A stretch of DNA of 64,000 nucleotides. Origin: Nocardia fluminea (GTDB lineage Bacteria > Actinomycetota > Actinomycetes > Mycobacteriales > Mycobacteriaceae). Below are positions 1 to 64,000 of this stretch, in pieces. The stretch covers positions 3,162,001-3,226,000 of the forward strand of contig NZ_PJMW01000002.1 of the NCBI RefSeq assembly GCF_002846365.1. Reading direction: 5' to 3'. How positions within the stretch are numbered: position 1 is the stretch's first letter; every line of letters begins with the position of its first letter. A program made the translations under genes and the position numbers. The notes beneath the pieces are model-generated. The model did no database searches. It was not told where the DNA came from and was given only the letters and a program-made list of their open reading frames with translations.

Positions 1-2
1 CG

Positions 3-62
3 TTCCAGCACATCCGCCGCACTCTGCTCACCGCACTCGGGCTCGCCGAGACCGCGGCCTGA
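3..62 (+). CDS. C-terminal end of an upstream gene (partial)
   Basis: The third forward frame is open from the window edge and ends in TGA at 60-62, giving the tail FQHIRRTLLTALGLAETAA. The stop lies 13 bp before the next start, so it probably shares a transcript with the flavin monooxygenase that follows. Nineteen residues are too few to assign a family. A partner of the monooxygenase, such as a flavin reductase or another oxidoreductase, is possible but not shown. Confidence 0.5.
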   Translation, partial: FQHIRRTLLTALGLAETAA

Positions 63-75
63 AAGGCACCCCATC

Positions 76-1419
76 ATGTCGAAACACCTGCACCTCAACG
101 CATTCCTGATGTCGGTCGGCCACCACGAGGCCGCGTGGCGACTGCCCGAGAGCGATCCCCACGCGCACACCGACATCAACTATTACGTCCGGCTCGCCCA
201 GACAGCCGAGCGCGGCAAGCTCGACTCGATCTTCTTCGCCGACAGCCCGGTCCTGATGGGCGACCCAGGCCGCAGGCCGAGCGGCAAGCTCGAACCGACG
301 GTCATCCTGACCGCGGTCGCCGTGCAGACCAGCCGGATCGGCCTCATCGCCACGGCCTCCACCAGCTACAACGACCCCTACAACCTCGCCCGCAGGTTCG
401 CCTCCGTCGACTGGGCCAGCAACGGCAGGGCAGGCTGGAACATCGTCACCACCGCCGGTGCCGACGCGGCCCGCAACTTCGGTCTCGACGACACCCCCGA
501 CCACCGGCTGCGCTACGAGAAGGCCGCCGAATTCGTCGACGTGGCAACGAAACTGTGGGACAGCTGGGACGACGACGCCGTGCTGGCCGACAAGGAACTC
601 GGCATCCACACCGATGCCTCGAAGGTGCGCAAGATCCTGCACCACGGCGAGCACTTCCGGGTGGACGGCCCGCTGAACCTGCCGCGCTCACCGCAGGGAT
701 ACCCGCTGCTGGTGCAGGCCGGGTCCTCGGAGGACGGCAAGGAATTCGCCGCCCGCTACGCCGAGGCCGTGTTCACCGCGCAGCAGACGCTCGACGACGC
801 CAAGTCCTTCTACACCGACCTCAAGGCGCGCACCGTCGCGGTGGGCCGCGACCCGGAGTCCATCAAGATCCTGCCCGGCATCGTCCCGATCATCGGCGAC
901 ACCGAGGAGCAGGCCCGTGCGCTGGACGAGGAACTGGCCCGGCTGATCTCGCCGGAGTACGCGCGCAAGCAGCTCGCCGAGCGTTTCAAGCTGCCCATCG
1001 ACGATCTCGATCTGGACAGCGAACTGCCCGAGGACCTGCCCACCGAGGACGACATCGAGGGCGCGAAGAGCCGCTTCACCCTGATCGTGAATCTGGCGCG
1101 GCGCGAACGGCTCACGGTGCGCGAGCTGATCGCCCGGCTCGGTGGCGGACGCGGGCATCGCACCTTCGCGGGCACCGCGGTGCAGGTGGCCGACGCCATC
1201 GAGGACTGGTTTTGTCAGGGCGCCGCCGACGGCTTCAACATCATGCCCGCGGTGCTGCCGTCGGGTCTGGAACGCTTCGTCGACGAGGTGGTCCCGATCC
1301 TGCAGGCGCGCGGCCTGTTCCGCACCGAGTACACCGAGACCACGCTGCGCGGCCACTACGGTCTCGCGCGCCCGGCGAACCAGTTCGACGACGCGGACGC
1401 GCTCGTGGCTGCCCGATGA
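76..1419 (+). CDS. LLM-class flavin-dependent monooxygenase (NtaA/SnaA/DszA family)
   Basis: The 447-residue protein has the bacterial luciferase-like TIM-barrel layout of the nitrilotriacetate/dibenzothiophene-sulfone monooxygenase group: an N-terminal HLHLNAFLM strand, a SVDWASNGRAGWNIVT segment near residue 110-130 and a GTAVQVADAIEDWF segment near 365-380. Members use reduced FMN supplied by a separate reductase to oxygenate small organic or organosulfur substrates; the substrate here cannot be read from sequence. A GAAAGG ribosome site sits about 9 nt before the ATG. The stop overlaps the start of the ABC exporter gene (ATGA), so the two are translationally coupled, which suggests exchange of a shared substrate or product. 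Confidence 0.9.
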   Translation: MSKHLHLNAFLMSVGHHEAAWRLPESDPHAHTDINYYVRLAQTAERGKLDSIFFADSPVLMGDPGRRPSGKLEPTVILTAVAVQTSRIGLIATASTSYNDPYNLARRFASVDWASNGRAGWNIVTTAGADAARNFGLDDTPDHRLRYEKAAEFVDVATKLWDSWDDDAVLADKELGIHTDASKVRKILHHGEHFRVDGPLNLPRSPQGYPLLVQAGSSEDGKEFAARYAEAVFTAQQTLDDAKSFYTDLKARTVAVGRDPESIKILPGIVPIIGDTEEQARALDEELARLISPEYARKQLAERFKLPIDDLDLDSELPEDLPTEDDIEGAKSRFTLIVNLARRERLTVRELIARLGGGRGHRTFAGTAVQVADAIEDWFCQGAADGFNIMPAVLPSGLERFVDEVVPILQARGLFRTEYTETTLRGHYGLARPANQFDDADALVAAR

Positions 1420-4400
1420 GATCGGATTGGATCCGCTACCTGACCCGTCGCTGTCTCGAGCACCGCAGGCTGGTGATCGTCAGCTACACCGGTGCGCTGG
1501 CGGCATCGCTGCTCACCGCGGCGCTGCCGCTGGTGGTGCGGCACGTGGTCGACACGCTCAGTGCCACCGCGGCCTCGGTGACGCCGTGGGTGGTGCTGTT
1601 GCTGGTGATCGGGGCGGCCAGGTTCGGGTCGTCCTACGCGCGCCGCGTGGCCTCCTCCGAGCTGTCGCTGGGGGTGCAACACGACCTGCGCCGCGACCTG
1701 TTCGCCGCGTTGTTGCGGCTCAACGGGCGTGAGCAGGCACAGTTGCGCACCGGGCAGGTGGTGAGCAGGGCGATCACCGATGTCACGTTGATCCAGATGT
1801 TCTTGCAGCTCATCCCGATGATCGCGGGCAATGTGGCCCTGCTGCTCGCGGTGCTGGTGTTGATGGCCGTGATGTCGCCCGCGCTCACCGTGATCGCGCT
1901 GGTCGTGCTGCCGGGACTGTGGATCGTCACCCGGCGCAGTCAGCGGCAATTGTTCCCCGCGAACTGGGACGCGCAGGCGCGGGCCGCCGAGGTGGCGATG
2001 CAGGTCGAGGCCGCCGTGGCAGGCGTGCGGGTGGTGAAGGGTTTCGGGCAGGAGCAGTACGAGCTGGAACAGCTGGGCGCGCGGGCGCGGGTGCTGTACC
2101 GGTCGCGGTTGCGGGTCGCCCGGATCACCAGCCGGTTCACGCCCGTCGTGCAGGCGGTACCCGCGGCGGGGCAGGCGCTGATCCTGATCGTCGGCGGGTT
2201 GCTCGCGCTGCGCCAAGCCATCACGCTCGGTACGTTTCTCGCGTTCATGACCTATCTGGGCGCCTTCGTGGGGCCGGTGCGGCAGTTCTCGATGCTGCTG
2301 ACCGTGAGCCAGCAGGGCAAGGCGTCCCTGGACCGGGTGCGTGAGGTGATCGAAGCGCCGGACGACGCGGGTGCGGCGCCTGGTGTGGCGGGGACACCGG
2401 ACGCCGACTCGAGTGGTCTCGGCGTCACCGAGCCGCCGGTGATCGAATTCGACGGGGTCGCTTTCGGTTTCGATGCCACAGCCATCCTGAAAGGCGTCGA
2501 TCTGCGGATCAGGTCGGGCGAGACCGTCGCCATCGCGGGTGGTGCGGGCAGCGGCAAGTCGATTCTGGTGTCGTTGTTACCTGCCCTGCTCGAGCCGGAT
2601 TCCGGCGCCGTGCGTTTCGACGGTATCGACCTGCGAGTGCTGCCCGATCCGCGCGCGCAGGTGGCGATGGTCTTCGAGGACACGCACCTGATGGCCGATT
2701 CGATCCGGGCCAACGTCGCCTACGGCAGACCCGACGCGAGCGACGAACAGGTCTGGCACGCGCTGTATCTGGCCGCGGCCGACGAGTTCGTCACCGCCCT
2801 GCCGCAGGGGATCGACACGACCATCGGTGAACGCGGACAACGGCTCTCGGGCGGTCAGCGCCAGCGCATCGCGCTCGCTCGGGCCCTGCTCACCGAGGCG
2901 CCGGTCCTGGTGCTCGACGACGCCACCTCCGCCATCGACGCCCAGGTGGAGGAACAGATCTACCGGCGGATCGGCGCCGAACTGCGCGAGCGGACGACCA
3001 TCGTTGTCGCGCATCGGATCTCGACGTTGGCACTCGCCGATCGGGTCGCGGTTCTCGACGGCGGCCGCGTCGCCGAACTGGGCACACTGCGCGAACTACA
3101 GCAGTCCGGTGAGCTGTTCCGCGCCCTGTTCACGCCGCCGGCGGTCGTCGGCATCGGTGCCGATCCCCCTCGCGACACGACTCCGGTCGCCACCGAAGAG
3201 CTGTGGGTGGCACCGGAAGTCGACTCCGACGACGACCGCACGATGGAACACCTGGCCAAGGCGTTCGCGCGGCGGTCGGCGGGGGCGCCGGCGGGACCCG
3301 GCGGTGGCATGGGCGGGGGCATGATGGCGAGCGCGCCACCCAGCGGCGATATCGTCGCCCTGCTCGACCGCCTGCCACCGGTGTCCGGCGAACCCGAGGT
3401 CGACCCGTCGTTCTCGCACACTCCCGACACCGCGTTCTCCCTCCCGCGACTGCTTCGCCCGTTCACCTGGCCGCTGCTCGCCGGCCTCGGTCTGGTCGGG
3501 CTCGATGCCATCGCCCAGGTGCTGATCCCGTTTCTGGTGCGCTACGGCATCGATCACGGCGTCCTGGCCGGTGCGCGCGACGTGGTGATCGGCGCGGCCG
3601 CGCTGGCGATCGTGGTGGTGCTGGTGGACTGGGCGATCAGCGTCGCCCAGGTGCGCGTCACCGGGCGGGTAGGGGAGCGGTTGCTCTACGGGCTGCGCCT
3701 CAAGACCTTCGCCCACCTGCAACGACTCGGCCTGCAGTACTACGAGCGTGAGCTCGGGGGCCGGATCATGACCAGGATGACCACCGACGTGGACGGGCTG
3801 TCGGCGTTTCTGCAGACCGGCCTTGCCACCGCGCTCACCAGCACCGTCACCATCGCGGGCGTGGTCGCCGCGCTGCTGGTGATCGACGCCGAGCTGGCCG
3901 TGGTCGTGCTCGTGCTGCTGCCGGTGCTCGGCGTGGCGACCGTGGCCTTCCGGCGCGCGTCGGTACCCGCGTACAACCTGGCCAGGGAGCGCGTCAGCGC
4001 CGTCAACGCGTATCTGCAGGAGAACGTCGACAACATCACCGTCACCCAGGCGTTCCGCCGGGAGTCGGTGAACCAGAACGAGTTCGAGCGCCGGTCCTGG
4101 GCATATCGCGACGCGCGGCTGCGTTCGCAGGTGCTGATGGCGGTGTTCTTCCCCTGCATCGAACTGATGTCGGTGATCGCCACGGCCGCGGTCCTCGCGG
4201 TCGGCGTGCACCAGGTTCGCGACGACGTGCTCACCGCGGGCACCCTCATCGCGTTCCTGCTCTACATCGAGTTGCTCTTCGCCCCGATCCAGCAGCTCTC
4301 ACAGGTGTTCGACAGCTATCAGCAGGCGGTGGTCGGCGTCGACCGCATCGGTGACCTGTTGCGCACCCCGGTCGACACCCCCGAGGCCGTCGATCCGCTT

Positions 4401-5168
4401 CCGGTGACCCGTCTCGACGGCGCGATCGAACTGCGCTCGGTGAGTTTCGGGTACTCCGCGCGGGCCCGCACCGTGCTCGACGGACTGGATCTGCGGATCG
4501 AGCCCGGTCAGAAGGTGGCCCTGGTGGGGGAGACCGGTGCCGGCAAATCGACCCTGGTCAAGCTGCTCGCCAGGTACTACGACCCGACCGAGGGAGCGGT
4601 TCTCGTCGACGGTGTCGACATCCGCCGGTTCCGGCTGCGCGACTTCCGCAAGCGTCTCGGTGTCGTCCCGCAGGAGCCGTTCCTGTTCGGCGACACCGTG
4701 CGCGAGGCCATCGCCTACGGCAACCCCGACGCCGAGCCCGCCGAGATCGAGTGGGCGGCCCGAGCCGTCGGAGCGCACGAGATGATCGCCGCTCTCGAAC
4801 ACGGCTACTACCAGCCGATCGGGGCGCACGGGCGCAGTCTGTCGGCCGGGCAGCGTCAGCTGCTGGCACTGGCCAGGGCGCAGCTCATCGACCCGGACAT
4901 CCTCATCCTGGACGAGGCCACCGCCTCGCTGGATCTGGCCACCGAGGCACGGGTGCGTGCCGCGGTCGACGTGCTGACCGCGGGCCGCACCACGATCGTC
5001 GTCGCGCACCGGCTCGCCACCGCGGCCGATGCCGATCTGATCGTGGTGGTCGGCGCGGGCGAACTCGTGCAGATCGGCGCCCATGCCGAGCTGGTGGCCG
5101 TCGATGGACCGTATCGGCGCCTGTGGGCCGCCTACGTCGGTGACGAAGCTCAGCACATTTCCAGCTAA
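1416..5168 (+). CDS. Fused double ABC exporter (TMD-NBD-TMD-NBD), Rv0194-like
   Basis: This 1250-residue protein has two complete ABC-exporter halves in tandem, as in the mycobacterial multidrug exporter Rv0194. NBD1 has Walker A GGAGSGKS (about residue 375), signature LSGGQ (about 477) and Walker B LVLDD. NBD2 has Walker A GETGAGKS (about 1037), signature LSAGQ (about 1141) and Walker B LILDE. Each NBD ends with an H-loop (VVAHR). NBD1 has Asp where the catalytic Glu normally follows Walker B, and NBD2 has the non-canonical LSAGQ, so one composite ATP site looks degenerate, as in asymmetric exporters. A Gly/Met-rich linker joins the halves near residues 620-645. The start is the ATG overlapping the monooxygenase stop. 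Confidence 0.93.
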   Translation: MRSDWIRYLTRRCLEHRRLVIVSYTGALAASLLTAALPLVVRHVVDTLSATAASVTPWVVLLLVIGAARFGSSYARRVASSELSLGVQHDLRRDLFAALLRLNGREQAQLRTGQVVSRAITDVTLIQMFLQLIPMIAGNVALLLAVLVLMAVMSPALTVIALVVLPGLWIVTRRSQRQLFPANWDAQARAAEVAMQVEAAVAGVRVVKGFGQEQYELEQLGARARVLYRSRLRVARITSRFTPVVQAVPAAGQALILIVGGLLALRQAITLGTFLAFMTYLGAFVGPVRQFSMLLTVSQQGKASLDRVREVIEAPDDAGAAPGVAGTPDADSSGLGVTEPPVIEFDGVAFGFDATAILKGVDLRIRSGETVAIAGGAGSGKSILVSLLPALLEPDSGAVRFDGIDLRVLPDPRAQVAMVFEDTHLMADSIRANVAYGRPDASDEQVWHALYLAAADEFVTALPQGIDTTIGERGQRLSGGQRQRIALARALLTEAPVLVLDDATSAIDAQVEEQIYRRIGAELRERTTIVVAHRISTLALADRVAVLDGGRVAELGTLRELQQSGELFRALFTPPAVVGIGADPPRDTTPVATEELWVAPEVDSDDDRTMEHLAKAFARRSAGAPAGPGGGMGGGMMASAPPSGDIVALLDRLPPVSGEPEVDPSFSHTPDTAFSLPRLLRPFTWPLLAGLGLVGLDAIAQVLIPFLVRYGIDHGVLAGARDVVIGAAALAIVVVLVDWAISVAQVRVTGRVGERLLYGLRLKTFAHLQRLGLQYYERELGGRIMTRMTTDVDGLSAFLQTGLATALTSTVTIAGVVAALLVIDAELAVVVLVLLPVLGVATVAFRRASVPAYNLARERVSAVNAYLQENVDNITVTQAFRRESVNQNEFERRSWAYRDARLRSQVLMAVFFPCIELMSVIATAAVLAVGVHQVRDDVLTAGTLIAFLLYIELLFAPIQQLSQVFDSYQQAVVGVDRIGDLLRTPVDTPEAVDPLPVTRLDGAIELRSVSFGYSARARTVLDGLDLRIEPGQKVALVGETGAGKSTLVKLLARYYDPTEGAVLVDGVDIRRFRLRDFRKRLGVVPQEPFLFGDTVREAIAYGNPDAEPAEIEWAARAVGAHEMIAALEHGYYQPIGAHGRSLSAGQRQLLALARAQLIDPDILILDEATASLDLATEARVRAAVDVLTAGRTTIVVAHRLATAADADLIVVVGAGELVQIGAHAELVAVDGPYRRLWAAYVGDEAQHISS

Positions 5169-5453
5169 TTTATGCGAGGTCGGACGCTCTCCGTGGGGTG
5201 GGCACACTTCGGTCTGCCCAGGAGCGGCGGACACGGTCGGCGTTCGCCACCGAATGTGCGTCACGACCGCCGGGCGCGGACGCGAAACGGGCCTTTCGCG
5301 TGTATCGCGGAGTAACTGTTACCTGCGGAAATGGCGCGTAGGGCGCGCGTTCGGGCGGTTCGCACGTACTCTCGTAAGAAGTCACCAGGTGCTGCGACCA
5401 GCGGGAGCAAATGCACAGGCACCCGTGCGGTCGTGCCGGCTAGGAGGTGTGCG

Positions 5454-7031
5454 ATGAGCATTCAGCCCGAATTCGACCCGGCCACATGGGCCCACGACGC
5501 CGACCCACTGGCGGAGACCGAATACGGCACAGTTCGCGGAACCTGGGATGGACCCGTTGCCGTCTGGCGCAGCATTCCCTACGCCGCCGCACCCGCCGGC
5601 CCCGCGCGCTTCGCGAGACCCGAACCCCCCAAGCCCTGGGACGGGGTGCGCGACTGCGTGGTCTTCGGGGATATCGCACCGCAGGCCATGGGCGCGATGG
5701 TGCCGGTGGATTCCGACCTGCAGATGGGCGAGGACTGTCTGTGGGTCAATGTCTGGTCGCCGCGGCCCGAGCCCAGCGATGACGCGCCGCGTCCGGTGAT
5801 GGTCTGGGTGCACGGCGGTGCCTACTGCCTCGGCACCGCCGCCCAGACCATCTACGACGGGCGCAAGCTGGCCGAGGCGGGCGACGTGGTGGTCGTCTCG
5901 GTGAACTATCGGATCGGGGTGCTCGGTTTCCTCGATCTGTCCTCGCTCGGGGAGCAGTTCGCCCCCAATCTCGGCCTGCGCGATCAGCTCGCCGCACTCA
6001 CCTGGGTACGCGACAACATCGCCGCGTTCGGCGGTGACCCGGGCAACGTCACCCTCTTCGGCGAGTCCTCCGGCGCGGGATGCGTGACCGCGCTGCTCAC
6101 CGCGCCCGCGGCCGCCGGCCTGTTCCACAAGGCGATCGCCCAGAGCCCGCCCGCCACCACGGTTTTCGGGCAGGAGCGGGCCGCGGTCGTCGGGCAGCGG
6201 TATCTGGAACTGCTCGAACTCGGGCCGGGCGCGGCGAATCGGTTGCTGGAGCTGCCGATCGAACAGCTCGTCGAGGTCGGTTCCGTGCTGCTGGACGAGG
6301 TGCCCATCAAGGAACCGGGCAGGCTCGCCGCGGCGCCGGTGGTCGACGGGGATCTGTTGCCGGGCTATCCCATCGACCGATTCCAGCAGGGGCTCTCGCA
6401 TCGGGTGCCGTTGCTGATCGGCACCAATCGCGATGAGGCGTCGCTGTTTCGGGTGCTGCGCTCACCGATCATGCCGGTGACGCCCGACGCCGTGAACGCC
6501 ATGCTGCGCGATGTCGCCGCGTCGCATCCCGAGATGTCGCCCGAGCGGATCGCCGAGATCACCTCCGCCTACCCCGATCTCGCCAAGACGAGAGGCGCAC
6601 TGGCGATGTCGACCGACGCGGCCTTCCGGATGCCCGCGGCCTGGGTCGCCGAAGGGCATGCGCAGCATTCGCCGACCTGGATGTACCGCTTCGACTACGC
6701 CACCCCGATGTTGAAGGCCGCCAGGGTAGGAGCCGGCCATGCCACCGAATTGCCGTATGTATTCGGCAATTTCGGCACCTTGAACCACGACCCCACCTTC
6801 TGGCTCGGCGGCCGCAAGGCCTCGCTCGCGGTCTCGGGCCGTATGCAGCGCCGCTGGCTGGCCTTCGCCGAACACAGTGTCCCCGCCGCCCTCGACGGCT
6901 CCAAACACTGGCCCCACTACCGTCCCACCGCCCGCACCACCCTGCTCATCGACACCATCGACCGCATCGTGGACAACCCCGACGCCGACCTCCACACCGC
7001 CTGGGGCGACCAGGCCGTCGGCTTCAGCTAG
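5454..7031 (+). CDS. Type-B carboxylesterase / para-nitrobenzyl esterase family
   Basis: The 525-residue alpha/beta hydrolase carries the type-B esterase hallmarks: the oxyanion-hole segment MVWVHGGAYCLG near residue 118-129, the nucleophile elbow GESSGA with Ser near 204, and a downstream acidic/His region including GTNRDEASLF. There is no signal peptide, so it is probably cytoplasmic. Family members hydrolyse carboxylic esters with broad specificity. The reading frame is open further upstream, but an AGGAGGT ribosome site at 5442-5448 fixes the ATG at 5454. About 285 bp of non-coding sequence separates it from the ABC exporter, so it is probably transcribed alone. Confidence 0.93.
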   Translation: MSIQPEFDPATWAHDADPLAETEYGTVRGTWDGPVAVWRSIPYAAAPAGPARFARPEPPKPWDGVRDCVVFGDIAPQAMGAMVPVDSDLQMGEDCLWVNVWSPRPEPSDDAPRPVMVWVHGGAYCLGTAAQTIYDGRKLAEAGDVVVVSVNYRIGVLGFLDLSSLGEQFAPNLGLRDQLAALTWVRDNIAAFGGDPGNVTLFGESSGAGCVTALLTAPAAAGLFHKAIAQSPPATTVFGQERAAVVGQRYLELLELGPGAANRLLELPIEQLVEVGSVLLDEVPIKEPGRLAAAPVVDGDLLPGYPIDRFQQGLSHRVPLLIGTNRDEASLFRVLRSPIMPVTPDAVNAMLRDVAASHPEMSPERIAEITSAYPDLAKTRGALAMSTDAAFRMPAAWVAEGHAQHSPTWMYRFDYATPMLKAARVGAGHATELPYVFGNFGTLNHDPTFWLGGRKASLAVSGRMQRRWLAFAEHSVPAALDGSKHWPHYRPTARTTLLIDTIDRIVDNPDADLHTAWGDQAVGFS

Positions 7032-7051
7032 CCGCGGGTGCACAGCACGAA

Positions 7052-7089
7052 GCCGGGTCACCGGCCGAGGGCGTCGGCGGTGACCCGGC
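7052..7089. terminator. Hairpin between convergent genes
   Basis: A perfect 12-bp stem (GCCGGGTCACCG pairing with CGGTGACCCGGC) lies between the convergent esterase and GDP-mannose pyrophosphorylase genes. There is no T-tract, which is common in high-GC actinobacteria. It probably acts in both directions. Confidence 0.6.
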
Positions 7090-7099
7090 ATCGGGTGGA

Positions 7100-8179
7100 T
7101 CAGACGTCGGTGGAGAAGCGGATGCCGCCGTCGGGGATGACCACGCCGGGCCACACGCGGGCGCCACGCAGGAGCTCGCAGCGGGCGCCGACATTGGCGC
7201 CGTCGCCGATCACGCCGTCGCGCACCAGCGCGCGGGGGCCGATGCGGGCACCGAAGCCGATGATCGAGCGTTCGACGGTCGCGCCCGCCTCGACGACCGC
7301 GCCGTCGAAGATCACCGCGCCGTCCAGTCGCGCACCCGCGCCGATCTCGGCGCCGCGCCCGACCACGGTCCCGCCGATGAGCAGCGCGCCCGGTGCCACA
7401 CCCGCGCCGGGGTGGACGAGGGACTCGCCGCGCTGGCCGGGCAGGGCCGGGGAGGGAGCGATACCGCGGACCAGGTCGGCGGAGCCGCGGACGAAGTCCT
7501 CCGGGGTGCCCATGTCGCGCCAGTAGGAGGCGTCGACGTGGCCCTGGACGCGGGCGCCCTCGGCCAGGAGCGCGGGGAAGACCTCGCGCTCCACCGAGAC
7601 CGGGCGACCCGTGGGGATCTTCTCGATGTACTCGCGGCGGAACACGTAGCAACCCGCGTTGATCTGGTCGGTCGGCGGATCCTGGGTCTTCTCCAGGAAC
7701 GCGGTGACGCGGCCGTCGTCGTCGGTCGGTACGCACCCGAACGCGCGCGGGTCGCTGACCCGGACCAGGTGCAGGGTGACGTCGGCGTTGGTCGACTCGT
7801 GGGTGTCGAGGATCGCACCGAGATCGGTGCCGCCGAGCACGTCGCCGTTGAACACCATCACGTTGTCCGCGCGCAGCTTGGGCAGCACGTTGCGGATGCC
7901 GCCACCGGTGCCCAGCGGCTCGGTCTCGGTCACGTACTCCAGGTCCAGGCCCAGTTCGGAGCCGTCACCGAAGTGCTCTTCGAAGACCTCGGCCTTGAAG
8001 GACGTGCCGAGCACCACATGGGTGATCCCGGCCTCGGCGATCCTGGCCAGCAGGTGGGTCAGGAACGGCAGCCCGGCCGTCGGCAGCATGGGCTTGGGCG
8101 CCGAGAGGGTGAGCGGCCGCAGCCGCGTGCCCTGTCCGCCGACGAGGATGACCGCGTCGGTGCCTGCATTGCCTGCCAT
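7100..8179 (-). CDS. manC: Mannose-1-phosphate guanylyltransferase (GDP-mannose pyrophosphorylase)
   Basis: The enzyme converts mannose-1-phosphate plus GTP into GDP-mannose, the donor for lipomannan, LAM and PIM assembly. The N-terminus has the nucleotidyltransferase signature LVGGQGTRLRPLT and the segment SAPKPMLPTAGLPFL; the C-terminal third is a left-handed beta-helix of hexapeptide-like repeats. With the ATG at 8179, which has AGGGGAA 8 nt upstream, the protein is 359 residues, the length of M. tuberculosis Rv3264c (named manB there). It is the last gene of the rmlD-wbbL-manC block, 35 bp after wbbL. A GTG 18 bp further upstream is a less likely start. Confidence 0.95.
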   Translation of the reverse strand: MAGNAGTDAVILVGGQGTRLRPLTLSAPKPMLPTAGLPFLTHLLARIAEAGITHVVLGTSFKAEVFEEHFGDGSELGLDLEYVTETEPLGTGGGIRNVLPKLRADNVMVFNGDVLGGTDLGAILDTHESTNADVTLHLVRVSDPRAFGCVPTDDDGRVTAFLEKTQDPPTDQINAGCYVFRREYIEKIPTGRPVSVEREVFPALLAEGARVQGHVDASYWRDMGTPEDFVRGSADLVRGIAPSPALPGQRGESLVHPGAGVAPGALLIGGTVVGRGAEIGAGARLDGAVIFDGAVVEAGATVERSIIGFGARIGPRALVRDGVIGDGANVGARCELLRGARVWPGVVIPDGGIRFSTDV

Positions 8180-8214
8180 CGAGTTTCCCCTGTTCACAGT
8201 GATACCGCGCCCAT

Positions 8215-9120
8215 TCAGGCGCCGGTTCGCGCTTGCTCACGCAGCGCCGATCGAACCGCAATCTTGGAGCGAACCGCAAGTCCGGCCCGCAACGCGCCCC
8301 GCAACGGCGCCTGCCACCAGTGCGGATGCCGGTCCGCCTGGAAGCGGTAGGCGCTGGCGTGGTGGGCGGGCAGCATCAGTTCGGGATGCTTGCCCGCGGC
8401 GTGACCCTTGGCGTGGGTCACCTCGGCGTCCGGGACGAATACATTGTGCCAGCCGGCCTTGCCCATGCGGTCACCGAAGTCCACGTCCTCCATGTACATG
8501 AAGTAGCGCGAGTCGAAACCGTCGATGGTGTCGAAGGCGGCGCGGCGCACCAGCAGGCAGGAGCCGGACAGCCAGCCGACCACCCGCTCGGAGATCTCCT
8601 CGTTCTCCTGGCGGTAGCGCACCGACCAGGGGTTCTTCGGCCAGATCGAGCCCAGGATCGCGTGTCCGGCGCCGTCGGCGAGGCCGGGGACCCGGCGTGC
8701 GGACGGGTAGATGCTGCCGTCGGGCTCGCGAACCATCGGCCCGATCGCGCCGGCCCGCGGCCAGCGCGCGGCGGCTTCGAGCATCTTGTCGATGGAGTCG
8801 ACGCCCCAGCGGATGTCCGGGTTGGCCAGGATGACGAATTCGATGGACGGATCGATCTCGGCGACGGCGCGGTTGATGGCGCCGCCGTAGCCGATGTTGC
8901 CGCCGGTGCGCAGCAGCGTCACGTGCGAGTTGGCCTCGGCGACGAGTTCTGGCACGCCGTCGGTGGAGCCGTTGTCGGCCAGGATCACCTGCGGCTTCTC
9001 GGTGGTCGCGTCGGCCAGGGTGGTGATGAAGTGCTCGAGGTGCTCACCCGGTGAATAGGTCACCGTGACCACGGCAAGGCCGGCGGTGGCTGGAGAATCG
9101 GCTGCGTCTGCTGCGTTCAC
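8215..9120 (-). CDS. wbbL: dTDP-Rha:GlcNAc-PP-decaprenol alpha-1,3-L-rhamnosyltransferase
   Basis: A family 2 glycosyltransferase with an N-terminal VVTVTYSPGEHLEHF strand, the ADNGSTDG nucleotide-binding motif, an NPD acidic motif (LANPDIRWG) and MYMEDVDFGDR near the catalytic base. WbbL adds rhamnose to GlcNAc-PP-decaprenol, forming the linker between peptidoglycan and arabinogalactan, and acts at the cytoplasmic face. The chosen GTG at 9120 gives 301 residues, matching mycobacterial WbbL1 in length. It starts 11 bp after the rmlD stop and precedes manC, the same order as Rv3266c-Rv3265c-Rv3264c. The frame is open further upstream, but that extension overlaps rmlD. Confidence 0.93.
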   Translation of the reverse strand: MNAADAADSPATAGLAVVTVTYSPGEHLEHFITTLADATTEKPQVILADNGSTDGVPELVAEANSHVTLLRTGGNIGYGGAINRAVAEIDPSIEFVILANPDIRWGVDSIDKMLEAAARWPRAGAIGPMVREPDGSIYPSARRVPGLADGAGHAILGSIWPKNPWSVRYRQENEEISERVVGWLSGSCLLVRRAAFDTIDGFDSRYFMYMEDVDFGDRMGKAGWHNVFVPDAEVTHAKGHAAGKHPELMLPAHHASAYRFQADRHPHWWQAPLRGALRAGLAVRSKIAVRSALREQARTGA

Positions 9121-9131
9121 GACTGCGGAGC

Positions 9132-9983
9132 CTAGTCGGACAACCGGCTCAGTGTGTCGGTGAGTGCGATACGCCAGGGGCGAAGCGGGGTGAGGCCCGC
9201 CGCGTTCCAGACCGCGGGTGACAGCACCGAATACGCCGGGCGCGGTGCGGGTCTGGGGAATTCGCTGGACGCGCACGGCAGCACCCGGCTCGGGTCGGCG
9301 CCCAGCTCGGTGAAAACGGCCGCGGCGAGATCGAACCAGGTGGCGGTGCCGGAATTGGTGGCGTGCAACACACGGGGGGCGTCGGGGCGGGTGCTCAGTT
9401 CGAGCAGGCCCGCGGCGAGATCGGCGGCACTGGTGGGGGAGCCGAGCTGGTCGTTCACCACCGTGACGGTGTCACGCTCGGCTTCCAGCCTGCGCATGGT
9501 CGCGACGAAATCCCCCTCGACACCGGAATAGACCCACGCGGTGCGCACGACCTGGGCGCCCAGCGCGAGCACCGCCTGCTCACCGGCAAGCTTGGATCGG
9601 CCGTAGACGGTTGCCGGTCCGGTGGGGTCATCGGGTTCGTAAGGAGTGCGCGCGGTCCCGGGAAAGACGTAATCGGTGGACACGTGGATCAGCCGCGCGC
9701 CCGCCGCGGCGCAGGCCGCGGCCAGTACGCCCGGTCCGGTCGCGTTGGCGGCGAAGGCGGCGTCCACGTCGGTTTCGGCGGCGTCGACCGCGGTGTAGGC
9801 GGCGCAGTTGATCACGACGGCGCCCGGTGTGAGGGCAGCGTCGACGGCAGCGCGGTCGGTGATGTCGAGTTCGGCCCGCCCGAAGCCACGCGCCTCGGGT
9901 GCCAGGCGCAGGATCTGTCGCCCCAACAGACCACGTGCGCCGGTTACGATCAGCTGAGCGGGGGCGGGGAAATCGACGTTCAC
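9132..9983 (-). CDS. rmlD: dTDP-4-dehydrorhamnose reductase
   Basis: An extended SDR of 283 residues with the Rossmann motif GARGLLGRQIL at the N-terminus, NCAAYTAVDAAETD near residue 60, STDYVFPG near 105 and the catalytic YGRSKLAGE near 128. It makes the last step to dTDP-L-rhamnose using NAD(P)H and supplies wbbL immediately downstream. GTG start. The divergent LCP gene begins about 165 bp away, so the intergenic region probably contains both promoters. Slightly shorter than the M. tuberculosis protein (304 residues). Confidence 0.95.
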   Translation of the reverse strand: MNVDFPAPAQLIVTGARGLLGRQILRLAPEARGFGRAELDITDRAAVDAALTPGAVVINCAAYTAVDAAETDVDAAFAANATGPGVLAAACAAAGARLIHVSTDYVFPGTARTPYEPDDPTGPATVYGRSKLAGEQAVLALGAQVVRTAWVYSGVEGDFVATMRRLEAERDTVTVVNDQLGSPTSAADLAAGLLELSTRPDAPRVLHATNSGTATWFDLAAAVFTELGADPSRVLPCASSEFPRPAPRPAYSVLSPAVWNAAGLTPLRPWRIALTDTLSRLSD

Positions 9984-10148
9984 GCGGCCAGTCTGGCACG
10001 CCGGGGCACGTGCGGTTGGGCCCGAGTGTGGTAACTGTTGGTTAGCCTGTGATGGCCGGTGTCCTCGGACGAGCCCGGGCTAACGACAAGGCGGAGTTTG
10101 CCGGGGGAAGAGCGGACCGGGCGCGGAGTTCGTCGAGAGGATGCACGA

Positions 10149-11627
10149 GTGCGAGAGTCGACAAGACCGGTCAGCGCGCCTGCGGGCACCTTCGGCCCGG
10201 CCAAACTGATGGTGGCGATCTCGGCGGTGCTGGTGCTGGCACTCACCGGATTCGCCTGGCGCAGTGTCGACAACCTGATCGCCAACATCGACCGGATCGG
10301 TGGCCTCGGCCTCGGCGGTGAGCGCGACGGCGCTGTCGACATCCTGCTGGTCGGCGTCGACAGCCGCACCGACGCGCACGGCAATCCGCTCACCACCGCC
10401 GAACGCGCGATGCTGCACGCGGGCGACGAGGTGGGCACCAATACCGACACCATCGTGCTGATCCGCGTGCCCAACGACGGCCGCTCGGCCACCGCGATCT
10501 CCATCCCGCGCGACTCCTATGTCGACGTCGGCGGCGGCCAGGGCAAGGCCAAGATCAACTCCGCCTACGGCTCGACCAAGGAGACCGAACGCGCCGAACT
10601 GCTCGCCGACGGCAAATCCGAGGCCGAGGCCGAACGCGAGTCGACCAAGGCGGGCAGGCAGGCGCTGATCAAATCGGTGGCGAACCTGACCGGTATCACC
10701 GTCGACCACTACGCCGAGGTGAGCCTGCTCGGCTTCGTCCTGCTCACCGACTCGGTCGGCGGCGTCGAGGTGTGCCTGAATCAGGCGGTGGACGAACCGA
10801 TGTCGGGCGCGGATTTCCCGGCCGGGCGTCAGCGTCTCGACGGTCAGGAGGCGTTGAGCTTCGTGCGCCAGCGCCATGATCTCGAACGCGGCGACATCGA
10901 CCGGATCGTGCGCCAGCAGGTGTTCATGGCGCAATTGGTCGGCCAGTTGCTCAATGCCAAGACCCTGGCCAATCCGGGCAAGCTCAGTGAGATCAGCGAA
11001 GCGGTGGGGCGCACCGTCGTGCTCGACGACGACTGGGACGTACTGGCCTTCCTCCAGCAGCTCAAGGATCTGTCCGGCGGCAAGGTGGAATTCGAGACGA
11101 TTCCCGTCTCCGACCTCAACAGCATGACCTCGGCCGGGGAGTCGGTGGTGAAGGTCGACCCGAAGAAGGTGCAGAGTTTCGTCGCCGGGCTCGTGGGCGA
11201 GGAGAAGAAGGAAGACACCGCGCCGAAGATCGACACCTCGACCGTGACGGTGAACGTGCTCAACGCCGGCGGCGCCACCGGACTCGCGGGCAAGGTGTCC
11301 ACGGTCCTGACGGGCGAGGGCTTCCGGGAAGGCGCGGTCGGCAACTACACCGGCGGCAGCGTGAGCTCGAGCCGTGTGCTGGCCGCCGACGCCGGCGACC
11401 CCAAGGCGGCGGCGGTCGCGGAGGCGCTGGGTGGCTTGACGGTGGTCGCCGACGAGACGATGTCGGCGGATACAGTGAGCGTGGTGCTGGCCGGCGACTA
11501 TTCTGGTCCCGGCTCGGCCGCGGCAGGCATGTTCGATCTCGACGCGACATCCTCGGCGACCGCGACACCGATACCGCCCGCCCCGCCGATCGACGCAGGC
11601 CAGAACGGACCGAAATGTGTGAATTGA
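10149..11627 (+). CDS. LytR-CpsA-Psr (LCP) family ligase
   Basis: LCP proteins attach secondary polymers, in mycolata arabinogalactan, to peptidoglycan. The protein has a short cytoplasmic N-terminus, one membrane helix (about residues 20-42), an LCP domain beginning at VDILLVGVDSRTD with the conserved DTIVLIRV and SIPRDSYVD segments and KINSAYG, then a C-terminal LytR_C domain (TVNVLNAGGATGLAG). The start is uncertain. A GTG at 10149 has GAGAGG 8 nt upstream and gives 492 residues. A GTG at 10059 would add 30 residues encoded by codons with atypically low third-position GC, and is near a TAGCCT -10-like box at 10043-10048. It is the syntenic counterpart of Rv3267. Confidence 0.9.
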   Translation: MRESTRPVSAPAGTFGPAKLMVAISAVLVLALTGFAWRSVDNLIANIDRIGGLGLGGERDGAVDILLVGVDSRTDAHGNPLTTAERAMLHAGDEVGTNTDTIVLIRVPNDGRSATAISIPRDSYVDVGGGQGKAKINSAYGSTKETERAELLADGKSEAEAERESTKAGRQALIKSVANLTGITVDHYAEVSLLGFVLLTDSVGGVEVCLNQAVDEPMSGADFPAGRQRLDGQEALSFVRQRHDLERGDIDRIVRQQVFMAQLVGQLLNAKTLANPGKLSEISEAVGRTVVLDDDWDVLAFLQQLKDLSGGKVEFETIPVSDLNSMTSAGESVVKVDPKKVQSFVAGLVGEEKKEDTAPKIDTSTVTVNVLNAGGATGLAGKVSTVLTGEGFREGAVGNYTGGSVSSSRVLAADAGDPKAAAVAEALGGLTVVADETMSADTVSVVLAGDYSGPGSAAAGMFDLDATSSATATPIPPAPPIDAGQNGPKCVN

Positions 11628-11630
11628 CCC

Positions 11631-12344
11631 ATGCGTGAGCCGAATTCGACCCTGACCGACGCACTCCTCGACCCCATACTCGAACGTGATCCCGCCGGAC
11701 CACGCGTCACCTGGTACGACGACGCCACCGGTGCGCGGATCGAACTGTCCGGGCTGACGCTGGCCAACTGGGCCGCCAAGACCGCGAACCTGATCCGCGA
11801 CGAATTCGCGCTCACCCCGGGCGCCAGGGTCGCGGTGCTGTTGCCCGCGCACTGGCAGACCGCCGCGGTGCTGCTCGGCTGCTGGTGGGCCGGAACCGAA
11901 GTGGTGCTCGCACCCGATCCCGACGCCGACCTCGCCCTGGTCACCCCCGACCGGCTCGACGACGCCGACGGTGTCGACGAAGTGGCGGTGCTGTCGCTGG
12001 ATGCCATGGGGACGCCGGTGCGTGACCTGCCGGTCGGGGTCACCGACTTCGCGACCGCGGTGCGGGTGCACGGTGATCAGTTCCTGCCCGGGGGTTTCCG
12101 GGCGGCGATCGACGGGCTCCCGGTACCGGAAGTGCTGACACTGGCCCGGAAATCCGCCGCGCTGCAAGGCTTTTCCGCCGGCGACCGGGTGTTGTCGAGT
12201 ACGCCGTGGGATACGGTGGAGGAGCTGATCGACGGCTTCGTCGCGGTGTTGTTCGCCGGCGCCTCGCTGGTGCAGGTCGTCAATCCCGATCCGGCCGGTG
12301 TCGACCATCGGGTCGTCACCGAGAAGGTGACCGTCCGGCGCTGA
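11631..12344 (+). CDS. TIGR03089 family protein (truncated acyl-adenylate-like)
   Basis: The 237-residue protein resembles the N-terminal half of AMP-forming ligases (LANWAAKTANLI, PGARVAVLLPAHWQTAAVLLGCWWAG) but lacks the P-loop and C-terminal catalytic core. It matches the actinobacterial TIGR03089 family (Rv3268 in M. tuberculosis). Its function is unknown. It begins 3 bp after the LCP stop, so the two are almost certainly co-transcribed, and the pairing with an LCP gene is conserved in M. tuberculosis. Confidence 0.9.
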   Translation: MREPNSTLTDALLDPILERDPAGPRVTWYDDATGARIELSGLTLANWAAKTANLIRDEFALTPGARVAVLLPAHWQTAAVLLGCWWAGTEVVLAPDPDADLALVTPDRLDDADGVDEVAVLSLDAMGTPVRDLPVGVTDFATAVRVHGDQFLPGGFRAAIDGLPVPEVLTLARKSAALQGFSAGDRVLSSTPWDTVEELIDGFVAVLFAGASLVQVVNPDPAGVDHRVVTEKVTVRR

Positions 12345-12441
12345 CTCCTACCCTGGTATAGGTTCGGGTCCGCCTCGGGGACGTGTCGCGAGTCACACCC
12401 CCTCCGTACTGTGGAAGCAAGACTTCGGCAGAGCGGCAGGG

Positions 12442-13776
12442 GTGGCGATGATTGCGAAATACTGGGTTCGATGGTCGGCCGAACACGGGGCGCCGCGCGC
12501 GATCCTGCGCTGGCAGGTGCGTCGCGGGGATCCGTTCTCGACATTGCTCAGTGGCAGGCAGGGCCTGCACGATCCGTATCCGCTGATCGACGAACTGCGT
12601 GGTCGCGGCGGGATGATCAGAACGTCGGTGTCCTTCGCGACCTTCGATCACGCGCAGGTCCGGGCGATTCTGCGGGACCCGAGATTCGGCGTGCGCCCTG
12701 CCCTCAACACGGAGCTGCCTGCCCCGTGGCGCAAGCTGGCGGGGGTGGTCACGGTGCCGCCCAACCCGGTCGAGCCGCCGTCGATGCTGGTCCTCGACCC
12801 GCCCGAGCACACCCGGATGCGCAAGCCGGTGGCCTCGGCGTTCACCCCGCGCGCGATCGCCCGGCTGCGCGAGCGCGTGGAAGTGGTCACCGCCGAACTG
12901 CTCGAGGCGATGCCCGCGGACGGATCAGTCGACCTGATCACCGATTTCGCGGCCAGGGTGCCCATCGCGATCATCGCCGACATGCTCGGCTTCCCGCCCT
13001 CGGACCGCGAGATGTTTCTGCGATGGGGCGACAAAGTGACGCCGTTGCTCGATCTCGGCACCTCGTGGCGAACGTATCGGGCGGCGATGGCCGCGATCGA
13101 GACCATGAACGACTATCTGGCCGATCACATCGCCACGCTGCGCCGGGCACCGGGCGAGGACATCCTGTCCACGCTGGTCAGCTCGGGCGATCTGAGCCTG
13201 CGGGAACTGCAGGCGGGCGCGAGTCTGCTGATGGGCGCCGGTTTCGAGACGACGGTCAACCTCATCGGCAACGCGGTCGCCGCGCTGTCGGCCCATCCCG
13301 GCCAGCTCGCGCTCGCCCAGGCCGACCCCGACCGCTGGCCCGACGTGGTGGAGGAAACGCTGCGGTTCGATCCGCCCGTCCAGACCACCGCGCGCCAGAC
13401 ACTCGAGGATGTCGACGTCGACGGCGTGCGCGTGCGGGCGAACAGCACGGTCATCCTGTCGCTGGCCGGAGCCAACCGCGACCCGGCGGTCTTCCCCGAC
13501 CCACATCGCTTCGACATCGACCGCCGCAATGCCAAGGAACACGTGGCATTCAGTAGCGGTGTGCACTCCTGCCTCGGTGCGAGCCTGGCCAGGATGGAAG
13601 CGGTCCACGCACTGCGCGCGCTCTACACCCGCTACCCGGATCTGCGGTTGCGCGGCGAGCCGGTCCGCCGAAACCTGTTCACGCTGCACGGTTTCGAGCA
13701 CATGCCGGTCGACCTGGGTCCGGTCGCGCGCACCCCGGCCCCCGATGACCTGGCGGGTGCGTCCCGTCCGGCCTGA
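12442..13776 (+). CDS. Cytochrome P450
   Basis: A soluble bacterial P450 of 444 residues. The I-helix has AGFETT (Glu-Thr acid-alcohol pair), the K-helix has EETLR, and the haem loop is FSSGVHSCLG with the Cys ligand at residue 377; the usual second Gly of FGxGxHxC is Ser here. N-terminal residues 1-35 are basic and aromatic but not a convincing membrane anchor. No ferredoxin or reductase gene is adjacent, so electrons must come from elsewhere. The substrate is unknown. The GTG at 12442 follows a GCAGGG site; an in-frame ATG at 12448 is possible. Confidence 0.92.
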   Translation: MAMIAKYWVRWSAEHGAPRAILRWQVRRGDPFSTLLSGRQGLHDPYPLIDELRGRGGMIRTSVSFATFDHAQVRAILRDPRFGVRPALNTELPAPWRKLAGVVTVPPNPVEPPSMLVLDPPEHTRMRKPVASAFTPRAIARLRERVEVVTAELLEAMPADGSVDLITDFAARVPIAIIADMLGFPPSDREMFLRWGDKVTPLLDLGTSWRTYRAAMAAIETMNDYLADHIATLRRAPGEDILSTLVSSGDLSLRELQAGASLLMGAGFETTVNLIGNAVAALSAHPGQLALAQADPDRWPDVVEETLRFDPPVQTTARQTLEDVDVDGVRVRANSTVILSLAGANRDPAVFPDPHRFDIDRRNAKEHVAFSSGVHSCLGASLARMEAVHALRALYTRYPDLRLRGEPVRRNLFTLHGFEHMPVDLGPVARTPAPDDLAGASRPA

Positions 13777-13826
13777 GTCCGGCGCGCACCGATCCTCCGT
13801 CGGCCGGATGAGCTGTCCGGGCGCGG

Positions 13827-14525
13827 CTACGTGCTCGCACGCCAGCGGTAGCGGGTCTTCGGCCGACCGGCCCGGCCGTAGTCGGCGCGGCGCTCGGCCA
13901 ATCCGTCGTCGGCGAGCTTCTCGAGATAGCGCCATGCCGTGATCCGCGAAACGCCAACGGCCGCAGCGGCATCGGTGGCCGTGATCCCGGACTCGGCCGA
14001 GCGCACCGCCCGCGACACCTCTTCGAGGGTGTGCTGGACAACGCCTTTCGGCGCACCGGCCTTCTGGTCGGCCGTGCGCAGCGCACCGAGCGCGCGGTCG
14101 ATGTCGTACTGCGACAGCGCCGCCTCGCCCGCGGGCAGCGCGGTGTTGAAATCGCGGTAGCGTTCCAGCTTCTCGCGGAACGCGGCGAAGGTGAACGGCT
14201 TGAGCAGGTACAGCACCACACCGTGCGCCACCGCGCTGCGCACCATGTTCAGCTCACGCGCCGAGGTGATCGCGATGACGTCGGGGCGCGGCTGGAGTCC
14301 GTTGAGCGCGGCGGCCACATCGAGGCCGCTGATATCGGGCAGCCCGATGTCCATCAGGACCAGATGGAACGGATTACCGTCGGCGATCGCCTCGGCCGCC
14401 ACCCGCAGCGCGTCGCGTCCGGTGTGCACGACCCCACCGGTGACGAAGCCGTCGAGCCGTTCGAGATAGGCCCGATGGGCCTGGGCGATCAACGGCTCGT
14501 CCTCGACGATCAGGACGCGGATCAT
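13827..14525 (-). CDS. CitB/DcuR-type response regulator
   Basis: A 232-residue regulator with an N-terminal receiver domain (acidic pocket VEDE at residues 7-10, phospho-acceptor Asp59 in LVLMDIGLPD, conserved Thr/Ser in ITSAREL) and a C-terminal winged helix with the HTH AVGVSRITAWRYLEKL near residue 195-210. The family pairs with sensors of citrate, malate or fumarate. Its ATG overlaps the kinase stop by 4 bp, so both are made together. The DctA transporter is transcribed divergently from the kinase, and is the obvious target. Confidence 0.92.
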   Translation of the reverse strand: MIRVLIVEDEPLIAQAHRAYLERLDGFVTGGVVHTGRDALRVAAEAIADGNPFHLVLMDIGLPDISGLDVAAALNGLQPRPDVIAITSARELNMVRSAVAHGVVLYLLKPFTFAAFREKLERYRDFNTALPAGEAALSQYDIDRALGALRTADQKAGAPKGVVQHTLEEVSRAVRSAESGITATDAAAAVGVSRITAWRYLEKLADDGLAERRADYGRAGRPKTRYRWRAST

Positions 14526-16075
14526 GGTGTCTCCCTCAGCGGAATGCGAACGATGACCGCGCTGTGTGGTGCGGCCGTGGTGGTGATGGTGCCGCGGTGT
14601 CGATCGACGAGGCGGTGCACCAGTGCGAGGCCGAGGCCCGCGTGGTCGGATTTCGTGGTGTAGCCGCGTTCGGCGGCCCGCGAGAACATCTGAGCCGACA
14701 TGCCGGGCCCGCTGTCGGACACCTGGACCCACAGCGCGCCGTCACGATGACACACCGACACCTCGACGCGCTTGTCGACGGTGCCCGCCGCGGCGTCGAT
14801 CGCGTTGTCGATCAGGTTGCCCGCCAGGGTGACGGTCTCGTGCGCCGACAGCGGATCGGTGGAGTCCAGCGCGGTGTCCTCGCTGATCGCCAGGCTCACG
14901 CCACGCTCGGCGGCCTGGTCGACCTTGCCGAGCAGCAGTGCGGCCAGCGCCGCGTCGCCGACGGCGGCCAGCAGCCTGTCGATCAGCACCTGCGAGAGCT
15001 GCAGTTCCTCGGTCGCGAAGGCCACCGCTTCGTCGGGGCGGCCCAGCTCGACCATGGTCACCACGGTGTGCAGCCGGTTGGCCGCCTCGTGCGCCTGGGC
15101 GCGCAGCGATTCGGCGAAGCCGCGCACCGAGTCGAGCTCGCCGAGCACCGCGCGCAGCTCGGTCTGATCGCGGATGGTGAGCACCGTGCCGATGTCGCGG
15201 CCCTCCCAGCTCACCAGGTCCTGGTTGACCAGCAGGATGCGGTCGGTGGTCACGTGCGTCTCGTCGCGCACCACACCCCCGCTCATCTGCTGCAGCGAGA
15301 CCGGCAGGTCGCTGCGCAGCACCGGTCCGTCGGGCAGGTCGAGCAGGGTGCGCGCCTGATCGTTGACCACCTCCGCGGCCTCGGCCTGGTCGCCGAACAC
15401 CACCAGGCCCTCGTGCACGGAATGCAGCACCGCGTCGTGGTGCTCGTAGAGCGCGCGCAGTTCGTCGGGCGCCAGCCCGTGCGTCTGGCGGCGCAGCCTG
15501 CGGCTGATCAGGAACGACGACAGCGCGGCCAGCGCGAGACCCATCGCGGCCACGCCGAGGATCAGCGGCAGCTGGGAGGCGACCTGGGTGCTGATCTTGG
15601 CGCGGGTGACGCCCGCCGAGACCAGCGCGACCACCCGGCCGTTGTCATAGACCGGGGTGACCGCGCGGATCGAGGGGCCCAGGGTGCCGGTGAAGGTCTC
15701 GGTGAGGGTCTGGCCGGCCAGGGCGCCGTCGATGCTGCCGACGAACGGCTTGCCGATCAGATCGGGGTTGGTGTGGGTGTAGCGGGTGCGGTCGGTCGCC
15801 ATCACGACGATGAAGTCCATGCCGGTGGCGGCCCTGATCCGCTCGGTGGTCGGTTGCAGCAAGCCGCTGGGATAGGGCGAGTTCACCGCGGCCAGGGTCG
15901 ACGGTGACCGCGCCACGGTGACCGCCACGTCTCTGACCTGCATTTCCGCGGCCAGATCGTGGTCGCGTCTGGCGTCGAGCACGGCCAGCATCGTGCCGAC
16001 GGCGATCAGCAGCGCCAGCACCACCAACTGCCATACGAAGGCCTGTCCCGCGAGCGACAGTCGTCCTCGTCGCAC
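14522..16075 (-). CDS. DcuS/CitA-type sensor histidine kinase
   Basis: The 517-residue sensor has a first membrane helix (about residues 12-33), a periplasmic PDC/PAS-like sensor domain (about 40-170) with the YTHTNPDLIGKPF segment typical of C4-dicarboxylate/citrate sensors, a second helix (about 172-192), a cytoplasmic PAS domain (about 210-300) and an SpoOB-type kinase. The phospho-acceptor His lies in AHEAANRLHT, followed by an N-box (NLIDNAIDAA), DSGPGM and GLGLAL. It is predicted to detect external C4-dicarboxylates and phosphorylate the downstream regulator. Confidence 0.92.
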   Translation of the reverse strand: MRRGRLSLAGQAFVWQLVVLALLIAVGTMLAVLDARRDHDLAAEMQVRDVAVTVARSPSTLAAVNSPYPSGLLQPTTERIRAATGMDFIVVMATDRTRYTHTNPDLIGKPFVGSIDGALAGQTLTETFTGTLGPSIRAVTPVYDNGRVVALVSAGVTRAKISTQVASQLPLILGVAAMGLALAALSSFLISRRLRRQTHGLAPDELRALYEHHDAVLHSVHEGLVVFGDQAEAAEVVNDQARTLLDLPDGPVLRSDLPVSLQQMSGGVVRDETHVTTDRILLVNQDLVSWEGRDIGTVLTIRDQTELRAVLGELDSVRGFAESLRAQAHEAANRLHTVVTMVELGRPDEAVAFATEELQLSQVLIDRLLAAVGDAALAALLLGKVDQAAERGVSLAISEDTALDSTDPLSAHETVTLAGNLIDNAIDAAAGTVDKRVEVSVCHRDGALWVQVSDSGPGMSAQMFSRAAERGYTTKSDHAGLGLALVHRLVDRHRGTITTTAAPHSAVIVRIPLRETP

Positions 16076-16136
16076 CTGTTGCCTCCGACCTGGATTTCTC
16101 GAACGTTATGCGCAGATATGAAACTTATGGACCAAA

Positions 16137-16150
16137 GTGACGGCCGTCAC
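16137..16150. promoter_or_regulatory. Perfect 14-bp palindrome upstream of dctA
   Basis: GTGACGGCCGTCAC is self-complementary and ends 11 bp before the first possible dctA start. It lies between the divergent kinase and transporter genes, so it is a candidate binding site for the CitB/DcuR-like regulator or a repressor. Assignment is inference. Confidence 0.45.
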
Positions 16151-16161
16151 AATAGTTCCTC

Positions 16162-17538
16162 ATGCTCGTCGGCATGAGTGATACCACCGCAGCGCGGAAA
16201 CGCGACCATACCCATTGGCTGTACATCGCGGTGATCATCGCCGTCGTGGCCGGCGTCGTTGTCGGCCGGGTGGCCCCGGAATTCGGTCAGTCACTGGCGC
16301 CGCTGGGCACCGTGTTCGTGAACCTGATCAAGATGATGATCGCACCTGTCATCTTCTGCACGATCGTCCTGGGCATCGGTTCGGTGCGCGCGGCCGCGAC
16401 CGTCGGCAAGGTCGGTGGCCTGGCCATCGCCTATTTCCTGGCCATGTCGACGGTGGCGCTCGGCATCGGGCTCGTCGTCGGCAATCTCATCGACCCCGGC
16501 GAGGGCCTGAACGTCGGAGCCTCCGGAGCGGGTGCGAAATACGCCGATCAGGCGCACAGCGCGGGCGGCACGTGGGACTTCATCCAGAACATCGTGCCGA
16601 CCACGCTGGTGTCCTCGCTGACCGCGGGCAGCGTGCTGCAGGCGCTGTTCGTCGCGCTGCTGGTCGGGTTCGCGGTGCAGGCGATGGGCGATGCGGGCGC
16701 GCCGATCCTGCGGGCGGTCTCGCTGGGTCAGAAGCTGGTGTTCCGGATCCTGTCGATGATCCTGTGGCTCGCGCCGATCGGCGCGTTCGGTGCGATCGCG
16801 AACGTGGTCGGGCGCACCGGCTGGTCGGCGGTGGTGCAGCTGGCGACGCTGATGATCGCGTTCTATCTGACGTGCCTGGTGTTCGTGTTCGGTGTGCTCG
16901 GCGTGATCCTGCGGATGGTCTCCGGCGTCTCGATCCTCAAGCTGTGCCGGTACCTGTCGCGGGAGTACCTGCTGATCGTGGCGACCTCGTCGTCGGAGTC
17001 TGCGTTGCCGCGACTGATCGCGAAGATGGAACACGCCGGGGTGGAGCGCACCACGGTGGGTGTTGTCGTGCCGACCGGATATTCGTTCAACCTCGACGGC
17101 ACCGCCATCTACCTGACGATGGCCTCGATCTTCATCGCCGACGCCATGGGCAAGCCGCTCGCGCTCGGCGAGCAGTTCGGCCTGTTGCTGTTCATGATCA
17201 TCGCGTCCAAGGGCGCGGCGGGCGTCACCGGCGCCGGTCTGGCCACGCTCGCCGGTGGTCTGCAGAGTCACCGGCCCGACCTGCTCGACGGTGTCGGCCT
17301 GATCGTCGGCATCGACCGCTTCATGTCGGAAGCCAGGGCGCTGACGAACTTCTCGGGCAACGCGGTGGCGACGCTGCTGATCGGAACCTGGACCAAGACC
17401 GTCGACGCCGACCGGGCTCGTCGCGTGCTCGATCGTGAGCTGCCGTTCGACGAGGAGACGATGGTCGACGACCACGTCGCCGAACCGGCCGTCGACCTCG
17501 CGAAGCCAGCTCCGGCGCAGGTGGTCGAGGCGCGCTGA
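16162..17538 (+). CDS. dctA: C4-dicarboxylate:cation symporter
   Basis: A 458-residue DAACS family symporter with eight or more membrane helices. Diagnostic segments are NLIKMMIAPVIFCTIV near residue 55-70, the serine-rich re-entrant loop region with ATSSSESALPRL near 275, the GYSFNLDGTAIY motif near 310, and the last helix TNFSGNAVATLLIGTW. It imports succinate, malate or fumarate with Na+ or H+. The ATG at 16162 and the ATG at 16174 are both possible and neither has a good ribosome site. It is divergent from the DcuS/R-like pair, matching sensor-controlled uptake. Confidence 0.93.
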   Translation: MLVGMSDTTAARKRDHTHWLYIAVIIAVVAGVVVGRVAPEFGQSLAPLGTVFVNLIKMMIAPVIFCTIVLGIGSVRAAATVGKVGGLAIAYFLAMSTVALGIGLVVGNLIDPGEGLNVGASGAGAKYADQAHSAGGTWDFIQNIVPTTLVSSLTAGSVLQALFVALLVGFAVQAMGDAGAPILRAVSLGQKLVFRILSMILWLAPIGAFGAIANVVGRTGWSAVVQLATLMIAFYLTCLVFVFGVLGVILRMVSGVSILKLCRYLSREYLLIVATSSSESALPRLIAKMEHAGVERTTVGVVVPTGYSFNLDGTAIYLTMASIFIADAMGKPLALGEQFGLLLFMIIASKGAAGVTGAGLATLAGGLQSHRPDLLDGVGLIVGIDRFMSEARALTNFSGNAVATLLIGTWTKTVDADRARRVLDRELPFDEETMVDDHVAEPAVDLAKPAPAQVVEAR

Positions 17539-17543
17539 GACAG

Positions 17544-17580
17544 CCGAAAGGCCCCGCGAGGAGTTCGCGGGGCCTTTCGG
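17544..17580. terminator. Perfect 16-bp hairpin after dctA
   Basis: CCGAAAGGCCCCGCGA pairs exactly with TCGCGGGGCCTTTCGG around a 5-nt loop. It begins 5 bp after the dctA stop and precedes the convergent DUF4287 gene, so it can terminate both. Confidence 0.85.
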
Positions 17581-17594
17581 TGGCGTGGGATCGT

Positions 17595-17813
17595 TCAGAT
17601 TCTGGACCATTTGCCGGGGTTGAGGTGGAACTGCACCAGGGCGGTGGCGTGCCCGTGGCCGAGGCCGTGCTCGGACTTCAGCCAGGTGACCAAGGCGGTG
17701 TGCCCGGTCGGCTCGGCCGCGTCGAGCAGGGTGAACCACTCGTCGACGGTGCGTCCGTACTTGGTCTCGATGGTGGGGAAGTAGGACGCGGGTCCGTGCG
17801 GCGCGTTCGCCAT
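17595..17813 (-). CDS. DUF4287 domain protein
   Basis: A 72-residue acidic-neutral soluble protein with the DUF4287 pattern: YFPTIETKYGRTVDEWF, then GHTALVTWLKSEHGLGHGHATALV. Members are small, widespread in actinobacteria and without known biochemical role; relatives occur as domains of proteins with a C-terminal DUF5655. It lies 72 bp downstream of the DUF4267 gene on the same strand and may share its promoter. Confidence 0.85.
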   Translation of the reverse strand: MANAPHGPASYFPTIETKYGRTVDEWFTLLDAAEPTGHTALVTWLKSEHGLGHGHATALVQFHLNPGKWSRI

Positions 17814-17885
17814 GGTGGTTCCTCCTCGACGGATGATCGTTATCGGTGAAGACGATGCGGCGGGGCGGGATTCAGCGCTGGGCTG

Positions 17886-18302
17886 TCACGCGGTGACGAG
17901 TCGGCGATCGGTCGCGGTCACACGGCCTTCGCGGAGCAGGAGCACGCCGGCGAGCGCGACGAGGACAGCGGTGAAGCCGTGGACGCCGAGGGCGGTGGCG
18001 GTGGAGCCGTGCCAGCTCAGGACGGTGGCCATGTCACCGAACGGGGTGAGCGAGGTGGCCAGCATGGCGACGCCGAGCGCGAAGCGCTGCTTGGTGGCCA
18101 GCAGGCCGAGGATCACCAGGCCGCTCACCACGTCACGGACGCCCTTGAGGTTCAGGAAGGCCACCGCGTCGCCCTCAGGGACGGCGGGGAGGCCGAAGCC
18201 GGCTGCCGTCGTCTCCGGGACGATCAGGTAGTTGATGCCGACGTAGATGATGAAGAGCCCGCCGAGCAGAGAGAGGGCGGTGGCGATGCGCGAGGTGGTC
18301 AT
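17886..18302 (-). CDS. DUF4267 family membrane protein (DoxX-like)
   Basis: A 138-residue protein with four predicted membrane helices (about residues 8-28, 53-75, 78-98 and 106-128). The NYLIVPETTAAGFGLP loop and LKGVRDVVSGLVIL segment are typical of DUF4267/DoxX-like small membrane proteins. Function is unknown. It is divergent from a TetR gene, and the shared 109-bp region contains two near-identical palindromes, so it is the likely target of that repressor. Confidence 0.87.
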   Translation of the reverse strand: MTTSRIATALSLLGGLFIIYVGINYLIVPETTAAGFGLPAVPEGDAVAFLNLKGVRDVVSGLVILGLLATKQRFALGVAMLATSLTPFGDMATVLSWHGSTATALGVHGFTAVLVALAGVLLLREGRVTATDRRLVTA

Positions 18303-18336
18303 GTGATGCTCCTGGATTTTGTATCTTGCTCTGAAA

Positions 18337-18351
18337 TCTAGCGGCGCTAGG
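18337..18351. promoter_or_regulatory. TetR operator candidate, site 1
   Basis: TCTAGCGGCGCTAGG contains arms CTAGC and GCTAG around a 3-nt centre. It lies 35 bp upstream of the DUF4267 start and shares its arms with site 2. Confidence 0.65.
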
Positions 18352-18387
18352 TGTTGAGGGAACTATAAACCGATCCTCGCTATCTTG

Positions 18388-18402
18388 TCTAGCGTTGCTA
18401 GA
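18388..18402. promoter_or_regulatory. TetR operator candidate, site 2
   Basis: TCTAGCGTTGCTAGA is a perfect inverted repeat (6-bp arms, 3-nt centre) ending 9 bp before the TetR start, spaced 51 bp centre to centre from site 1. Autoregulation plus control of the divergent DUF4267 gene is the simplest reading. Confidence 0.7.
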
Positions 18403-18411
18403 ATATCGAGC

Positions 18412-18999
18412 ATGAGCACCCAGCAGCGCAAGGAACGCGAACGCGCCGAACGGCATCAGCGGATCATCGACACCGCCCGCGAAATGGCCGAAGCCGAGGG
18501 CTGGGAGGCGGTCACCATCCGCAAACTGGCCGACCGCATCGAATACAGCCAGCCCGTCCTCTACAGCCATTTCGCGAACAAGGCGGCCATCGTCGGCGCG
18601 GTCGCGCTACAGGGCTGTGTCGAACTCGCCGAGCAACTGAAGCTGGCGCGCGAGGCGGCGACCACCCATTCCGAGGTGATCGCCAACGTCGCCCGGGCCT
18701 ACCTCGACTTCGCCACCGCCAACCCCGCCCGCTACGACGCGATCTTCCAGCAGAAGACCGACCTGAACTTCGGCCTCGACGCCCCACAGCCCCTGCGCGA
18801 CGCCTTCGCCGGCCTGGAAGCGATGTTCTCCCCCTACGCCGAGGGCGACGATCTCGGCGCCCGCACCGAAGTGGCCTGGGCCTCCCTGCACGGCCTGGCC
18901 ACCCTCGACCGCAGCGGGCGATTGCGCCCGGACCTGCGTGAACGACGCCTCACCCTGCTGGTCGACGGGACCAGCGAAGTTACCGCCGATCCGGCCTGA
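18412..18999 (+). CDS. TetR/AcrR family transcriptional regulator
   Basis: A 195-residue repressor. The N-terminal TetR_N domain has RIIDTAREMAEAEGWEAVTI followed by the HTH core RKLADRIEYSQPVLYSHFANK (about residues 40-60), and the C-terminal ligand domain has the TetR_C-type helix pattern (VARAYLDFATANPARYDAIF). The start is the ATG 10 bp after operator site 2. The gene is divergent from DUF4267/DUF4287. The inducer is unknown. Confidence 0.92.
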   Translation: MSTQQRKERERAERHQRIIDTAREMAEAEGWEAVTIRKLADRIEYSQPVLYSHFANKAAIVGAVALQGCVELAEQLKLAREAATTHSEVIANVARAYLDFATANPARYDAIFQQKTDLNFGLDAPQPLRDAFAGLEAMFSPYAEGDDLGARTEVAWASLHGLATLDRSGRLRPDLRERRLTLLVDGTSEVTADPA

Positions 19000-19110
19000 C
19001 CGAGGCGAACCCGCCGGGTGACCCAGCGCACCTCGACGGGCGCGTGGCTCCGCGTAGGTTGGAAGCAACGACGCGGATGCGCGAAGCGGCCGAGGGCGAA
19101 GGGACGGCGG

Positions 19111-20580
19111 ATGGCGGAAGTCGTAGTAGTGGGGTCGGGGCCGAACGGGCTTGCCGCGGCGGTGATCGCCGCTCGCGCGGGGCTGTCGGTGCGGGTCCTC
19201 GAAGCGCAGGAGCAGGCGGGCGGCGGATCACGCACGGCCGAGCTGACCCTGCCCGGATTCCATCACGACATCTGCGCGGGGGCGCATCCGATGGCATTGG
19301 CGTCACCGTTCTTTCGCGCGTTCGACCTCGCGGCGCACGGTGTCGACCTGCTCACCCCGACCGTCTCCTACGCACACCCCCTCGACGGCGGCGTCGCCGG
19401 ATTGGCTTGGCGCAACCTCGAATCCACCGTCGCCGACCTCGGCCGCGACGGGCGGCCGTGGCGTGAGCTGTTCGCGCCGCTGGTGGAGCACTGGCCCGAC
19501 GTGGTCGAGTTGGCCATGTCGGATCTGCGGCACCCGCCGCTGCGCGTCGGCACCGGCGTCAAGTTCGCGATCCGCTTGCTCGAACAGGCGTCCCCGCTGT
19601 CGGACAACCGTTTCAGCGGCGACGTCGCGCCCGCGATGTTCAGCGGGGTGGCCGCCCACGCCATCACCTCACCGCGCGCCTTCCCTGCCGTCGGCGCGGC
19701 CCTGCTGCTCGGCACTCTCGCGCACGCGGGCGGCTGGGTGATCCCGCGCGGCGGCAGCCAAGCGATCCCGAACGCGATGATCGCCGAGATCGAACGCCTC
19801 GGTGGCGAGGTGCGCACCGGACACCGCGTCGAGGATTTCGCCGAACTCGCCACCGCCCGCGCGGTGCTGTTCGACACCTCGCCTGCCGAACTCCTGCGCA
19901 TCGCCGGTGACCGGCTGCCCGCGCGCTACCGCAACAGCCTCGGGCGTTTTCGGTACGGCAACGCGGCGTGCAAGGTCGACTTCGCGCTGTCGGGTCCGGT
20001 GCCGTGGGCGGGGGAGGGCGCGGAGCTGGCAGGCACCCTGCACCTGATCGGTACCAGGGCGCAGGCCATGCGGGCCGAACATCAGGTCGCCACGGGCACT
20101 TTCGCCGATCGGCCGTACGTGCTGGCCATTCAGCCCGGGGTCGTCGACCCCACCCGGGCGCCCGAGGGTAAGCACACCTTCTACACCTACGCCCACGTCC
20201 CCAACGGCACCGATCGCGATATCAGCGACCAGATCGTCGACCAGGTCGAGCGCTTCGCGCCCGGTTTCCGCGACCTGATCCTGGCGAAACACGTGACACC
20301 GGCGGCCTTCATGCCCGGGCACAACGCCAACTATGTCGGCGGCGATATCTCGGCGGGCGCGATGTCCACGCGCCAGACCCTGTTCCGGCCGCTCGCTCGC
20401 TGGAATCCGTACTCCACACCGATTCCGGGCACTTACCTGTGCTCGTCATCGACCCCGCCGGGGCCCGGCGTCCACGGGATGCCGGGACTGCACGCGGCGC
20501 ATCACATGCTGCGCAATCGATTCGGCATCGTCACCGATCCGCTCGATCTGTTGCGCGGGAAGTCACCGGCCTACCGGTAG
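19111..20580 (+). CDS. FAD-dependent oxidoreductase, phytoene-desaturase-like
   Basis: The 489-residue protein opens with the dinucleotide-binding motif VVVGSGPNGLAAAVIAARAG, a GGGSRTAELT amine-oxidase/phytoene-desaturase loop, and ends with a C-terminal flavin segment (GPGVHGMPGLHAAH). Such proteins oxidise or isomerise lipophilic or amine substrates, but no carotenoid gene is nearby, so the substrate is unknown. An RBS-like GAAGGGA lies 8 nt before the ATG at 19111; the upstream open frame is encoded by poor codons. The last 10 bp overlap the convergent cation-efflux gene, leaving no room for a terminator. Confidence 0.88.
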   Translation: MAEVVVVGSGPNGLAAAVIAARAGLSVRVLEAQEQAGGGSRTAELTLPGFHHDICAGAHPMALASPFFRAFDLAAHGVDLLTPTVSYAHPLDGGVAGLAWRNLESTVADLGRDGRPWRELFAPLVEHWPDVVELAMSDLRHPPLRVGTGVKFAIRLLEQASPLSDNRFSGDVAPAMFSGVAAHAITSPRAFPAVGAALLLGTLAHAGGWVIPRGGSQAIPNAMIAEIERLGGEVRTGHRVEDFAELATARAVLFDTSPAELLRIAGDRLPARYRNSLGRFRYGNAACKVDFALSGPVPWAGEGAELAGTLHLIGTRAQAMRAEHQVATGTFADRPYVLAIQPGVVDPTRAPEGKHTFYTYAHVPNGTDRDISDQIVDQVERFAPGFRDLILAKHVTPAAFMPGHNANYVGGDISAGAMSTRQTLFRPLARWNPYSTPIPGTYLCSSSTPPGPGVHGMPGLHAAHHMLRNRFGIVTDPLDLLRGKSPAYR

Positions 20581-21524
20581 GGCCTCATCGGCGCGTCGTG
20601 GGCTCTGCCGGGCTCGAACACATCGGGCTCGAGGTAGATCGTGCACACATTCGGCACGGCGGCGCGGATGCGGTGGTCCGCGGCGTCGATCACCTCCGAC
20701 ACCTGTGTGATGTCGAGCCCGGCGTGCAGCGCGATCTCGGCGTTGATCAGCAGATCCTGCGGCCCGAGGTACTGGGTCTGCATCCGGATGACGCGCTCGA
20801 TCCGCGGATCGGTCAGCAGCGCCGAGCGGATCGCGGTGTCGTCTTTGGCCGTCGCGCCCTCACCGATCAGCAGACTCTTGGTCTCCACGATCAGGATCAC
20901 CGCGTTCACGCCGAGCAGGATGCCGATGAACAGCGTGCCGATGCCGTCCCACACCGCGTTTCCGGTGAGTACCGACAGGCTCACCCCGGTCAGGGCGAAC
21001 AGCAGGCCGATGATCGCGCCCGCGTCCTCCAGCAGCACCACGGGAAGTTCGGGATTACGGGTGTGGCGGATGAAATACCACCACGAATTCTTGCCCTTCA
21101 GCGGCGCCGACTGCTTGCGCGCGGTGCGGAAACTGGCGCTCTCGAGCACCAGCGACACCCCGAGAATCCCGATCGCGACCCAGGCCGAAGCGATCTCCTC
21201 CGGGAACCGGATCTTGTGGATCGCCTCGTTGATCGCGAACAGCGACCCCATCACGAACAGGACGAGCGCGACGACGAACGAATAGAAGTACCGATTGCGC
21301 GAATATCCGAAGGGGTGCAGCGCGTCCGCGGGCTGGTCGGCCCGATTGCGGCCGACCAGCAGCAGCGCCTCGTTGCCGGTATCGGCCACCGAGTGCACCG
21401 CCTCGGCCAGCATCGCCGACGAGCCGGTGATGAACGCGCCGATGAACTTCGCGACCATGATCCCCGCGTTCGCCCCGAGCGCGGCGAGGATCGCGATCTT
21501 GCTGTCTTCGCCTTGCTCGGCCAT
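20571..21524 (-). CDS. Cation diffusion facilitator family transporter (copy 2)
   Basis: A 317-residue CDF protein with six predicted membrane helices and a cytoplasmic C-terminal domain. The helix-2 metal motif is HSVADTGN (HxxxD). The equivalent helix-5 motif is LLEDAGAIIG, where the usual His is absent. The segment HPFGYSRNRYFYSFVVALVLF is characteristic of the SLC30A9-like branch. It is expected to export a divalent metal in exchange for protons. It is 61 bp downstream of a paralogue of the same length, and its 3' end overlaps the convergent oxidoreductase gene by 10 bp. Confidence 0.92.
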   Translation of the reverse strand: MAEQGEDSKIAILAALGANAGIMVAKFIGAFITGSSAMLAEAVHSVADTGNEALLLVGRNRADQPADALHPFGYSRNRYFYSFVVALVLFVMGSLFAINEAIHKIRFPEEIASAWVAIGILGVSLVLESASFRTARKQSAPLKGKNSWWYFIRHTRNPELPVVLLEDAGAIIGLLFALTGVSLSVLTGNAVWDGIGTLFIGILLGVNAVILIVETKSLLIGEGATAKDDTAIRSALLTDPRIERVIRMQTQYLGPQDLLINAEIALHAGLDITQVSEVIDAADHRIRAAVPNVCTIYLEPDVFEPGRAHDAPMRPYR

Positions 21525-21585
21525 AGGCGAACGCTACCGCCGAACCACGGTGCCGATCCAGAGCCCGGCACCGTGTCGCCGGCCG

Positions 21586-22500
21586 CTATTTGACCCTATA
21601 TAGGTCGGGTTCGAGGTAGATGAGGCGGGCGGTGGGGACCGCCGCGCGCACACGCATCTCGGCGGCGTCGATGGCCTCGGCGACATCGGCGACGTCCAGG
21701 TTCGGGGCGAGGGCGACCTTCGCGGCGACCAGCATCTCGTCCGGGCCCAGGTACTGGGTCTTGAGGTGGATCAGCGACGTGATCTTGGTGCCGTCGACCA
21801 GGTTCTCGCGGATGGCGCGACCCTGTTCGGGAGTGGCCCCTTCACCGATGAGCAGGCTCTTCATCTCGATGATCAGCACGATCGCGATGACGCCGAGCAG
21901 GATGCCGATGGACAGGGTGCCGATGCCGTCGAAGATCGGGTCGTCGGTGACCATGGTGAGCCCGACGCCGCCGAGGGCGAGCACGAGACCGATCAGCGCG
22001 CCGGTGTCCTCGAGCAGCACCACCGGCAGCTCGGGGCTGCGCGAGTTGCGGATGAACTGCCACCAGCTCGCATTGCCCTTGAGCGGGCGGGATTCACGCA
22101 CCGCGGTGAGGAAGCTGTAGGTCTCCAGGCCGATAGCGATCACCAGGATCACGACCGCGACGATCGGCTGGCTCAGCTCCTCCGGTTGCTGGATCTTGTG
22201 GATGCCCTTGTAGATCGCGAACACCGAACCGAGGGTGAACAGCACCAGCGCCACGACGAAGGAGTAGAAGTAGCGGTTGCGGCCATATCCGAACTGGTGC
22301 AGCTCGTCGGCATCCTTGGCGGCGGCGCGCTGCCCGAACAGCAGCAGGCCCTGGTTCGAGGTGTCGGCGACCGAGTGCACGCCCTCCGCCATCATCGACG
22401 CCGACCCTGTGATGAACGCGCCGACGAACTTCGCCACCGCGATTCCCGCATTGGCTGTCAACGCCGCGAGGATCGCCTTCTTGCCACCACCAGCCGACAT
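21586..22500 (-). CDS. Cation diffusion facilitator family transporter (copy 1)
   Basis: A 304-residue paralogue of the next gene downstream. It shares the same helix-2 motif (HSVADTSN), the HQFGYGRNRYFYSFVVALVLF loop-helix, the helix-5 VLLEDTGALIG motif without His, and the regulatory domain LIGEGATPEQGRAI. The two proteins are clearly similar throughout, so they arose by tandem duplication, but they differ most at the C-terminus. They may form a heterodimer, since CDF transporters act as dimers. The start is the ATG at 22500. Confidence 0.92.
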   Translation of the reverse strand: MSAGGGKKAILAALTANAGIAVAKFVGAFITGSASMMAEGVHSVADTSNQGLLLFGQRAAAKDADELHQFGYGRNRYFYSFVVALVLFTLGSVFAIYKGIHKIQQPEELSQPIVAVVILVIAIGLETYSFLTAVRESRPLKGNASWWQFIRNSRSPELPVVLLEDTGALIGLVLALGGVGLTMVTDDPIFDGIGTLSIGILLGVIAIVLIIEMKSLLIGEGATPEQGRAIRENLVDGTKITSLIHLKTQYLGPDEMLVAAKVALAPNLDVADVAEAIDAAEMRVRAAVPTARLIYLEPDLYRVK

Positions 22501-22601
22501 GCCGGCCCGCCCTTCTGTTCACTGAACACGACTCGCCACAGCCTAATAGGACACGGGCGCCGAGCGGTTATTCGTCCTCGAACACGGTCGGAGACCGGAG
22601 T

Positions 22602-23822
22602 TCAGTAGCTGTCGCCGACGCAGGCGCTGAACAGCTGGGCGGGGCCGCGGAGCGCGCGCGCCTTGATGTCGGTGTCGGCGGCGGAGATCCAGGCCGCGCT
22701 GCCACGTTCGACGACCAGTGTCTGCCCGTTCTCGGAGAGCTCGACCGTGCCCGCGGTGCACAGCACGATCCCGGGCCCGGCATCGGCGAGCACGACCGGC
22801 TCGTCGTCGGTGCCGAGATCGAAGCGGCACAGGGCGAATTCCGGTGCGGGCGTGTGGTATCGGATACCGCCGTCGCTGCCGGGTTCGGGTTCGATCACCG
22901 GCAGATCGATCGGCTCGAAGTCCAGCACCCGCAGCAGTTCGGGCACGTCGACGTGCTTGGGGGTGAGCCCGCCACGTAACACGTTGTCGGAGTTGGCCAT
23001 GATCTCCACGCCGACCCCGCGCAGGTAGGCGTGCAGATTGCCGGCCGCGAGGAACAGGGCCTGGCCCGGCTCGAGCGTCAGGCGGTTGAGCAGCAGCGCG
23101 GCGAGGACACCGGCGTCGCCGGGGTAGACCTCGGCCAGTTCCAGCGCGGTGCGCACCTCAGCGGTGAACTCATGCGCGCCCTTGCCCGACAGGTAGTTCA
23201 CGCACCCCTCGAGCACGGTGGGCAGCAGCTTCGACAGCGCCGCGGGCGGCAGCGTGATCCAGGTGGTGAACAGGGTTCGCAAACCGGCCGAATCGGGCTG
23301 CGCGGCAAGCAATTCGGCGTAGAAATTGAGGCCGGGTACATCCAGCGCGCGCAACAGATCGACGGTGCGGTGCGGATCGCGGAACCCGGCCAGCGCCTCG
23401 AAACGTTCCAGCGCGACAACGAGCTCGGGCTTGTGGCTGTCGTCGCGGTAGTTGCGCAGCGGCGAATCCAGCGCCACCCCGGTGCGGTTCTCGCGTTCGA
23501 AACCGGCGCGTGCCTGCGCCGAACTCGGGTGCGCCTGCAGCGACAGCGGCTCCTCGGCGGCGAGGATTTTCAGCAGGAACGGCAGCCGCGCGCCGAAAGT
23601 ATCGGCCACCGCGCCCAATTCGCCGGCCGGGTCGGCGACGAGTACGTCGAGCAGCGAGCGTGGACCCGAATCGGTCCGCACGTGCGCGGGATCAGCGGGG
23701 TGCGCGCCGAACCAGAGTTCGGCTTCGGGATGGGCCGAAGGCACCGGCCGTCCGCACAGCTGAGCGAGCGCGGTGCGCGACCCCCATGCGTAGGAACGCA
23801 GCGCACCAACGAGTTCCTGCAC
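22602..23822 (-). CDS. manA: Mannose-6-phosphate isomerase, class I
   Basis: A 406-residue type I phosphomannose isomerase that interconverts fructose-6-P and mannose-6-P, the entry to the GDP-mannose pathway. The cupin metal site is visible as LQAHPSSAQA (Gln/His), HKPEL (Glu) and, further on, ALFLAAGNLHAYLRG (His). Length agrees with M. tuberculosis ManA (408 residues). The GTG start shares one base with the stop of the upstream gene, so they are translationally coupled. Order manB-TobH-manA is the same as Rv3257c-Rv3256c-Rv3255c. Confidence 0.95.
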   Translation of the reverse strand: MQELVGALRSYAWGSRTALAQLCGRPVPSAHPEAELWFGAHPADPAHVRTDSGPRSLLDVLVADPAGELGAVADTFGARLPFLLKILAAEEPLSLQAHPSSAQARAGFERENRTGVALDSPLRNYRDDSHKPELVVALERFEALAGFRDPHRTVDLLRALDVPGLNFYAELLAAQPDSAGLRTLFTTWITLPPAALSKLLPTVLEGCVNYLSGKGAHEFTAEVRTALELAEVYPGDAGVLAALLLNRLTLEPGQALFLAAGNLHAYLRGVGVEIMANSDNVLRGGLTPKHVDVPELLRVLDFEPIDLPVIEPEPGSDGGIRYHTPAPEFALCRFDLGTDDEPVVLADAGPGIVLCTAGTVELSENGQTLVVERGSAAWISAADTDIKARALRGPAQLFSACVGDSY

Positions 23823-25054
23823 TAGTAGCGTCCCCCGTCGTATCGATCCGGTTCGGGCGCGGCGGTCCCGTGCGCACCGGTGAGCCGAAGATAGGCCGCG
23901 GCCATCTCCAGTCGCACCGCGAGCACCGCGAGCTGCTCGAGTTCGCTGCCGTGTCCGCCCCCCGCGGCGGAGTCGGCGGCGGTGCGTTCGATCGCGGGCG
24001 CGGCGCCCGGGTCGGCGAGCTGGGATTGCAGCACGTCGACGTCGGCATGGACCAGGTCGGCGTCGACCAGACCCGCGCCCGCGCCTTCGAAGACCGCGAG
24101 CTTGCGCCGGGCGGCGGCCTGATCGGGATGCACGCTCAGGGCCAGCACCCGGACCCGGTCGACCGGCGCGGGACCGTCGAGTTCCTCGTCATGGAACAGC
24201 GGATCGAAGCCGGGCGCGGTGCCGCCGGAAGCGGCGGCCAGGCGACCGACCGCGGCGACGGCGTCGGCGAGATCGGCGGCCGAGGCCAGCCGCCCCGCGG
24301 ACTGCAACAGCACCTCGGCGCCGTGGCCGGCCAGTTCGACCGCGGCGGGCGAGTCGCCCGCGAGGACGACACCGACACCGTGCATCCGCGCGGCGAGGGT
24401 CTTGGCCGGATTGTGGAAGACCTCGTTGGTGGGGCCGTCGCGCAGCGCTTCGGCGTCGAGCATGTCGGCCAGCGCGGTGAGATCGGGGGTGGCCGGGCCG
24501 CTGCGCTGGGCGTCGACCCCACGCAGCACGGCGATGCCGACGGCGAGGAAACGCAGCAGCCGATTGTGGTCGAGAACAGGTACCCGTGGTTCGAGCACGA
24601 TCGCGCGACCGGCGGCGACGGCACGCAACGGACCCTCGTTGGGCGCGGCGATCACCACCTCGGCGCTGCGGCGCAGTGCGCGGTCGACGGCGTCGATCAG
24701 CCGGGGGTCGCCCGCGTCGTCGCCGGCGACCAGCACCACGTCCAGCGGGCCGACCCATGGCGGCAGCGCGGTGACCGCGACGATCGGCAGCCCGGCCCGG
24801 TCGCCGAGCGTGGCGACGAGCAGCCCGGCCGCGCGCGCGGCGCGACCCGATCCCGCGACCAGCACCACGCTGCGCGGGCGCAGGTCGGAGAGCCGTTCGA
24901 TGAGCGAGGTCTCGGCGACCGCCGCCGCGGTGGCACGCACCTGCGCGCCGCCGGAGGCTGCCGAGCGCAGGGCGCCGCCGGTGTCGGCCGCCGCCAGCGA
25001 CTCGGCGTCGTCGAGGTCGAATACCGGTGTTCCAGCGATCATCGCCGAATCCAC
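23822..25054 (-). CDS. SIS-like TobH/Rv3256c family protein
   Basis: A 410-residue protein with two Rossmann-like halves as in phosphoglucose/phosphomannose isomerases and SIS proteins: VVLVAGSGRAARAAGLLVATLG (residues about 65-90) and VVIAAPNEGPLRAVAAGRAIVL. The catalytic pattern of a true isomerase is not evident. It corresponds to Rv3256c, always between phosphomannomutase and manA in mycolata, which suggests a role in mannose-phosphate metabolism, but no reaction is established. Start ATG at 25054 with GGGGAGG-like sequence upstream. Confidence 0.88.
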   Translation of the reverse strand: MDSAMIAGTPVFDLDDAESLAAADTGGALRSAASGGAQVRATAAAVAETSLIERLSDLRPRSVVLVAGSGRAARAAGLLVATLGDRAGLPIVAVTALPPWVGPLDVVLVAGDDAGDPRLIDAVDRALRRSAEVVIAAPNEGPLRAVAAGRAIVLEPRVPVLDHNRLLRFLAVGIAVLRGVDAQRSGPATPDLTALADMLDAEALRDGPTNEVFHNPAKTLAARMHGVGVVLAGDSPAAVELAGHGAEVLLQSAGRLASAADLADAVAAVGRLAAASGGTAPGFDPLFHDEELDGPAPVDRVRVLALSVHPDQAAARRKLAVFEGAGAGLVDADLVHADVDVLQSQLADPGAAPAIERTAADSAAGGGHGSELEQLAVLAVRLEMAAAYLRLTGAHGTAAPEPDRYDGGRY

Positions 25055-25178
25055 CTCCCCTCATCGCGCAGTGTCGTCTGTGACTCCACTATTCCAGCCG
25101 GGCACCGGCAATGCTCGTAATCCGCCGTCGCCGAATACCGGGCATGTGATTCCACGGGTACTGGTTTCATCTTCCCAG

Positions 25179-26558
25179 TCAGGCGCGGACGATGCTCAGG
25201 ATCTCGGTCACGAGTGCGTTTACATCGTCGCGCGATCCGGCCTCGACATTGAGTCGGAGCAGCGGTTCGGTGTTCGATGCGCGCAGATTGAACCAGGCGT
25301 GGTCGCCCAGGTCGACCGTGACGCCGTCCATCCGGTCCACCGACTCGGTGCGGTTGGCGAACGCGGCGAGCACGGCGGCGGTCCGATCGGCGGCGTCGTC
25401 GACGGTCGAGTTGATCTCGCCCGAGGCGGCGTATACGTCGTAGGCGGCCATCAGTTCCGAGACCGTGCGCTCGCCCTCACCCAGCGCGGCCAGCACGTGC
25501 AGCGCGGCCAGCATGCCCGAGTCGGCACCCCAGAAGTCGCGGAAGTAGTAGTGCGCGGAGTGCTCGCCGCCGAACACCGCGCCGGTCGAGGCCATCTCCT
25601 GCTTGATGAACGAATGCCCGACCCGCGTGCGCACCGGCTTGCCGCCGAGCCCCTCGACCAGTTCGGGCACCGCGCGCGAGGTGATGAGGTTGTGGATCAC
25701 GGTCGCGCCCGGCTCCTTGGCCAGCTCGCGCTGGGCCACGATCGCCGTGATCGCCGAAGGGGACACGGGCTCGCCGCGCTCGTCGACGACGAAGCACCGG
25801 TCGGCGTCGCCGTCGAAGGCCAAGCCGATGTCGGCGCCGCTGGACCGCACCAGGGCCTGCAGGTCGACGAGGTTCTTCGGATCGAGCGGGTTGGCCTCGT
25901 GGTTGGGGAACGAGCCGTCGAGTTCGAAGTACAGCGGCACGATCGTGATCGGGCCGAGGGTGCCGAGGACGGCGGGCACGGTGTGGCCGCCCATGCCGTT
26001 GCCCGCGTCGACCGCGATGGTGAGCGGGCGGATCTCGTCGAGGTTCACCAGCTCGCGCAGGTACTGCGCGTAGTCGGCGAGCAGATCGGTGCTGGTCGCG
26101 GTGCCGGTCGCGCCGTCGTAGGCGGGCACGCCTTCGGTCACCTCGGCGGCGATGGTCGCCAGGCCGGTGTCCTGCCCGACGGGCAGCGCGTTGGCGCGGC
26201 ACAGCTTGATGCCGTTGTACTCGGCCGGGTTGTGACTGGCGGTGAACATGGCGCCGGGACAGCCGAGCTTGCCCGAGGCGAAGTAGAGCTGGTCGGTGGA
26301 GGCCAGGCCGATGTGCACCACATCGAGGCCCTGGGCCAGCACGCCCTGGGCGAACGCCTCGGACAGAGCGGGGGAGGACTCGCGCATGTCGTGCCCGATC
26401 ACGACACGGGTGGCGCCTTCCGCGCGCATCAGGCGAGCGAAGGAAGCGCCCACATCGCCGACGAACGCCTCGTCGATCTGTTCGCCCACCACCCCGCGGA
26501 CGTCATAAGCCTTGATCACGGCATTCACGAGTTCGCCAGAGCGCGCGAGGGTCGTCAT
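25179..26558 (-). CDS. manB: Phosphomannomutase/phosphoglucomutase
   Basis: A 459-residue alpha-D-phosphohexomutase converting mannose-6-P to mannose-1-P. All four active-site loops are present: phosphoserine loop TASHNPAEYNG (about residue 105), metal loop DGDADRC (about 250), sugar loop GGEHSAHYYF (about 330) and phosphate loop RASNTEPLLRL (about 430). It links manA and the manC-type guanylyltransferase at 7100-8179. It is 124 bp upstream of the TobH gene and 52 bp downstream of the DUF3499 gene, so a shared transcript is likely (Rv3258c-Rv3257c order). Confidence 0.95.
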   Translation of the reverse strand: MTTLARSGELVNAVIKAYDVRGVVGEQIDEAFVGDVGASFARLMRAEGATRVVIGHDMRESSPALSEAFAQGVLAQGLDVVHIGLASTDQLYFASGKLGCPGAMFTASHNPAEYNGIKLCRANALPVGQDTGLATIAAEVTEGVPAYDGATGTATSTDLLADYAQYLRELVNLDEIRPLTIAVDAGNGMGGHTVPAVLGTLGPITIVPLYFELDGSFPNHEANPLDPKNLVDLQALVRSSGADIGLAFDGDADRCFVVDERGEPVSPSAITAIVAQRELAKEPGATVIHNLITSRAVPELVEGLGGKPVRTRVGHSFIKQEMASTGAVFGGEHSAHYYFRDFWGADSGMLAALHVLAALGEGERTVSELMAAYDVYAASGEINSTVDDAADRTAAVLAAFANRTESVDRMDGVTVDLGDHAWFNLRASNTEPLLRLNVEAGSRDDVNALVTEILSIVRA

Positions 26559-26610
26559 GTGGCTAACCCTAGCGGGCTGCGCCGACTCTTCGGGATTCCG
26601 GCCGCACTAG

Positions 26611-26994
26611 CTACGGATCGGGAAGAACCCGGAGGTGGCCGCGGCGGCCCGTGCGCGCGGTGCGCGGGGCCGCGGGGGCGTTGTCGCGGTAGCCCGGCTG
26701 ATCGGCTTCGGCGGGGCGGCGGCGCAGGCCCGCTTCGCGGACGGCTTCGGCCAGCGCGGTGAGATCGTCGTCGTCCGGGGTGCTCGAGGAGAAGCCGCCT
26801 TCGTGGCGGACCAGTTCCCAGCCCTTGGGTGCGGTGATGCGACAGGCGTGCGTTTCGCAGAGATCCCAGGAATGCGGTTCGGCGACGGTGGCCAGGGGTC
26901 CGACGACGGCGGTCGAGTCGGAGTACACATAAGTCAGCGTCGCTACAGCCGGGTTCTTGCAGCCGGGTCGGCAGCAACGACGCATAGGGATCAC
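26611..26994 (-). CDS. DUF3499 family protein
   Basis: A 127-residue protein with a zinc-ribbon-like N-terminus (RRCCRPGC, then WDLCETHAC), matching DUF3499 (Rv3258c). Four or more Cys/His residues suggest metal binding. The C-terminal half is Ala/Arg-rich and low complexity. The GTG at 26994 lies 7 nt after a TAATCT -10-like element (27002-27007 on the plus strand), which suggests a leaderless transcript; the ATG at 26985 is the alternative start. Function is unknown. Confidence 0.85.
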   Translation of the reverse strand: MIPMRRCCRPGCKNPAVATLTYVYSDSTAVVGPLATVAEPHSWDLCETHACRITAPKGWELVRHEGGFSSSTPDDDDLTALAEAVREAGLRRRPAEADQPGYRDNAPAAPRTARTGRRGHLRVLPDP

Positions 26995-27067
26995 GACGTC
27001 GAGATTAGCCCTCTACGGCCCGAAAGTGGATACGGACACGCCCTAAAGAGGGAACGTGGAGGCCCGT

Positions 27068-27550
27068 TCACTCGGGCTCGGGATCGATCAGATCGGGGTC
27101 GACGCCGAGGTAGGTGGCGATCTGCTGGACGAGGACCTCGCGCAGCAACTCGACCAGATCGTCGGGGTCGGCGGCCCGCAATTCCAGCGGCTTACGGAAC
27201 AACACCACTCTGGCGCGCGTGGCCGCACCGTGGCGGTCGACGCCCGCGGGGATCAGGCGCGAGAGCGGGACCGGTCCGTCGGCCACGACCTCGTCGGGCC
27301 AGGTGACCGAATCGGGATGCAGTGGACGGATTTTCGGTACATCGTCGACGGCGATGTCGAGTTTGGTGAGGCGGTCGTGCCACCGGGTGTCCAGTGGAGC
27401 GAAGGCCTCGAGGACGAGCCGATCGAATTTCTGGCCCCTGGTGCGCCAAGCGGGCACCGTCGGCGGGAGCATGGGGCCTCGGACGCCGCGGCCGCGGCGG
27501 GTCACCGACCGAGCGGTGGGTGCCGGAGAATGACGCCGGGAACGTGCCAT
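27068..27550 (-). CDS. Metallopeptidase-family protein lacking HExxH (Rv3259-like)
   Basis: A 160-residue protein of the small zincin-like family (DUF1025-type). The C-terminal helix where relatives carry HExxHH reads VLVQQIATYLGVDPD, so both zinc-binding His and the Glu are gone. The N-terminal 30 residues are Arg-rich and specific to this lineage; the conserved part starts near TRGQKFDRLVLEA. It is therefore probably not a protease. The ATG has AGGTGA 8 nt upstream. It lies between whiB2 and the DUF3499 gene on the same strand; in M. tuberculosis the corresponding gene occupies the same slot. Confidence 0.83.
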   Translation of the reverse strand: MARSRRHSPAPTARSVTRRGRGVRGPMLPPTVPAWRTRGQKFDRLVLEAFAPLDTRWHDRLTKLDIAVDDVPKIRPLHPDSVTWPDEVVADGPVPLSRLIPAGVDRHGAATRARVVLFRKPLELRAADPDDLVELLREVLVQQIATYLGVDPDLIDPEPE

Positions 27551-27672
27551 GGGTCTTTCACCTCTCTCGCCTGCACCGTGAAGATCGAAGGGCGTTCGCC
27601 CGGAGACACCGACGTACTGCGCCTGCGTGGCTCCGGGCCAGGCCTGGAGAGAGTCTACTTTCGAACAGTCAC

Positions 27673-28050
27673 TTAACCGATTCCGCGCTTCAGCCTGCGA
27701 CGCTCTCGTTCCGAGAGACCGCCCCAGATGCCGAAGCGTTCATCATGCGCCAGTGCGTATTCCAGGCACTGGTCACGTACTTCACAGCCCAAGCAGATGC
27801 GCTTGGCCTCACGCGTCGAGCCGCCCTTCTCGGGGAAGAACGCCTCGGGGTCGGTCTGAGCGCAGAGGGCACGTTCCTGCCACTGCTCTTCGATCGACTC
27901 GAACATTTCGTCGAAGCCCGTAACGACCAGACTCAGCCGGGGAGCCGCGACTTCGCTTACCACGTCCGGTTCCTGCCAGCTCATGTCAGCGCAGACAGCG
28001 TGAGCTGCGCCTGCTGTGGAATCGGTCGGCGAGACCAGATCTTCGGTCAT
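27673..28050 (-). CDS. whiB2: WhiB-family iron-sulfur transcriptional regulator, WhiB2-like
   Basis: A 125-residue WhiB protein with the four cluster ligands Cys63, Cys86, Cys89 and Cys95 (spacing C-x22-C-x2-C-x5-C), the GIWGG turn at 107-111 and a basic tail (RERRRLKRG) that contacts DNA. WhiB2/WhmD is required for septation and division in mycobacteria and acts with the principal sigma factor. GAGGAGG lies 6 nt upstream of the ATG, supporting this start, which gives a longer N-terminus than the 89-residue M. tuberculosis protein. It is divergent from fbiA. Confidence 0.94.
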   Translation of the reverse strand: MTEDLVSPTDSTAGAAHAVCADMSWQEPDVVSEVAAPRLSLVVTGFDEMFESIEEQWQERALCAQTDPEAFFPEKGGSTREAKRICLGCEVRDQCLEYALAHDERFGIWGGLSERERRRLKRGIG

Positions 28051-28469
28051 CGTTCCGCCTCCTCACTATGTGTTAGCGCAGAATGATTCTTTCCGTCGGT
28101 CCGAATGAGATCTCCGACGGCCCAACACCGCGACGTAGTCTCGCGGGCTTCCCCGAGCCTGCCTTCCGGCGAGCGGGAACTCTCTCGCAAACGTCCCTCG
28201 CGCTGTGTCCTCGCGCTGTGGCCGTTTCCGGCGACTCGGAACCCTCTCGCAAACGCCCCCGCGCTATGCCCTCTCGCGGTGACCGGAATGACATGTCTGT
28301 GATTAGACACGCCGCACTTGCCGGTGGTCAACCCGCCGTCACCCTTCCGTTACACTCCGCACCCGCCTTTCGTGTTGATCTTGTTATGTGCCGTGGCAAA
28401 TGACCAGCAACTTCGCTGTGATTCGGCGTGGAACGAACCGGCAACCGCTACTCACTAGGCTGTGACCCT
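28051..28469. promoter_or_regulatory. whiB2-fbiA divergent intergenic region
   Basis: This 419-bp region carries no convincing gene. It contains the whiB2 ribosome site next to its start, an imperfect direct repeat (28164-28281), and a TAGGCT -10-like box at 28456-28461 placed 8 nt before the fbiA GTG, which suggests a leaderless fbiA mRNA. A short antisense frame over 28047-28331 is interrupted in sense by the repeat and has no ribosome site. Confidence 0.55.
28164..28281. repeat. Imperfect direct repeat, two ~55-bp copies
   Basis: Copy 1 (28164-28218) and copy 2 (28226-28281) both begin TTCCGGCGA, share CTCTCGCAAACG in the middle and end in a TCGCG-rich segment, with a 62-bp period. A few substitutions and short indels separate them. 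Role unknown. Confidence 0.7.
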
Positions 28470-29456
28470 GTGACTGCACAACACGCGGTGCGCGAGCCCA
28501 AGATCGCCGTTCTCGTCGGCGGTGTCGGCGGTGCCCGGTTCCTCCAAGGCGTCCGGCAGCTGCTGCCCGAAGCCGACATCTCGGCCATCGTCAACGTCGG
28601 CGACGACGTCTGGATGCATGGCCTTCGCATCTGTCCCGACCTCGATACCTGCATGTACACCCTCGGCGGTGGCATCGATACCGAGCGTGGCTGGGGCCAC
28701 GCCGACGAAACCTGGCACGCGAAAGAGGAGCTGGCGAAATACAACGCCCAGCCCGATTGGTTCGGTCTGGGCGATCGCGATATCGCCACTCACCTCATTC
28801 GCACCGAAATGCTGCGCGCCGGATATCCGCTGTCGGCGGTCACCGAAGCGCTGTGCAATCGGTGGCAGCCGGGGGTGAAGCTCATTCCGGCTACCGACGA
28901 TCGCTGCGAAACCCACGTGGTGGTCAGCGATCCCGACAACGCCGGCGAACGTCGCGCGATCCATTTTCAGGAATGGTGGGTGCGGTATCGCGCGGCGCTC
29001 CCGACCCACGGATTTGCCTCGATCGGCGCCGAGCAAGCCTCCCCGGCGCCGAATGTGACCGAAATCATAGGCTCCGCTGACGCCGTGTTGCTGGCCCCGT
29101 CGAACCCCGTGGTGAGTATCGGCGCGATCCTCGCCGTGCCCGGAATCAGGGGCGCGCTACGCACCAGCGAAGCCAAGGTGATCGGCCTCTCTCCGGTGAT
29201 CGACGGAAAGCCGTTGCGCGGCATGGCCGATGAGTGCCTGACCGCGATCGGCGTGGAGTCCACCGCCGAGGCGATCGGCCGCCACTACGGCGCTCGCTCG
29301 GCCACCGGCATTCTCGACGGGTGGCTGGTGCACTCCACCGACTCCGCCGATGTGCCCGGCGTCGAGGTGCGCAGCGTGCCGTTGCTGATGACCGACCCCG
29401 AGGCGACCGCTGAAATGGCGCGCGCCGCACTGGAATTGGCGGGAGTGAAGGCATGA
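28470..29456 (+). CDS. fbiA: 2-phospho-L-lactate transferase (coenzyme F420 biosynthesis)
   Basis: A CofD/FbiA protein that transfers the phosphoenolpyruvyl/lactyl-phosphate moiety onto Fo, forming (dehydro-)F420-0. Conserved segments are [13 protein letters not shown] at the N-terminus, [19 protein letters not shown] near residue 45-60, [13 protein letters not shown] near 95 and [14 protein letters not shown] near 215. Using the GTG at 28470 gives 328 residues, close to M. tuberculosis FbiA (331); a GTG at 28428 would add 14 residues. Its stop overlaps the fbiB start by 4 bp. Confidence 0.95.
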
Positions 29457-30823
29457 GTGCGCAGGAGAACGGCACCGGCGCGGTGTTGCCCGACCACGCC
29501 GCCGACGAGTTGCGGATCCTCCCGGTGGCGGGTCTGCCGGAGTTCCGGCCCGGCGACGACATCGCCGAACACCTTGCGGCACAGGCGCCCTGGCTCGCCG
29601 GCGGCGACATCGTCGTGGTCACCAGCAAGATCGTGTCGAAGGCCGAGGGGCGCATCGTCGTCGCGCCGCTCGACCCCGAGGAGCGCGACACCGCTCGGCG
29701 CAAGCTCGTCGAGGACGAGGCCGTGCGGGTGCTCGCGCGCAAGGGCCGCACCCTCATCACCGAGAACCGGCTCGGCATCGTGCAGGCCGCCTCCGGTGTC
29801 GACGGTTCCAATGTGGCCGAGGGCGAATTGGTGCTGCTGCCTGTCGATCCCGACGGTAGCGCGAAATCCCTGCGCACCGCGCTCGCCCAGCGGCTCGGCG
29901 TCGACGTGGCCGTCGTCATCACCGACACCATGGGCCGGGCCTGGCGCAACGGGCAGATCGACGCGGCCATCGGGTCGGCCGGGCTGCGCGTGCTCCATGA
30001 CTACGCCGGCTCTGTCGATGGGCAGGGCAACGAACTGCACGTCACCCAGGTGGCCATCGCCGACGAACTCGCCGCGGCCGCCGATCTGGTCAAGGGCAAG
30101 CTCGGTGGGGTGCCGGTGGCGGTGGTGCGCGGGCTGCGCACCGACGACGACGGGTCGACCGCTGCTGCGCTGCTGCGCGGTGGCGTCGACGACCTGTTCT
30201 GGCTCGGCACCGCCGAAGCGCTCGAGCAGGGCCGCAAAGAGGCTGTGCCGTTGCGCCGTTCGGTGCGCGCGTTCGCCGGCGAGCCGGTGGACCCGGAACG
30301 GATCCGCGCCGCCGTGGCGGTCGGCCTCACCGCGCCCGCGCCGCATCACACCCGCCCGGTGCGCTTCGTCTGGCTGCGCAAGGCGACGCTGCGGGCACAG
30401 CTGCTCGACGCGATGGCCGAGAAGTGGAGCGCGGACCTCACCGCCGACGGGCTCGACCCCGAACGCGTGCGCCGCCGGATCGCGCGTGGCCGCATCCTTT
30501 TCGACGCGCCGGAGGTGATCATCCCGTTCTGCGTGCCCGACGGCGCCCACGACTATCCCGACGCTCGTCGCCAGGCCGCCGAGCAGACGATGTTCACGGT
30601 GGCCGTCGGCGCGGCGGTGCAGGGCCTGCTGGTGGCGTTGGCCGCCGACGGTCTGGGCAGCTGCTGGATCGGCTCGACCATCTTCGCGCCCGAGATCGTG
30701 CGCGAGGTGCTCGGGCTCGACGAGGACTGGATGCCGTTGGGCGCCATCGCGATCGGCCATCCACTGGAAGAACCGGCGCCGCGTGCAGTGGGTTCGGCAG
30801 GCGCGGGCTTGGTGGAACTGTGA
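29453..30823 (+). CDS. fbiB: Bifunctional F420-0:L-glutamate ligase / dehydro-F420-0 reductase
   Basis: A 456-residue two-domain protein. Residues about 15-245 form the CofE-type ligase ([34 protein letters not shown]), which adds the gamma-linked glutamate tail using GTP. Residues about 255-450 form an FMN-binding nitroreductase-like domain ([38 protein letters not shown]) that reduces the dehydro intermediate. The fusion is the actinobacterial FbiB arrangement (448 residues in M. tuberculosis). It starts inside the fbiA stop (ATGA). Confidence 0.95.
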
Positions 30824-30881
30824 GACAGAATCCGGTGTACCGCACTGTGGCGATGTCGACCCTGCCGCCGGAGCGACTTCG

Positions 30882-31415
30882 ATGAGCGCGGAATCGCTGC
30901 ACGCCTCGGCGACCGAACTGCTCACGGCGTGGACGCCGGAGACGAACTCGGATCACTCACTGCGCGAGGCGTTTCTGGCCTTCCTCGGTTCGGCGCCGCG
31001 CGGCTGCCTGCGCGAACACGCGCCCGGCCACATCACCGCGTCGGCGATCGTGCTGTCCCACGACCGGCGCGACATCCTGCTCACCCTGCACCCGCGCGTT
31101 GGTCGCTGGATCCAGCTGGGTGGTCATTGCGAGCCCGAGGACAAGACCGTGCAGGACGCGGCGCTGCGCGAGGCGGTGGAGGAGTCCGGCATCCCGGGCC
31201 TGATCCTCACGCCCGGTCTCTACGGCGCGCAGGCGCATCCGATCACCTGCTCGCTCGGCGTGCCGACGCGGCATCTCGACCTGCTCTTCGAGATCGTGGC
31301 GCCCCCCGGCGCGGTACCGGTCCGCAGCTCCGAATCGACCGATCTGCGGTGGTGGCCGGTCGACGGGCTACCACCGGGCGCGGACGTGCTGCTTCCGGTC
31401 AGAGGCCGAAAGTAA
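30882..31415 (+). CDS. Nudix hydrolase family protein
   Basis: A 177-residue protein with a Nudix fold: a strand at ASAIVLSHDRRDILLTLHP, then GGHCEPED and AALREAVEESGIPG. The box is one residue longer than the canonical Gx5Ex7REUXEEXGU between the Gly and the REUXEE core, a variant seen in GGHxE-type actinobacterial members. Substrate is unknown; a nucleoside diphosphate derivative is expected. It follows fbiB by 58 bp on the same strand and may share its transcript. The M. tuberculosis locus has a DNA methylase here instead. Confidence 0.9.
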   Translation: MSAESLHASATELLTAWTPETNSDHSLREAFLAFLGSAPRGCLREHAPGHITASAIVLSHDRRDILLTLHPRVGRWIQLGGHCEPEDKTVQDAALREAVEESGIPGLILTPGLYGAQAHPITCSLGVPTRHLDLLFEIVAPPGAVPVRSSESTDLRWWPVDGLPPGADVLLPVRGRK

Positions 31416-31444
31416 AGGGGCCTGAATAGGTCACTGACCTGTAA

Positions 31445-31483
31445 CGACGGCGACCGTGTCCAGTTCGGACACGGTCGCCGTCG
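31445..31483. terminator. Perfect 17-bp hairpin after the Nudix gene
   Basis: Arms 31445-31461 and 31467-31483 pair exactly around the loop AGTTC. It separates the fbiAB-Nudix unit from the alkane operon. Confidence 0.8.
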
Positions 31484-31507
31484 GCGTTATCGGACCGTCA
31501 TCGCTTT

Positions 31508-31525
31508 ACAAATTAGCCAATTTGT
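31508..31525. promoter_or_regulatory. Inverted repeat upstream of alkB
   Basis: ACAAATTAGCCAATTTGT has perfect 7-bp arms around AGCC. It is AT-rich compared with its surroundings and lies about 90 bp upstream of alkB. It is a candidate operator or activator site. Confidence 0.5.
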
Positions 31526-31572
31526 CTAGACAGCGGACGCATGCGGACATATCGTCTGTGACAGAGAGTTAC

Positions 31573-31596
31573 GCACATCACACGTGTGAGATGTGC
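31573..31596. promoter_or_regulatory. 24-bp inverted repeat, candidate AlkU/TetR operator
   Basis: Outer arms GCACATC (31573-31579) and GATGTGC (31590-31596) enclose a 10-nt centre, which with one base of each arm contains the palindrome CACACGTGTG. It ends 19 bp before the alkB start, the position expected for a repressor encoded by the last gene of the operon. Confidence 0.62.
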
Positions 31597-31615
31597 CTCG
31601 GAACTGGAGACGATG

Positions 31616-32851
31616 ATGTCGACTGATGCCAACGCGTCCGAGCAGCGGGTCGCACCGCCGCAGTGGCGAGATTCCAAGAGATATTTGTGGCTGTGGGGGC
31701 TGTTCGCCCCGACCGGCCTGTTCACGATCGCGATCCCCCTGATCTGGGGCCTCAATCAATTCGGCTGGCATCGCCTCGCCGAAGTGCCGTTCTGGCTCGG
31801 TCCGGTGCTGGTCTACCTGGTGATCCCGCTGGCCGACCTGTTCTTCGGTCCCGACGGCGACAACCCGCCCGACGAGGTGATGGAGTACCTGGAGAACGAC
31901 AAGTACTACCGCTACCTCACCTACCTGTACCTGCCGTTCCAGTACGCCTCGCTGATCTTCGCCTGCTACATCATCACCGCGCCGAATCTGCACTGGCTCG
32001 GCTTCCCCGGCGGCGCCAACGTGGTCGACAAGATCGGCATCGCGATCAGCGTCGGCATGATCGGCGGCATCGGCATCAACACCGCGCACGAACTCGGCCA
32101 CAAGAAGGTCGAACTGGAACGCTGGCTCGCGCGGATCGCGCTGGCCCAGTCGTTCTACGGGCACTTCTACATCGAACACAACCGCGGTCACCACGTGCGG
32201 GTCGCCACCCCGGAGGACCCCGCGAGCTCGCGCATCGGTGAGTCCTTCTGGGCCTTCTGGCCGCGCACGGTCTGGGGCAGCCTGCGCTCGGCCTGGCATC
32301 TGGAGAAGGAACGTCTGGGCAGGCTCGACAAGAGCCCGTGGACACTGCGCAACGACGTGCTCAACGCCTGGGCGATGTCGGCGGTGTTGTGGCTCGGATT
32401 GATCGCCGTGTTCGGCATCGAGGTGCTGCCGTATCTGATCCTGCAGGCCGTGATCGGGTTCAGTCTGCTGGAGTCGGTGAACTACCTCGAGCACTACGGC
32501 CTGGTCCGGCAGAAGACCGCGAGCGGACGCTACGAACGGCCGGCCCCCGAGCACAGCTGGAACAGCGACCACATCGTCACCAATATCTTCCTGTACCACC
32601 TGCAGCGCCACAGCGACCATCACGCGTATCCCACCCGGCGCTACCAGACGCTGCGCAGCTGGGACGGTGCGCCGAACCTGCCCAGTGGCTACGCCAGCAT
32701 GATCCTGCTCGGCTACTTCCCGCCGATCTGGCGCAAGGTGATGGACAAGCGCGTGCTCGCGCACTACGGCGGGGACGTCACCCTGGCCAATATCGAACCC
32801 AAGCGCCGGGAGCAGGTGCTGCAGAAGTACGGAAACGAGGACGGGTCATGA
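31616..32851 (+). CDS. alkB: Alkane 1-monooxygenase (integral-membrane di-iron), first copy
   Basis: AlkB hydroxylates the terminal carbon of medium-chain n-alkanes using electrons from rubredoxin. The 411-residue protein has about six membrane helices and the full set of di-iron His motifs: HELGHK (about residue 160), EHNRGHH (about 187), LQRHSDHH (about 333), plus the substrate-channel motif NYLEHYGL. The start is placed at the second of two adjacent ATGs (31613 and 31616) because GGAGA at 31606-31610 is better spaced to it. The stop overlaps the rubredoxin start (ATGA). The operon order alkB-rubA-rubB-tetR is that of Rhodococcus and of Rv3252c-Rv3249c. Confidence 0.96.
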   Translation: MSTDANASEQRVAPPQWRDSKRYLWLWGLFAPTGLFTIAIPLIWGLNQFGWHRLAEVPFWLGPVLVYLVIPLADLFFGPDGDNPPDEVMEYLENDKYYRYLTYLYLPFQYASLIFACYIITAPNLHWLGFPGGANVVDKIGIAISVGMIGGIGINTAHELGHKKVELERWLARIALAQSFYGHFYIEHNRGHHVRVATPEDPASSRIGESFWAFWPRTVWGSLRSAWHLEKERLGRLDKSPWTLRNDVLNAWAMSAVLWLGLIAVFGIEVLPYLILQAVIGFSLLESVNYLEHYGLVRQKTASGRYERPAPEHSWNSDHIVTNIFLYHLQRHSDHHAYPTRRYQTLRSWDGAPNLPSGYASMILLGYFPPIWRKVMDKRVLAHYGGDVTLANIEPKRREQVLQKYGNEDGS

Positions 32852-33021
32852 GCGCCTACAGATGCCCGGTGTGCGAGTTCGTCTTCGATGAAGCCAAAGG
32901 CGCGCCACGCGAAGGATTTCCGCCTGGCACACTGTGGACGGCCGTTCCCGACGACTGGTGCTGTCCGGACTGCGGGGTGCGGGAAAAGATCGACTTCGAG
33001 GCGGTAGGAGAATCGCTGTGA
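32848..33021 (+). CDS. rubA: Rubredoxin 1
   Basis: A 57-residue rubredoxin carrying one Fe(Cys)4 centre: CPVC near residues 6-9 and CPDC near 39-42. Between them the loop [16 protein letters not shown] is typical, although most rubredoxins have a shorter acidic loop. In actinobacterial alkane operons the first rubredoxin (AlkG1-type) often cannot replace the electron-transfer rubredoxin, whereas the second (AlkG2-type) can. It starts inside the alkB stop and its own stop overlaps rubB (GTGA). Confidence 0.93.
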
Positions 33022-33200
33022 CCGACTACAAGCTGTTCCAGTGCGCACAGTGCGGTTTCGAGTACGACGAGGCCCAGGGCTGGCCCGACGACGACATCGC
33101 TCCCGGCACTCGCTGGGAGGACATCGCCGACGACTGGACCTGCCCGGACTGCGGTGCCCGCAAGTCCGACTTCTTCATGGTCGAGATCGAACGTTCGTGA
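33018..33200 (+). CDS. rubB: Rubredoxin 2
   Basis: A 60-residue rubredoxin with CAQC (about residues 8-11) and CPDC (about 41-44), the conserved [18 protein letters not shown] loop and [15 protein letters not shown]. This is the canonical electron-transfer form and the probable immediate donor to AlkB. Start is the GTG overlapping the rubA stop, with GGAG 8-9 nt upstream; the stop overlaps the TetR start (GTGA). A rubredoxin reductase gene is not in the window. Confidence 0.93.
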
Positions 33201-33856
33201 GCGTCGCGGGTACCCCGCGTACCGGTCCGCGCATCCCGTATCAGGAGGCCGCGCGCGAACTGCTGCGCAACTCGGTCCTGGACGGGATGCGCGAACTGCT
33301 CACCGAGCGTGACTGGTCCAAGGTCACGCTCGGTGACGTCGCGGCCAGGGCCGGGGTGAGCAGGCAGACGCTCTACAACGAGTTCGGTTCGCGCGCGGGA
33401 CTCTCCCAGGCTTACGCGCTGCGCCTGGCCGACGACCTCGTCGACCACGTGCGCGAGGCGCTCGACGCCAATGTCGGCGACGCGCGCGCCGCGATCCGGG
33501 TCGGGATGAGCGGCTTCTTCCTCTCCGCGGCGGGCGACCCCCTGGTCCGTTCGCTGCTGAGCGGTGAGATGAAGCCGGATCTGCTGCGGTTGATCACGCT
33601 CGACGCGGCCCCGCTGCTCGAGCACGCCACCGCGCGCCTGACCCGTGTTTTCGTGCACAGCTGGGTGGCCGCGACCGAAGCCGAGGCCGATGTGCTCGCG
33701 CACGCCCTCGTGCGGATCGCCCTGAGCTACATACCGAATCCGCCCGTGCCCGAGCGCGACGCCCCGGCCGAGATGAGCGCACTGCTCACCCCGTACGTCG
33801 AGGCGATTGTGCAGGTGCGGGGCATGCGTGTCCCATCTGGTGAAGTGGATCACTGA
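33197..33856 (+). CDS. TetR-family regulator of the alkane operon (AlkU-like)
   Basis: A 219-residue TetR protein. The N-terminal HTH is [21 protein letters not shown] near residues 40-60; the C-terminal ligand-binding part is rich in Ala and Leu (TYP-like helices). Being co-transcribed and translationally coupled behind the rubredoxin genes (GTGA overlap), it probably represses its own operon and is released by an alkane-derived metabolite. The 24-bp inverted repeat at 31573-31596 is the best operator candidate. It corresponds to Rv3249c. Confidence 0.93.
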
Positions 33857-33988
33857 GAGAAGTCACGAGCTCTGATTCGCTCCTGTGTAACCGTCACCAC
33901 GTTTGAGGAGCTGCCGCTGTGTAACGCGCCTACGGTCTGTCAGTATTCACATCGGTCGGCGATTGATCTTTTTTGTAGCGGAGCGGGT

Positions 33989-35146
33989 GTGCAAACGGTT
34001 GGCAAACCGGGGGGTCTTCGTGATCCCAAACGGTATCTCTGGGCTTTAGGGCTGATCGCCCCGGCGTGCGCGCTGCTGCCCTCCCAGCTGGTGTTCCATA
34101 CCAAGGCTGAAGTGTTCTGGTGGATCGGACCCGTCATCGTCCTGATCGCCATTCCCGTGCTGGACTGGATCGTCGGTGAAGACGGCAACAATCCCCGCGA
34201 CGAGGATTACGCGGCGCTCTCCGCGGACCGGTACTACCGGTGGTGCACCTACCTGTTCCTGCCCATCCAGCTGGTGAGTCTCGGCGTGGCCTGCTTCATG
34301 TGGACGAGCCCCGAGCTGGCGCTGGTCGACAAGCTCGGATTGGCCGCCACGGTCGGCTTCGTCAGCGGCATCGGCATCAACGCCGCCCACGAATTGGGCC
34401 ACCGGGTGGAGAGTGCCGAAAAATTGCTGTCGAAGATCGCGCTGGCCCAGTCGGGGTACGGGCACTTCTTCGTCGAGCACAATCGCGGACACCACGCCCG
34501 CGTGGCGACCCCCGAGGATCCGGCCAGCGCCCGGCTGGGTGAATCGCTGTGGGAGTTCTTGCCGCGCAGCGTGATCGGCGGGTTCCGGTCGGCCGTGCAA
34601 CTCGAGCGCGCCCGCCTGCACCGGCAGGGTCGTGGCTGGTGGAGCGCCGACAACAACATCCTGCAGGCCTGGGCGATGACGGCGGTGCTGTTCGGTTCGC
34701 TGACGCTGGTGTTCGGCCCGTCGATCCTGCCGTGGCTGGCCGTCCAGGCCGCGATCGGCGTCGCGCTGCTCGAGACCGTCAACTATGTCGAGCACTACGG
34801 ACTGCTGCGCGCGCGCAAACCCAACGGCCGCTACGAACGGTGCTCCCCGCGCGACAGCTGGAACTCCGATCGCCTGGTCACCAACATCTTCCTGTTCCAC
34901 CTGCAGCGCCACAGCGATCACCACGCCAACCCGGGACGCCGCTATCAGACCCTGCGCAGTTCCGAGGAAGCCCCGCAGCTGCCCGCCGGGTACGCCACGA
35001 TGATCGTGCTCGCCGCCGTGCCGCCGCTGTGGCGTGCGGTGATGGACCCCCGGGTGGCGGCGCATTACGGCGGCGACCTGAGCCTGGCCAATGTCGCGCC
35101 CGCGAAGCCACGGCGGTTGCTGGCCCGATACCGCGCGACGGCCTGA
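33989..35146 (+). CDS. Alkane 1-monooxygenase, second copy
   Basis: A 385-residue AlkB paralogue with the same motifs as the first: HELGHR, EHNRGHH, NYVEHYGL and LQRHSDHH. It is shorter at the N-terminus and the loop after the first helices. No rubredoxin gene follows it, so it must use rubA/rubB from the operon 5' of it. GTG start with GGAG at 33980-33983. The 132-bp upstream gap, between the TetR stop and this start, contains a direct repeat CTGTGTAAC at 33883-33891 and 33917-33925, and an own promoter is likely. In M. tuberculosis this position is empty. Confidence 0.94.
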   Translation: MQTVGKPGGLRDPKRYLWALGLIAPACALLPSQLVFHTKAEVFWWIGPVIVLIAIPVLDWIVGEDGNNPRDEDYAALSADRYYRWCTYLFLPIQLVSLGVACFMWTSPELALVDKLGLAATVGFVSGIGINAAHELGHRVESAEKLLSKIALAQSGYGHFFVEHNRGHHARVATPEDPASARLGESLWEFLPRSVIGGFRSAVQLERARLHRQGRGWWSADNNILQAWAMTAVLFGSLTLVFGPSILPWLAVQAAIGVALLETVNYVEHYGLLRARKPNGRYERCSPRDSWNSDRLVTNIFLFHLQRHSDHHANPGRRYQTLRSSEEAPQLPAGYATMIVLAAVPPLWRAVMDPRVAAHYGGDLSLANVAPAKPRRLLARYRATA

Positions 35147-35176
35147 GACTCCACCTCGACGGAGGAGGTAACTCGC

Positions 35177-36688
<1,512 letters not shown>

Positions 36689-36700
36689 GTTCGCGCAGCA

Positions 36701-36736
36701 CAGTGGCCCGCCGACCGGACGGTCGACGGGCCACTG
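36701..36736. terminator. Hairpin after ahcY
   Basis: A 16-bp stem with one mismatch (arms 36701-36716 and 36721-36736) lies 12 bp after the ahcY stop and faces the convergent small secreted-protein gene. Confidence 0.7.
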
Positions 36737-36744
36737 TCGTCATC

Positions 36745-37032
36745 TCAGGGGACCATTCCGGTGTCGCAGATGGTGGGTCCGCCCGCGCTGCTCATGCTGA
36801 TCAGTCCGCACACCAGGGCACCGGCGAGGTCGCTGGAGCCGGTCGTGGCGGCGGCGTCGTTGCTGCCCGTCAGCAGGGCGGGGCCGGAGCCGGTCGTCAC
36901 CACGCCGGTGACCAGCTCACTCAGCGAACCCATGACGTCGGAGGAGCCGAGCGGCGCGGCGCCGGCGGTACCGCAGGTCAGTGCGGCGGTGATGGCCAGG
37001 GTGGCGGCCGCGGTGTGGACGATCTTTTTCAT
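36745..37032 (-). CDS. Small secreted protein of unknown function
   Basis: A 95-residue protein with a clear Sec signal peptide (MKK, hydrophobic ATLAITAALTCG, AGA cleavage) and a mature part of about 70 residues rich in Ser, Gly, Thr and Ala with two Cys (CGLIS and ICDTG) that could form a disulfide. No known family is recognised. Similar short Gly/Ser-rich secreted proteins are common in Nocardia and Mycobacterium. It is convergent to ahcY and divergent to tmk. Confidence 0.75.
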   Translation of the reverse strand: MKKIVHTAAATLAITAALTCGTAGAAPLGSSDVMGSLSELVTGVVTTGSGPALLTGSNDAAATTGSSDLAGALVCGLISMSSAGGPTICDTGMVP

Positions 37033-37113
37033 GGCCGAATCCTTGTCGGCCGCCGGTGCGCGGACCAGACCGCAATTCTGGGGGTTCGCTCATCGGCGGG
37101 TAACCTGCTGCGC

Positions 37114-37761
37114 ATGGGCGTACTGATTGCGATCGAGGGGCTCGACGGGGCGGGCAAACGCACGCTGATCGATGGACTGATCGCCGAATTGTCCGCCAAG
37201 GGGCTGCGGGCGGACAGTCTGGCCTTCCCGCAATACGGGCATTCGATCCACGCCGACCTGGCCGCGGAGGCGCTGCGCGGGGGCAACGGCGACCTGGCCG
37301 GCTCGATCAACGGCATGGCGATCATGTTCGCGCTCGATCGCGCCGCCGCGGGCGCGGAGCTGTCGGACCTGTTGGGCGGCAACGACATCGTCGTCCTGGA
37401 TCGGTGGGTGGCCTCCAACGCCGCCTACTCCGCAGCACGGGCGCACCAGGACGCCGATGGCGAAATCGTCTCCTGGGTGGCCGATCTGGAGTTCGGCAGG
37501 CTCGAATTGCCGAGGCCCGACCTCACCGTCCTGCTCGACACACCCACCGAGGTGGCGGCCGAACGTGCCCGTCTGCGAGGTGAACTCGACGAGGCCCGCG
37601 CCCTCGATGCCTACGAACGGGACGGCGGTCTGCAGCGGCGCACCGGCGAGGTCTATCGTGAACTCGCCGACCGCGACTGGTTCGGCCGGTGGTGGACATA
37701 CCGATCCGATGACGATAGGCCTGCGTTGCTCACCCTCTGCTCGGAAATCTTTTCCGGATAA
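37114..37761 (+). CDS. tmk: dTMP kinase
   Basis: The 215-residue enzyme phosphorylates dTMP for DNA synthesis. The P-loop EGLDGAGKRT (residues 8-17), the DRW motif (VVLDRWVAS, near 97) and the lid region match M. tuberculosis Tmk (214 residues, Rv3247c); Arg after the P-loop Lys, in place of Ser/Thr, is a mycobacterial-type feature. The ATG at 37114 is the first start in this frame that keeps the P-loop at the N-terminus. It precedes mtrA by 77 bp. Confidence 0.95.
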   Translation: MGVLIAIEGLDGAGKRTLIDGLIAELSAKGLRADSLAFPQYGHSIHADLAAEALRGGNGDLAGSINGMAIMFALDRAAAGAELSDLLGGNDIVVLDRWVASNAAYSAARAHQDADGEIVSWVADLEFGRLELPRPDLTVLLDTPTEVAAERARLRGELDEARALDAYERDGGLQRRTGEVYRELADRDWFGRWWTYRSDDDRPALLTLCSEIFSG

Positions 37762-37838
37762 GGTTGGATACGCGACGGGTTCGCACCATTAATGGCGTGG
37801 CGGCCCGATCCTGGCCTGGGAGATGACAACATAGGACT

Positions 37839-38516
37839 ATGAAGCCCAAGATTCTGGTCGTCGACGACGATATGGCACTCGCTGAGATGCTGACCATCGT
37901 CTTGCGCGGGGAAGGGTTCGACCCGCATGTGGTGGGCGACGGCACACAGGCCCTGTCAGCGGTGCGGGAGATCCGCCCCGACCTGGTATTGCTCGACCTG
38001 ATGCTGCCCGGCATGAACGGCATCGATGTATGCCGGGTACTGCGGGCCGATTCCGGCGTTCCGATCGTGATGCTCACCGCCAAGACCGATACGGTCGATG
38101 TGGTCCTCGGCCTGGAGTCCGGTGCCGACGACTACATCGTCAAACCCTTCAAGCCCAAGGAACTCGTCGCCCGCGTGCGCGCGCGCCTGCGCCGCACCGA
38201 GGACGAGCCCGCCGAACTGCTCTCGATCGCCGATATCGTCATCGACGTGCCCGCGCACAAGGTGACCCGTGGCCCGGGACAGATCTCGCTCACCCCACTG
38301 GAGTTCGACCTGCTCGTCGCGCTCGCGCGCAAGCCTCGTCAGGTGTTCACCCGTGAGGTTCTGCTCGAACAGGTGTGGGGCTACCGGCACGCCGCCGACA
38401 CCCGTCTGGTGAACGTGCACGTGCAGCGACTGCGCGCCAAGGTCGAGAAGGATCCGGAGAACCCGGAGATCGTGCTGACCGTGCGCGGTGTCGGTTACAA
38501 GGCCGGACCGCCGTGA
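37839..38516 (+). CDS. mtrA: Two-component response regulator MtrA
   Basis: A 225-residue OmpR-type regulator: receiver domain with VVDDD and phospho-acceptor Asp53 ([11 protein letters not shown]), Thr at LTAKTD and Lys at [10 protein letters not shown], then a winged-helix domain ([43 protein letters not shown]). MtrA is essential in mycobacteria and controls cell-wall hydrolases, division and dnaA. It precedes mtrB with the mtrB start 22 bp after the mtrA stop. Confidence 0.97.
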
Positions 38517-38538
38517 TCGGTCACTGCGGGGCGCCGCT

Positions 38539-40464
38539 GTGACCACTGGTCCAGTGGCGCAGCTGCGGCGATGGGCGAGCCCGATCATGGCCTGGTTCCA
38601 GGCCGTCGGGACCGCACTCGGCCACCTGTGGCGCCGATCGCTGCAGCTGCGAGTCATCGTCTCGACGTTGACCCTGTCGCTCATCGTGATCACGATCCTC
38701 GGGGTCGTGCTCACCGGTCAGATCACCGACCGGCTCCTCGAAGCCAAGATCAACGCGGCTGTCGAGGAAATGGATCGTGCCCGCAGCACGATCGAGAACA
38801 AGATGTCGGGCGTCCCGTCCGGCAACAGCCCGGAGCAGCAGCTCGCCGACGCGCGTGCCGCGCTGTCCAGCCGTGGTGGCACCGGGCAGTCCAGCGGCGC
38901 CGCGGGCAGTTTCGACTCCGCGCTGGCGATGGTCGGCGGCACGCCGCCACACGAGATCCCGGCGGGCCCCCTCTCCGAGGTGCCGCAGGAGCTGCGCCGG
39001 TTCGTCCAGCGCAACCAGGTCTCCTACCAGTTCACCACCGTCGCCGACCCCGACGGCTACCGCGGGCGCGCGCTGGTGATCGGCAGTCCCAGCGCCGAGG
39101 TGGCGACCCTGGAGATCTACCTGATCTTCCCGCTGGCCAGCGAGGAATCGAGCCTGTCGCTGATGCGCGGCACGATGCTCATCGGTGGCGTCGTGCTGCT
39201 GGTGTTGCTCGCCGCCATCACCGCGCTGGTGACCAGGCAGGTGGTGCTGCCGATCCGGTCGGCGGCGCGGATCGCGGGCCGGTTCGCCGACGGCCGGCTC
39301 AAAGAACGCATGCTCGTGCGCGGCGAGGACGACATGGCCCGGCTGGCGCAGGCGTTCAACGAGATGGCCGAGAGCCTGTCGAACCAGATCACCCAGCTCG
39401 AGGAATTCGGCAATCTGCAGCGTCGTTTCACCTCCGATGTCAGCCACGAACTGCGTACCCCGCTCACCACGGTGCGCATGGCGGCCGACCTCATCCACGG
39501 CTCCAGCGATGATCTCGATCCCGCGCTCGCGCGCAGTTCCGAGCTGCTGGTCAACGAGCTCGACCGGTTCGAGGGCCTGCTCAACGACCTGCTCGAGATC
39601 TCCCGCCACGACGCGGGCGTGGCCGAACTGCAGATCGAATCGCTGGACGTGCGGATGTGCGCGCGTGCCGCGATCTCCACGGTGCGCCACCTGGCCCGCG
39701 ACGCCGAGGTCGAGGTGGTGATCGACCTGCCGGAGGAGCCGGTGGTCGCCGAAGTCGACCCGCGTCGCGTCGAGCGGGTGCTGCGCAACCTGCTCGCCAA
39801 CGCGATCGACCACTCCGAGGGCAAGCCGGTGCTGATCCGCATGCGCGGTGACGCCGAGGCCAATGCCGTCGCCACCGTGGTGCGCGATCAGGGTGTGGGG
39901 CTGCGGCCGGGCGAGGAGAAGCTGGTGTTCAACCGGTTCTGGCGCTCCGACCCCTCACGGGTGCGTCGCTCGGGTGGTACCGGGCTCGGCTTGTCGATCA
40001 GTGTCGAGGACGCGAATCTGCACGAGGGCCGGCTCGAGGCCTGGGGCGATCCCGGTGTCGGCGCGAGCTTCCGGCTGCTGCTCCCGATGGTGCGCGGCCG
40101 CAAACTCGGGCAGAGCCCGCTCGCGCTGGAACCGATGCTGCGCAAGGTCCCCGCGCTGCCCGAAGCCGAACCCGAGCCCACCGACATCGAGGCCGAACCC
40201 GCCGCGCCGACCGGTGACGGGCCGGTCGCGGCCGAGACGACGGCACCTGAGACGATCGGAGCGGAGCCGACCGGAACCGAGCCAACGGGAACCGAATCGG
40301 CGGTCGCCGAACCGGAGATCGAACCGCAGGACGACCTCTCAGCGGGCGAGCCCGGCGACGAACCTCCCACGACAGGTGCGCATCCGGCGACCAACGGCCG
40401 CGACGCCGCCGACGTCGACCGCGACGAGTCCGTGCCCACCGAGACCAGAGACGGGAAGTCATGA
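38539..40464 (+). CDS. mtrB: Two-component sensor kinase MtrB
   Basis: A 641-residue kinase with two membrane helices (about residues 37-60 and 212-235), an extracellular region of about 150 residues, HAMP (about 240-290), the H-box SHELRTPLT with His303, N-box ([11 protein letters not shown]), and G-boxes [10 protein letters not shown] and GTGLGLS. The last 100 residues form a low-complexity acidic tail rich in Glu, Pro, Thr and Ala that is absent from the 567-residue M. tuberculosis MtrB. The GTG at 38539 is used; an upstream in-frame GTG inside mtrA exists. The stop overlaps lpqB (ATGA), reflecting the conserved MtrAB-LpqB system. Confidence 0.95.
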
Positions 40465-42278
40465 CCAGTGCGCGTGGTGATCGTCGGGATCGGCACGGCG
40501 CCGCACTGGTCGCGGCGGTTCTGGCCGGGCTGATGGTGCTCACCGGGTGCGCCAGCCTGCCGGAGTCCTCCGCACCGCAGGCACTCGGCACGATCAACCG
40601 TGCCCCCACCTCGGAGGGCCCGACCCCGCCGATCTCCGGCCGCGACCCCGATCTGCTGCTCGGCGACTTCCTCACCGCCAGCGCCGACCCCACCAACCGG
40701 CACGCCGCGGCCCGCCAGTACATGGCGCCCGAGACGGCGGGCAGCTGGAACGACGAGGCGAGCACCACCATCGTCGACGATCGCCCCGACACCCTGCGCG
40801 AGTCGCGGTCGGGCGACAAGGCCAGCTATGTGCTGCGCGCCCGCAAGGTCGGCGAACTCGCCCGCGACGGCGGCTACCGCGCCACCGAGGGCACCCTCGA
40901 GAACAAGATCGAGATGAGCAAGATCGACGGCGAGTGGCGGATCACCGAGCTGCCGCCGGGCGTCGTGATGGACAACGACGCCTTCGTCAAGTCCTACCAC
41001 CGCTACGTCCTGCACTACATCGACCCGGGCAATTCGCTGCTGGTGCCGGATCCGCGGTGGATCTCGGTGCCGCGCGCCCAGCTCACCGAGCGGCTCATCG
41101 GCATGCTCGCCGAAGGCCCGCAGTCCACGATCGCCCCGGTGGTGCGCAATCAGCTGGCGCAGCCGGTCACGCTGCGCGGCCCGATCACCAAGGCCAACAA
41201 CGAACCGGGTGACGTCGGGGTCGGCATCGGGGGAGTGCGCATCGACTTCGCCGGGCTCGGCGGACTCGGCCAGCGCGACCGCGAACTGCTCGCCGCGCAG
41301 GTCGTGCTCACCCTGGCCGGCGCCGACATCCTCGGTCCGTACGTGCTGCTCGCCGACGGTAAACCGCTCGACGAGAAGTACGCGGCCAACGGCTGGTCGG
41401 TCGCCGACGTCGACCAGTACAGCGCTTCGGCGCCCGGCCAGAACCGGATCGGCCTGCACGCCCTGCGCAACGGCACCCTGGTCCAGGTCACCCCCGACGG
41501 GATCATCACCCCGAGCGGTTCCTTCGGCGAGGCGACCAACCTGCAGTCCGTCGGTATCTCGGCCGACGGCCAGTTCGTCGCCGCGGTAGCCGATTCCGGC
41601 AAACCGCTACCGGAACCCGCCCGCACCCTGCTCATCGGCAACTACGGCGCCAAGGCGTTCGCGGTCGCCGAGGGCGCCAGCATCGCCCGCCCGTCCTGGA
41701 CCAGCGACGGCGGCGCCGTCTGGACGGTGATCGACGGTGACCGGGTCATCCGGGCGGTCACCGATCGCGCCACGGGCAATGTCTCCACGGAGGACGTCGA
41801 CCTCACGGCCCTGTTCGAAGGCACGGGCACCCCACGGCCGCCGATCAGCGAGGTGGTGATCTCGCGCACCGGCGTGCGCGCGGCGCTGATCGCCGACGGC
41901 AAGGTCTACGTCGCGGTGGTCGAACGTCGTCCCGACGGCAAGTACGCGCTCACCTCCCCGCTGCCGGTCGCGCTCGGGCTCAGCTCGCGCGCGGTGTCGC
42001 TGAGCTGGGTCACCGGTGACACGATCATGGTCGCCCGCGAGGGCAACGTGGACCCGGTCTTCACCGTCTCCATCGACGGCTCCCAGTTCAGCGCGGTGAC
42101 CTCACAGAACCTCACCCCGCCGGTGCGGGTGGTCACGGCGGCCCCGGCCACGCAGTACGTGGCCGATTCCCGGGCCGTCCTGCAGCTGCAGACCGCCGAT
42201 CCGACCCGCAACGACCGTTTCTGGCGTGAGGTACCCGGATTGACCGGAGAACAGGTTGTGCCGGTCCTGCCGAGCTGA
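40461..42278 (+). CDS. lpqB: Lipoprotein LpqB, accessory of MtrAB
   Basis: A 605-residue lipoprotein with a short Arg-rich N-terminus, a hydrophobic stretch and lipobox LTGC (Cys30). The body has a GerMN domain (about residues 190-320, VQITTHxx-like VIxLTPDGxxx features) and a C-terminal beta-propeller region (about 330-590). LpqB interacts with the extracellular domain of MtrB and modulates MtrA phosphorylation. Its ATG sits inside the mtrB stop codon, so synthesis of kinase and lipoprotein is coupled. Synteny with Rv3244c. Confidence 0.95.
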
Positions 42279-42311
42279 GTGTGTCGGTGGCCGCTGTCAT
42301 GCTCTTTCGCT

Positions 42312-42956
42312 ATGCGGACCCTGCTGGATCTGATCCTGCCCGATTGGTGCGGTGGCTGCGGTGCGCTCGGCGGGAGCTGGTGCCCCGAGTGCGCGGCCGA
42401 ACTCAGCCGCGGTCCCGTGCGGGTGCGGCCGCGCGCTGATCCCGGGGTTCCGTGCTGGGCACTGGGCCCCTATGCGGGGGCGGGCAAGCGGGCGGTGCTG
42501 GCGGCCAAGGAACAGAACAGGCGCGACCTCGCCGCCCCACTGGGGCTGGCGCTCGCCCAGGCACTGGCCCGTCTGCGCGCCCCCGATCGCCCACTCCTGC
42601 TCGTGCCCGCCCCGACCAGAACCGTGGCGGCGCGACGCCGCGGCGGCGACCCGGTGGCCCGGTCGGTCGCGGTCGCGGCGGGGTGGCTGATCGATTGCCG
42701 GAGCGTGCCGCTGCTGCGGATGGGACGCGGCGTCCGGGATTCGGTGGGGTTGACGACGCATGAGCGTGCCCACAATCTGCGCGGCAGGATCATCACTGCC
42801 GCCGATCCGGACGAATGGGGCGTCATCGGCGCGAAAGCGCAGGTAGTACTGGTCGACGACGTGCTCACCACCGGCGCCACCGTCAGCGAATCGACCCGAG
42901 TTCTTAGCCGGATCGGCATAGTTCCGAGCGCGGTTTTGGTGACCTGCGCGGCTTGA
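42312..42956 (+). CDS. ComF family phosphoribosyltransferase-like protein
   Basis: A 214-residue protein with an N-terminal zinc-finger-like CGGCGALGGSWCPEC and a C-terminal PRPP-binding motif VVLVDDVLTTGATVSE. ComF proteins relate to DNA uptake in some bacteria and to an unresolved nucleotide-metabolism role in others; here it is the ortholog-position equivalent of Rv3242c, between lpqB and hpf. The ATG at 42312 keeps the Cys cluster close to the N-terminus; an in-frame GTG at 42279 would add 11 residues. Confidence 0.9.
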   Translation: MRTLLDLILPDWCGGCGALGGSWCPECAAELSRGPVRVRPRADPGVPCWALGPYAGAGKRAVLAAKEQNRRDLAAPLGLALAQALARLRAPDRPLLLVPAPTRTVAARRRGGDPVARSVAVAAGWLIDCRSVPLLRMGRGVRDSVGLTTHERAHNLRGRIITAADPDEWGVIGAKAQVVLVDDVLTTGATVSESTRVLSRIGIVPSAVLVTCAA

Positions 42957-43139
42957 CTGAGGAAAGTTCGCGTGAACAGTGGCGGACTTGCCGATGGCGG
43001 ACTAGCGTCGCGAGCACACACCGAACCGCAAGTTTGGGAGGTGGTGCCGCGGATACAGGTGCCGGGCGATTCCCGATCGGCACAGCTCAATCCCGCCGCC
43101 CTACGTTCGTAGTTGTGCGGCCATATCCGGGAGGTACGC

Positions 43140-43841
43140 GTGACGACTTCTTCACGGGCATCAGTGCGAGATGCTGAACCCACGGCACTACAGAACGGTG
43201 CCACCGAGACCATCGATGTCGAGAGCCCGAAGGCCGAAGTGGTGGTCTCCGGTCGCAACGTCGAAATTCCTGACCACTATCGAATCTACGTCTCGGAGAA
43301 GCTGTCTCGGTTAGAGCGCTTCGACCCGTCGATCTTCCTCTTCGATGTGGAACTGTTCCACGAACGCAACCGTCGTCAACGCAAGGCCTGTCAGCGCGTG
43401 GAGATCACCGCGCGTGGCCGAGGACCGATCGTGCGCGCCGAGGCATGCGCCGACAGCTTCTACGCCGCGCTGGAATCGGCCACCCAGAAGATCGAGAGCA
43501 GGCTGCGCCGGGCCAAGGACAAGCGGCGCGTAGTGCACTACGGCGACAAGACGCCGGTCTCGGTCGCGCAGGCCACTGCCACGCTGGTCGACGAGTCGCT
43601 GTTCTCCCCGCCGGACGGTTCCGCTGCCCACGACCACGACGAGGCAGTCGAGGAGACAGGCCCCGGCCACATCGTGCGCACCAAGGTGCACACCGCGACA
43701 CCGATGTCGGTGGACGACGCCCTCTATCAGATGGAATTGGTCGGCCACGACTTCTTCCTCTTCCATGACAGCGAGACCGACCGCCCGTCGGTGGTCTACC
43801 GCAGACACGCCTTCGACTACGGCCTGATCAAGCTGGCCTAG
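43140..43841 (+). CDS. hpf: Long-form ribosome hibernation promoting factor
   Basis: A 233-residue long HPF. The N-terminal ribosome-binding domain (about residues 40-135) begins VVVSGRNVEIPDHYRIYVSEKLSRLERF and the C-terminal dimerisation domain (about 175-233) has HTATPMSVDDALYQMELVGHDFFLF and YRRHAFDYGLIKL. Long HPF dimers drive 100S ribosome formation in stationary phase or stress. The start is a GTG with GGGAGG about 7 nt upstream. Upstream, 183 bp separate it from comF and probably hold its own promoter. Similar to Rv3241c (213 residues). Confidence 0.95.
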   Translation: MTTSSRASVRDAEPTALQNGATETIDVESPKAEVVVSGRNVEIPDHYRIYVSEKLSRLERFDPSIFLFDVELFHERNRRQRKACQRVEITARGRGPIVRAEACADSFYAALESATQKIESRLRRAKDKRRVVHYGDKTPVSVAQATATLVDESLFSPPDGSAAHDHDEAVEETGPGHIVRTKVHTATPMSVDDALYQMELVGHDFFLFHDSETDRPSVVYRRHAFDYGLIKLA

Positions 43842-43851
43842 CACCCTGACC

Positions 43852-43884
43852 GATCCGGGCACCCGCGGCGCGGGTGCCCGGATC
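43852..43884. terminator. Perfect 15-bp hairpin after hpf
   Basis: Arms 43852-43866 and 43870-43884 pair exactly around a 3-nt loop (GGC), followed by TTGTTC. It lies between the convergent hpf and bluB genes. Confidence 0.85.
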
Positions 43885-43888
43885 TTGT

Positions 43889-44533
43889 TCAGCCGCCGAA
43901 GGTCTCGTGATGCACGGCCTCGGCCAATGATCGCCCGGACCGCCACCCGAACCGTTCCAGGTCCGGCACCTGCTGGAACGCGTCCACCGGACCCACGCAC
44001 AGCCAGGCCACCGGCTTGATCCCGGCGGGCAGGCCGACGAGTTCGCGCAGGTATTCGGGATCGTAGAACGACACCCAGCCCACCCCCACCTGCTCCGCGG
44101 TCGCCGCGAGCCACAGGTTCTGGATCGCCAGCACGGTGGAGTACACGCCCGTCTCCGGCACACTCGCCCGGCCGAGCACCTGCGGCCCGCCGCGCGAATC
44201 ATCGTGGGTGACAACCACACCCGTGCCGCTCTCGACGATTCCGTCGATCTTGATCGGCGCGAAGGTGGTCGCGCGGTCGGCCGGCAGCGACGCACCGAAC
44301 TCGGCCCGCTTGTCCGCCACATGGCCGGCGAAACGGCGCAGGGTCTCCGCCTGGCGAACCACCACGAAGTCCCACGGTTGTGAGTTCCCGACACTGGGCG
44401 CGCGGTGCGCGGCGTCGAGGATCCGCAGGAGGGTGTCGTCGTCGACGAGCTCGCCGGTGAATTCGGCACGCACGTCACGACGCAAACGGATCGCGTCGTA
44501 GACGCTCAGCTGATCGGCACTCACGCCGACCAT
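43889..44533 (-). CDS. bluB: 5,6-dimethylbenzimidazole synthase
   Basis: BluB cleaves FMNH2 with oxygen to give 5,6-dimethylbenzimidazole, the lower ligand of vitamin B12. The 214-residue protein has the family pattern: YDAIRLRRDVRAEF, APSVGNSQPWDFVVVR (flavin-binding), GVGWVSFYDPEYLRELVGLP near residue 155 and LERFGWRSGRSL at the C-terminus. The ATG at 44533 is 14 bp after the stop of the upstream desaturase gene, so it is likely co-transcribed with it. No other cobalamin gene is in the window. Other nitroreductase-type activities cannot be ruled out. Confidence 0.88.
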   Translation of the reverse strand: MVGVSADQLSVYDAIRLRRDVRAEFTGELVDDDTLLRILDAAHRAPSVGNSQPWDFVVVRQAETLRRFAGHVADKRAEFGASLPADRATTFAPIKIDGIVESGTGVVVTHDDSRGGPQVLGRASVPETGVYSTVLAIQNLWLAATAEQVGVGWVSFYDPEYLRELVGLPAGIKPVAWLCVGPVDAFQQVPDLERFGWRSGRSLAEAVHHETFGG

Positions 44534-44547
44534 ACAACCGCAGCCGG

Positions 44548-45792
44548 TCAGCCCACGGTTCGGCGGGCCAGCTTGCGACCGGCCGCCAGTGCGGTGCGCA
44601 GTCCCTGGCGTCGCCCGGTCACCGGGTCGATCGAGGGGGTGGTGTTGCCGGCGAACAGGCGCTCGGACTTGGTCTCCGGCGCGTCGTCGGTGGTGTGGCG
44701 CAGGTACTTGTTCGGCAGCGACAGCTTGAGGATGGTGCGCCACGACTGGAAGTACTGCACCGGCAGCGAGCCGGTGGTGTAGGGCAGGTCGTACTTCTCG
44801 GCCAGCTCGCGCACCCGCACCGCGATGGCGGCGTAGCGGTTGCTCGGCAGGTCGGGGAACAGGTGGTGCTCGATCTGGTGGCTGAGGTTGCCGCTCATGA
44901 AGTGCAGCAGCGGTCCGCCGCTGATGTTGGCGCTACCGAGCATCTGGCGCAGGTACCACTCGCCCTTGGTCTCGTTCTCGATGTCGGCCTTGGTGAACTT
45001 CTCGGCGCCGTCGGGGAAGTGGCCGCAGAAGATGATGGCGTTGGTCCACACATTGCGCACCACGTTGGCGGCGATGTTGGCGGTGAGCGTGGTGACGAAC
45101 GACGGGCCGGTGAGCAGCGGGAAGACCAGGTAGTCCTTGGCGGCCTGCTTGCCGATCTTCTTCAGGACCAGGGCACGGTCGGCCTCGAACTGCTTCCACT
45201 CGGGCGAGTCCTTGGCCCACTTCTTCTTGGCGACCTTGCCCAGCTCGAGGTGCTGGATCGCGACCCCGTACTCGAACAGGGCCTGCAGCAGGAAGTTGTA
45301 GATGGGGTTGCCCAGGTAGAACGGCATCCAGCGCTGGTCACGGGTGACGCGCAGCAGGCCGTAGCCGATGTCGTCGTCCATGCCGAGCACGTTGGTGTAC
45401 TTGTGATGCAGGAAGTTGTGGGTGATCTTCCAGTGCGCCGACGGGCCCGCGTTGTCCCATTCCCACGAGGTGGAGTGGACTTCCGGATCGTTCATCCAGT
45501 CCCACTGCCCGTGCATGACGTTGTGCCCGATCTCCATGTTCTCGATGATCTTGGCGGAGCCGAGCAGGGCGACACCGGCCAGCCAGGCCGGGGGCAGGAA
45601 GCTGGCGAACAGGACCGTACGGCCGCTGATCTCGAGCGCGCGCTGTAGCCGGATGACGTTGCGGATATAGCGCGCGTCGGCCGCGCCGCGCGAGGATTCG
45701 ATCTCCCGGCGGATCGCATCGAACTCCGCGCCTAGAGCTTCGACATCCGCTGCGGTGAGGTGCGCGTATTCCTTGACATCCGAGATCGCCAT
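44548..45792 (-). CDS. Membrane fatty-acid/acyl-CoA desaturase (DesA3-like), copy 2
   Basis: A 414-residue desaturase with three His boxes: GHNVMHGQ (about residue 90), HNFLHHKY (about 126) and QIEHHLF (about 306). These are the di-iron ligands of acyl desaturases. Two hydrophobic segments flank the first boxes. The family includes Rv3229c, the stearoyl-CoA delta-9 desaturase, which works with an NADPH oxidoreductase (Rv3230c). The corresponding reductase is two genes upstream here. A GTTACGnnnnCGTAGGTT element at 45812-45829 lies 20 bp upstream of the ATG. Confidence 0.94.
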   Translation of the reverse strand: MAISDVKEYAHLTAADVEALGAEFDAIRREIESSRGAADARYIRNVIRLQRALEISGRTVLFASFLPPAWLAGVALLGSAKIIENMEIGHNVMHGQWDWMNDPEVHSTSWEWDNAGPSAHWKITHNFLHHKYTNVLGMDDDIGYGLLRVTRDQRWMPFYLGNPIYNFLLQALFEYGVAIQHLELGKVAKKKWAKDSPEWKQFEADRALVLKKIGKQAAKDYLVFPLLTGPSFVTTLTANIAANVVRNVWTNAIIFCGHFPDGAEKFTKADIENETKGEWYLRQMLGSANISGGPLLHFMSGNLSHQIEHHLFPDLPSNRYAAIAVRVRELAEKYDLPYTTGSLPVQYFQSWRTILKLSLPNKYLRHTTDDAPETKSERLFAGNTTPSIDPVTGRRQGLRTALAAGRKLARRTVG

Positions 45793-45811
45793 GGCGGCTA
45801 CAGTACCGTAA

Positions 45812-45829
45812 GTTACGAGAGCGTAGGTT
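45812..45829. promoter_or_regulatory. Shared 18-bp motif upstream of desaturase copy 2
   Basis: GTTACGnnnnCGTAGGTT on the plus strand, with nnnn being AGAG. An identical half-site pair occurs upstream of the ferredoxin reductase at 48625-48642. The arms TACG/CGTA form an inverted repeat, as expected for a dimeric repressor. Confidence 0.65.
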
Positions 45830-45889
45830 GGCGATTTTCGGGACGAAATGTGTGATAAGTCCTATTGCGTGATCGAGATGTAAATGTTA

Positions 45890-47290
45890 TCAGGCACGGC
45901 GCGCCATGCGGCGAGCTGCCTTGTCGCGCAGCACACCTCGCTCGCGCACGGCACGTTCGCCCAGTGCCCGCTTGGCCTCGCGCAGCGCCAGCTTCTCCTG
46001 CCGTGCGCGCGCCTTGAGGGCCGTCTTCGCCTCGCGCAGCACTTCTTTCTCGTGCCGCGCCTTGATCTCGAGCGAGACCTTCGCATCGTGCAGCGCCGAA
46101 CGCAGACCGAAACGCTTACCGGTCTCCGGGTCGACCCGCAGGCTCTCGGGCAGCGAGATGCCGGCGAACTTGCGCTCCGACGACGTCTCGGGCGCGTCGT
46201 CGGCGGTGCGCTTGAGGAAGCGATCCGGCAGGGCCAGCTTGTGGATGGTGCGGAAGGCCAGAAGGTACTGCTTGCCCAGCGATCCGGTGGTGTAGGGCAG
46301 GTCGTACTTGTCGCACAGCTCGCGCACCCGGACCGCCACCTCCGAATACCGATTGCTCGGCAGGTCGGGGAACAGGTGGTGCTCGATCTGGTAGCAGAGG
46401 TTGCCGCTCATGAACGCCATCACGGGACCGGCCTTGAAGTTGGCGCTGCCCAGCATCTGGCGCAGGTACCACTCGCCCTGGGTTTCCCCGTCGAGCTGCT
46501 CGGCGGTGAACTTCTGCGCGCCGTCGGGGAAGTGGCCGCAGAAGATCACGGCATACGACCACAGATTGCGCACCAGATTCGCGGTGGCGTTGGCCTTCAA
46601 TGTCGACTTCCACGCCGGTCCGGTCAGCGCCGGATACAGCACGAAATCCTTGGCGACCTGACGGCCCGCTTTGCGGTAGAACTCCATGTCCGGCGCCGAA
46701 GTGTGGTCGGTCATCGGAATCCCGGCCAGTTCCTTCTCGATCCCGAGATCGTGGAGTGCGATACCCCACTCGAAGGTCGCGGCCAGCAGCAGGTTGGCGG
46801 CGGGCTGAGCCAAATGCAGTGGGCGCCACTCCTCGTCGCGCGTCATCCGCAGGATGCCGAAACCGAGATCCTCATCCTTGCCGAGGACGTTGGTGTAGGT
46901 GTGGTGGGAGTAGTTGTGCGCCCGCCGCCACTGCGACGAGGTGCCCGTCATGTCCCACTCCCAGCTGGTGGAATGGATTTCGGGATCGTTCATCCAATCC
47001 CACTGGCCGTGGCTCACATTGTGGCCGATCTCCATGTTCTCGATGATCTTGGCGACCGAGAGCATCGCGGTGCCGCCCAGCCACGCCCAACGGTTGCGGC
47101 TACCGAACAGCACCGCGCGCCCAGCGACCTCGAGAGCTCGCTGGGCGGCGATGGTGCGGCGGATGTAGCGGGCGTCGCGTTCGCCACGCGAGGTCTCCAC
47201 CGAACGGCGGATCGAATCGAGTTCTTTCCCCAGGGTCTCGATGTCGGCCGCCGTCAGATGGGCGAAGGCCTGGATATCGGTGATAGCCAC
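45890..47290 (-). CDS. Membrane fatty-acid/acyl-CoA desaturase (DesA3-like), copy 1
   Basis: A 466-residue paralogue of the downstream gene with the three His boxes GHNVSHGQ, HNYSHHTY and QIEHHLF at matching positions. It differs by a C-terminal extension of about 65 residues (nt 45890-46090) that is highly charged and predicted helical, with three imperfect 17-residue repeats of the type LREAKxAL...R. The extension lies after the last catalytic box. The two desaturases may act on different acyl chains or sites. It is separated from the reductase gene by 142 bp, without the shared 18-bp motif. Confidence 0.94.
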   Translation of the reverse strand: MAITDIQAFAHLTAADIETLGKELDSIRRSVETSRGERDARYIRRTIAAQRALEVAGRAVLFGSRNRWAWLGGTAMLSVAKIIENMEIGHNVSHGQWDWMNDPEIHSTSWEWDMTGTSSQWRRAHNYSHHTYTNVLGKDEDLGFGILRMTRDEEWRPLHLAQPAANLLLAATFEWGIALHDLGIEKELAGIPMTDHTSAPDMEFYRKAGRQVAKDFVLYPALTGPAWKSTLKANATANLVRNLWSYAVIFCGHFPDGAQKFTAEQLDGETQGEWYLRQMLGSANFKAGPVMAFMSGNLCYQIEHHLFPDLPSNRYSEVAVRVRELCDKYDLPYTTGSLGKQYLLAFRTIHKLALPDRFLKRTADDAPETSSERKFAGISLPESLRVDPETGKRFGLRSALHDAKVSLEIKARHEKEVLREAKTALKARARQEKLALREAKRALGERAVRERGVLRDKAARRMARRA

Positions 47291-47432
47291 CGGGGGTCCT
47301 CCTGTGAGTGGTCCTGAGTCGTGCCCGGCCGGAATTGATCGAAATCAGCGGCCTCAACGATTGCCGTCGGTCACGGGTTTATGACCGACGCATAACTTCG
47401 AGGGTACCCGGTCGATGCGCCGACCGGCCGAT

Positions 47433-48563
47433 CTAGATGTCGAGTGTGCAGTCGCCCGCGGCCGCGGAGATGCAGGTTTGCACCTTGTCGCCGGGTTGAC
47501 GTTCGTCGCCGTTGCGCAGGTCGCGGGCGTGCCCGGCGGACAGCGTGACCACGCATGTCTGGCAGATACCCATCCGGCAGCCGAAGGGCAATTGCACGCC
47601 GACGGACTCACCGGCTTCGAGCAGACTGGTGGCGCCGTCGACCGCGAGGCTGCGCCCGGTGGTGCCGAAGGTCACCGTGCCGCCCTCGCCGATCGCGGAG
47701 CGTTCCACCTCGAAACGCTCGATGTGCAGCTTGTCGGCCACCCCCGCGTTCTTCCAGTGGGTTTCGATCGCGTCGAGCATCGGGGCGGGTCCGCAGGCCC
47801 AGGTCTCGCGTTCGCGCCAGTCGGGGTAGAGCTCGTCCAGGCTCGACAGCGCGAACAGGCCGTGGGCGTCGGTGAGTTGCAGATGCGAGACGAAGCTGGG
47901 GTGCTTGTCGTGCAGGGCGCGCAGTTCGGCGCCGAACATCACGTCGGCGTCGGTGGGCGCGGAATGCACGTGCACCACATCGTGGACGCCGTCGCGCCGG
48001 TCCATCGTGCGCAGCATCGACATGACGGGAGTGATCCCGCTGCCCGCGGTGAGGAACAGCACCTTCGCCGGTGGCGGCTCCGGCAGCACGAACCCGCCCT
48101 GCGGCGCGGCCAGCCGCACGATGGTGCCCGCGGCCACGCCGTTGACAAGGTGGCTGGACAGCTTGCCTTCCGGCATCGCCTTCACCGCGATGGAGATGAG
48201 CCGCTTGCCACCCTCGCCGGTCCAGTCCGGCGGGCAGGTCAGCGAGTAGGAACGCCAGTTCCAGCGGCCGTCGATCAGGATGCCGATGCCGATGTACTGC
48301 CCGGGGCGGTACTTGAAATCGAAGCCCCAGCCCGGCTTGATCACCAGGGTCGCCGAGTCGGCGGTCTCCTTCTTGACCTCGACGATGCGCCCGCGTAGCT
48401 CGCGCGCCGACCACAGGGGGTTGGCCAGATGCAGGTAGTCGTCGGGCAGCAGGGGAGTGGTGACCCGGGCAACCGCGCCGCGCAAGATGTTCAGCTTGCC
48501 GCCGCGGTCGGCGACTTGCGCCGCCGGTGCTTCGAGCCATTCCCGGAACTTGTCGATGACCAT
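47433..48563 (-). CDS. NADPH:ferredoxin-type oxidoreductase with C-terminal 2Fe-2S domain
   Basis: A 376-residue electron-transfer protein: FAD domain (about residues 45-140, with RPGQYIGIG and RSYSLT), NAD(P)H domain (about 150-270, [14 protein letters not shown]) and a C-terminal plant-type ferredoxin domain with C-x4-C-x2-C ([12 protein letters not shown]) and a fourth Cys in QTCIS. This is the Rv3230c-type partner that feeds electrons to the DesA3-type desaturases. Start ATG at 48563, with GGGAGA about 11 nt upstream; an in-frame ATG lies 30 bp further upstream. The shared motif at 48625-48642 is upstream. Confidence 0.94.
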
Positions 48564-48624
48564 ACTGTGCGATTTCTCCCTGTTGTGCATCCGGTCCACC
48601 GTGGGGTAGCCCGCTCGCAGCCAG

Positions 48625-48642
48625 GTTACGGCATCGTAGGTT
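48625..48642. promoter_or_regulatory. Shared 18-bp motif upstream of the ferredoxin reductase
   Basis: GTTACGnnnnCGTAGGTT with nnnn being GCAT, identical in all 14 fixed positions to the site at 45812-45829, in the same orientation relative to the gene it precedes. It begins 61 bp upstream of the reductase start. Confidence 0.65.
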
Positions 48643-48690
48643 CAGCGCCAGTTGTGAACATTGGGCAACCCCGGCGCCGGCCGCCGCAAA

Positions 48691-49236
48691 TTACAACAGC
48701 TCGAGCAGGAACGGCAGTTCTTGTGGTGCGTACCAGGCAAGCTGGTGGTCCTCCGCGTCGCCGAGCACGAACTCCGCGTCGGTGTCGCCGAGGTCAGCGG
48801 CGTCGATGACGTCCACCGCCTTGGCCACCTGCGGCTCGGCCTCGGCCAGGTCCACGTGCACGGCCGCGACCTGCTCGAAGGTGATCGGCCCCGACAGCTT
48901 CACCACAGCGTCGTCGAGGTCGGGCCGCAGTTTCGCCCCCGCTACATCCGCCGCGATCACCGCGCGCCGATACACCGGGCCGCCCGGGGCGGTGGTCGCG
49001 CCCTCGGCGTCGTCGTCGAGATCGTCGAGTCCGTCGCGCTCGGCGCCGATCAGCCGCATGGAGGCCCGTGCGGCTTCCTGCATCGCCACTTCGGCGAGTT
49101 CGTCGTCGTCACCCGCGGCGTAGGCCTCGCGCAGGGCGGGCGTCACGGCGAACGCGGTCGCGCCGAGCGGCAGCAGTTGCTGCTCGTCGACGAGTTGGCG
49201 CAGCAGCGGAATCGTCGCCGGGATGTAGACGCGCAT
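48691..49236 (-). CDS. DUF6912-like protein (Rv3231c-type)
   Basis: A 181-residue acidic protein beginning MRVYIPATIPLLRQLV. It has an Ala/Glu/Asp-rich central helix and no metal or catalytic motif that I can identify. The position, next to the WS/DGAT gene and the desaturase reductase, and the N-terminal signature match the Rv3231c family. It starts 10 bp after the WS/DGAT stop, so they are co-transcribed. Function is unknown. Confidence 0.83.
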   Translation of the reverse strand: MRVYIPATIPLLRQLVDEQQLLPLGATAFAVTPALREAYAAGDDDELAEVAMQEAARASMRLIGAERDGLDDLDDDAEGATTAPGGPVYRRAVIAADVAGAKLRPDLDDAVVKLSGPITFEQVAAVHVDLAEAEPQVAKAVDVIDAADLGDTDAEFVLGDAEDHQLAWYAPQELPFLLELL

Positions 49237-49246
49237 CGTGTCGTTC

Positions 49247-50659
49247 TCAGAGACAGGCACCGAGCAACTCCTCCATCGATTCGTGCACCGATGCCGCGAG
49301 GACATCGATATCGGCCATGGCGTCGCGGTCGGCGTTGAGTCCGTAGAAGACCTGACCGTCGTACGAGGTGAGCCCGAAACTCAACGTCTGATTGCGCAGC
49401 AGCGGCGATACCGGATACATCTCCAGCATCCGCGCCCCGCCGATGTACATCGCGGTCTGTGGTCCCGGCGCGTTGGTGATCACCAGATTGAAACTGTTGT
49501 CGGCGAAGGTACTCGCCGCCCGCACACTCATCGCGTGCAGGCTCGCCGGGGCGAACCCGGCCAGGTGCACGAGCGTGCGCGCCCGCACCCCGCGACGCTG
49601 CCTGCCCGCAGCTTCGGTGGCGTGCGAGATGTGCGAGAGCCGCATCGTCGGATTCGGTTCGCCCACGGGCAGATCGATGAGGAACGAGGACACCTCGCTG
49701 GCCGGGGTCAGTTGATTGTCGCCGTCGACATAGACCGACATCGGCACCACCGCGCGCAGATTGGTCGACTCGACCAGCGCCTCGTTGCGCGAGAGCAACC
49801 AGTTGCGCAGCGCCCCGGTGACCACCGCCAGCACCGTGTCGTTGATCGAGCAGTCGAAATGCCTGCGGATCGTGCGGTAGTCCTCCAGGTCGGTGCGCAC
49901 CACGTCGAAGCGGCGGCTGCGGGAGGTGCGGGCGTTGAGCGGGCTGTCCGGCGCCGCGCTCGAGGTCGCCGCGCGCACCACGTTGGCCGCGGCCTTCACC
50001 GCCATCCGCGTGCCGCGCACCACCCCGAACGCGTTCGATCCGGCGTCGCGCACCACGCTGTAGGCCTCGCGCGGTTGCGCGGCCAGGTGCGACAGCGCCC
50101 CGGCGAGCAGCTCCACATCGGTGGGTTCGCGCGGCGCGCGCCACGAGTCGTCGGCCAGTTCGCGCGGCAGCGGGGAGTTGTCGAGGATCACGTGACCGAT
50201 CTCCAGCGCGGTGTCACCGTCGACGAGCGCCGAGTGTGACTTGGTGAACACCGCGGCGCGGCCGTCGGCGAGGCCCTCGATCAGATACATCTCCCACAGC
50301 GGCCGTCCCTGATCCAGTGGCCGTGACGCGAGCCGGGCGACCAGATCGTAGAGCTGGCAGTCGCTGCCGGGACTGGGCAGCGCGGAGCGCCGGATGTGGT
50401 AGCTGATGTCGAAACGACTGTCCTCGACCCAGACCGGCCTGCCCAGGGCGAGCGGGATCTCGCGCACCTTGCGGCGGTAGCGCGGCACCATCGGCAGCCG
50501 GGATTCGACCAGGTCGACGAGGCGGTCGTAGTCGAGTATCTGGCCGTCGAGGTCAGGGGAGGAGTTGTTCAGGATCGCGAGAGAGCCGATGTGAATCGGA
50601 TTGCTGCTCGACTCGAGCCGATAGAACGACGCGTCCTGCGGCGTCAATCTCGTGATCAC
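49247..50659 (-). CDS. WS/DGAT-family acyltransferase with altered catalytic motif
   Basis: Family members make wax esters or triacylglycerol from acyl-CoA. The protein of 470 residues has the two-domain CoA-acyltransferase fold and the conserved PLWEMYLIEGLADG, and the C-terminal N[VI]xGP segment (VITNAPGPQTAMYIGG). The catalytic HHxxxDG reads HSALVDG, so the His at the HxxxD position is Ser. Activity is therefore doubtful or different. The GTG at 50659 puts ITRLTPQDASFYRLE at the N-terminus, as in homologues; a GTG at 50704 would add 15 residues. Rv3234c-type genes occupy this place in M. tuberculosis. Confidence 0.88.
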   Translation of the reverse strand: MITRLTPQDASFYRLESSSNPIHIGSLAILNNSSPDLDGQILDYDRLVDLVESRLPMVPRYRRKVREIPLALGRPVWVEDSRFDISYHIRRSALPSPGSDCQLYDLVARLASRPLDQGRPLWEMYLIEGLADGRAAVFTKSHSALVDGDTALEIGHVILDNSPLPRELADDSWRAPREPTDVELLAGALSHLAAQPREAYSVVRDAGSNAFGVVRGTRMAVKAAANVVRAATSSAAPDSPLNARTSRSRRFDVVRTDLEDYRTIRRHFDCSINDTVLAVVTGALRNWLLSRNEALVESTNLRAVVPMSVYVDGDNQLTPASEVSSFLIDLPVGEPNPTMRLSHISHATEAAGRQRRGVRARTLVHLAGFAPASLHAMSVRAASTFADNSFNLVITNAPGPQTAMYIGGARMLEMYPVSPLLRNQTLSFGLTSYDGQVFYGLNADRDAMADIDVLAASVHESMEELLGACL

Positions 50660-50886
50660 GCGCTCCGAAGCTCCTTCCGGTGCCGTACGGCGCTGATCGG
50701 GCACGCGCTACATCCTACGTCACGGCAGGTGAATCGCAGTGCCGGGCAAGGAGGCTCGCCGGGCGTCGTGACCTGGGGTAATGACTGCACCGGTACAGCG
50801 GGCACGGGTCCGCACCGCCGGGTACGGTGGTCTGCGGACTACCATCGCCGTTGAACACAACTCCGACCAGAGGACTGACGAGACCC

Positions 50887-53682
<2,796 letters not shown>

Positions 53683-53689
53683 CGTGAGC

Positions 53690-53736
53690 GGAAACGACGG
53701 AAGCCCCCGCTGCGCGCGGGGGCTTCCGTCGTTTCC
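53690..53736. terminator. Perfect 21-bp hairpin after secA
   Basis: Arms 53690-53710 and 53716-53736 are fully complementary around TGCGC. It starts 8 bp after the secA stop and ends 24 bp before the convergent antitoxin gene, so it can terminate both transcripts. Confidence 0.88.
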
Positions 53737-53759
53737 GGCCTAGGCGTTCGCTCCGAGCT

Positions 53760-54083
53760 TCAACTGGCGCGGTGGATGGGATGGACGCGGGAGAGAGCGC
53801 GTTTGGCTTCGGCCAGGGAGATCATCTGGTCTTCGTCGTCGATGTCGGCGACGGCCGCTTCGGCCCATTCGCGCAGCAGGGTGGATACGCCTACCCGGCG
53901 TTCGTCGGCGAGGGATTTCAGGCGGCTGTGCAGGCCGAGGGGAAGGCGAATCGACGTGGTCACCATGATGTCCTCGTTGACGGGAAGACGTGGTGGGGCC
54001 TCTGCGGTCTCGTCGGAGAAACTCAGCCGATCCATGAAGTCGGCGAGTTCTTCTCTGCTGGACGGAAGTCCTGGCTCGCTCAT
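53760..54083 (-). CDS. Ribbon-helix-helix antitoxin candidate
   Basis: A 107-residue protein. The middle section TTSIRLPLGLHSRLKSLADERRVGVSTLLREW has the ribbon-helix-helix pattern of CopG/BrnA-type antitoxins; the N-terminal 35 residues are acidic and disordered, and could wrap the toxin. The ATG overlaps the stop of the upstream toxin-like gene by 4 bp. Toxin-first order is the one seen in brnT-brnA. The DNA-binding part is expected to autoregulate the pair. Confidence 0.75.
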   Translation of the reverse strand: MSEPGLPSSREELADFMDRLSFSDETAEAPPRLPVNEDIMVTTSIRLPLGLHSRLKSLADERRVGVSTLLREWAEAAVADIDDEDQMISLAEAKRALSRVHPIHRAS

Positions 54084-54358
54084 GATTGGCTCCCACTTTC
54101 CCACTGCTCGAATTGCGCCAGTTCCTCGGCGCGCATCGTGCGTGCGCCGATGATCACCCACGTCCAATCCTCCCGCTGTCGCATCACCACGATCAACGGG
54201 CGGCCGGCCGTGGTGCGCCCCCACACCGTCAGGACGGTCACCTGGCCGTCGAAGGCCGGGCGTGGCCACCGTCGTGACGCTGCGAGGACCTGCCGAACCT
54301 CGCTGGGTTCGATGCCGATCAGGTGAGCGATCGCCCAATCAGGCCACTCGAAACCCAT
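54080..54358 (-). CDS. BrnT-like toxin candidate
   Basis: A 92-residue protein beginning MGFEWPDWAIAHLIG. The end GRTTAGRPLIVVMRQREDWTWVIIGARTMRAEEL resembles the BrnT/RelE-type fold ending, in which beta-strands precede an ARxMxxxE helix. A TATTAT -10 box six bases upstream of the ATG (54365-54370) supports a leaderless start here; an in-frame GTG/ATG-initiated longer form from 54433 would pass through a terminator hairpin. The pair with the RHH gene is the main evidence; no homology search was possible. Confidence 0.72.
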   Translation of the reverse strand: MGFEWPDWAIAHLIGIEPSEVRQVLAASRRWPRPAFDGQVTVLTVWGRTTAGRPLIVVMRQREDWTWVIIGARTMRAEELAQFEQWESGSQS

Positions 54359-54364
54359 AAGTCC

Positions 54365-54370
54365 ATAATA
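54365..54370 (-). promoter_or_regulatory. -10 element of the toxin-antitoxin operon
   Basis: TATTAT on the minus strand, six nucleotides before the toxin ATG. The transcript would begin at or next to the start codon. Confidence 0.5.
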
Positions 54371-54410
54371 CGCATGTAGTACGGCTGGGTGGAAGGGCTG
54401 ACAACGCGAC

Positions 54411-54451
54411 ATCGCCCCTACCCGCGCCGGCATACGGCGGGTAGGGGCGAT
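54411..54451. terminator. Perfect 15-bp hairpin after the DUF4352 gene
   Basis: Arms 54411-54425 and 54437-54451 pair exactly around an 11-nt loop. It lies 18 bp downstream of the DUF4352 stop on the minus strand and insulates the toxin-antitoxin promoter. Confidence 0.8.
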
Positions 54452-54468
54452 CGACTGTCTCGAGTGGG

Positions 54469-55155
54469 CTATTTCAGCGCGACGCGCGCCCCGTTGGAGA
54501 AGGCCGAATCGTGGAACACTATCGCCGCCGGCTGGGTACCGGTCGGCACGTCGAAGGCGATGACCACGGACTTCTTGTTGCCCGGATTGATCTGTCCGGT
54601 CATGTCCTGGTTGACCGCGAACTCGGCCATGGTGTCGTTGGCGTATTCCTTGCCCGCAGTGTCGATCAGCTTCTGATTGTCGCCGAAATACGACTGAGCC
54701 TCGCTGCCGATATTGGTGACGTCGACGCGGACGAGGATGTATTCGCCCTGCGCGGTCTTCTGGCTGAACTGGTTGTCACCCACGGTTGTCACCGGCGGAT
54801 CCACCTCGGTGACCACAAAAGCGAATTTGCCGTCTCGAACCTCGGAACCGGCAGGCGCGGCCGAGGAGGCTTTGGCGCTGCTTTCGTTCACCTCGTCGCC
54901 AGCCTTGTTGAAGACAGCGACGCAGCCGCCGCAGATGACCAGGATCAACGCGAGCACGCCGAGCAGGATCCACAACCACACTTTGCTCTTCTTCTGGGGT
55001 GGCTGCGGCGGGTACGGTTGCCCGCCGTAGTTCGGTTGCCCGCCGTAGTTCGGCTGGCCGCCGTAGTTCGGCTGGCCGCCGTACGGCTGACCGCCGTGCG
55101 GTGGCTGGTTGCCGAAGTTCGGTTGTCCCTGGGGCGGTTCCTGCGGATTCGACAA
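54469..55155 (-). CDS. DUF4352 membrane-anchored protein with GGQPNY repeats
   Basis: A 228-residue protein: a Pro/Gln/Gly/Tyr-rich cytoplasmic N-terminus with tandem GGQPNY repeats, one membrane helix (about residues 57-80, VWLWILLGVLALILVICGG), then an extracellular DUF4352 immunoglobulin-like domain (about 100-228; KFAFVVTEVDPP, GEYILVRVDVTNIG, IAFDVPTG). The start is a TTG at 55155, 8 nt after GGGAGG, because the frame continues upstream without a better start. DUF4352 domains are extracytoplasmic and of unknown binding specificity. It is divergent from the acyltransferase at 55389. Confidence 0.86.
   Translation of the reverse strand: MSNPQEPPQGQPNFGNQPPHGGQPYGGQPNYGGQPNYGGQPNYGGQPYPPQPPQKKSKVWLWILLGVLALILVICGGCVAVFNKAGDEVNESSAKASSAAPAGSEVRDGKFAFVVTEVDPPVTTVGDNQFSQKTAQGEYILVRVDVTNIGSEAQSYFGDNQKLIDTAGKEYANDTMAEFAVNQDMTGQINPGNKKSVVIAFDVPTGTQPAAIVFHDSAFSNGARVALK
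55021..55089 (-). repeat. 18-bp tandem repeat encoding GGQPNY
   Basis: Three near-identical 18-bp units (55021-55038, 55039-55056, 55057-55074) and a 15-bp partial unit, in frame in the DUF4352 gene. Copy number could vary between strains. Confidence 0.85.
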
Positions 55156-55388
55156 GCTCTCGTCCTCCCGATTCGGTGGTCGTCCACCATGCGGAATTCG
55201 TCCGGCGGATTCGAGCCGAATTTTGACAGCGTCGCTCCGACTGCCGTCGGCATTCGGTGAATCGCTCGGTTCTGAACACCAGATATAGGGCTTGCGCGTA
55301 CCGAGAGCCGGTTTGAGGGGGCGGATGCAGACGAGTTCCCTCTCGGTCACCGGCGCCCGGGAGGCTCGCCCCGCCGTACGCTCGAGCA

Positions 55389-56669
55389 ATGGGCAACGAG
55401 GTCGCGCGGCCGCTGTCGGCGTCGGAGCGGTGGTTCTGGCTCGTCGATCAGTTGTCGCCGGCCAATTGCGTGGTTCGGTTGCGGGTGCGCGGATCGATCG
55501 GCGCTTACCGGCTCGAAGATGCGGCCGATGCGGTGCTCGCGGAATTTCCGCTGATGCGAACGACGGTGGTCGAGGGGCCTCGTTTCGCCCCCTCTGCCGA
55601 CCCGCACCTTCCGGTGCTGCACCGCATAGTCGCGGATTCCGACGAGTGGCGCACGGTGTTCGACGAGCAACTGGCCGAGCCGATCGACCTCGCGTCGTCC
55701 CCGGGGCGGCTCATCGATCTGGTGTGGCGCCCGGGTACGTCCGAGGAACACCACGACCTGATCCTGGTGTTGTCCCATGTGCTGCTCGACGGCCGGTCGA
55801 TGACCTCGCTCGGGTGGCGAATCCTCGCTTACGCCTTCGGATCTCCGCCTCCGCTCGCCTCGCGCCCGCCGATCCCGGCCCCCGACGACCTCATCCCACC
55901 CGCGTACACCCGGCTCCTGCGCTGCCTGCGTACCAACATCGCCGGTCAGCTCGGCGCGACTGCCCGCCGTCCGACCAGCTTGCCCGGTACCCCACCACCG
56001 CTCCCGATCCGCCGCACCCGCACCGTGATTCGCACTATCGAGGGCGACGCCCTCACGACCCTGCGCGCTCGGTGCCACGAGCAAGGCGTCACCGTCAACG
56101 CCGCGCTGACCGCCGCACTGGCGGATGCCCTCGGCGAACTCGCTCCCCGCCCCTCCGGTGTCGCGGGCATCGGCATTCCGGTCGACGTCCGCGCCCGCCT
56201 GAACCCACCCCCGGCCGACGACGAGCCCGGCATGTTCACCGCGGTAGTTCCTACTTTCGTCCCCTACGGCCCGGCCTGGTCCCTGTGGGACGCGGCACGC
56301 GCGGCGAAGTCCCAACTCGACCGGCGACTGGCCGGGCACAAGGACCTCACCGCACTGGCGGCCATCCGCTACGGCTGCCCTCGCTCGCTCGAATCCGGCA
56401 GGCGCACCATCGAAGTCATCGACCGCCGCGCACCGTGGAATGTCACTCTCAGCAACCTGGGCAGGCTGTCGCCGCCCGAAACCCCTGAGCCGCTGGACAT
56501 CACGGCGCTGACAGTCGCGGGGACGAACTCCTGTGCCAGCGCGTTGACGGTCGCGGTGGCCACTCTCGGCACCACGATGTCGATCACGTTCTGCTACGTC
56601 GACGCCATGCTGCCCCGGGCGACGATCGACTCTCTCGCCGACCGCACTCTGCGCTCCGTCACCCGCTGA
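55389..56669 (+). CDS. PapA-like condensation-domain acyltransferase
   Basis: A 426-residue BAHD/condensation-type acyltransferase like mycobacterial PapA5. The catalytic motif HxxxDG appears as SHVLLDGRS (His130, Asp134), and the C-terminal half carries the second CoA-acyltransferase-like domain with NVTLSNLG. PapA proteins transfer acyl chains to hydroxyl groups of lipids or trehalose. The ATG at 55389 is preceded by TACGCT six bases upstream, which would make the transcript leaderless. It is convergent to the beta-lactone operon (stop 70 bp before the end of nltC), so a role in decorating that product is an attractive inference, not shown. Confidence 0.85.
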   Translation: MGNEVARPLSASERWFWLVDQLSPANCVVRLRVRGSIGAYRLEDAADAVLAEFPLMRTTVVEGPRFAPSADPHLPVLHRIVADSDEWRTVFDEQLAEPIDLASSPGRLIDLVWRPGTSEEHHDLILVLSHVLLDGRSMTSLGWRILAYAFGSPPPLASRPPIPAPDDLIPPAYTRLLRCLRTNIAGQLGATARRPTSLPGTPPPLPIRRTRTVIRTIEGDALTTLRARCHEQGVTVNAALTAALADALGELAPRPSGVAGIGIPVDVRARLNPPPADDEPGMFTAVVPTFVPYGPAWSLWDAARAAKSQLDRRLAGHKDLTALAAIRYGCPRSLESGRRTIEVIDRRAPWNVTLSNLGRLSPPETPEPLDITALTVAGTNSCASALTVAVATLGTTMSITFCYVDAMLPRATIDSLADRTLRSVTR

Positions 56670-56739
56670 ATCGACCGCCGACCGGTCCGTGTCGCCCGGC
56701 GGGGAGCGCGGGTGAAGCCGTGCGGCACGAGTTTTCCGC

Positions 56740-58254
56740 TCAGGCGAGGAGTCTGCCGACGAGCTCGCGTACCGCCGCGCGGTCCGGCTTGTTCGTCCGT
56801 CCGCTGACCGGAATTCGATTCACCACCACGATGTCGTCGGGGACCGCGGTGGTGTCGATGACCTTCGGCAGCCGTTCGCGGAGAAGTGCCACGACATCGC
56901 CCGACCCCGGTTCGGTGACGACGGCGAGCACGATCCGCTCGTCGCCGATCTCGTCCGGCAGCCCGACCATGATCGCCTCGCGTACGCCGTCGATCGCGGT
57001 GATCACCGGCTCGTACAACCCGGGATAGATGTTGGTCTTGCCCCGGATCATCATGTCCTTCTTGCGTCCGGTGAGCACGAGTTCCGCACCGTCCCACCGC
57101 GCGAGGTCCCCGGTCGCGATCTCGGTGAGGGGCCGCGCGCCGAGATACCCGCGGCACAGATTCGGGCCGGACAGCAGGAGTTCGCCGTCGTCGGCGATCC
57201 GCGCCCGCACACCCCGTACCGGAGCGCCGAGCAGGTCTCCGTCGTGCGCCAGCTTCGCGGTGCCGGTCGCGACCGCCACCGGCAAGATCTCGGTCATGCC
57301 GTAGATCGCGAGAAACTCGGTGCCGGGCAACGATTTCCGGGCTCGACGAAGGAGCGCGGAGGTGACCGGTGCGCCACCGAGAGCCACTTGACGGAGGTTG
57401 GGCGGCGCCGCGAGCTCGCCGGCTTCGATCGCGTCGAGCGCGCCGGCGAGATCGGCCGGGGTGTAGAACGCGTGCGTCGCGCTCCGCAGATTCCGCGTGA
57501 ATCGGACGGGATCGATGTGGGTACCGAATCGTGGATAGCGCGGCATCGCCCAGCGTGCCCCCGCCATCAGCGCGGGTAGCCCCATCATCAGCTGCTCGGT
57601 GTGCAGGAAGGCGCCGGGTGCGAGACTGGTCTCACCGCCCATCGCGGCGAGTCCGGCACTCAGTGAAGCGCGGGTGTGCACAACGGCTTTCGGATCATCG
57701 GTCGTTCCGGAGGTGAAAACGATCAACGCCGCCGCATCGGGTTGCGTGGTGGGCAAAGCGGTTTCGGGTGCGTCCCCGGTGAACCGCCGCGCCGGGATCG
57801 ACCCGAACGGCGTACCGGGCAACCACACTCCGCTGTGGATATGGCGGACATCGAGCGCGCCGAACCGCGGCAGTTCCAGTCCCTTCCTGCGCCCGAACCC
57901 GGCGAGCGGGCCACTCACCGCGTACAGCAGGGATTCCGTTGCGGCCCAAGCGGGTTCGACCAGTCCGACCCGCTTGGCGAAAAGCTCCGGACCCACACCG
58001 GGGTCGACGAAGACGATCGTTCCGCCCGCCGCGATCGCCCCGAAGATCAACAGCACCGACGGCACACTCGGCCGGATCGAGAACAGCATTCGATCGCCCG
58101 GTGCGAACCCCGCCGCGCCGAGATTGTGTGCCACCCGGCCGACGGAATCCACCAGTTCCCGATAGGTGAGCGCGCGCTTGCCGACCGTGCCGAGCGCCGA
58201 CGCGTCCGGTATCCGTTCGGCTCGCGCGGCGAGTTCCGCGAGAAAGTCGGTCAC
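56740..58254 (-). CDS. nltC: AMP-dependent ligase, OleC/NltC-like beta-lactone synthetase candidate
   Basis: A 504-residue ANL-superfamily enzyme. The P-loop is FTSGTTDDPK (about residue 175), A5 is YGMTEI (about 310), A7 is TGDLARW-like, and the A10 lysine is in GRTNKPDRA near the C-terminus. In this gene set it is expected to cyclise a beta-hydroxy acid to a beta-lactone through an acyl-AMP, as OleC does. A classical acyl-CoA ligase is the alternative, since sequence alone does not separate them. The GTG start sits within the stop of the glycosyltransferase gene (GTGA). No OleB decarboxylase follows, so the lactone could be the final product. Confidence 0.83.
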   Translation of the reverse strand: MTDFLAELAARAERIPDASALGTVGKRALTYRELVDSVGRVAHNLGAAGFAPGDRMLFSIRPSVPSVLLIFGAIAAGGTIVFVDPGVGPELFAKRVGLVEPAWAATESLLYAVSGPLAGFGRRKGLELPRFGALDVRHIHSGVWLPGTPFGSIPARRFTGDAPETALPTTQPDAAALIVFTSGTTDDPKAVVHTRASLSAGLAAMGGETSLAPGAFLHTEQLMMGLPALMAGARWAMPRYPRFGTHIDPVRFTRNLRSATHAFYTPADLAGALDAIEAGELAAPPNLRQVALGGAPVTSALLRRARKSLPGTEFLAIYGMTEILPVAVATGTAKLAHDGDLLGAPVRGVRARIADDGELLLSGPNLCRGYLGARPLTEIATGDLARWDGAELVLTGRKKDMMIRGKTNIYPGLYEPVITAIDGVREAIMVGLPDEIGDERIVLAVVTEPGSGDVVALLRERLPKVIDTTAVPDDIVVVNRIPVSGRTNKPDRAAVRELVGRLLA

Positions 58255-59003
58255 CGAATGTCGACCACGTCGGGCCGATACCGATGATCGGCGTACCAGG
58301 CCAGCGTCTTGCGGATGCCCCAGGCGCGCACGCGCCGGTTCGAGCCGTACACCCGCACGTCCCGGCGCAAACCATAGTCGGTGGTGATCGTACGCACCGC
58401 GTTGACCAACGCCCGGTCCTCGTGCAGATCCTCGATCGCGGTGCGCGGGAATCCGCCTGCGGCGACATACAATTCGGCGGTGATGGCCATGTTGCACCCC
58501 GGTGTCATCACATACGGGCCGAGATACCCGGGATCCCGGTTTCCCGAACGCACTTTGCCGAATGCCGACGCCACCTCCAGGGCTACCCGGATGATCGTGC
58601 GGTCGATCCAGGAAACGCCTTCGTCGGTGCGCGGAATCAGCTGACCGCTGACCAGTCGCAACCCGGAGCCGAACCCGGCCTTGATCCGCTGCGTCCAGTC
58701 CGGGGCGGGCAGGCAGTCGGCGTCGGTGCGCGCGAGGTAGGTGGCGCCCTGGGAGATCGCGTACCGCATCCCGGTGTCGGCGGCGGCGCCGGTGCCCTTC
58801 TGCTGCTCGTCGATCACCACGATGCGCGGCAGCGGATGGGCGGCGGCGAACGCCCGGACCACGTCGGCGGTGCGATCGGTGGAGTTGTTGTCGACCACCA
58901 CCACCGTGAAATCCGTATCCCGTTGCGCTGCGACGGCATCCAGCGTAGTGCCGATGCCCCGTTCCTCGTCGAAGGCGGGGATCACCACCCACAGTGCGCT
59001 CAC
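58251..59003 (-). CDS. Family 2 glycosyltransferase in the beta-lactone operon
   Basis: A 250-residue GT-A fold enzyme with the N-terminal VVIPAFDEERGIGTTLDAV strand, VVDNNSTDRTADVV, the DxD-type metal motif TDADC (residues 93-97) and the acceptor/base region EDLHEDRAL. No membrane helix is seen. It begins inside the nltD stop (ATGA) and ends inside the nltC start (GTGA), so it is embedded between two core genes. In the described nltABCD locus these are the core genes; a sugar on the lactone or its hydroxyl is a possible but unproven consequence. Confidence 0.85.
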   Translation of the reverse strand: MSALWVVIPAFDEERGIGTTLDAVAAQRDTDFTVVVVDNNSTDRTADVVRAFAAAHPLPRIVVIDEQQKGTGAAADTGMRYAISQGATYLARTDADCLPAPDWTQRIKAGFGSGLRLVSGQLIPRTDEGVSWIDRTIIRVALEVASAFGKVRSGNRDPGYLGPYVMTPGCNMAITAELYVAAGGFPRTAIEDLHEDRALVNAVRTITTDYGLRRDVRVYGSNRRVRAWGIRKTLAWYADHRYRPDVVDIR

Positions 59004-60019
59004 GCGTCCTCCAGCAGCCGGTCCAGCCCGCCGACCTGGTCGACCCAGCGGTGGAAGTCGTCCAGGCCGGTCGGGAACGGCACCTCCGGTCGATAGCCCA
59101 GTTCGCGGGTGGCTCGTGAGATGTCATAGGTCGCCGACCGGGTGACGAGCGCGACCGCGTACCGCGACAGCGGCGGAGTCCACCGCTGGGCGACCGCCGG
59201 TATCCGCCAGAGCGTTTCGATCGCCGCCAGAGCCCCGCCGAGCACCGGCGCGGGCACCGTCACGCTCGGTCCGCGCAGCGAGAACCGCGCCGCCACCGCG
59301 TCCAGGGCCGCCCACACCGACACCGGCTCCGCGTCGGCGATGAAATACGCACGCCCACCGACCTTCTCGGCGGTCAGCGCCAGCGCGACAGCGTCGACGA
59401 GATGGTCGATGTAGCACAGCGAAGCCCGAACCTCGCGCCCGCCGGACAGATCCGGTAGCCGTCCCGCGCGCAACTTCGCCAGAATCTGCACGATCGGCCC
59501 GTGCCGGTCGCCGGGTCCCCAGACCGCGCGCGGCCGCAACGAACACGTCGTGAACTCCGGCGTATCGGCGGCCAGCACCAATTGCTCGGCCACAGCTTTG
59601 GTTTCGCAGTAGCTGTTCAGAAAGCGGGCGGGGTAGGGCACGGTCTCATCGATCCCGATCTGATCACCGCCGTCGGGAGCCATCAACGCACTCGGACTGC
59701 CGATGAACACGAACCGTCGCACTCCGGCGGCGGCGGCTTCCTGCATCAGTCGATCGGTCCCGGCTACATTCACCGCGAAAAAGTCCGCGGGCCTGCCGAA
59801 TTCGCCGAGCAGAGCGGCCGCGTGCACCACCGCGCGCACCCCGGCAACGGCCGCGGCCAGCGCACCCGCGTCCGCGAGGTCGGCCACCGCCACCTCGACA
59901 CCCCGCGGTGCCGACGCCGGATCCCGGACCATCGCCCGAACGGGCACCCCGCGCGCCACCAGCCCGCGCACGACGGCCCCGCCGACGAACCCGTTCGCGC
60001 CGGTCACCAGCACTGTCAT
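59000..60019 (-). CDS. nltD: NAD(P)-dependent reductase, OleD/NltD-like
   Basis: A 339-residue extended SDR of the 3-beta-hydroxysteroid-dehydrogenase type, with TGANGFVGGAVV at the N-terminus and the catalytic YxxxK as Tyr137-Lys141 (SYCETKAVAE), and a Ser around residue 108-110. OleD-type enzymes reduce the 2-alkyl-3-ketoacid to the beta-hydroxy acid, the substrate for OleC-type ring closure. Its start lies 58 bp after the small membrane-protein stop. A C-terminal extension from residue 260 includes a hydrophobic stretch (LGGALAAIETLWRIP). Confidence 0.85.
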   Translation of the reverse strand: MTVLVTGANGFVGGAVVRGLVARGVPVRAMVRDPASAPRGVEVAVADLADAGALAAAVAGVRAVVHAAALLGEFGRPADFFAVNVAGTDRLMQEAAAAGVRRFVFIGSPSALMAPDGGDQIGIDETVPYPARFLNSYCETKAVAEQLVLAADTPEFTTCSLRPRAVWGPGDRHGPIVQILAKLRAGRLPDLSGGREVRASLCYIDHLVDAVALALTAEKVGGRAYFIADAEPVSVWAALDAVAARFSLRGPSVTVPAPVLGGALAAIETLWRIPAVAQRWTPPLSRYAVALVTRSATYDISRATRELGYRPEVPFPTGLDDFHRWVDQVGGLDRLLEDA

Positions 60020-60077
60020 CGCGCTACGTCGTCCCGTGGACGATGTCGCGAGCCGCAGCCGAGCGGTGCCGCCCCGG

Positions 60078-60437
60078 TCACTGCCGGCCCTCGCCCAGCG
60101 TTCTCCACCAGGTCGCGCCGAGCAGCATGGTCATCACGGCCGCCCGGCGACCCGAGATTCCCCGCTCAGCGGCCACTTTCCGGGCCGCCGGAATCTGCGC
60201 GGCATGCACGCCGACGCTCAGCACCACATCGATCCAGAACGCCACCCGCAGCCACCGGGCCCGGAACGGCCGCACCACACCGGCGATCAGGAAGATCCAG
60301 CCGATCACCGGAATCGATCGCAGGGCCAGTACCGTCGCCTGGCTCGGTACCCCGCCCGGAGTGTCGGCCGACGCGCGATGGCGACCGTGCCGGGGCTCGC
60401 TCACCGGCTCCGGAACAAGATGCAGAGACCGTGTCAC
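60078..60437 (-). CDS. Small membrane protein in the beta-lactone operon
   Basis: A 119-residue protein with a basic N-terminus and two or three hydrophobic segments (about residues 38-60, 65-80 and 98-112). No known family is recognised. It overlaps the nltB stop by 4 bp (GTGA) and precedes nltD, so it belongs to the operon and could form a membrane platform, transporter component or enzyme subunit. It is not part of the published four-gene core that I know of. Confidence 0.75.
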   Translation of the reverse strand: MTRSLHLVPEPVSEPRHGRHRASADTPGGVPSQATVLALRSIPVIGWIFLIAGVVRPFRARWLRVAFWIDVVLSVGVHAAQIPAARKVAAERGISGRRAAVMTMLLGATWWRTLGEGRQ

Positions 60438-61300
60438 CGCACACCAACCCCTCGATAGGTCACTGCCGCCGCGGTGGGTCCACCATCGGCGGCGACGAAC
60501 AGCAACGGACGTTCGGCCAGTCCCGCGTCGCGTGCCGCCACGAACGCGGCGGTCAACGCGGAAGTGTGTGCGTCCGAAGCGAAGTCGTCGGTCACCACCG
60601 CGCCCACGCCGAGCCGGGCCGCCAGTTCATCGGCGAAGTCCGCGGTCGGTCTACCGCACAGCAGCACCACCTGTCCGGCCTCGATACCGTCCGCCGCCAA
60701 CGCTTCGCGCGCCGCGATGGTCGCGTGTTCGACGAGTTCCGCTGTCCCGGCGAGCAATTCCACCGTCAGCGAGGAGCGCCCTTCGGCTCCCATCGCGGAC
60801 AACTTCACGTACCCCTGCGGGTCGGGCAGTACGTCGCCCGCGCTCACATGGACTCCGCCGAAGCCCACGGCCTCGGCGGAATTCTCGAGCACGAGAGCCG
60901 CCCCGACGGGCTCGAACGCGAACTCCACATCGGCCCGGCCCGACGGATGCGCGTCTCCCGAGACGACCACGACATGCCCGGCGGGCAGATCCGCCAGCAG
61001 CGACGCGGCCACCCCTACCGCGTTCACCACCCCGCAGGCACCGTTCATCAGATCGAACGACAAGCACGGCACGTCACCGCGCCGATAGTCCAAGCCGATC
61101 CCCGCGGCCTGCTGGATCAGCGCCGCGACCGCCGGTTCCACGAGGTTCGCGTCGCGATAGACCCCCACGTTGATCAGTGCGTCGACCTGCTCCGGCGAAC
61201 AGCCGGCTCCTGTCAACGCGTCGCGCGCGGCGCTTGCCGCCTGTCCCACCGAGCTGACTCCGCCGCTGCGCGTCACTGCCGAAGAAATGATGATTCCCAT
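60434..61300 (-). CDS. nltB: Degenerate OleA-like thiolase, NltB candidate
   Basis: A 288-residue KAS III/thiolase-fold protein. Cys89 is retained in MNGACG, and Glu55 lies in NLVEPAVAA, the region that holds the cross-subunit Glu in OleA. The His motif is absent (LLCGRPTADF) and the catalytic Asn motif GNTS appears to be AHTSA. Length is about 50 residues below NltA. It fits a heterodimer partner that completes the NltA active site. It starts 6 bp after the NltA stop. Confidence 0.85.
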   Translation of the reverse strand: MGIIISSAVTRSGGVSSVGQAASAARDALTGAGCSPEQVDALINVGVYRDANLVEPAVAALIQQAAGIGLDYRRGDVPCLSFDLMNGACGVVNAVGVAASLLADLPAGHVVVVSGDAHPSGRADVEFAFEPVGAALVLENSAEAVGFGGVHVSAGDVLPDPQGYVKLSAMGAEGRSSLTVELLAGTAELVEHATIAAREALAADGIEAGQVVLLCGRPTADFADELAARLGVGAVVTDDFASDAHTSALTAAFVAARDAGLAERPLLFVAADGGPTAAAVTYRGVGVR

Positions 61301-61306
61301 ACTGTC

Positions 61307-62335
61307 CTATACCCGCAGATCGCCGATTGTCACCGACAAGAATCCGGCGACCACCCCGGAAGCCGCCGGTACGAGCAGTACCTTCGACCCCGGCGCGATC
61401 AGTCCCTGCCGCAACGCGTCGTGCAGCACCACGAAATGTGAGGTCGACGCGGTATTGCCGTATCTGTCCAGCACCGCGAGGCCCGGCGGCATGGCCGCGT
61501 CGAATTCGCGCTCGGCGATCTTGTTGATCAATTCCACAGCGGGGCCACTGAATTGGTGGTGGATCAGGTAGTCGTAACCCTCCTCGGCGAAGCTGGACCC
61601 GCGGGCGGCCAGGAACTCCAGCTGCCGCGAGGTCCACAGCAGGTACCGGGACTCGTTGTGCATCGCCCGATTGTCGGTGTAGAGCGCGACTCCCGGCCCC
61701 TGGTCGCTGGGCATCCCGAGGCACAGCTTCGCGAAAGCGGCGCTGGTGTTGAGCTCCACATAGTCGAGTCCGGGCCCGTCGGTGCCGTCGAGCACCACGG
61801 CCGCCCCGGCATCGCCGACGGTGAGCGAGGCGAACTGCGGGTCGTATTTCTGCGAGATCTCCCGCACCGCGGTGTCGGCGATCGGCGTGATGCACTCCCC
61901 GGACACCACCATGCCGCGACGCACCGCCCCGGATCGAATCATCCTGTCCAGCAGCAGAACTCCGGTCATCATCCCGGCGCACGCGTTGGACACGTCGAAG
62001 TGGATCGCCCGTTTCGCCCCGAGCGCGGTGCGCAGCATCAGGGCGAACGACGGTTCCAGGCAGAAGTCCTCGCCGCGAGTCCGGGTGATCGAGCAGGAGA
62101 TGATCACGTCCAGGTCGGCGGCGGCGTAACGCGAATTGTCCAGTGCGCTGCGGGCGGCGGCGAGGGCGATGGTGAACGAGTCCTCGGAATCGCCGCGCAC
62201 CCTGCGTGCCCTGACTCCGCTGACCTTCTCCAGATCCAGCGGCGCGTCGACGGCCAGCTGCGCCAGCAAGTCCGCCGTGGTCACTTCCCTGGCCGGCAGA
62301 TACGCGCCGACGGCTTCGATTGTCGAACTCACCAT
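61307..62335 (-). CDS. nltA: OleA-like thiolase, NltA candidate
   Basis: A 342-residue KAS III-like enzyme that would join two acyl-CoAs by non-decarboxylative Claisen condensation. The catalytic triad is intact: Cys119 (SNACAGMM), His260 (IHHQFS) and Asn294 (YGNTASTS); Glu94 lies in FCLEPSF, matching the OleA Glu117 region. GGAAGTGA lies 8 nt upstream of the ATG. A -10-like TAGGAT (62393-62398, minus strand) 57 bp upstream probably starts the operon transcript. It is the first gene and the best candidate for the entry step. Confidence 0.88.
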   Translation of the reverse strand: MVSSTIEAVGAYLPAREVTTADLLAQLAVDAPLDLEKVSGVRARRVRGDSEDSFTIALAAARSALDNSRYAAADLDVIISCSITRTRGEDFCLEPSFALMLRTALGAKRAIHFDVSNACAGMMTGVLLLDRMIRSGAVRRGMVVSGECITPIADTAVREISQKYDPQFASLTVGDAGAAVVLDGTDGPGLDYVELNTSAAFAKLCLGMPSDQGPGVALYTDNRAMHNESRYLLWTSRQLEFLAARGSSFAEEGYDYLIHHQFSGPAVELINKIAEREFDAAMPPGLAVLDRYGNTASTSHFVVLHDALRQGLIAPGSKVLLVPAASGVVAGFLSVTIGDLRV

Positions 62336-62392
62336 GCTTGTTCACTTCCAGATATCGCGTGATGCACGGATCACCACCAGCGCATCTCGTCG

Positions 62393-62398
62393 ATCCTA
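62393..62398 (-). promoter_or_regulatory. -10 box candidate for the nlt operon
   Basis: TAGGAT on the minus strand, 57 bp upstream of the nltA start; its -35 would fall within the palindrome at 62413-62434. Confidence 0.4.
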
Positions 62399-62408
62399 GC
62401 CACAGACC

Positions 62409-62437
62409 TTCACTAATCGGGCCTGCTCGATTAGATT
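62409..62437 (+). promoter_or_regulatory. P450 promoter (-35 and -10)
   Basis: TTCACT (62409-62414) and TAGATT (62432-62437) are separated by exactly 17 bp. The -10 ends 8 nt before the GTG at 62446, which implies a leaderless transcript. Confidence 0.6.
62413..62434. promoter_or_regulatory. 22-bp palindrome between nltA and the P450
   Basis: CTAATCG (62413-62419) and CGATTAG (62428-62434) are perfect arms around an 8-nt spacer. The site lies across the P450 -35 to -10 interval and the probable -35 of nltA, so one repressor could control both directions. Confidence 0.62.
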
Positions 62438-62445
62438 CTGCCGGG

Positions 62446-63657
62446 GTGTGGAGTTCCGCCCGACGCCATGAACTAACCCTACTCGCCGCTGGTCAACCCT
62501 GGTTGCCCGGATTATTGCTGCTGGGACGGTTCGCGCGGCCGATCCGCAAGGTGCCCGAACTCGGCTGGTTCGTCGCCGATCCGCTGGTGGCCCGCCAGAT
62601 CTACAACGACAGCACACATTTCAGCATCGTGTCCGAGGGCGCGGCCGGGCACTGGTGGGCGCAGGTCATCGGCGACTGGGTGGAGGATCTGTTCGAGGGA
62701 CCCGGCCATACCGACCTGCGGACCAAGGTGCGCGACCTGTTCACCCTCGCCCACACCGATGCCCTGGTCGAGCGTGTGATCGGCCCTGACTTGCGTGACC
62801 TGCGCGAACGCCTCGCGGCCGGCGAGACCGTCGACATCGCCGCCCGCGCGCAGATCCTGGTCGGCCGCAGCGTCTCCGACCTGGTCGGGATGCGCCCCGA
62901 AGACATCGCCGCGGCGATCGGCGGCGACTACACCGACGACCAGGACGCGCTGTTCCTGCGCCTGTTCCATCATGTCGAAGAGCTGGTGAACCTGGGTTTC
63001 GGCACCATGGCCTCGACCACCCTCGACCCGGTCGCGCTGGCCCGCGCCCGTGAGCTGGCCACCCAGCTCGCCGTCAACGTTCCCGACGCGTACGCCCGCG
63101 CCGACCCCGACACCACCCTCGGCCGCTGCCGCGAACTGGGCCTCGACGTCGAGCACGCGGGCGGCCTGGCGATCCTGATGGCCGTCGCGGGCACCGACAC
63201 GCTCGCCAGCGCGATGACCAGAATGGTCGCGATCATGCACGACACCGGCCAGCACCGCGCGCTGCTCGCCGCCCCCGACCGCTTGCCCGACGCGGTCCGC
63301 GAGACTCTGCGCGTGACGAGCCCGGCCTACCTGGTCGGCCGCTCGGTCACCGCGGACGTCCGCGTCGCCGACCGCGACCTGCGGGCGGGCGAGCACGTGA
63401 AGATCCTCACCTGGACCATCAACAACGCGGCGGGGGAGTTCCGGGTCGACCGGGAGTACAACCCGGAAACCCGCCAGCTCTGGTTCGGCGGGGGCCGCCA
63501 CCTCTGCCTCGGCGCCCAACTGGTCCACTCCGAACTCACCGCGCTGCTCGAAGCGTTGACTGCCGCCGGTCGCCCGTGGGAGATCGTCGAACGCCGTTAC
63601 CGCAGAAAGGTTTTCATCCCCACCTACGAGAAGCTCCGCATCCGCCTCGCGTCGTGA
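62446..63657 (+). CDS. Cytochrome P450, divergent from the beta-lactone operon
   Basis: A 403-residue P450. The I-helix has AGTDT (Asp-Thr acid-alcohol pair), the K-helix ETLR, and the haem loop is FGGGRHLCLG with Cys354, fully canonical. It is only distantly similar to the P450 at 12442-13776. The GTG at 62446 is chosen because of the promoter just upstream; an in-frame ATG 126 bp upstream would lie inside the operon control region. It might oxidise the lactone or its acyl chain. Confidence 0.9.
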   Translation: MWSSARRHELTLLAAGQPWLPGLLLLGRFARPIRKVPELGWFVADPLVARQIYNDSTHFSIVSEGAAGHWWAQVIGDWVEDLFEGPGHTDLRTKVRDLFTLAHTDALVERVIGPDLRDLRERLAAGETVDIAARAQILVGRSVSDLVGMRPEDIAAAIGGDYTDDQDALFLRLFHHVEELVNLGFGTMASTTLDPVALARARELATQLAVNVPDAYARADPDTTLGRCRELGLDVEHAGGLAILMAVAGTDTLASAMTRMVAIMHDTGQHRALLAAPDRLPDAVRETLRVTSPAYLVGRSVTADVRVADRDLRAGEHVKILTWTINNAAGEFRVDREYNPETRQLWFGGGRHLCLGAQLVHSELTALLEALTAAGRPWEIVERRYRRKVFIPTYEKLRIRLAS

Positions 63658-63665
63658 ACACCCGG

Positions 63666-63697
63666 GAAGGCCCCGTCCTCGAATGGACGGGGCCTTC
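63666..63697. terminator. Perfect 13-bp hairpin after the P450
   Basis: Arms 63666-63678 and 63685-63697 (GAAGGCCCCGTCC and complement) lie between the convergent P450 and the partial gene at the window edge. Confidence 0.8.
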
Positions 63698-63707
63698 GCG
63701 ACGATCC

Positions 63708-64000
63708 CTACTGGTTCTCGGGGGCGTTGATCCGGTTGTGGAAGCCGATGCCGATGGCGATCGCGGCGGGGACGCCGGTCAGGACCAGGCCGGCGGCCGC
63801 GCCCAGGGGGATGCCGACGGCGGCACCGGCGAGGCAGCCCGCGATACCGGTGGCGCCGCCGAGGGCGAGCACCGGGATGCCCAGGACCAGGCCGCCGACG
63901 CCACCGATGGCGCAGCCGGCGAGGCCACCGGTGAGGGTGCCGACGAGGGTGCCGATGGCGGTGATGATGCCGAACTGGGTGGCAGCGGCGCCGACGGCGT
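63708..64000 (-). CDS. Gly/Ala-rich glycine-zipper-like membrane protein (partial)
   Basis: The reverse frame is open from the window edge to a TAG at 63708-63710; 97 residues are visible. Composition is dominated by Gly, Ala, Leu, Ile and Val with small-residue motifs (GGLAGCAIGG, GGATGIAGCLAGAAVG), and the tail GFHNRINAPENQ is hydrophilic. This looks like a membrane-inserted glycine-zipper protein, of a type frequent in Nocardia. The start is outside the window. Function is unknown. Confidence 0.7.
   Translation of the reverse strand, partial: AVGAAATQFGIITAIGTLVGTLTGGLAGCAIGGVGGLVLGIPVLALGGATGIAGCLAGAAVGIPLGAAAGLVLTGVPAAIAIGIGFHNRINAPENQ

Follow-up and report, generated by a model that had tools for sequence, protein, structure and literature searches.

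A Nocardia operon couples an nlt-type thiolase pair to a glycosyltransferase and a sister-clade relative of the beta-lactone synthetases

A minus-strand operon of Nocardia fluminea encodes two OleA-type thiolases of nlt lineage, an OleD-type reductase, a small membrane protein, a GT2 glycosyltransferase and an AMP-forming (ANL) enzyme from a deep sister clade of OleC/NltC, with a cytochrome P450 gene diverging from it and a PapA-type acyltransferase gene convergent onto the ANL. Judging from sequence, we propose with a probability of roughly 0.47 that a hybrid pathway encoded here makes a sugar-decorated, oxidised, head-to-head-condensed lipid, probably a beta-lactone. The operon lies in a 64,000-nucleotide stretch (the window) corresponding to positions 3162001-3226000 of contig NZ_PJMW01000002.1 (C2 of genome G000) in the 8.06 Mb genome. 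In window coordinates, the genes are:

62362..63657, plus strand: cytochrome P450 diverging from KS1, with its haem Cys preserved (Pfam p450; motifs)
61307..62335, minus strand: KS1, OleA/NltA-type thiolase, presumed catalytic subunit (Pfam ACP_syn_III and ACP_syn_III_C; 60% identical to the NltA-like protein of the same genome)
60434..61300, minus strand: KS2, partner thiolase subunit, NltB/LstB-like (45% identical to the NltB-like protein of the same genome; without a Pfam match)
60078..60437, minus strand: small membrane protein (TM) of about two hydrophobic stretches and no known family (hydropathy)
59000..60019, minus strand: SDR, OleD/NltD-type 2-alkyl-3-oxoalkanoate reductase (NCBIfam OleD NF042422; 53% identical to the NltD-like protein of the same genome)
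58251..59003, minus strand: soluble GT2 glycosyltransferase with a DAD motif (Pfam PF00535)
56740..58254, minus strand: ANL, AMP-forming enzyme whose clade is a deep sister to OleC/NltC (Pfam AMP-binding; tree)
55389..56669, plus strand: PapA-type acyltransferase, convergent (Pfam PapA_C and Condensation; PDB 8s6l)

The order KS1-KS2-TM-SDR-GT2-ANL includes 4-base overlaps at three junctions (KS2/TM, SDR/GT and GT/ANL) and gaps of 6 bases between KS1 and KS2 and 58 bases between TM and SDR; GC3 of the operon genes is 0.80-0.87 and there are no internal stops. The P450 reading frame opens with a TTG at 62320, its first ATG lying at 62362, 26 bases from KS1, and the ANL starts at a GTG at 58254, the 795-residue ORF spanning 56740-59127 being longer than the real gene. 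The nearest named loci by SDR (85% identity), those of N. rhizosphaerihabitans (L029) and N. neocaledoniensis (L030), have the identical order P450-KS1-KS2-TM-SDR-GT-ANL-PapA. ORFs and Pfam matches bear out the first-pass annotation, which had listed two OleA-like thiolases, an OleD-like SDR, an AMP-forming enzyme, a glycosyltransferase and a membrane protein on the minus strand with a divergent P450, and had noted the absence of an OleB-type alpha/beta-hydrolase among the operon genes; it had overlooked the PapA-type gene beside them.

The two thiolases differ in their catalytic motifs. KS1 retains the EP, NAC (Cys), HQ (His) and GN (Asn) motifs in all 45 aligned rows (44 genes, one entered twice). 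Among the 44 rows aligned for KS2 (43 genes), the Glu of VEPA is present in every one, and 27 keep the NGAC Cys. KS2 has no Pfam match at 1e-3, and its 12 PDB matches (best E 5e-6) are all OleA-type 3-oxoacyl-[ACP] synthase III chains, which we take to be Xanthomonas OleA; an AlphaFold model (three sequences) had a mean pLDDT of 44.3 and was not usable. A KS tree separated KS1 and NltA from the other KS lineage with a support of 98/99; this is the only split used, since L003, L004 and L006, among the five FabH rows, are meaningless owing to wrong frames. In the lipstatin pathway, LstAB acts with LstE and LstF. According to PMC12141560, the LstAB heterodimer carries Cys/His/Asn in LstA (C128, H271, N305) and an essential Glu in LstB (E60), a logic shared by the KS1/KS2 motif pattern in a comparison based on the published residues. 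KS1 and KS2 thus look like a heterodimer of the lipstatin/nlt type.

The reductase scores 204.9 bits against the NCBIfam OleD model, below its cut-off of 580, and is 53% identical over 345 residues to the NltD-like protein of the same genome. The small membrane protein has no Pfam or NCBIfam family match and could serve these enzymes as a partner in assembly or at the membrane. It had been read as an insertion among the core genes, a claim that we withdraw: ten of 12 complete nlt-type loci (L164-L170, L174, L177 and L178) encode it between nltC and nltD.

The ANL, earlier called OleC-like, is placed by the trees in a clade sister to OleC/NltC. In a tree whose outgroup was 27 further ANL proteins from this genome, the ten focal-type ANLs formed one clade (100/100) and seven OleC/NltC proteins another (100/100), and the two were joined at 99/98 through long branches; a smaller tree also joined them (95/97), with a program warning of long branches meeting. 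The TE-x-[LF]-P motif is found in 17/17 rows of GT-type and OleC ANLs and in 0/27 other ANLs. The joined clades and this exclusive motif indicate that the focal ANL is a deep sister of the beta-lactone synthetases, not their orthologue. It scores 77.4 bits against the Xanthomonas OleC model NF045786 (cut-off 900), 127 bits against the OleC-containing PRK09274 (cut-off 478) and 138 bits against the acyl-CoA ligases PRK06187, and retains the ordinary ANL motifs, with the catalytic Lys near the C-terminal end. PRK09274 is the best NCBIfam match of the ANL of a related locus, L205 (142 bits). The low OleC score had suggested an ANL unrelated to OleC, a view dropped in light of the trees. Beta-lactone ring closure by the focal enzyme is plausible.

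The GT2 enzyme has its DAD motif at residue 94, and the haem-binding Cys motif of the P450 is intact (FGGGRHLCLG, with AGTDT and ETLR). The P450 also matches weakly the P450-derived glycosyltransferase activators TIGR04515 (51.5 bits, cut-off 343). PapA aligns over its full length with PDB 8s6l (162 bits), and its HxxxDG motif is present in 18 of the 19 loci checked; the PapA-type match of genome G006 (L152) is without HxxxDG.

The close OleC relative in this genome is the ANL of another locus, L163, at 149-154 kb of contig C1 (from 149443), where KS1-, KS2-, ANL- and SDR-type genes form a set that we presume, from its gene content, to be nltABCD, the nocardiolactone cluster reportedly described by Robinson et al. 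in 2020 (JBC). The L163 ANL reaches 616 bits against PRK09274, above the cut-off of 478, and 534 bits against the Xanthomonas OleC model, below the cut-off of 900. Identity between the focal ANL and this enzyme is 27%, and the two fall in separate clades. Given the nlt-type set on C1, this low identity and the 534 versus 77 bits, we rejected the focal operon as the nocardiolactone cluster. It shares with nltABCD (see also PMC7413640) two adjacent thiolases, an OleD-type reductase, the small membrane protein and the lack of an adjacent OleB, but has the deep-branching ANL instead of NltC, plus GT2, P450 and PapA. PMC7413640 counts 36 nocardiolactone clusters in Nocardia; in our sample, NltC-type genes occur in 77 of 98 Nocardia genomes.

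The nlt locus may itself be larger than nltABCD. A protein of about 400 residues with an invariant HGVMDG (the HxxxDG acyltransferase motif) is encoded directly after nltD on the same strand in all 12 complete nlt-type loci of the 16 examined (L163, at 13154-14356, and L164-L170, L173, L174, L177 and L178). It matches no Pfam or NCBIfam family and nothing in the PDB significantly, and it aligns weakly with the focal PapA (24% over 360 residues, E 0.006). One internal TGA was flagged in each of two nltC matches, G016:C12:37377-39026 and G076:C11:530917-532566.

Two oleABCD clusters (L223 and L225) have homologous thiolase, reductase and AMP-forming genes, yet they include OleB, which is missing beside the focal operon, and their ANLs are about 26% identical to the focal one. 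The genome yielded 28 matches to an actinobacterial OleB, none of them beside either cluster; the top match shares 32% identity (99.7 bits, C1:1237789), whereas the two oleABCD OleBs share 58% identity (276 bits, blastp). A distant OleB may lie elsewhere in the genome. Because no OleB adjoins the operon, a lactone would be the end product.

A close GT (at least 432.9 bits, the next best scoring 65.6), with orthologues 77-100% identical, was found in 26 of the 98 sampled Nocardia genomes. The ANL (1e-100) is present in 27, the extra genome being G025, where just 27 GT residues are left alongside. In the 26 GT-positive loci the ANL always adjoins the GT, and PapA is found in 22, the P450 in 19, TM in 11 and the SDR in 7 (absent from 19). 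KS2 is full in 23, interrupted by a contig end in one and absent in two; KS1 is full in 21 and absent or broken in the other five, including one remnant and one copy at a contig end. These counts are lower bounds since G055 and G019 stop at contig ends. All but one of the 27 ANL-positive genomes carry an nltC-type gene in trans, and the data fit a requirement for an nlt cluster in trans where the SDR is lost. The exception, G006, keeps KS1, KS2, TM and SDR in its GT-type cluster, and a single genome proves nothing.

Across the family, the ANL (1e-40) was detected in 13 of 301 genomes, of which five belong to four other genera. The P450 gene of L205 and L206 (50-51% identical) lies immediately behind the ANL in the same orientation; none was found in L204. 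Two further loci from two other genera of the family, L207 (8061-13063) and L208, have the order GT-ANL-GT-P450-SDR with two GT2 genes; no KS was found in either, L208 having just 1.3 kb upstream. In the phylum, 3 of 396 genomes had the ANL. A Streptomyces-like ANL used as query matched 17 of 394 genomes of the class at 1e-60, and ten of these loci, chosen by ANL alone, all encode KS, GT and ANL, eight with a P450, seven with an SDR and seven with all five functions. The five-function set is also present in L216 and L217. Compared with the focal proteins, the GTs of these other-class loci are up to 62% and the ANLs 35-49% identical, but a KS of an unrelated lineage occupies the same place in all ten. 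No canonical ole cluster was found among 78 non-Nocardia OleD-like loci. GT-ANL kin across families with a different KS lineage point to a hybrid, in which an nlt-type front end is joined to a GT-ANL-P450 back end. The survey supports the view that the GT, the membrane protein and the P450 recur with the core genes. The adjacency of GT and ANL across families speaks against their being late additions to an nlt operon.

The five-gene set and the prediction of a glycosylated beta-lactone are already published: PMC7064751 describes a cluster of Actinoplanes atraurantiacus encoding OleA, GT, OleC, P450 and OleD, with no OleB candidate, for which a hydroxylated, glycosylated beta-lactone was proposed. 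In a cell assay its OleA showed activity, but the purified enzyme gave no condensation of the acyl-CoAs tested. The focal operon unites the same five functions, judged by the published gene content, but has two nlt-lineage subunits in place of the single OleA and adds the membrane protein and PapA. In the collection of papers searched, this was the only one to combine OleA, glycosyltransferase, cytochrome P450 and beta-lactone; four papers in it name nocardiolactone.

An nlt-type front half and a sugar-adding, oxidising back half would probably yield a decorated relative of nocardiolactone. The KS1/KS2 heterodimer would condense two acyl-CoAs head to head to an alpha-alkyl-beta-keto acid, which the SDR (perhaps NltD in trans for copies without it) would reduce to the beta-hydroxy acid. 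The P450 would hydroxylate a chain and GT2 would attach a sugar to a hydroxyl; the ANL would adenylate the acid and most likely let the beta-hydroxyl close the beta-lactone, and PapA would probably acylate a hydroxyl of the sugar or the chain. Several observations count against this scheme. The focal ANL scores far below the OleC models, the branches joining its clade to OleC are long, L207 and L208 are without a detected KS, the purified Actinoplanes OleA failed with the acyl-CoAs tested, and the losses of SDR, KS1 and KS2 among the 26 copies imply that the GT-ANL core is kept where lactone chemistry is impossible in cis.

A serious possibility is that no lactone forms and that the operon makes a mycolate-like glycolipid. 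The mycolate route depends on Pks13; here, KS1/KS2 and SDR would supply an alpha-alkyl-beta-hydroxy acid without it, the ANL would only activate the acid (as acyl-AMP or acyl-CoA), PapA would esterify and GT2 would provide the sugar. The ordinary ANL motifs with the C-terminal Lys, the similar scores with PRK06187 and PRK09274 (138 and 127 bits), the PapA gene in 22/26 copies and the true NltC being a separate gene, in trans in 26/27 ANL-positive genomes, are all in line with such a product. Against it, the ANL clade sits beside OleC and not with any of the 27 other ANLs, and PapA was not found in L204-L206 or in loci of other families, which argues that the esterifying step is not general.

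It is less probable that GT, ANL, P450 and PapA form a separate pathway with the KS pair as an optional passenger, although G074 and G011 have P450-GT-ANL-PapA without the pair, G050 is without KS1 and G028 retains a KS1 remnant. In these four genomes the pair could come in trans from nltC-type clusters, which all of them have; moreover, the pair adjoins GT-ANL in the 21/26 loci with a full KS1 and in three genus groups, and an unrelated KS takes its place in the other-class loci. The kinship of KS1, KS2 and SDR with the nlt-type set (60/45/53%) would also suit a second nocardiolactone cluster with an identical product, which we regard as very improbable: the ANL is not NltC, GT and P450 have no counterpart in L163 and PapA was not found there.

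The glycosylated beta-lactone reading bears on a class of compounds that inhibit lipases and proteases; sugar-bearing lipid beta-lactones from an OleA-GT-OleC route have been proposed, and none has been isolated in the literature examined. The ANL sister clade offers a clean test for the origin of OleC-type ring closure, and genomes carrying both an nlt-type and a GT-type cluster make a shared front end testable by single deletions. More speculatively, and less likely than not, a distinct ANL class, sister to the beta-lactone synthetases, and a dedicated soluble GT2 may make sugar-bearing head-to-head-condensed lipids across actinobacteria. Nocardia and its kin would have taken over a heterodimeric KS front end of nlt type and could draw on a resident nlt cluster in trans, a common condensation step feeding nocardiolactone-type as well as glycosylated products in one genome.
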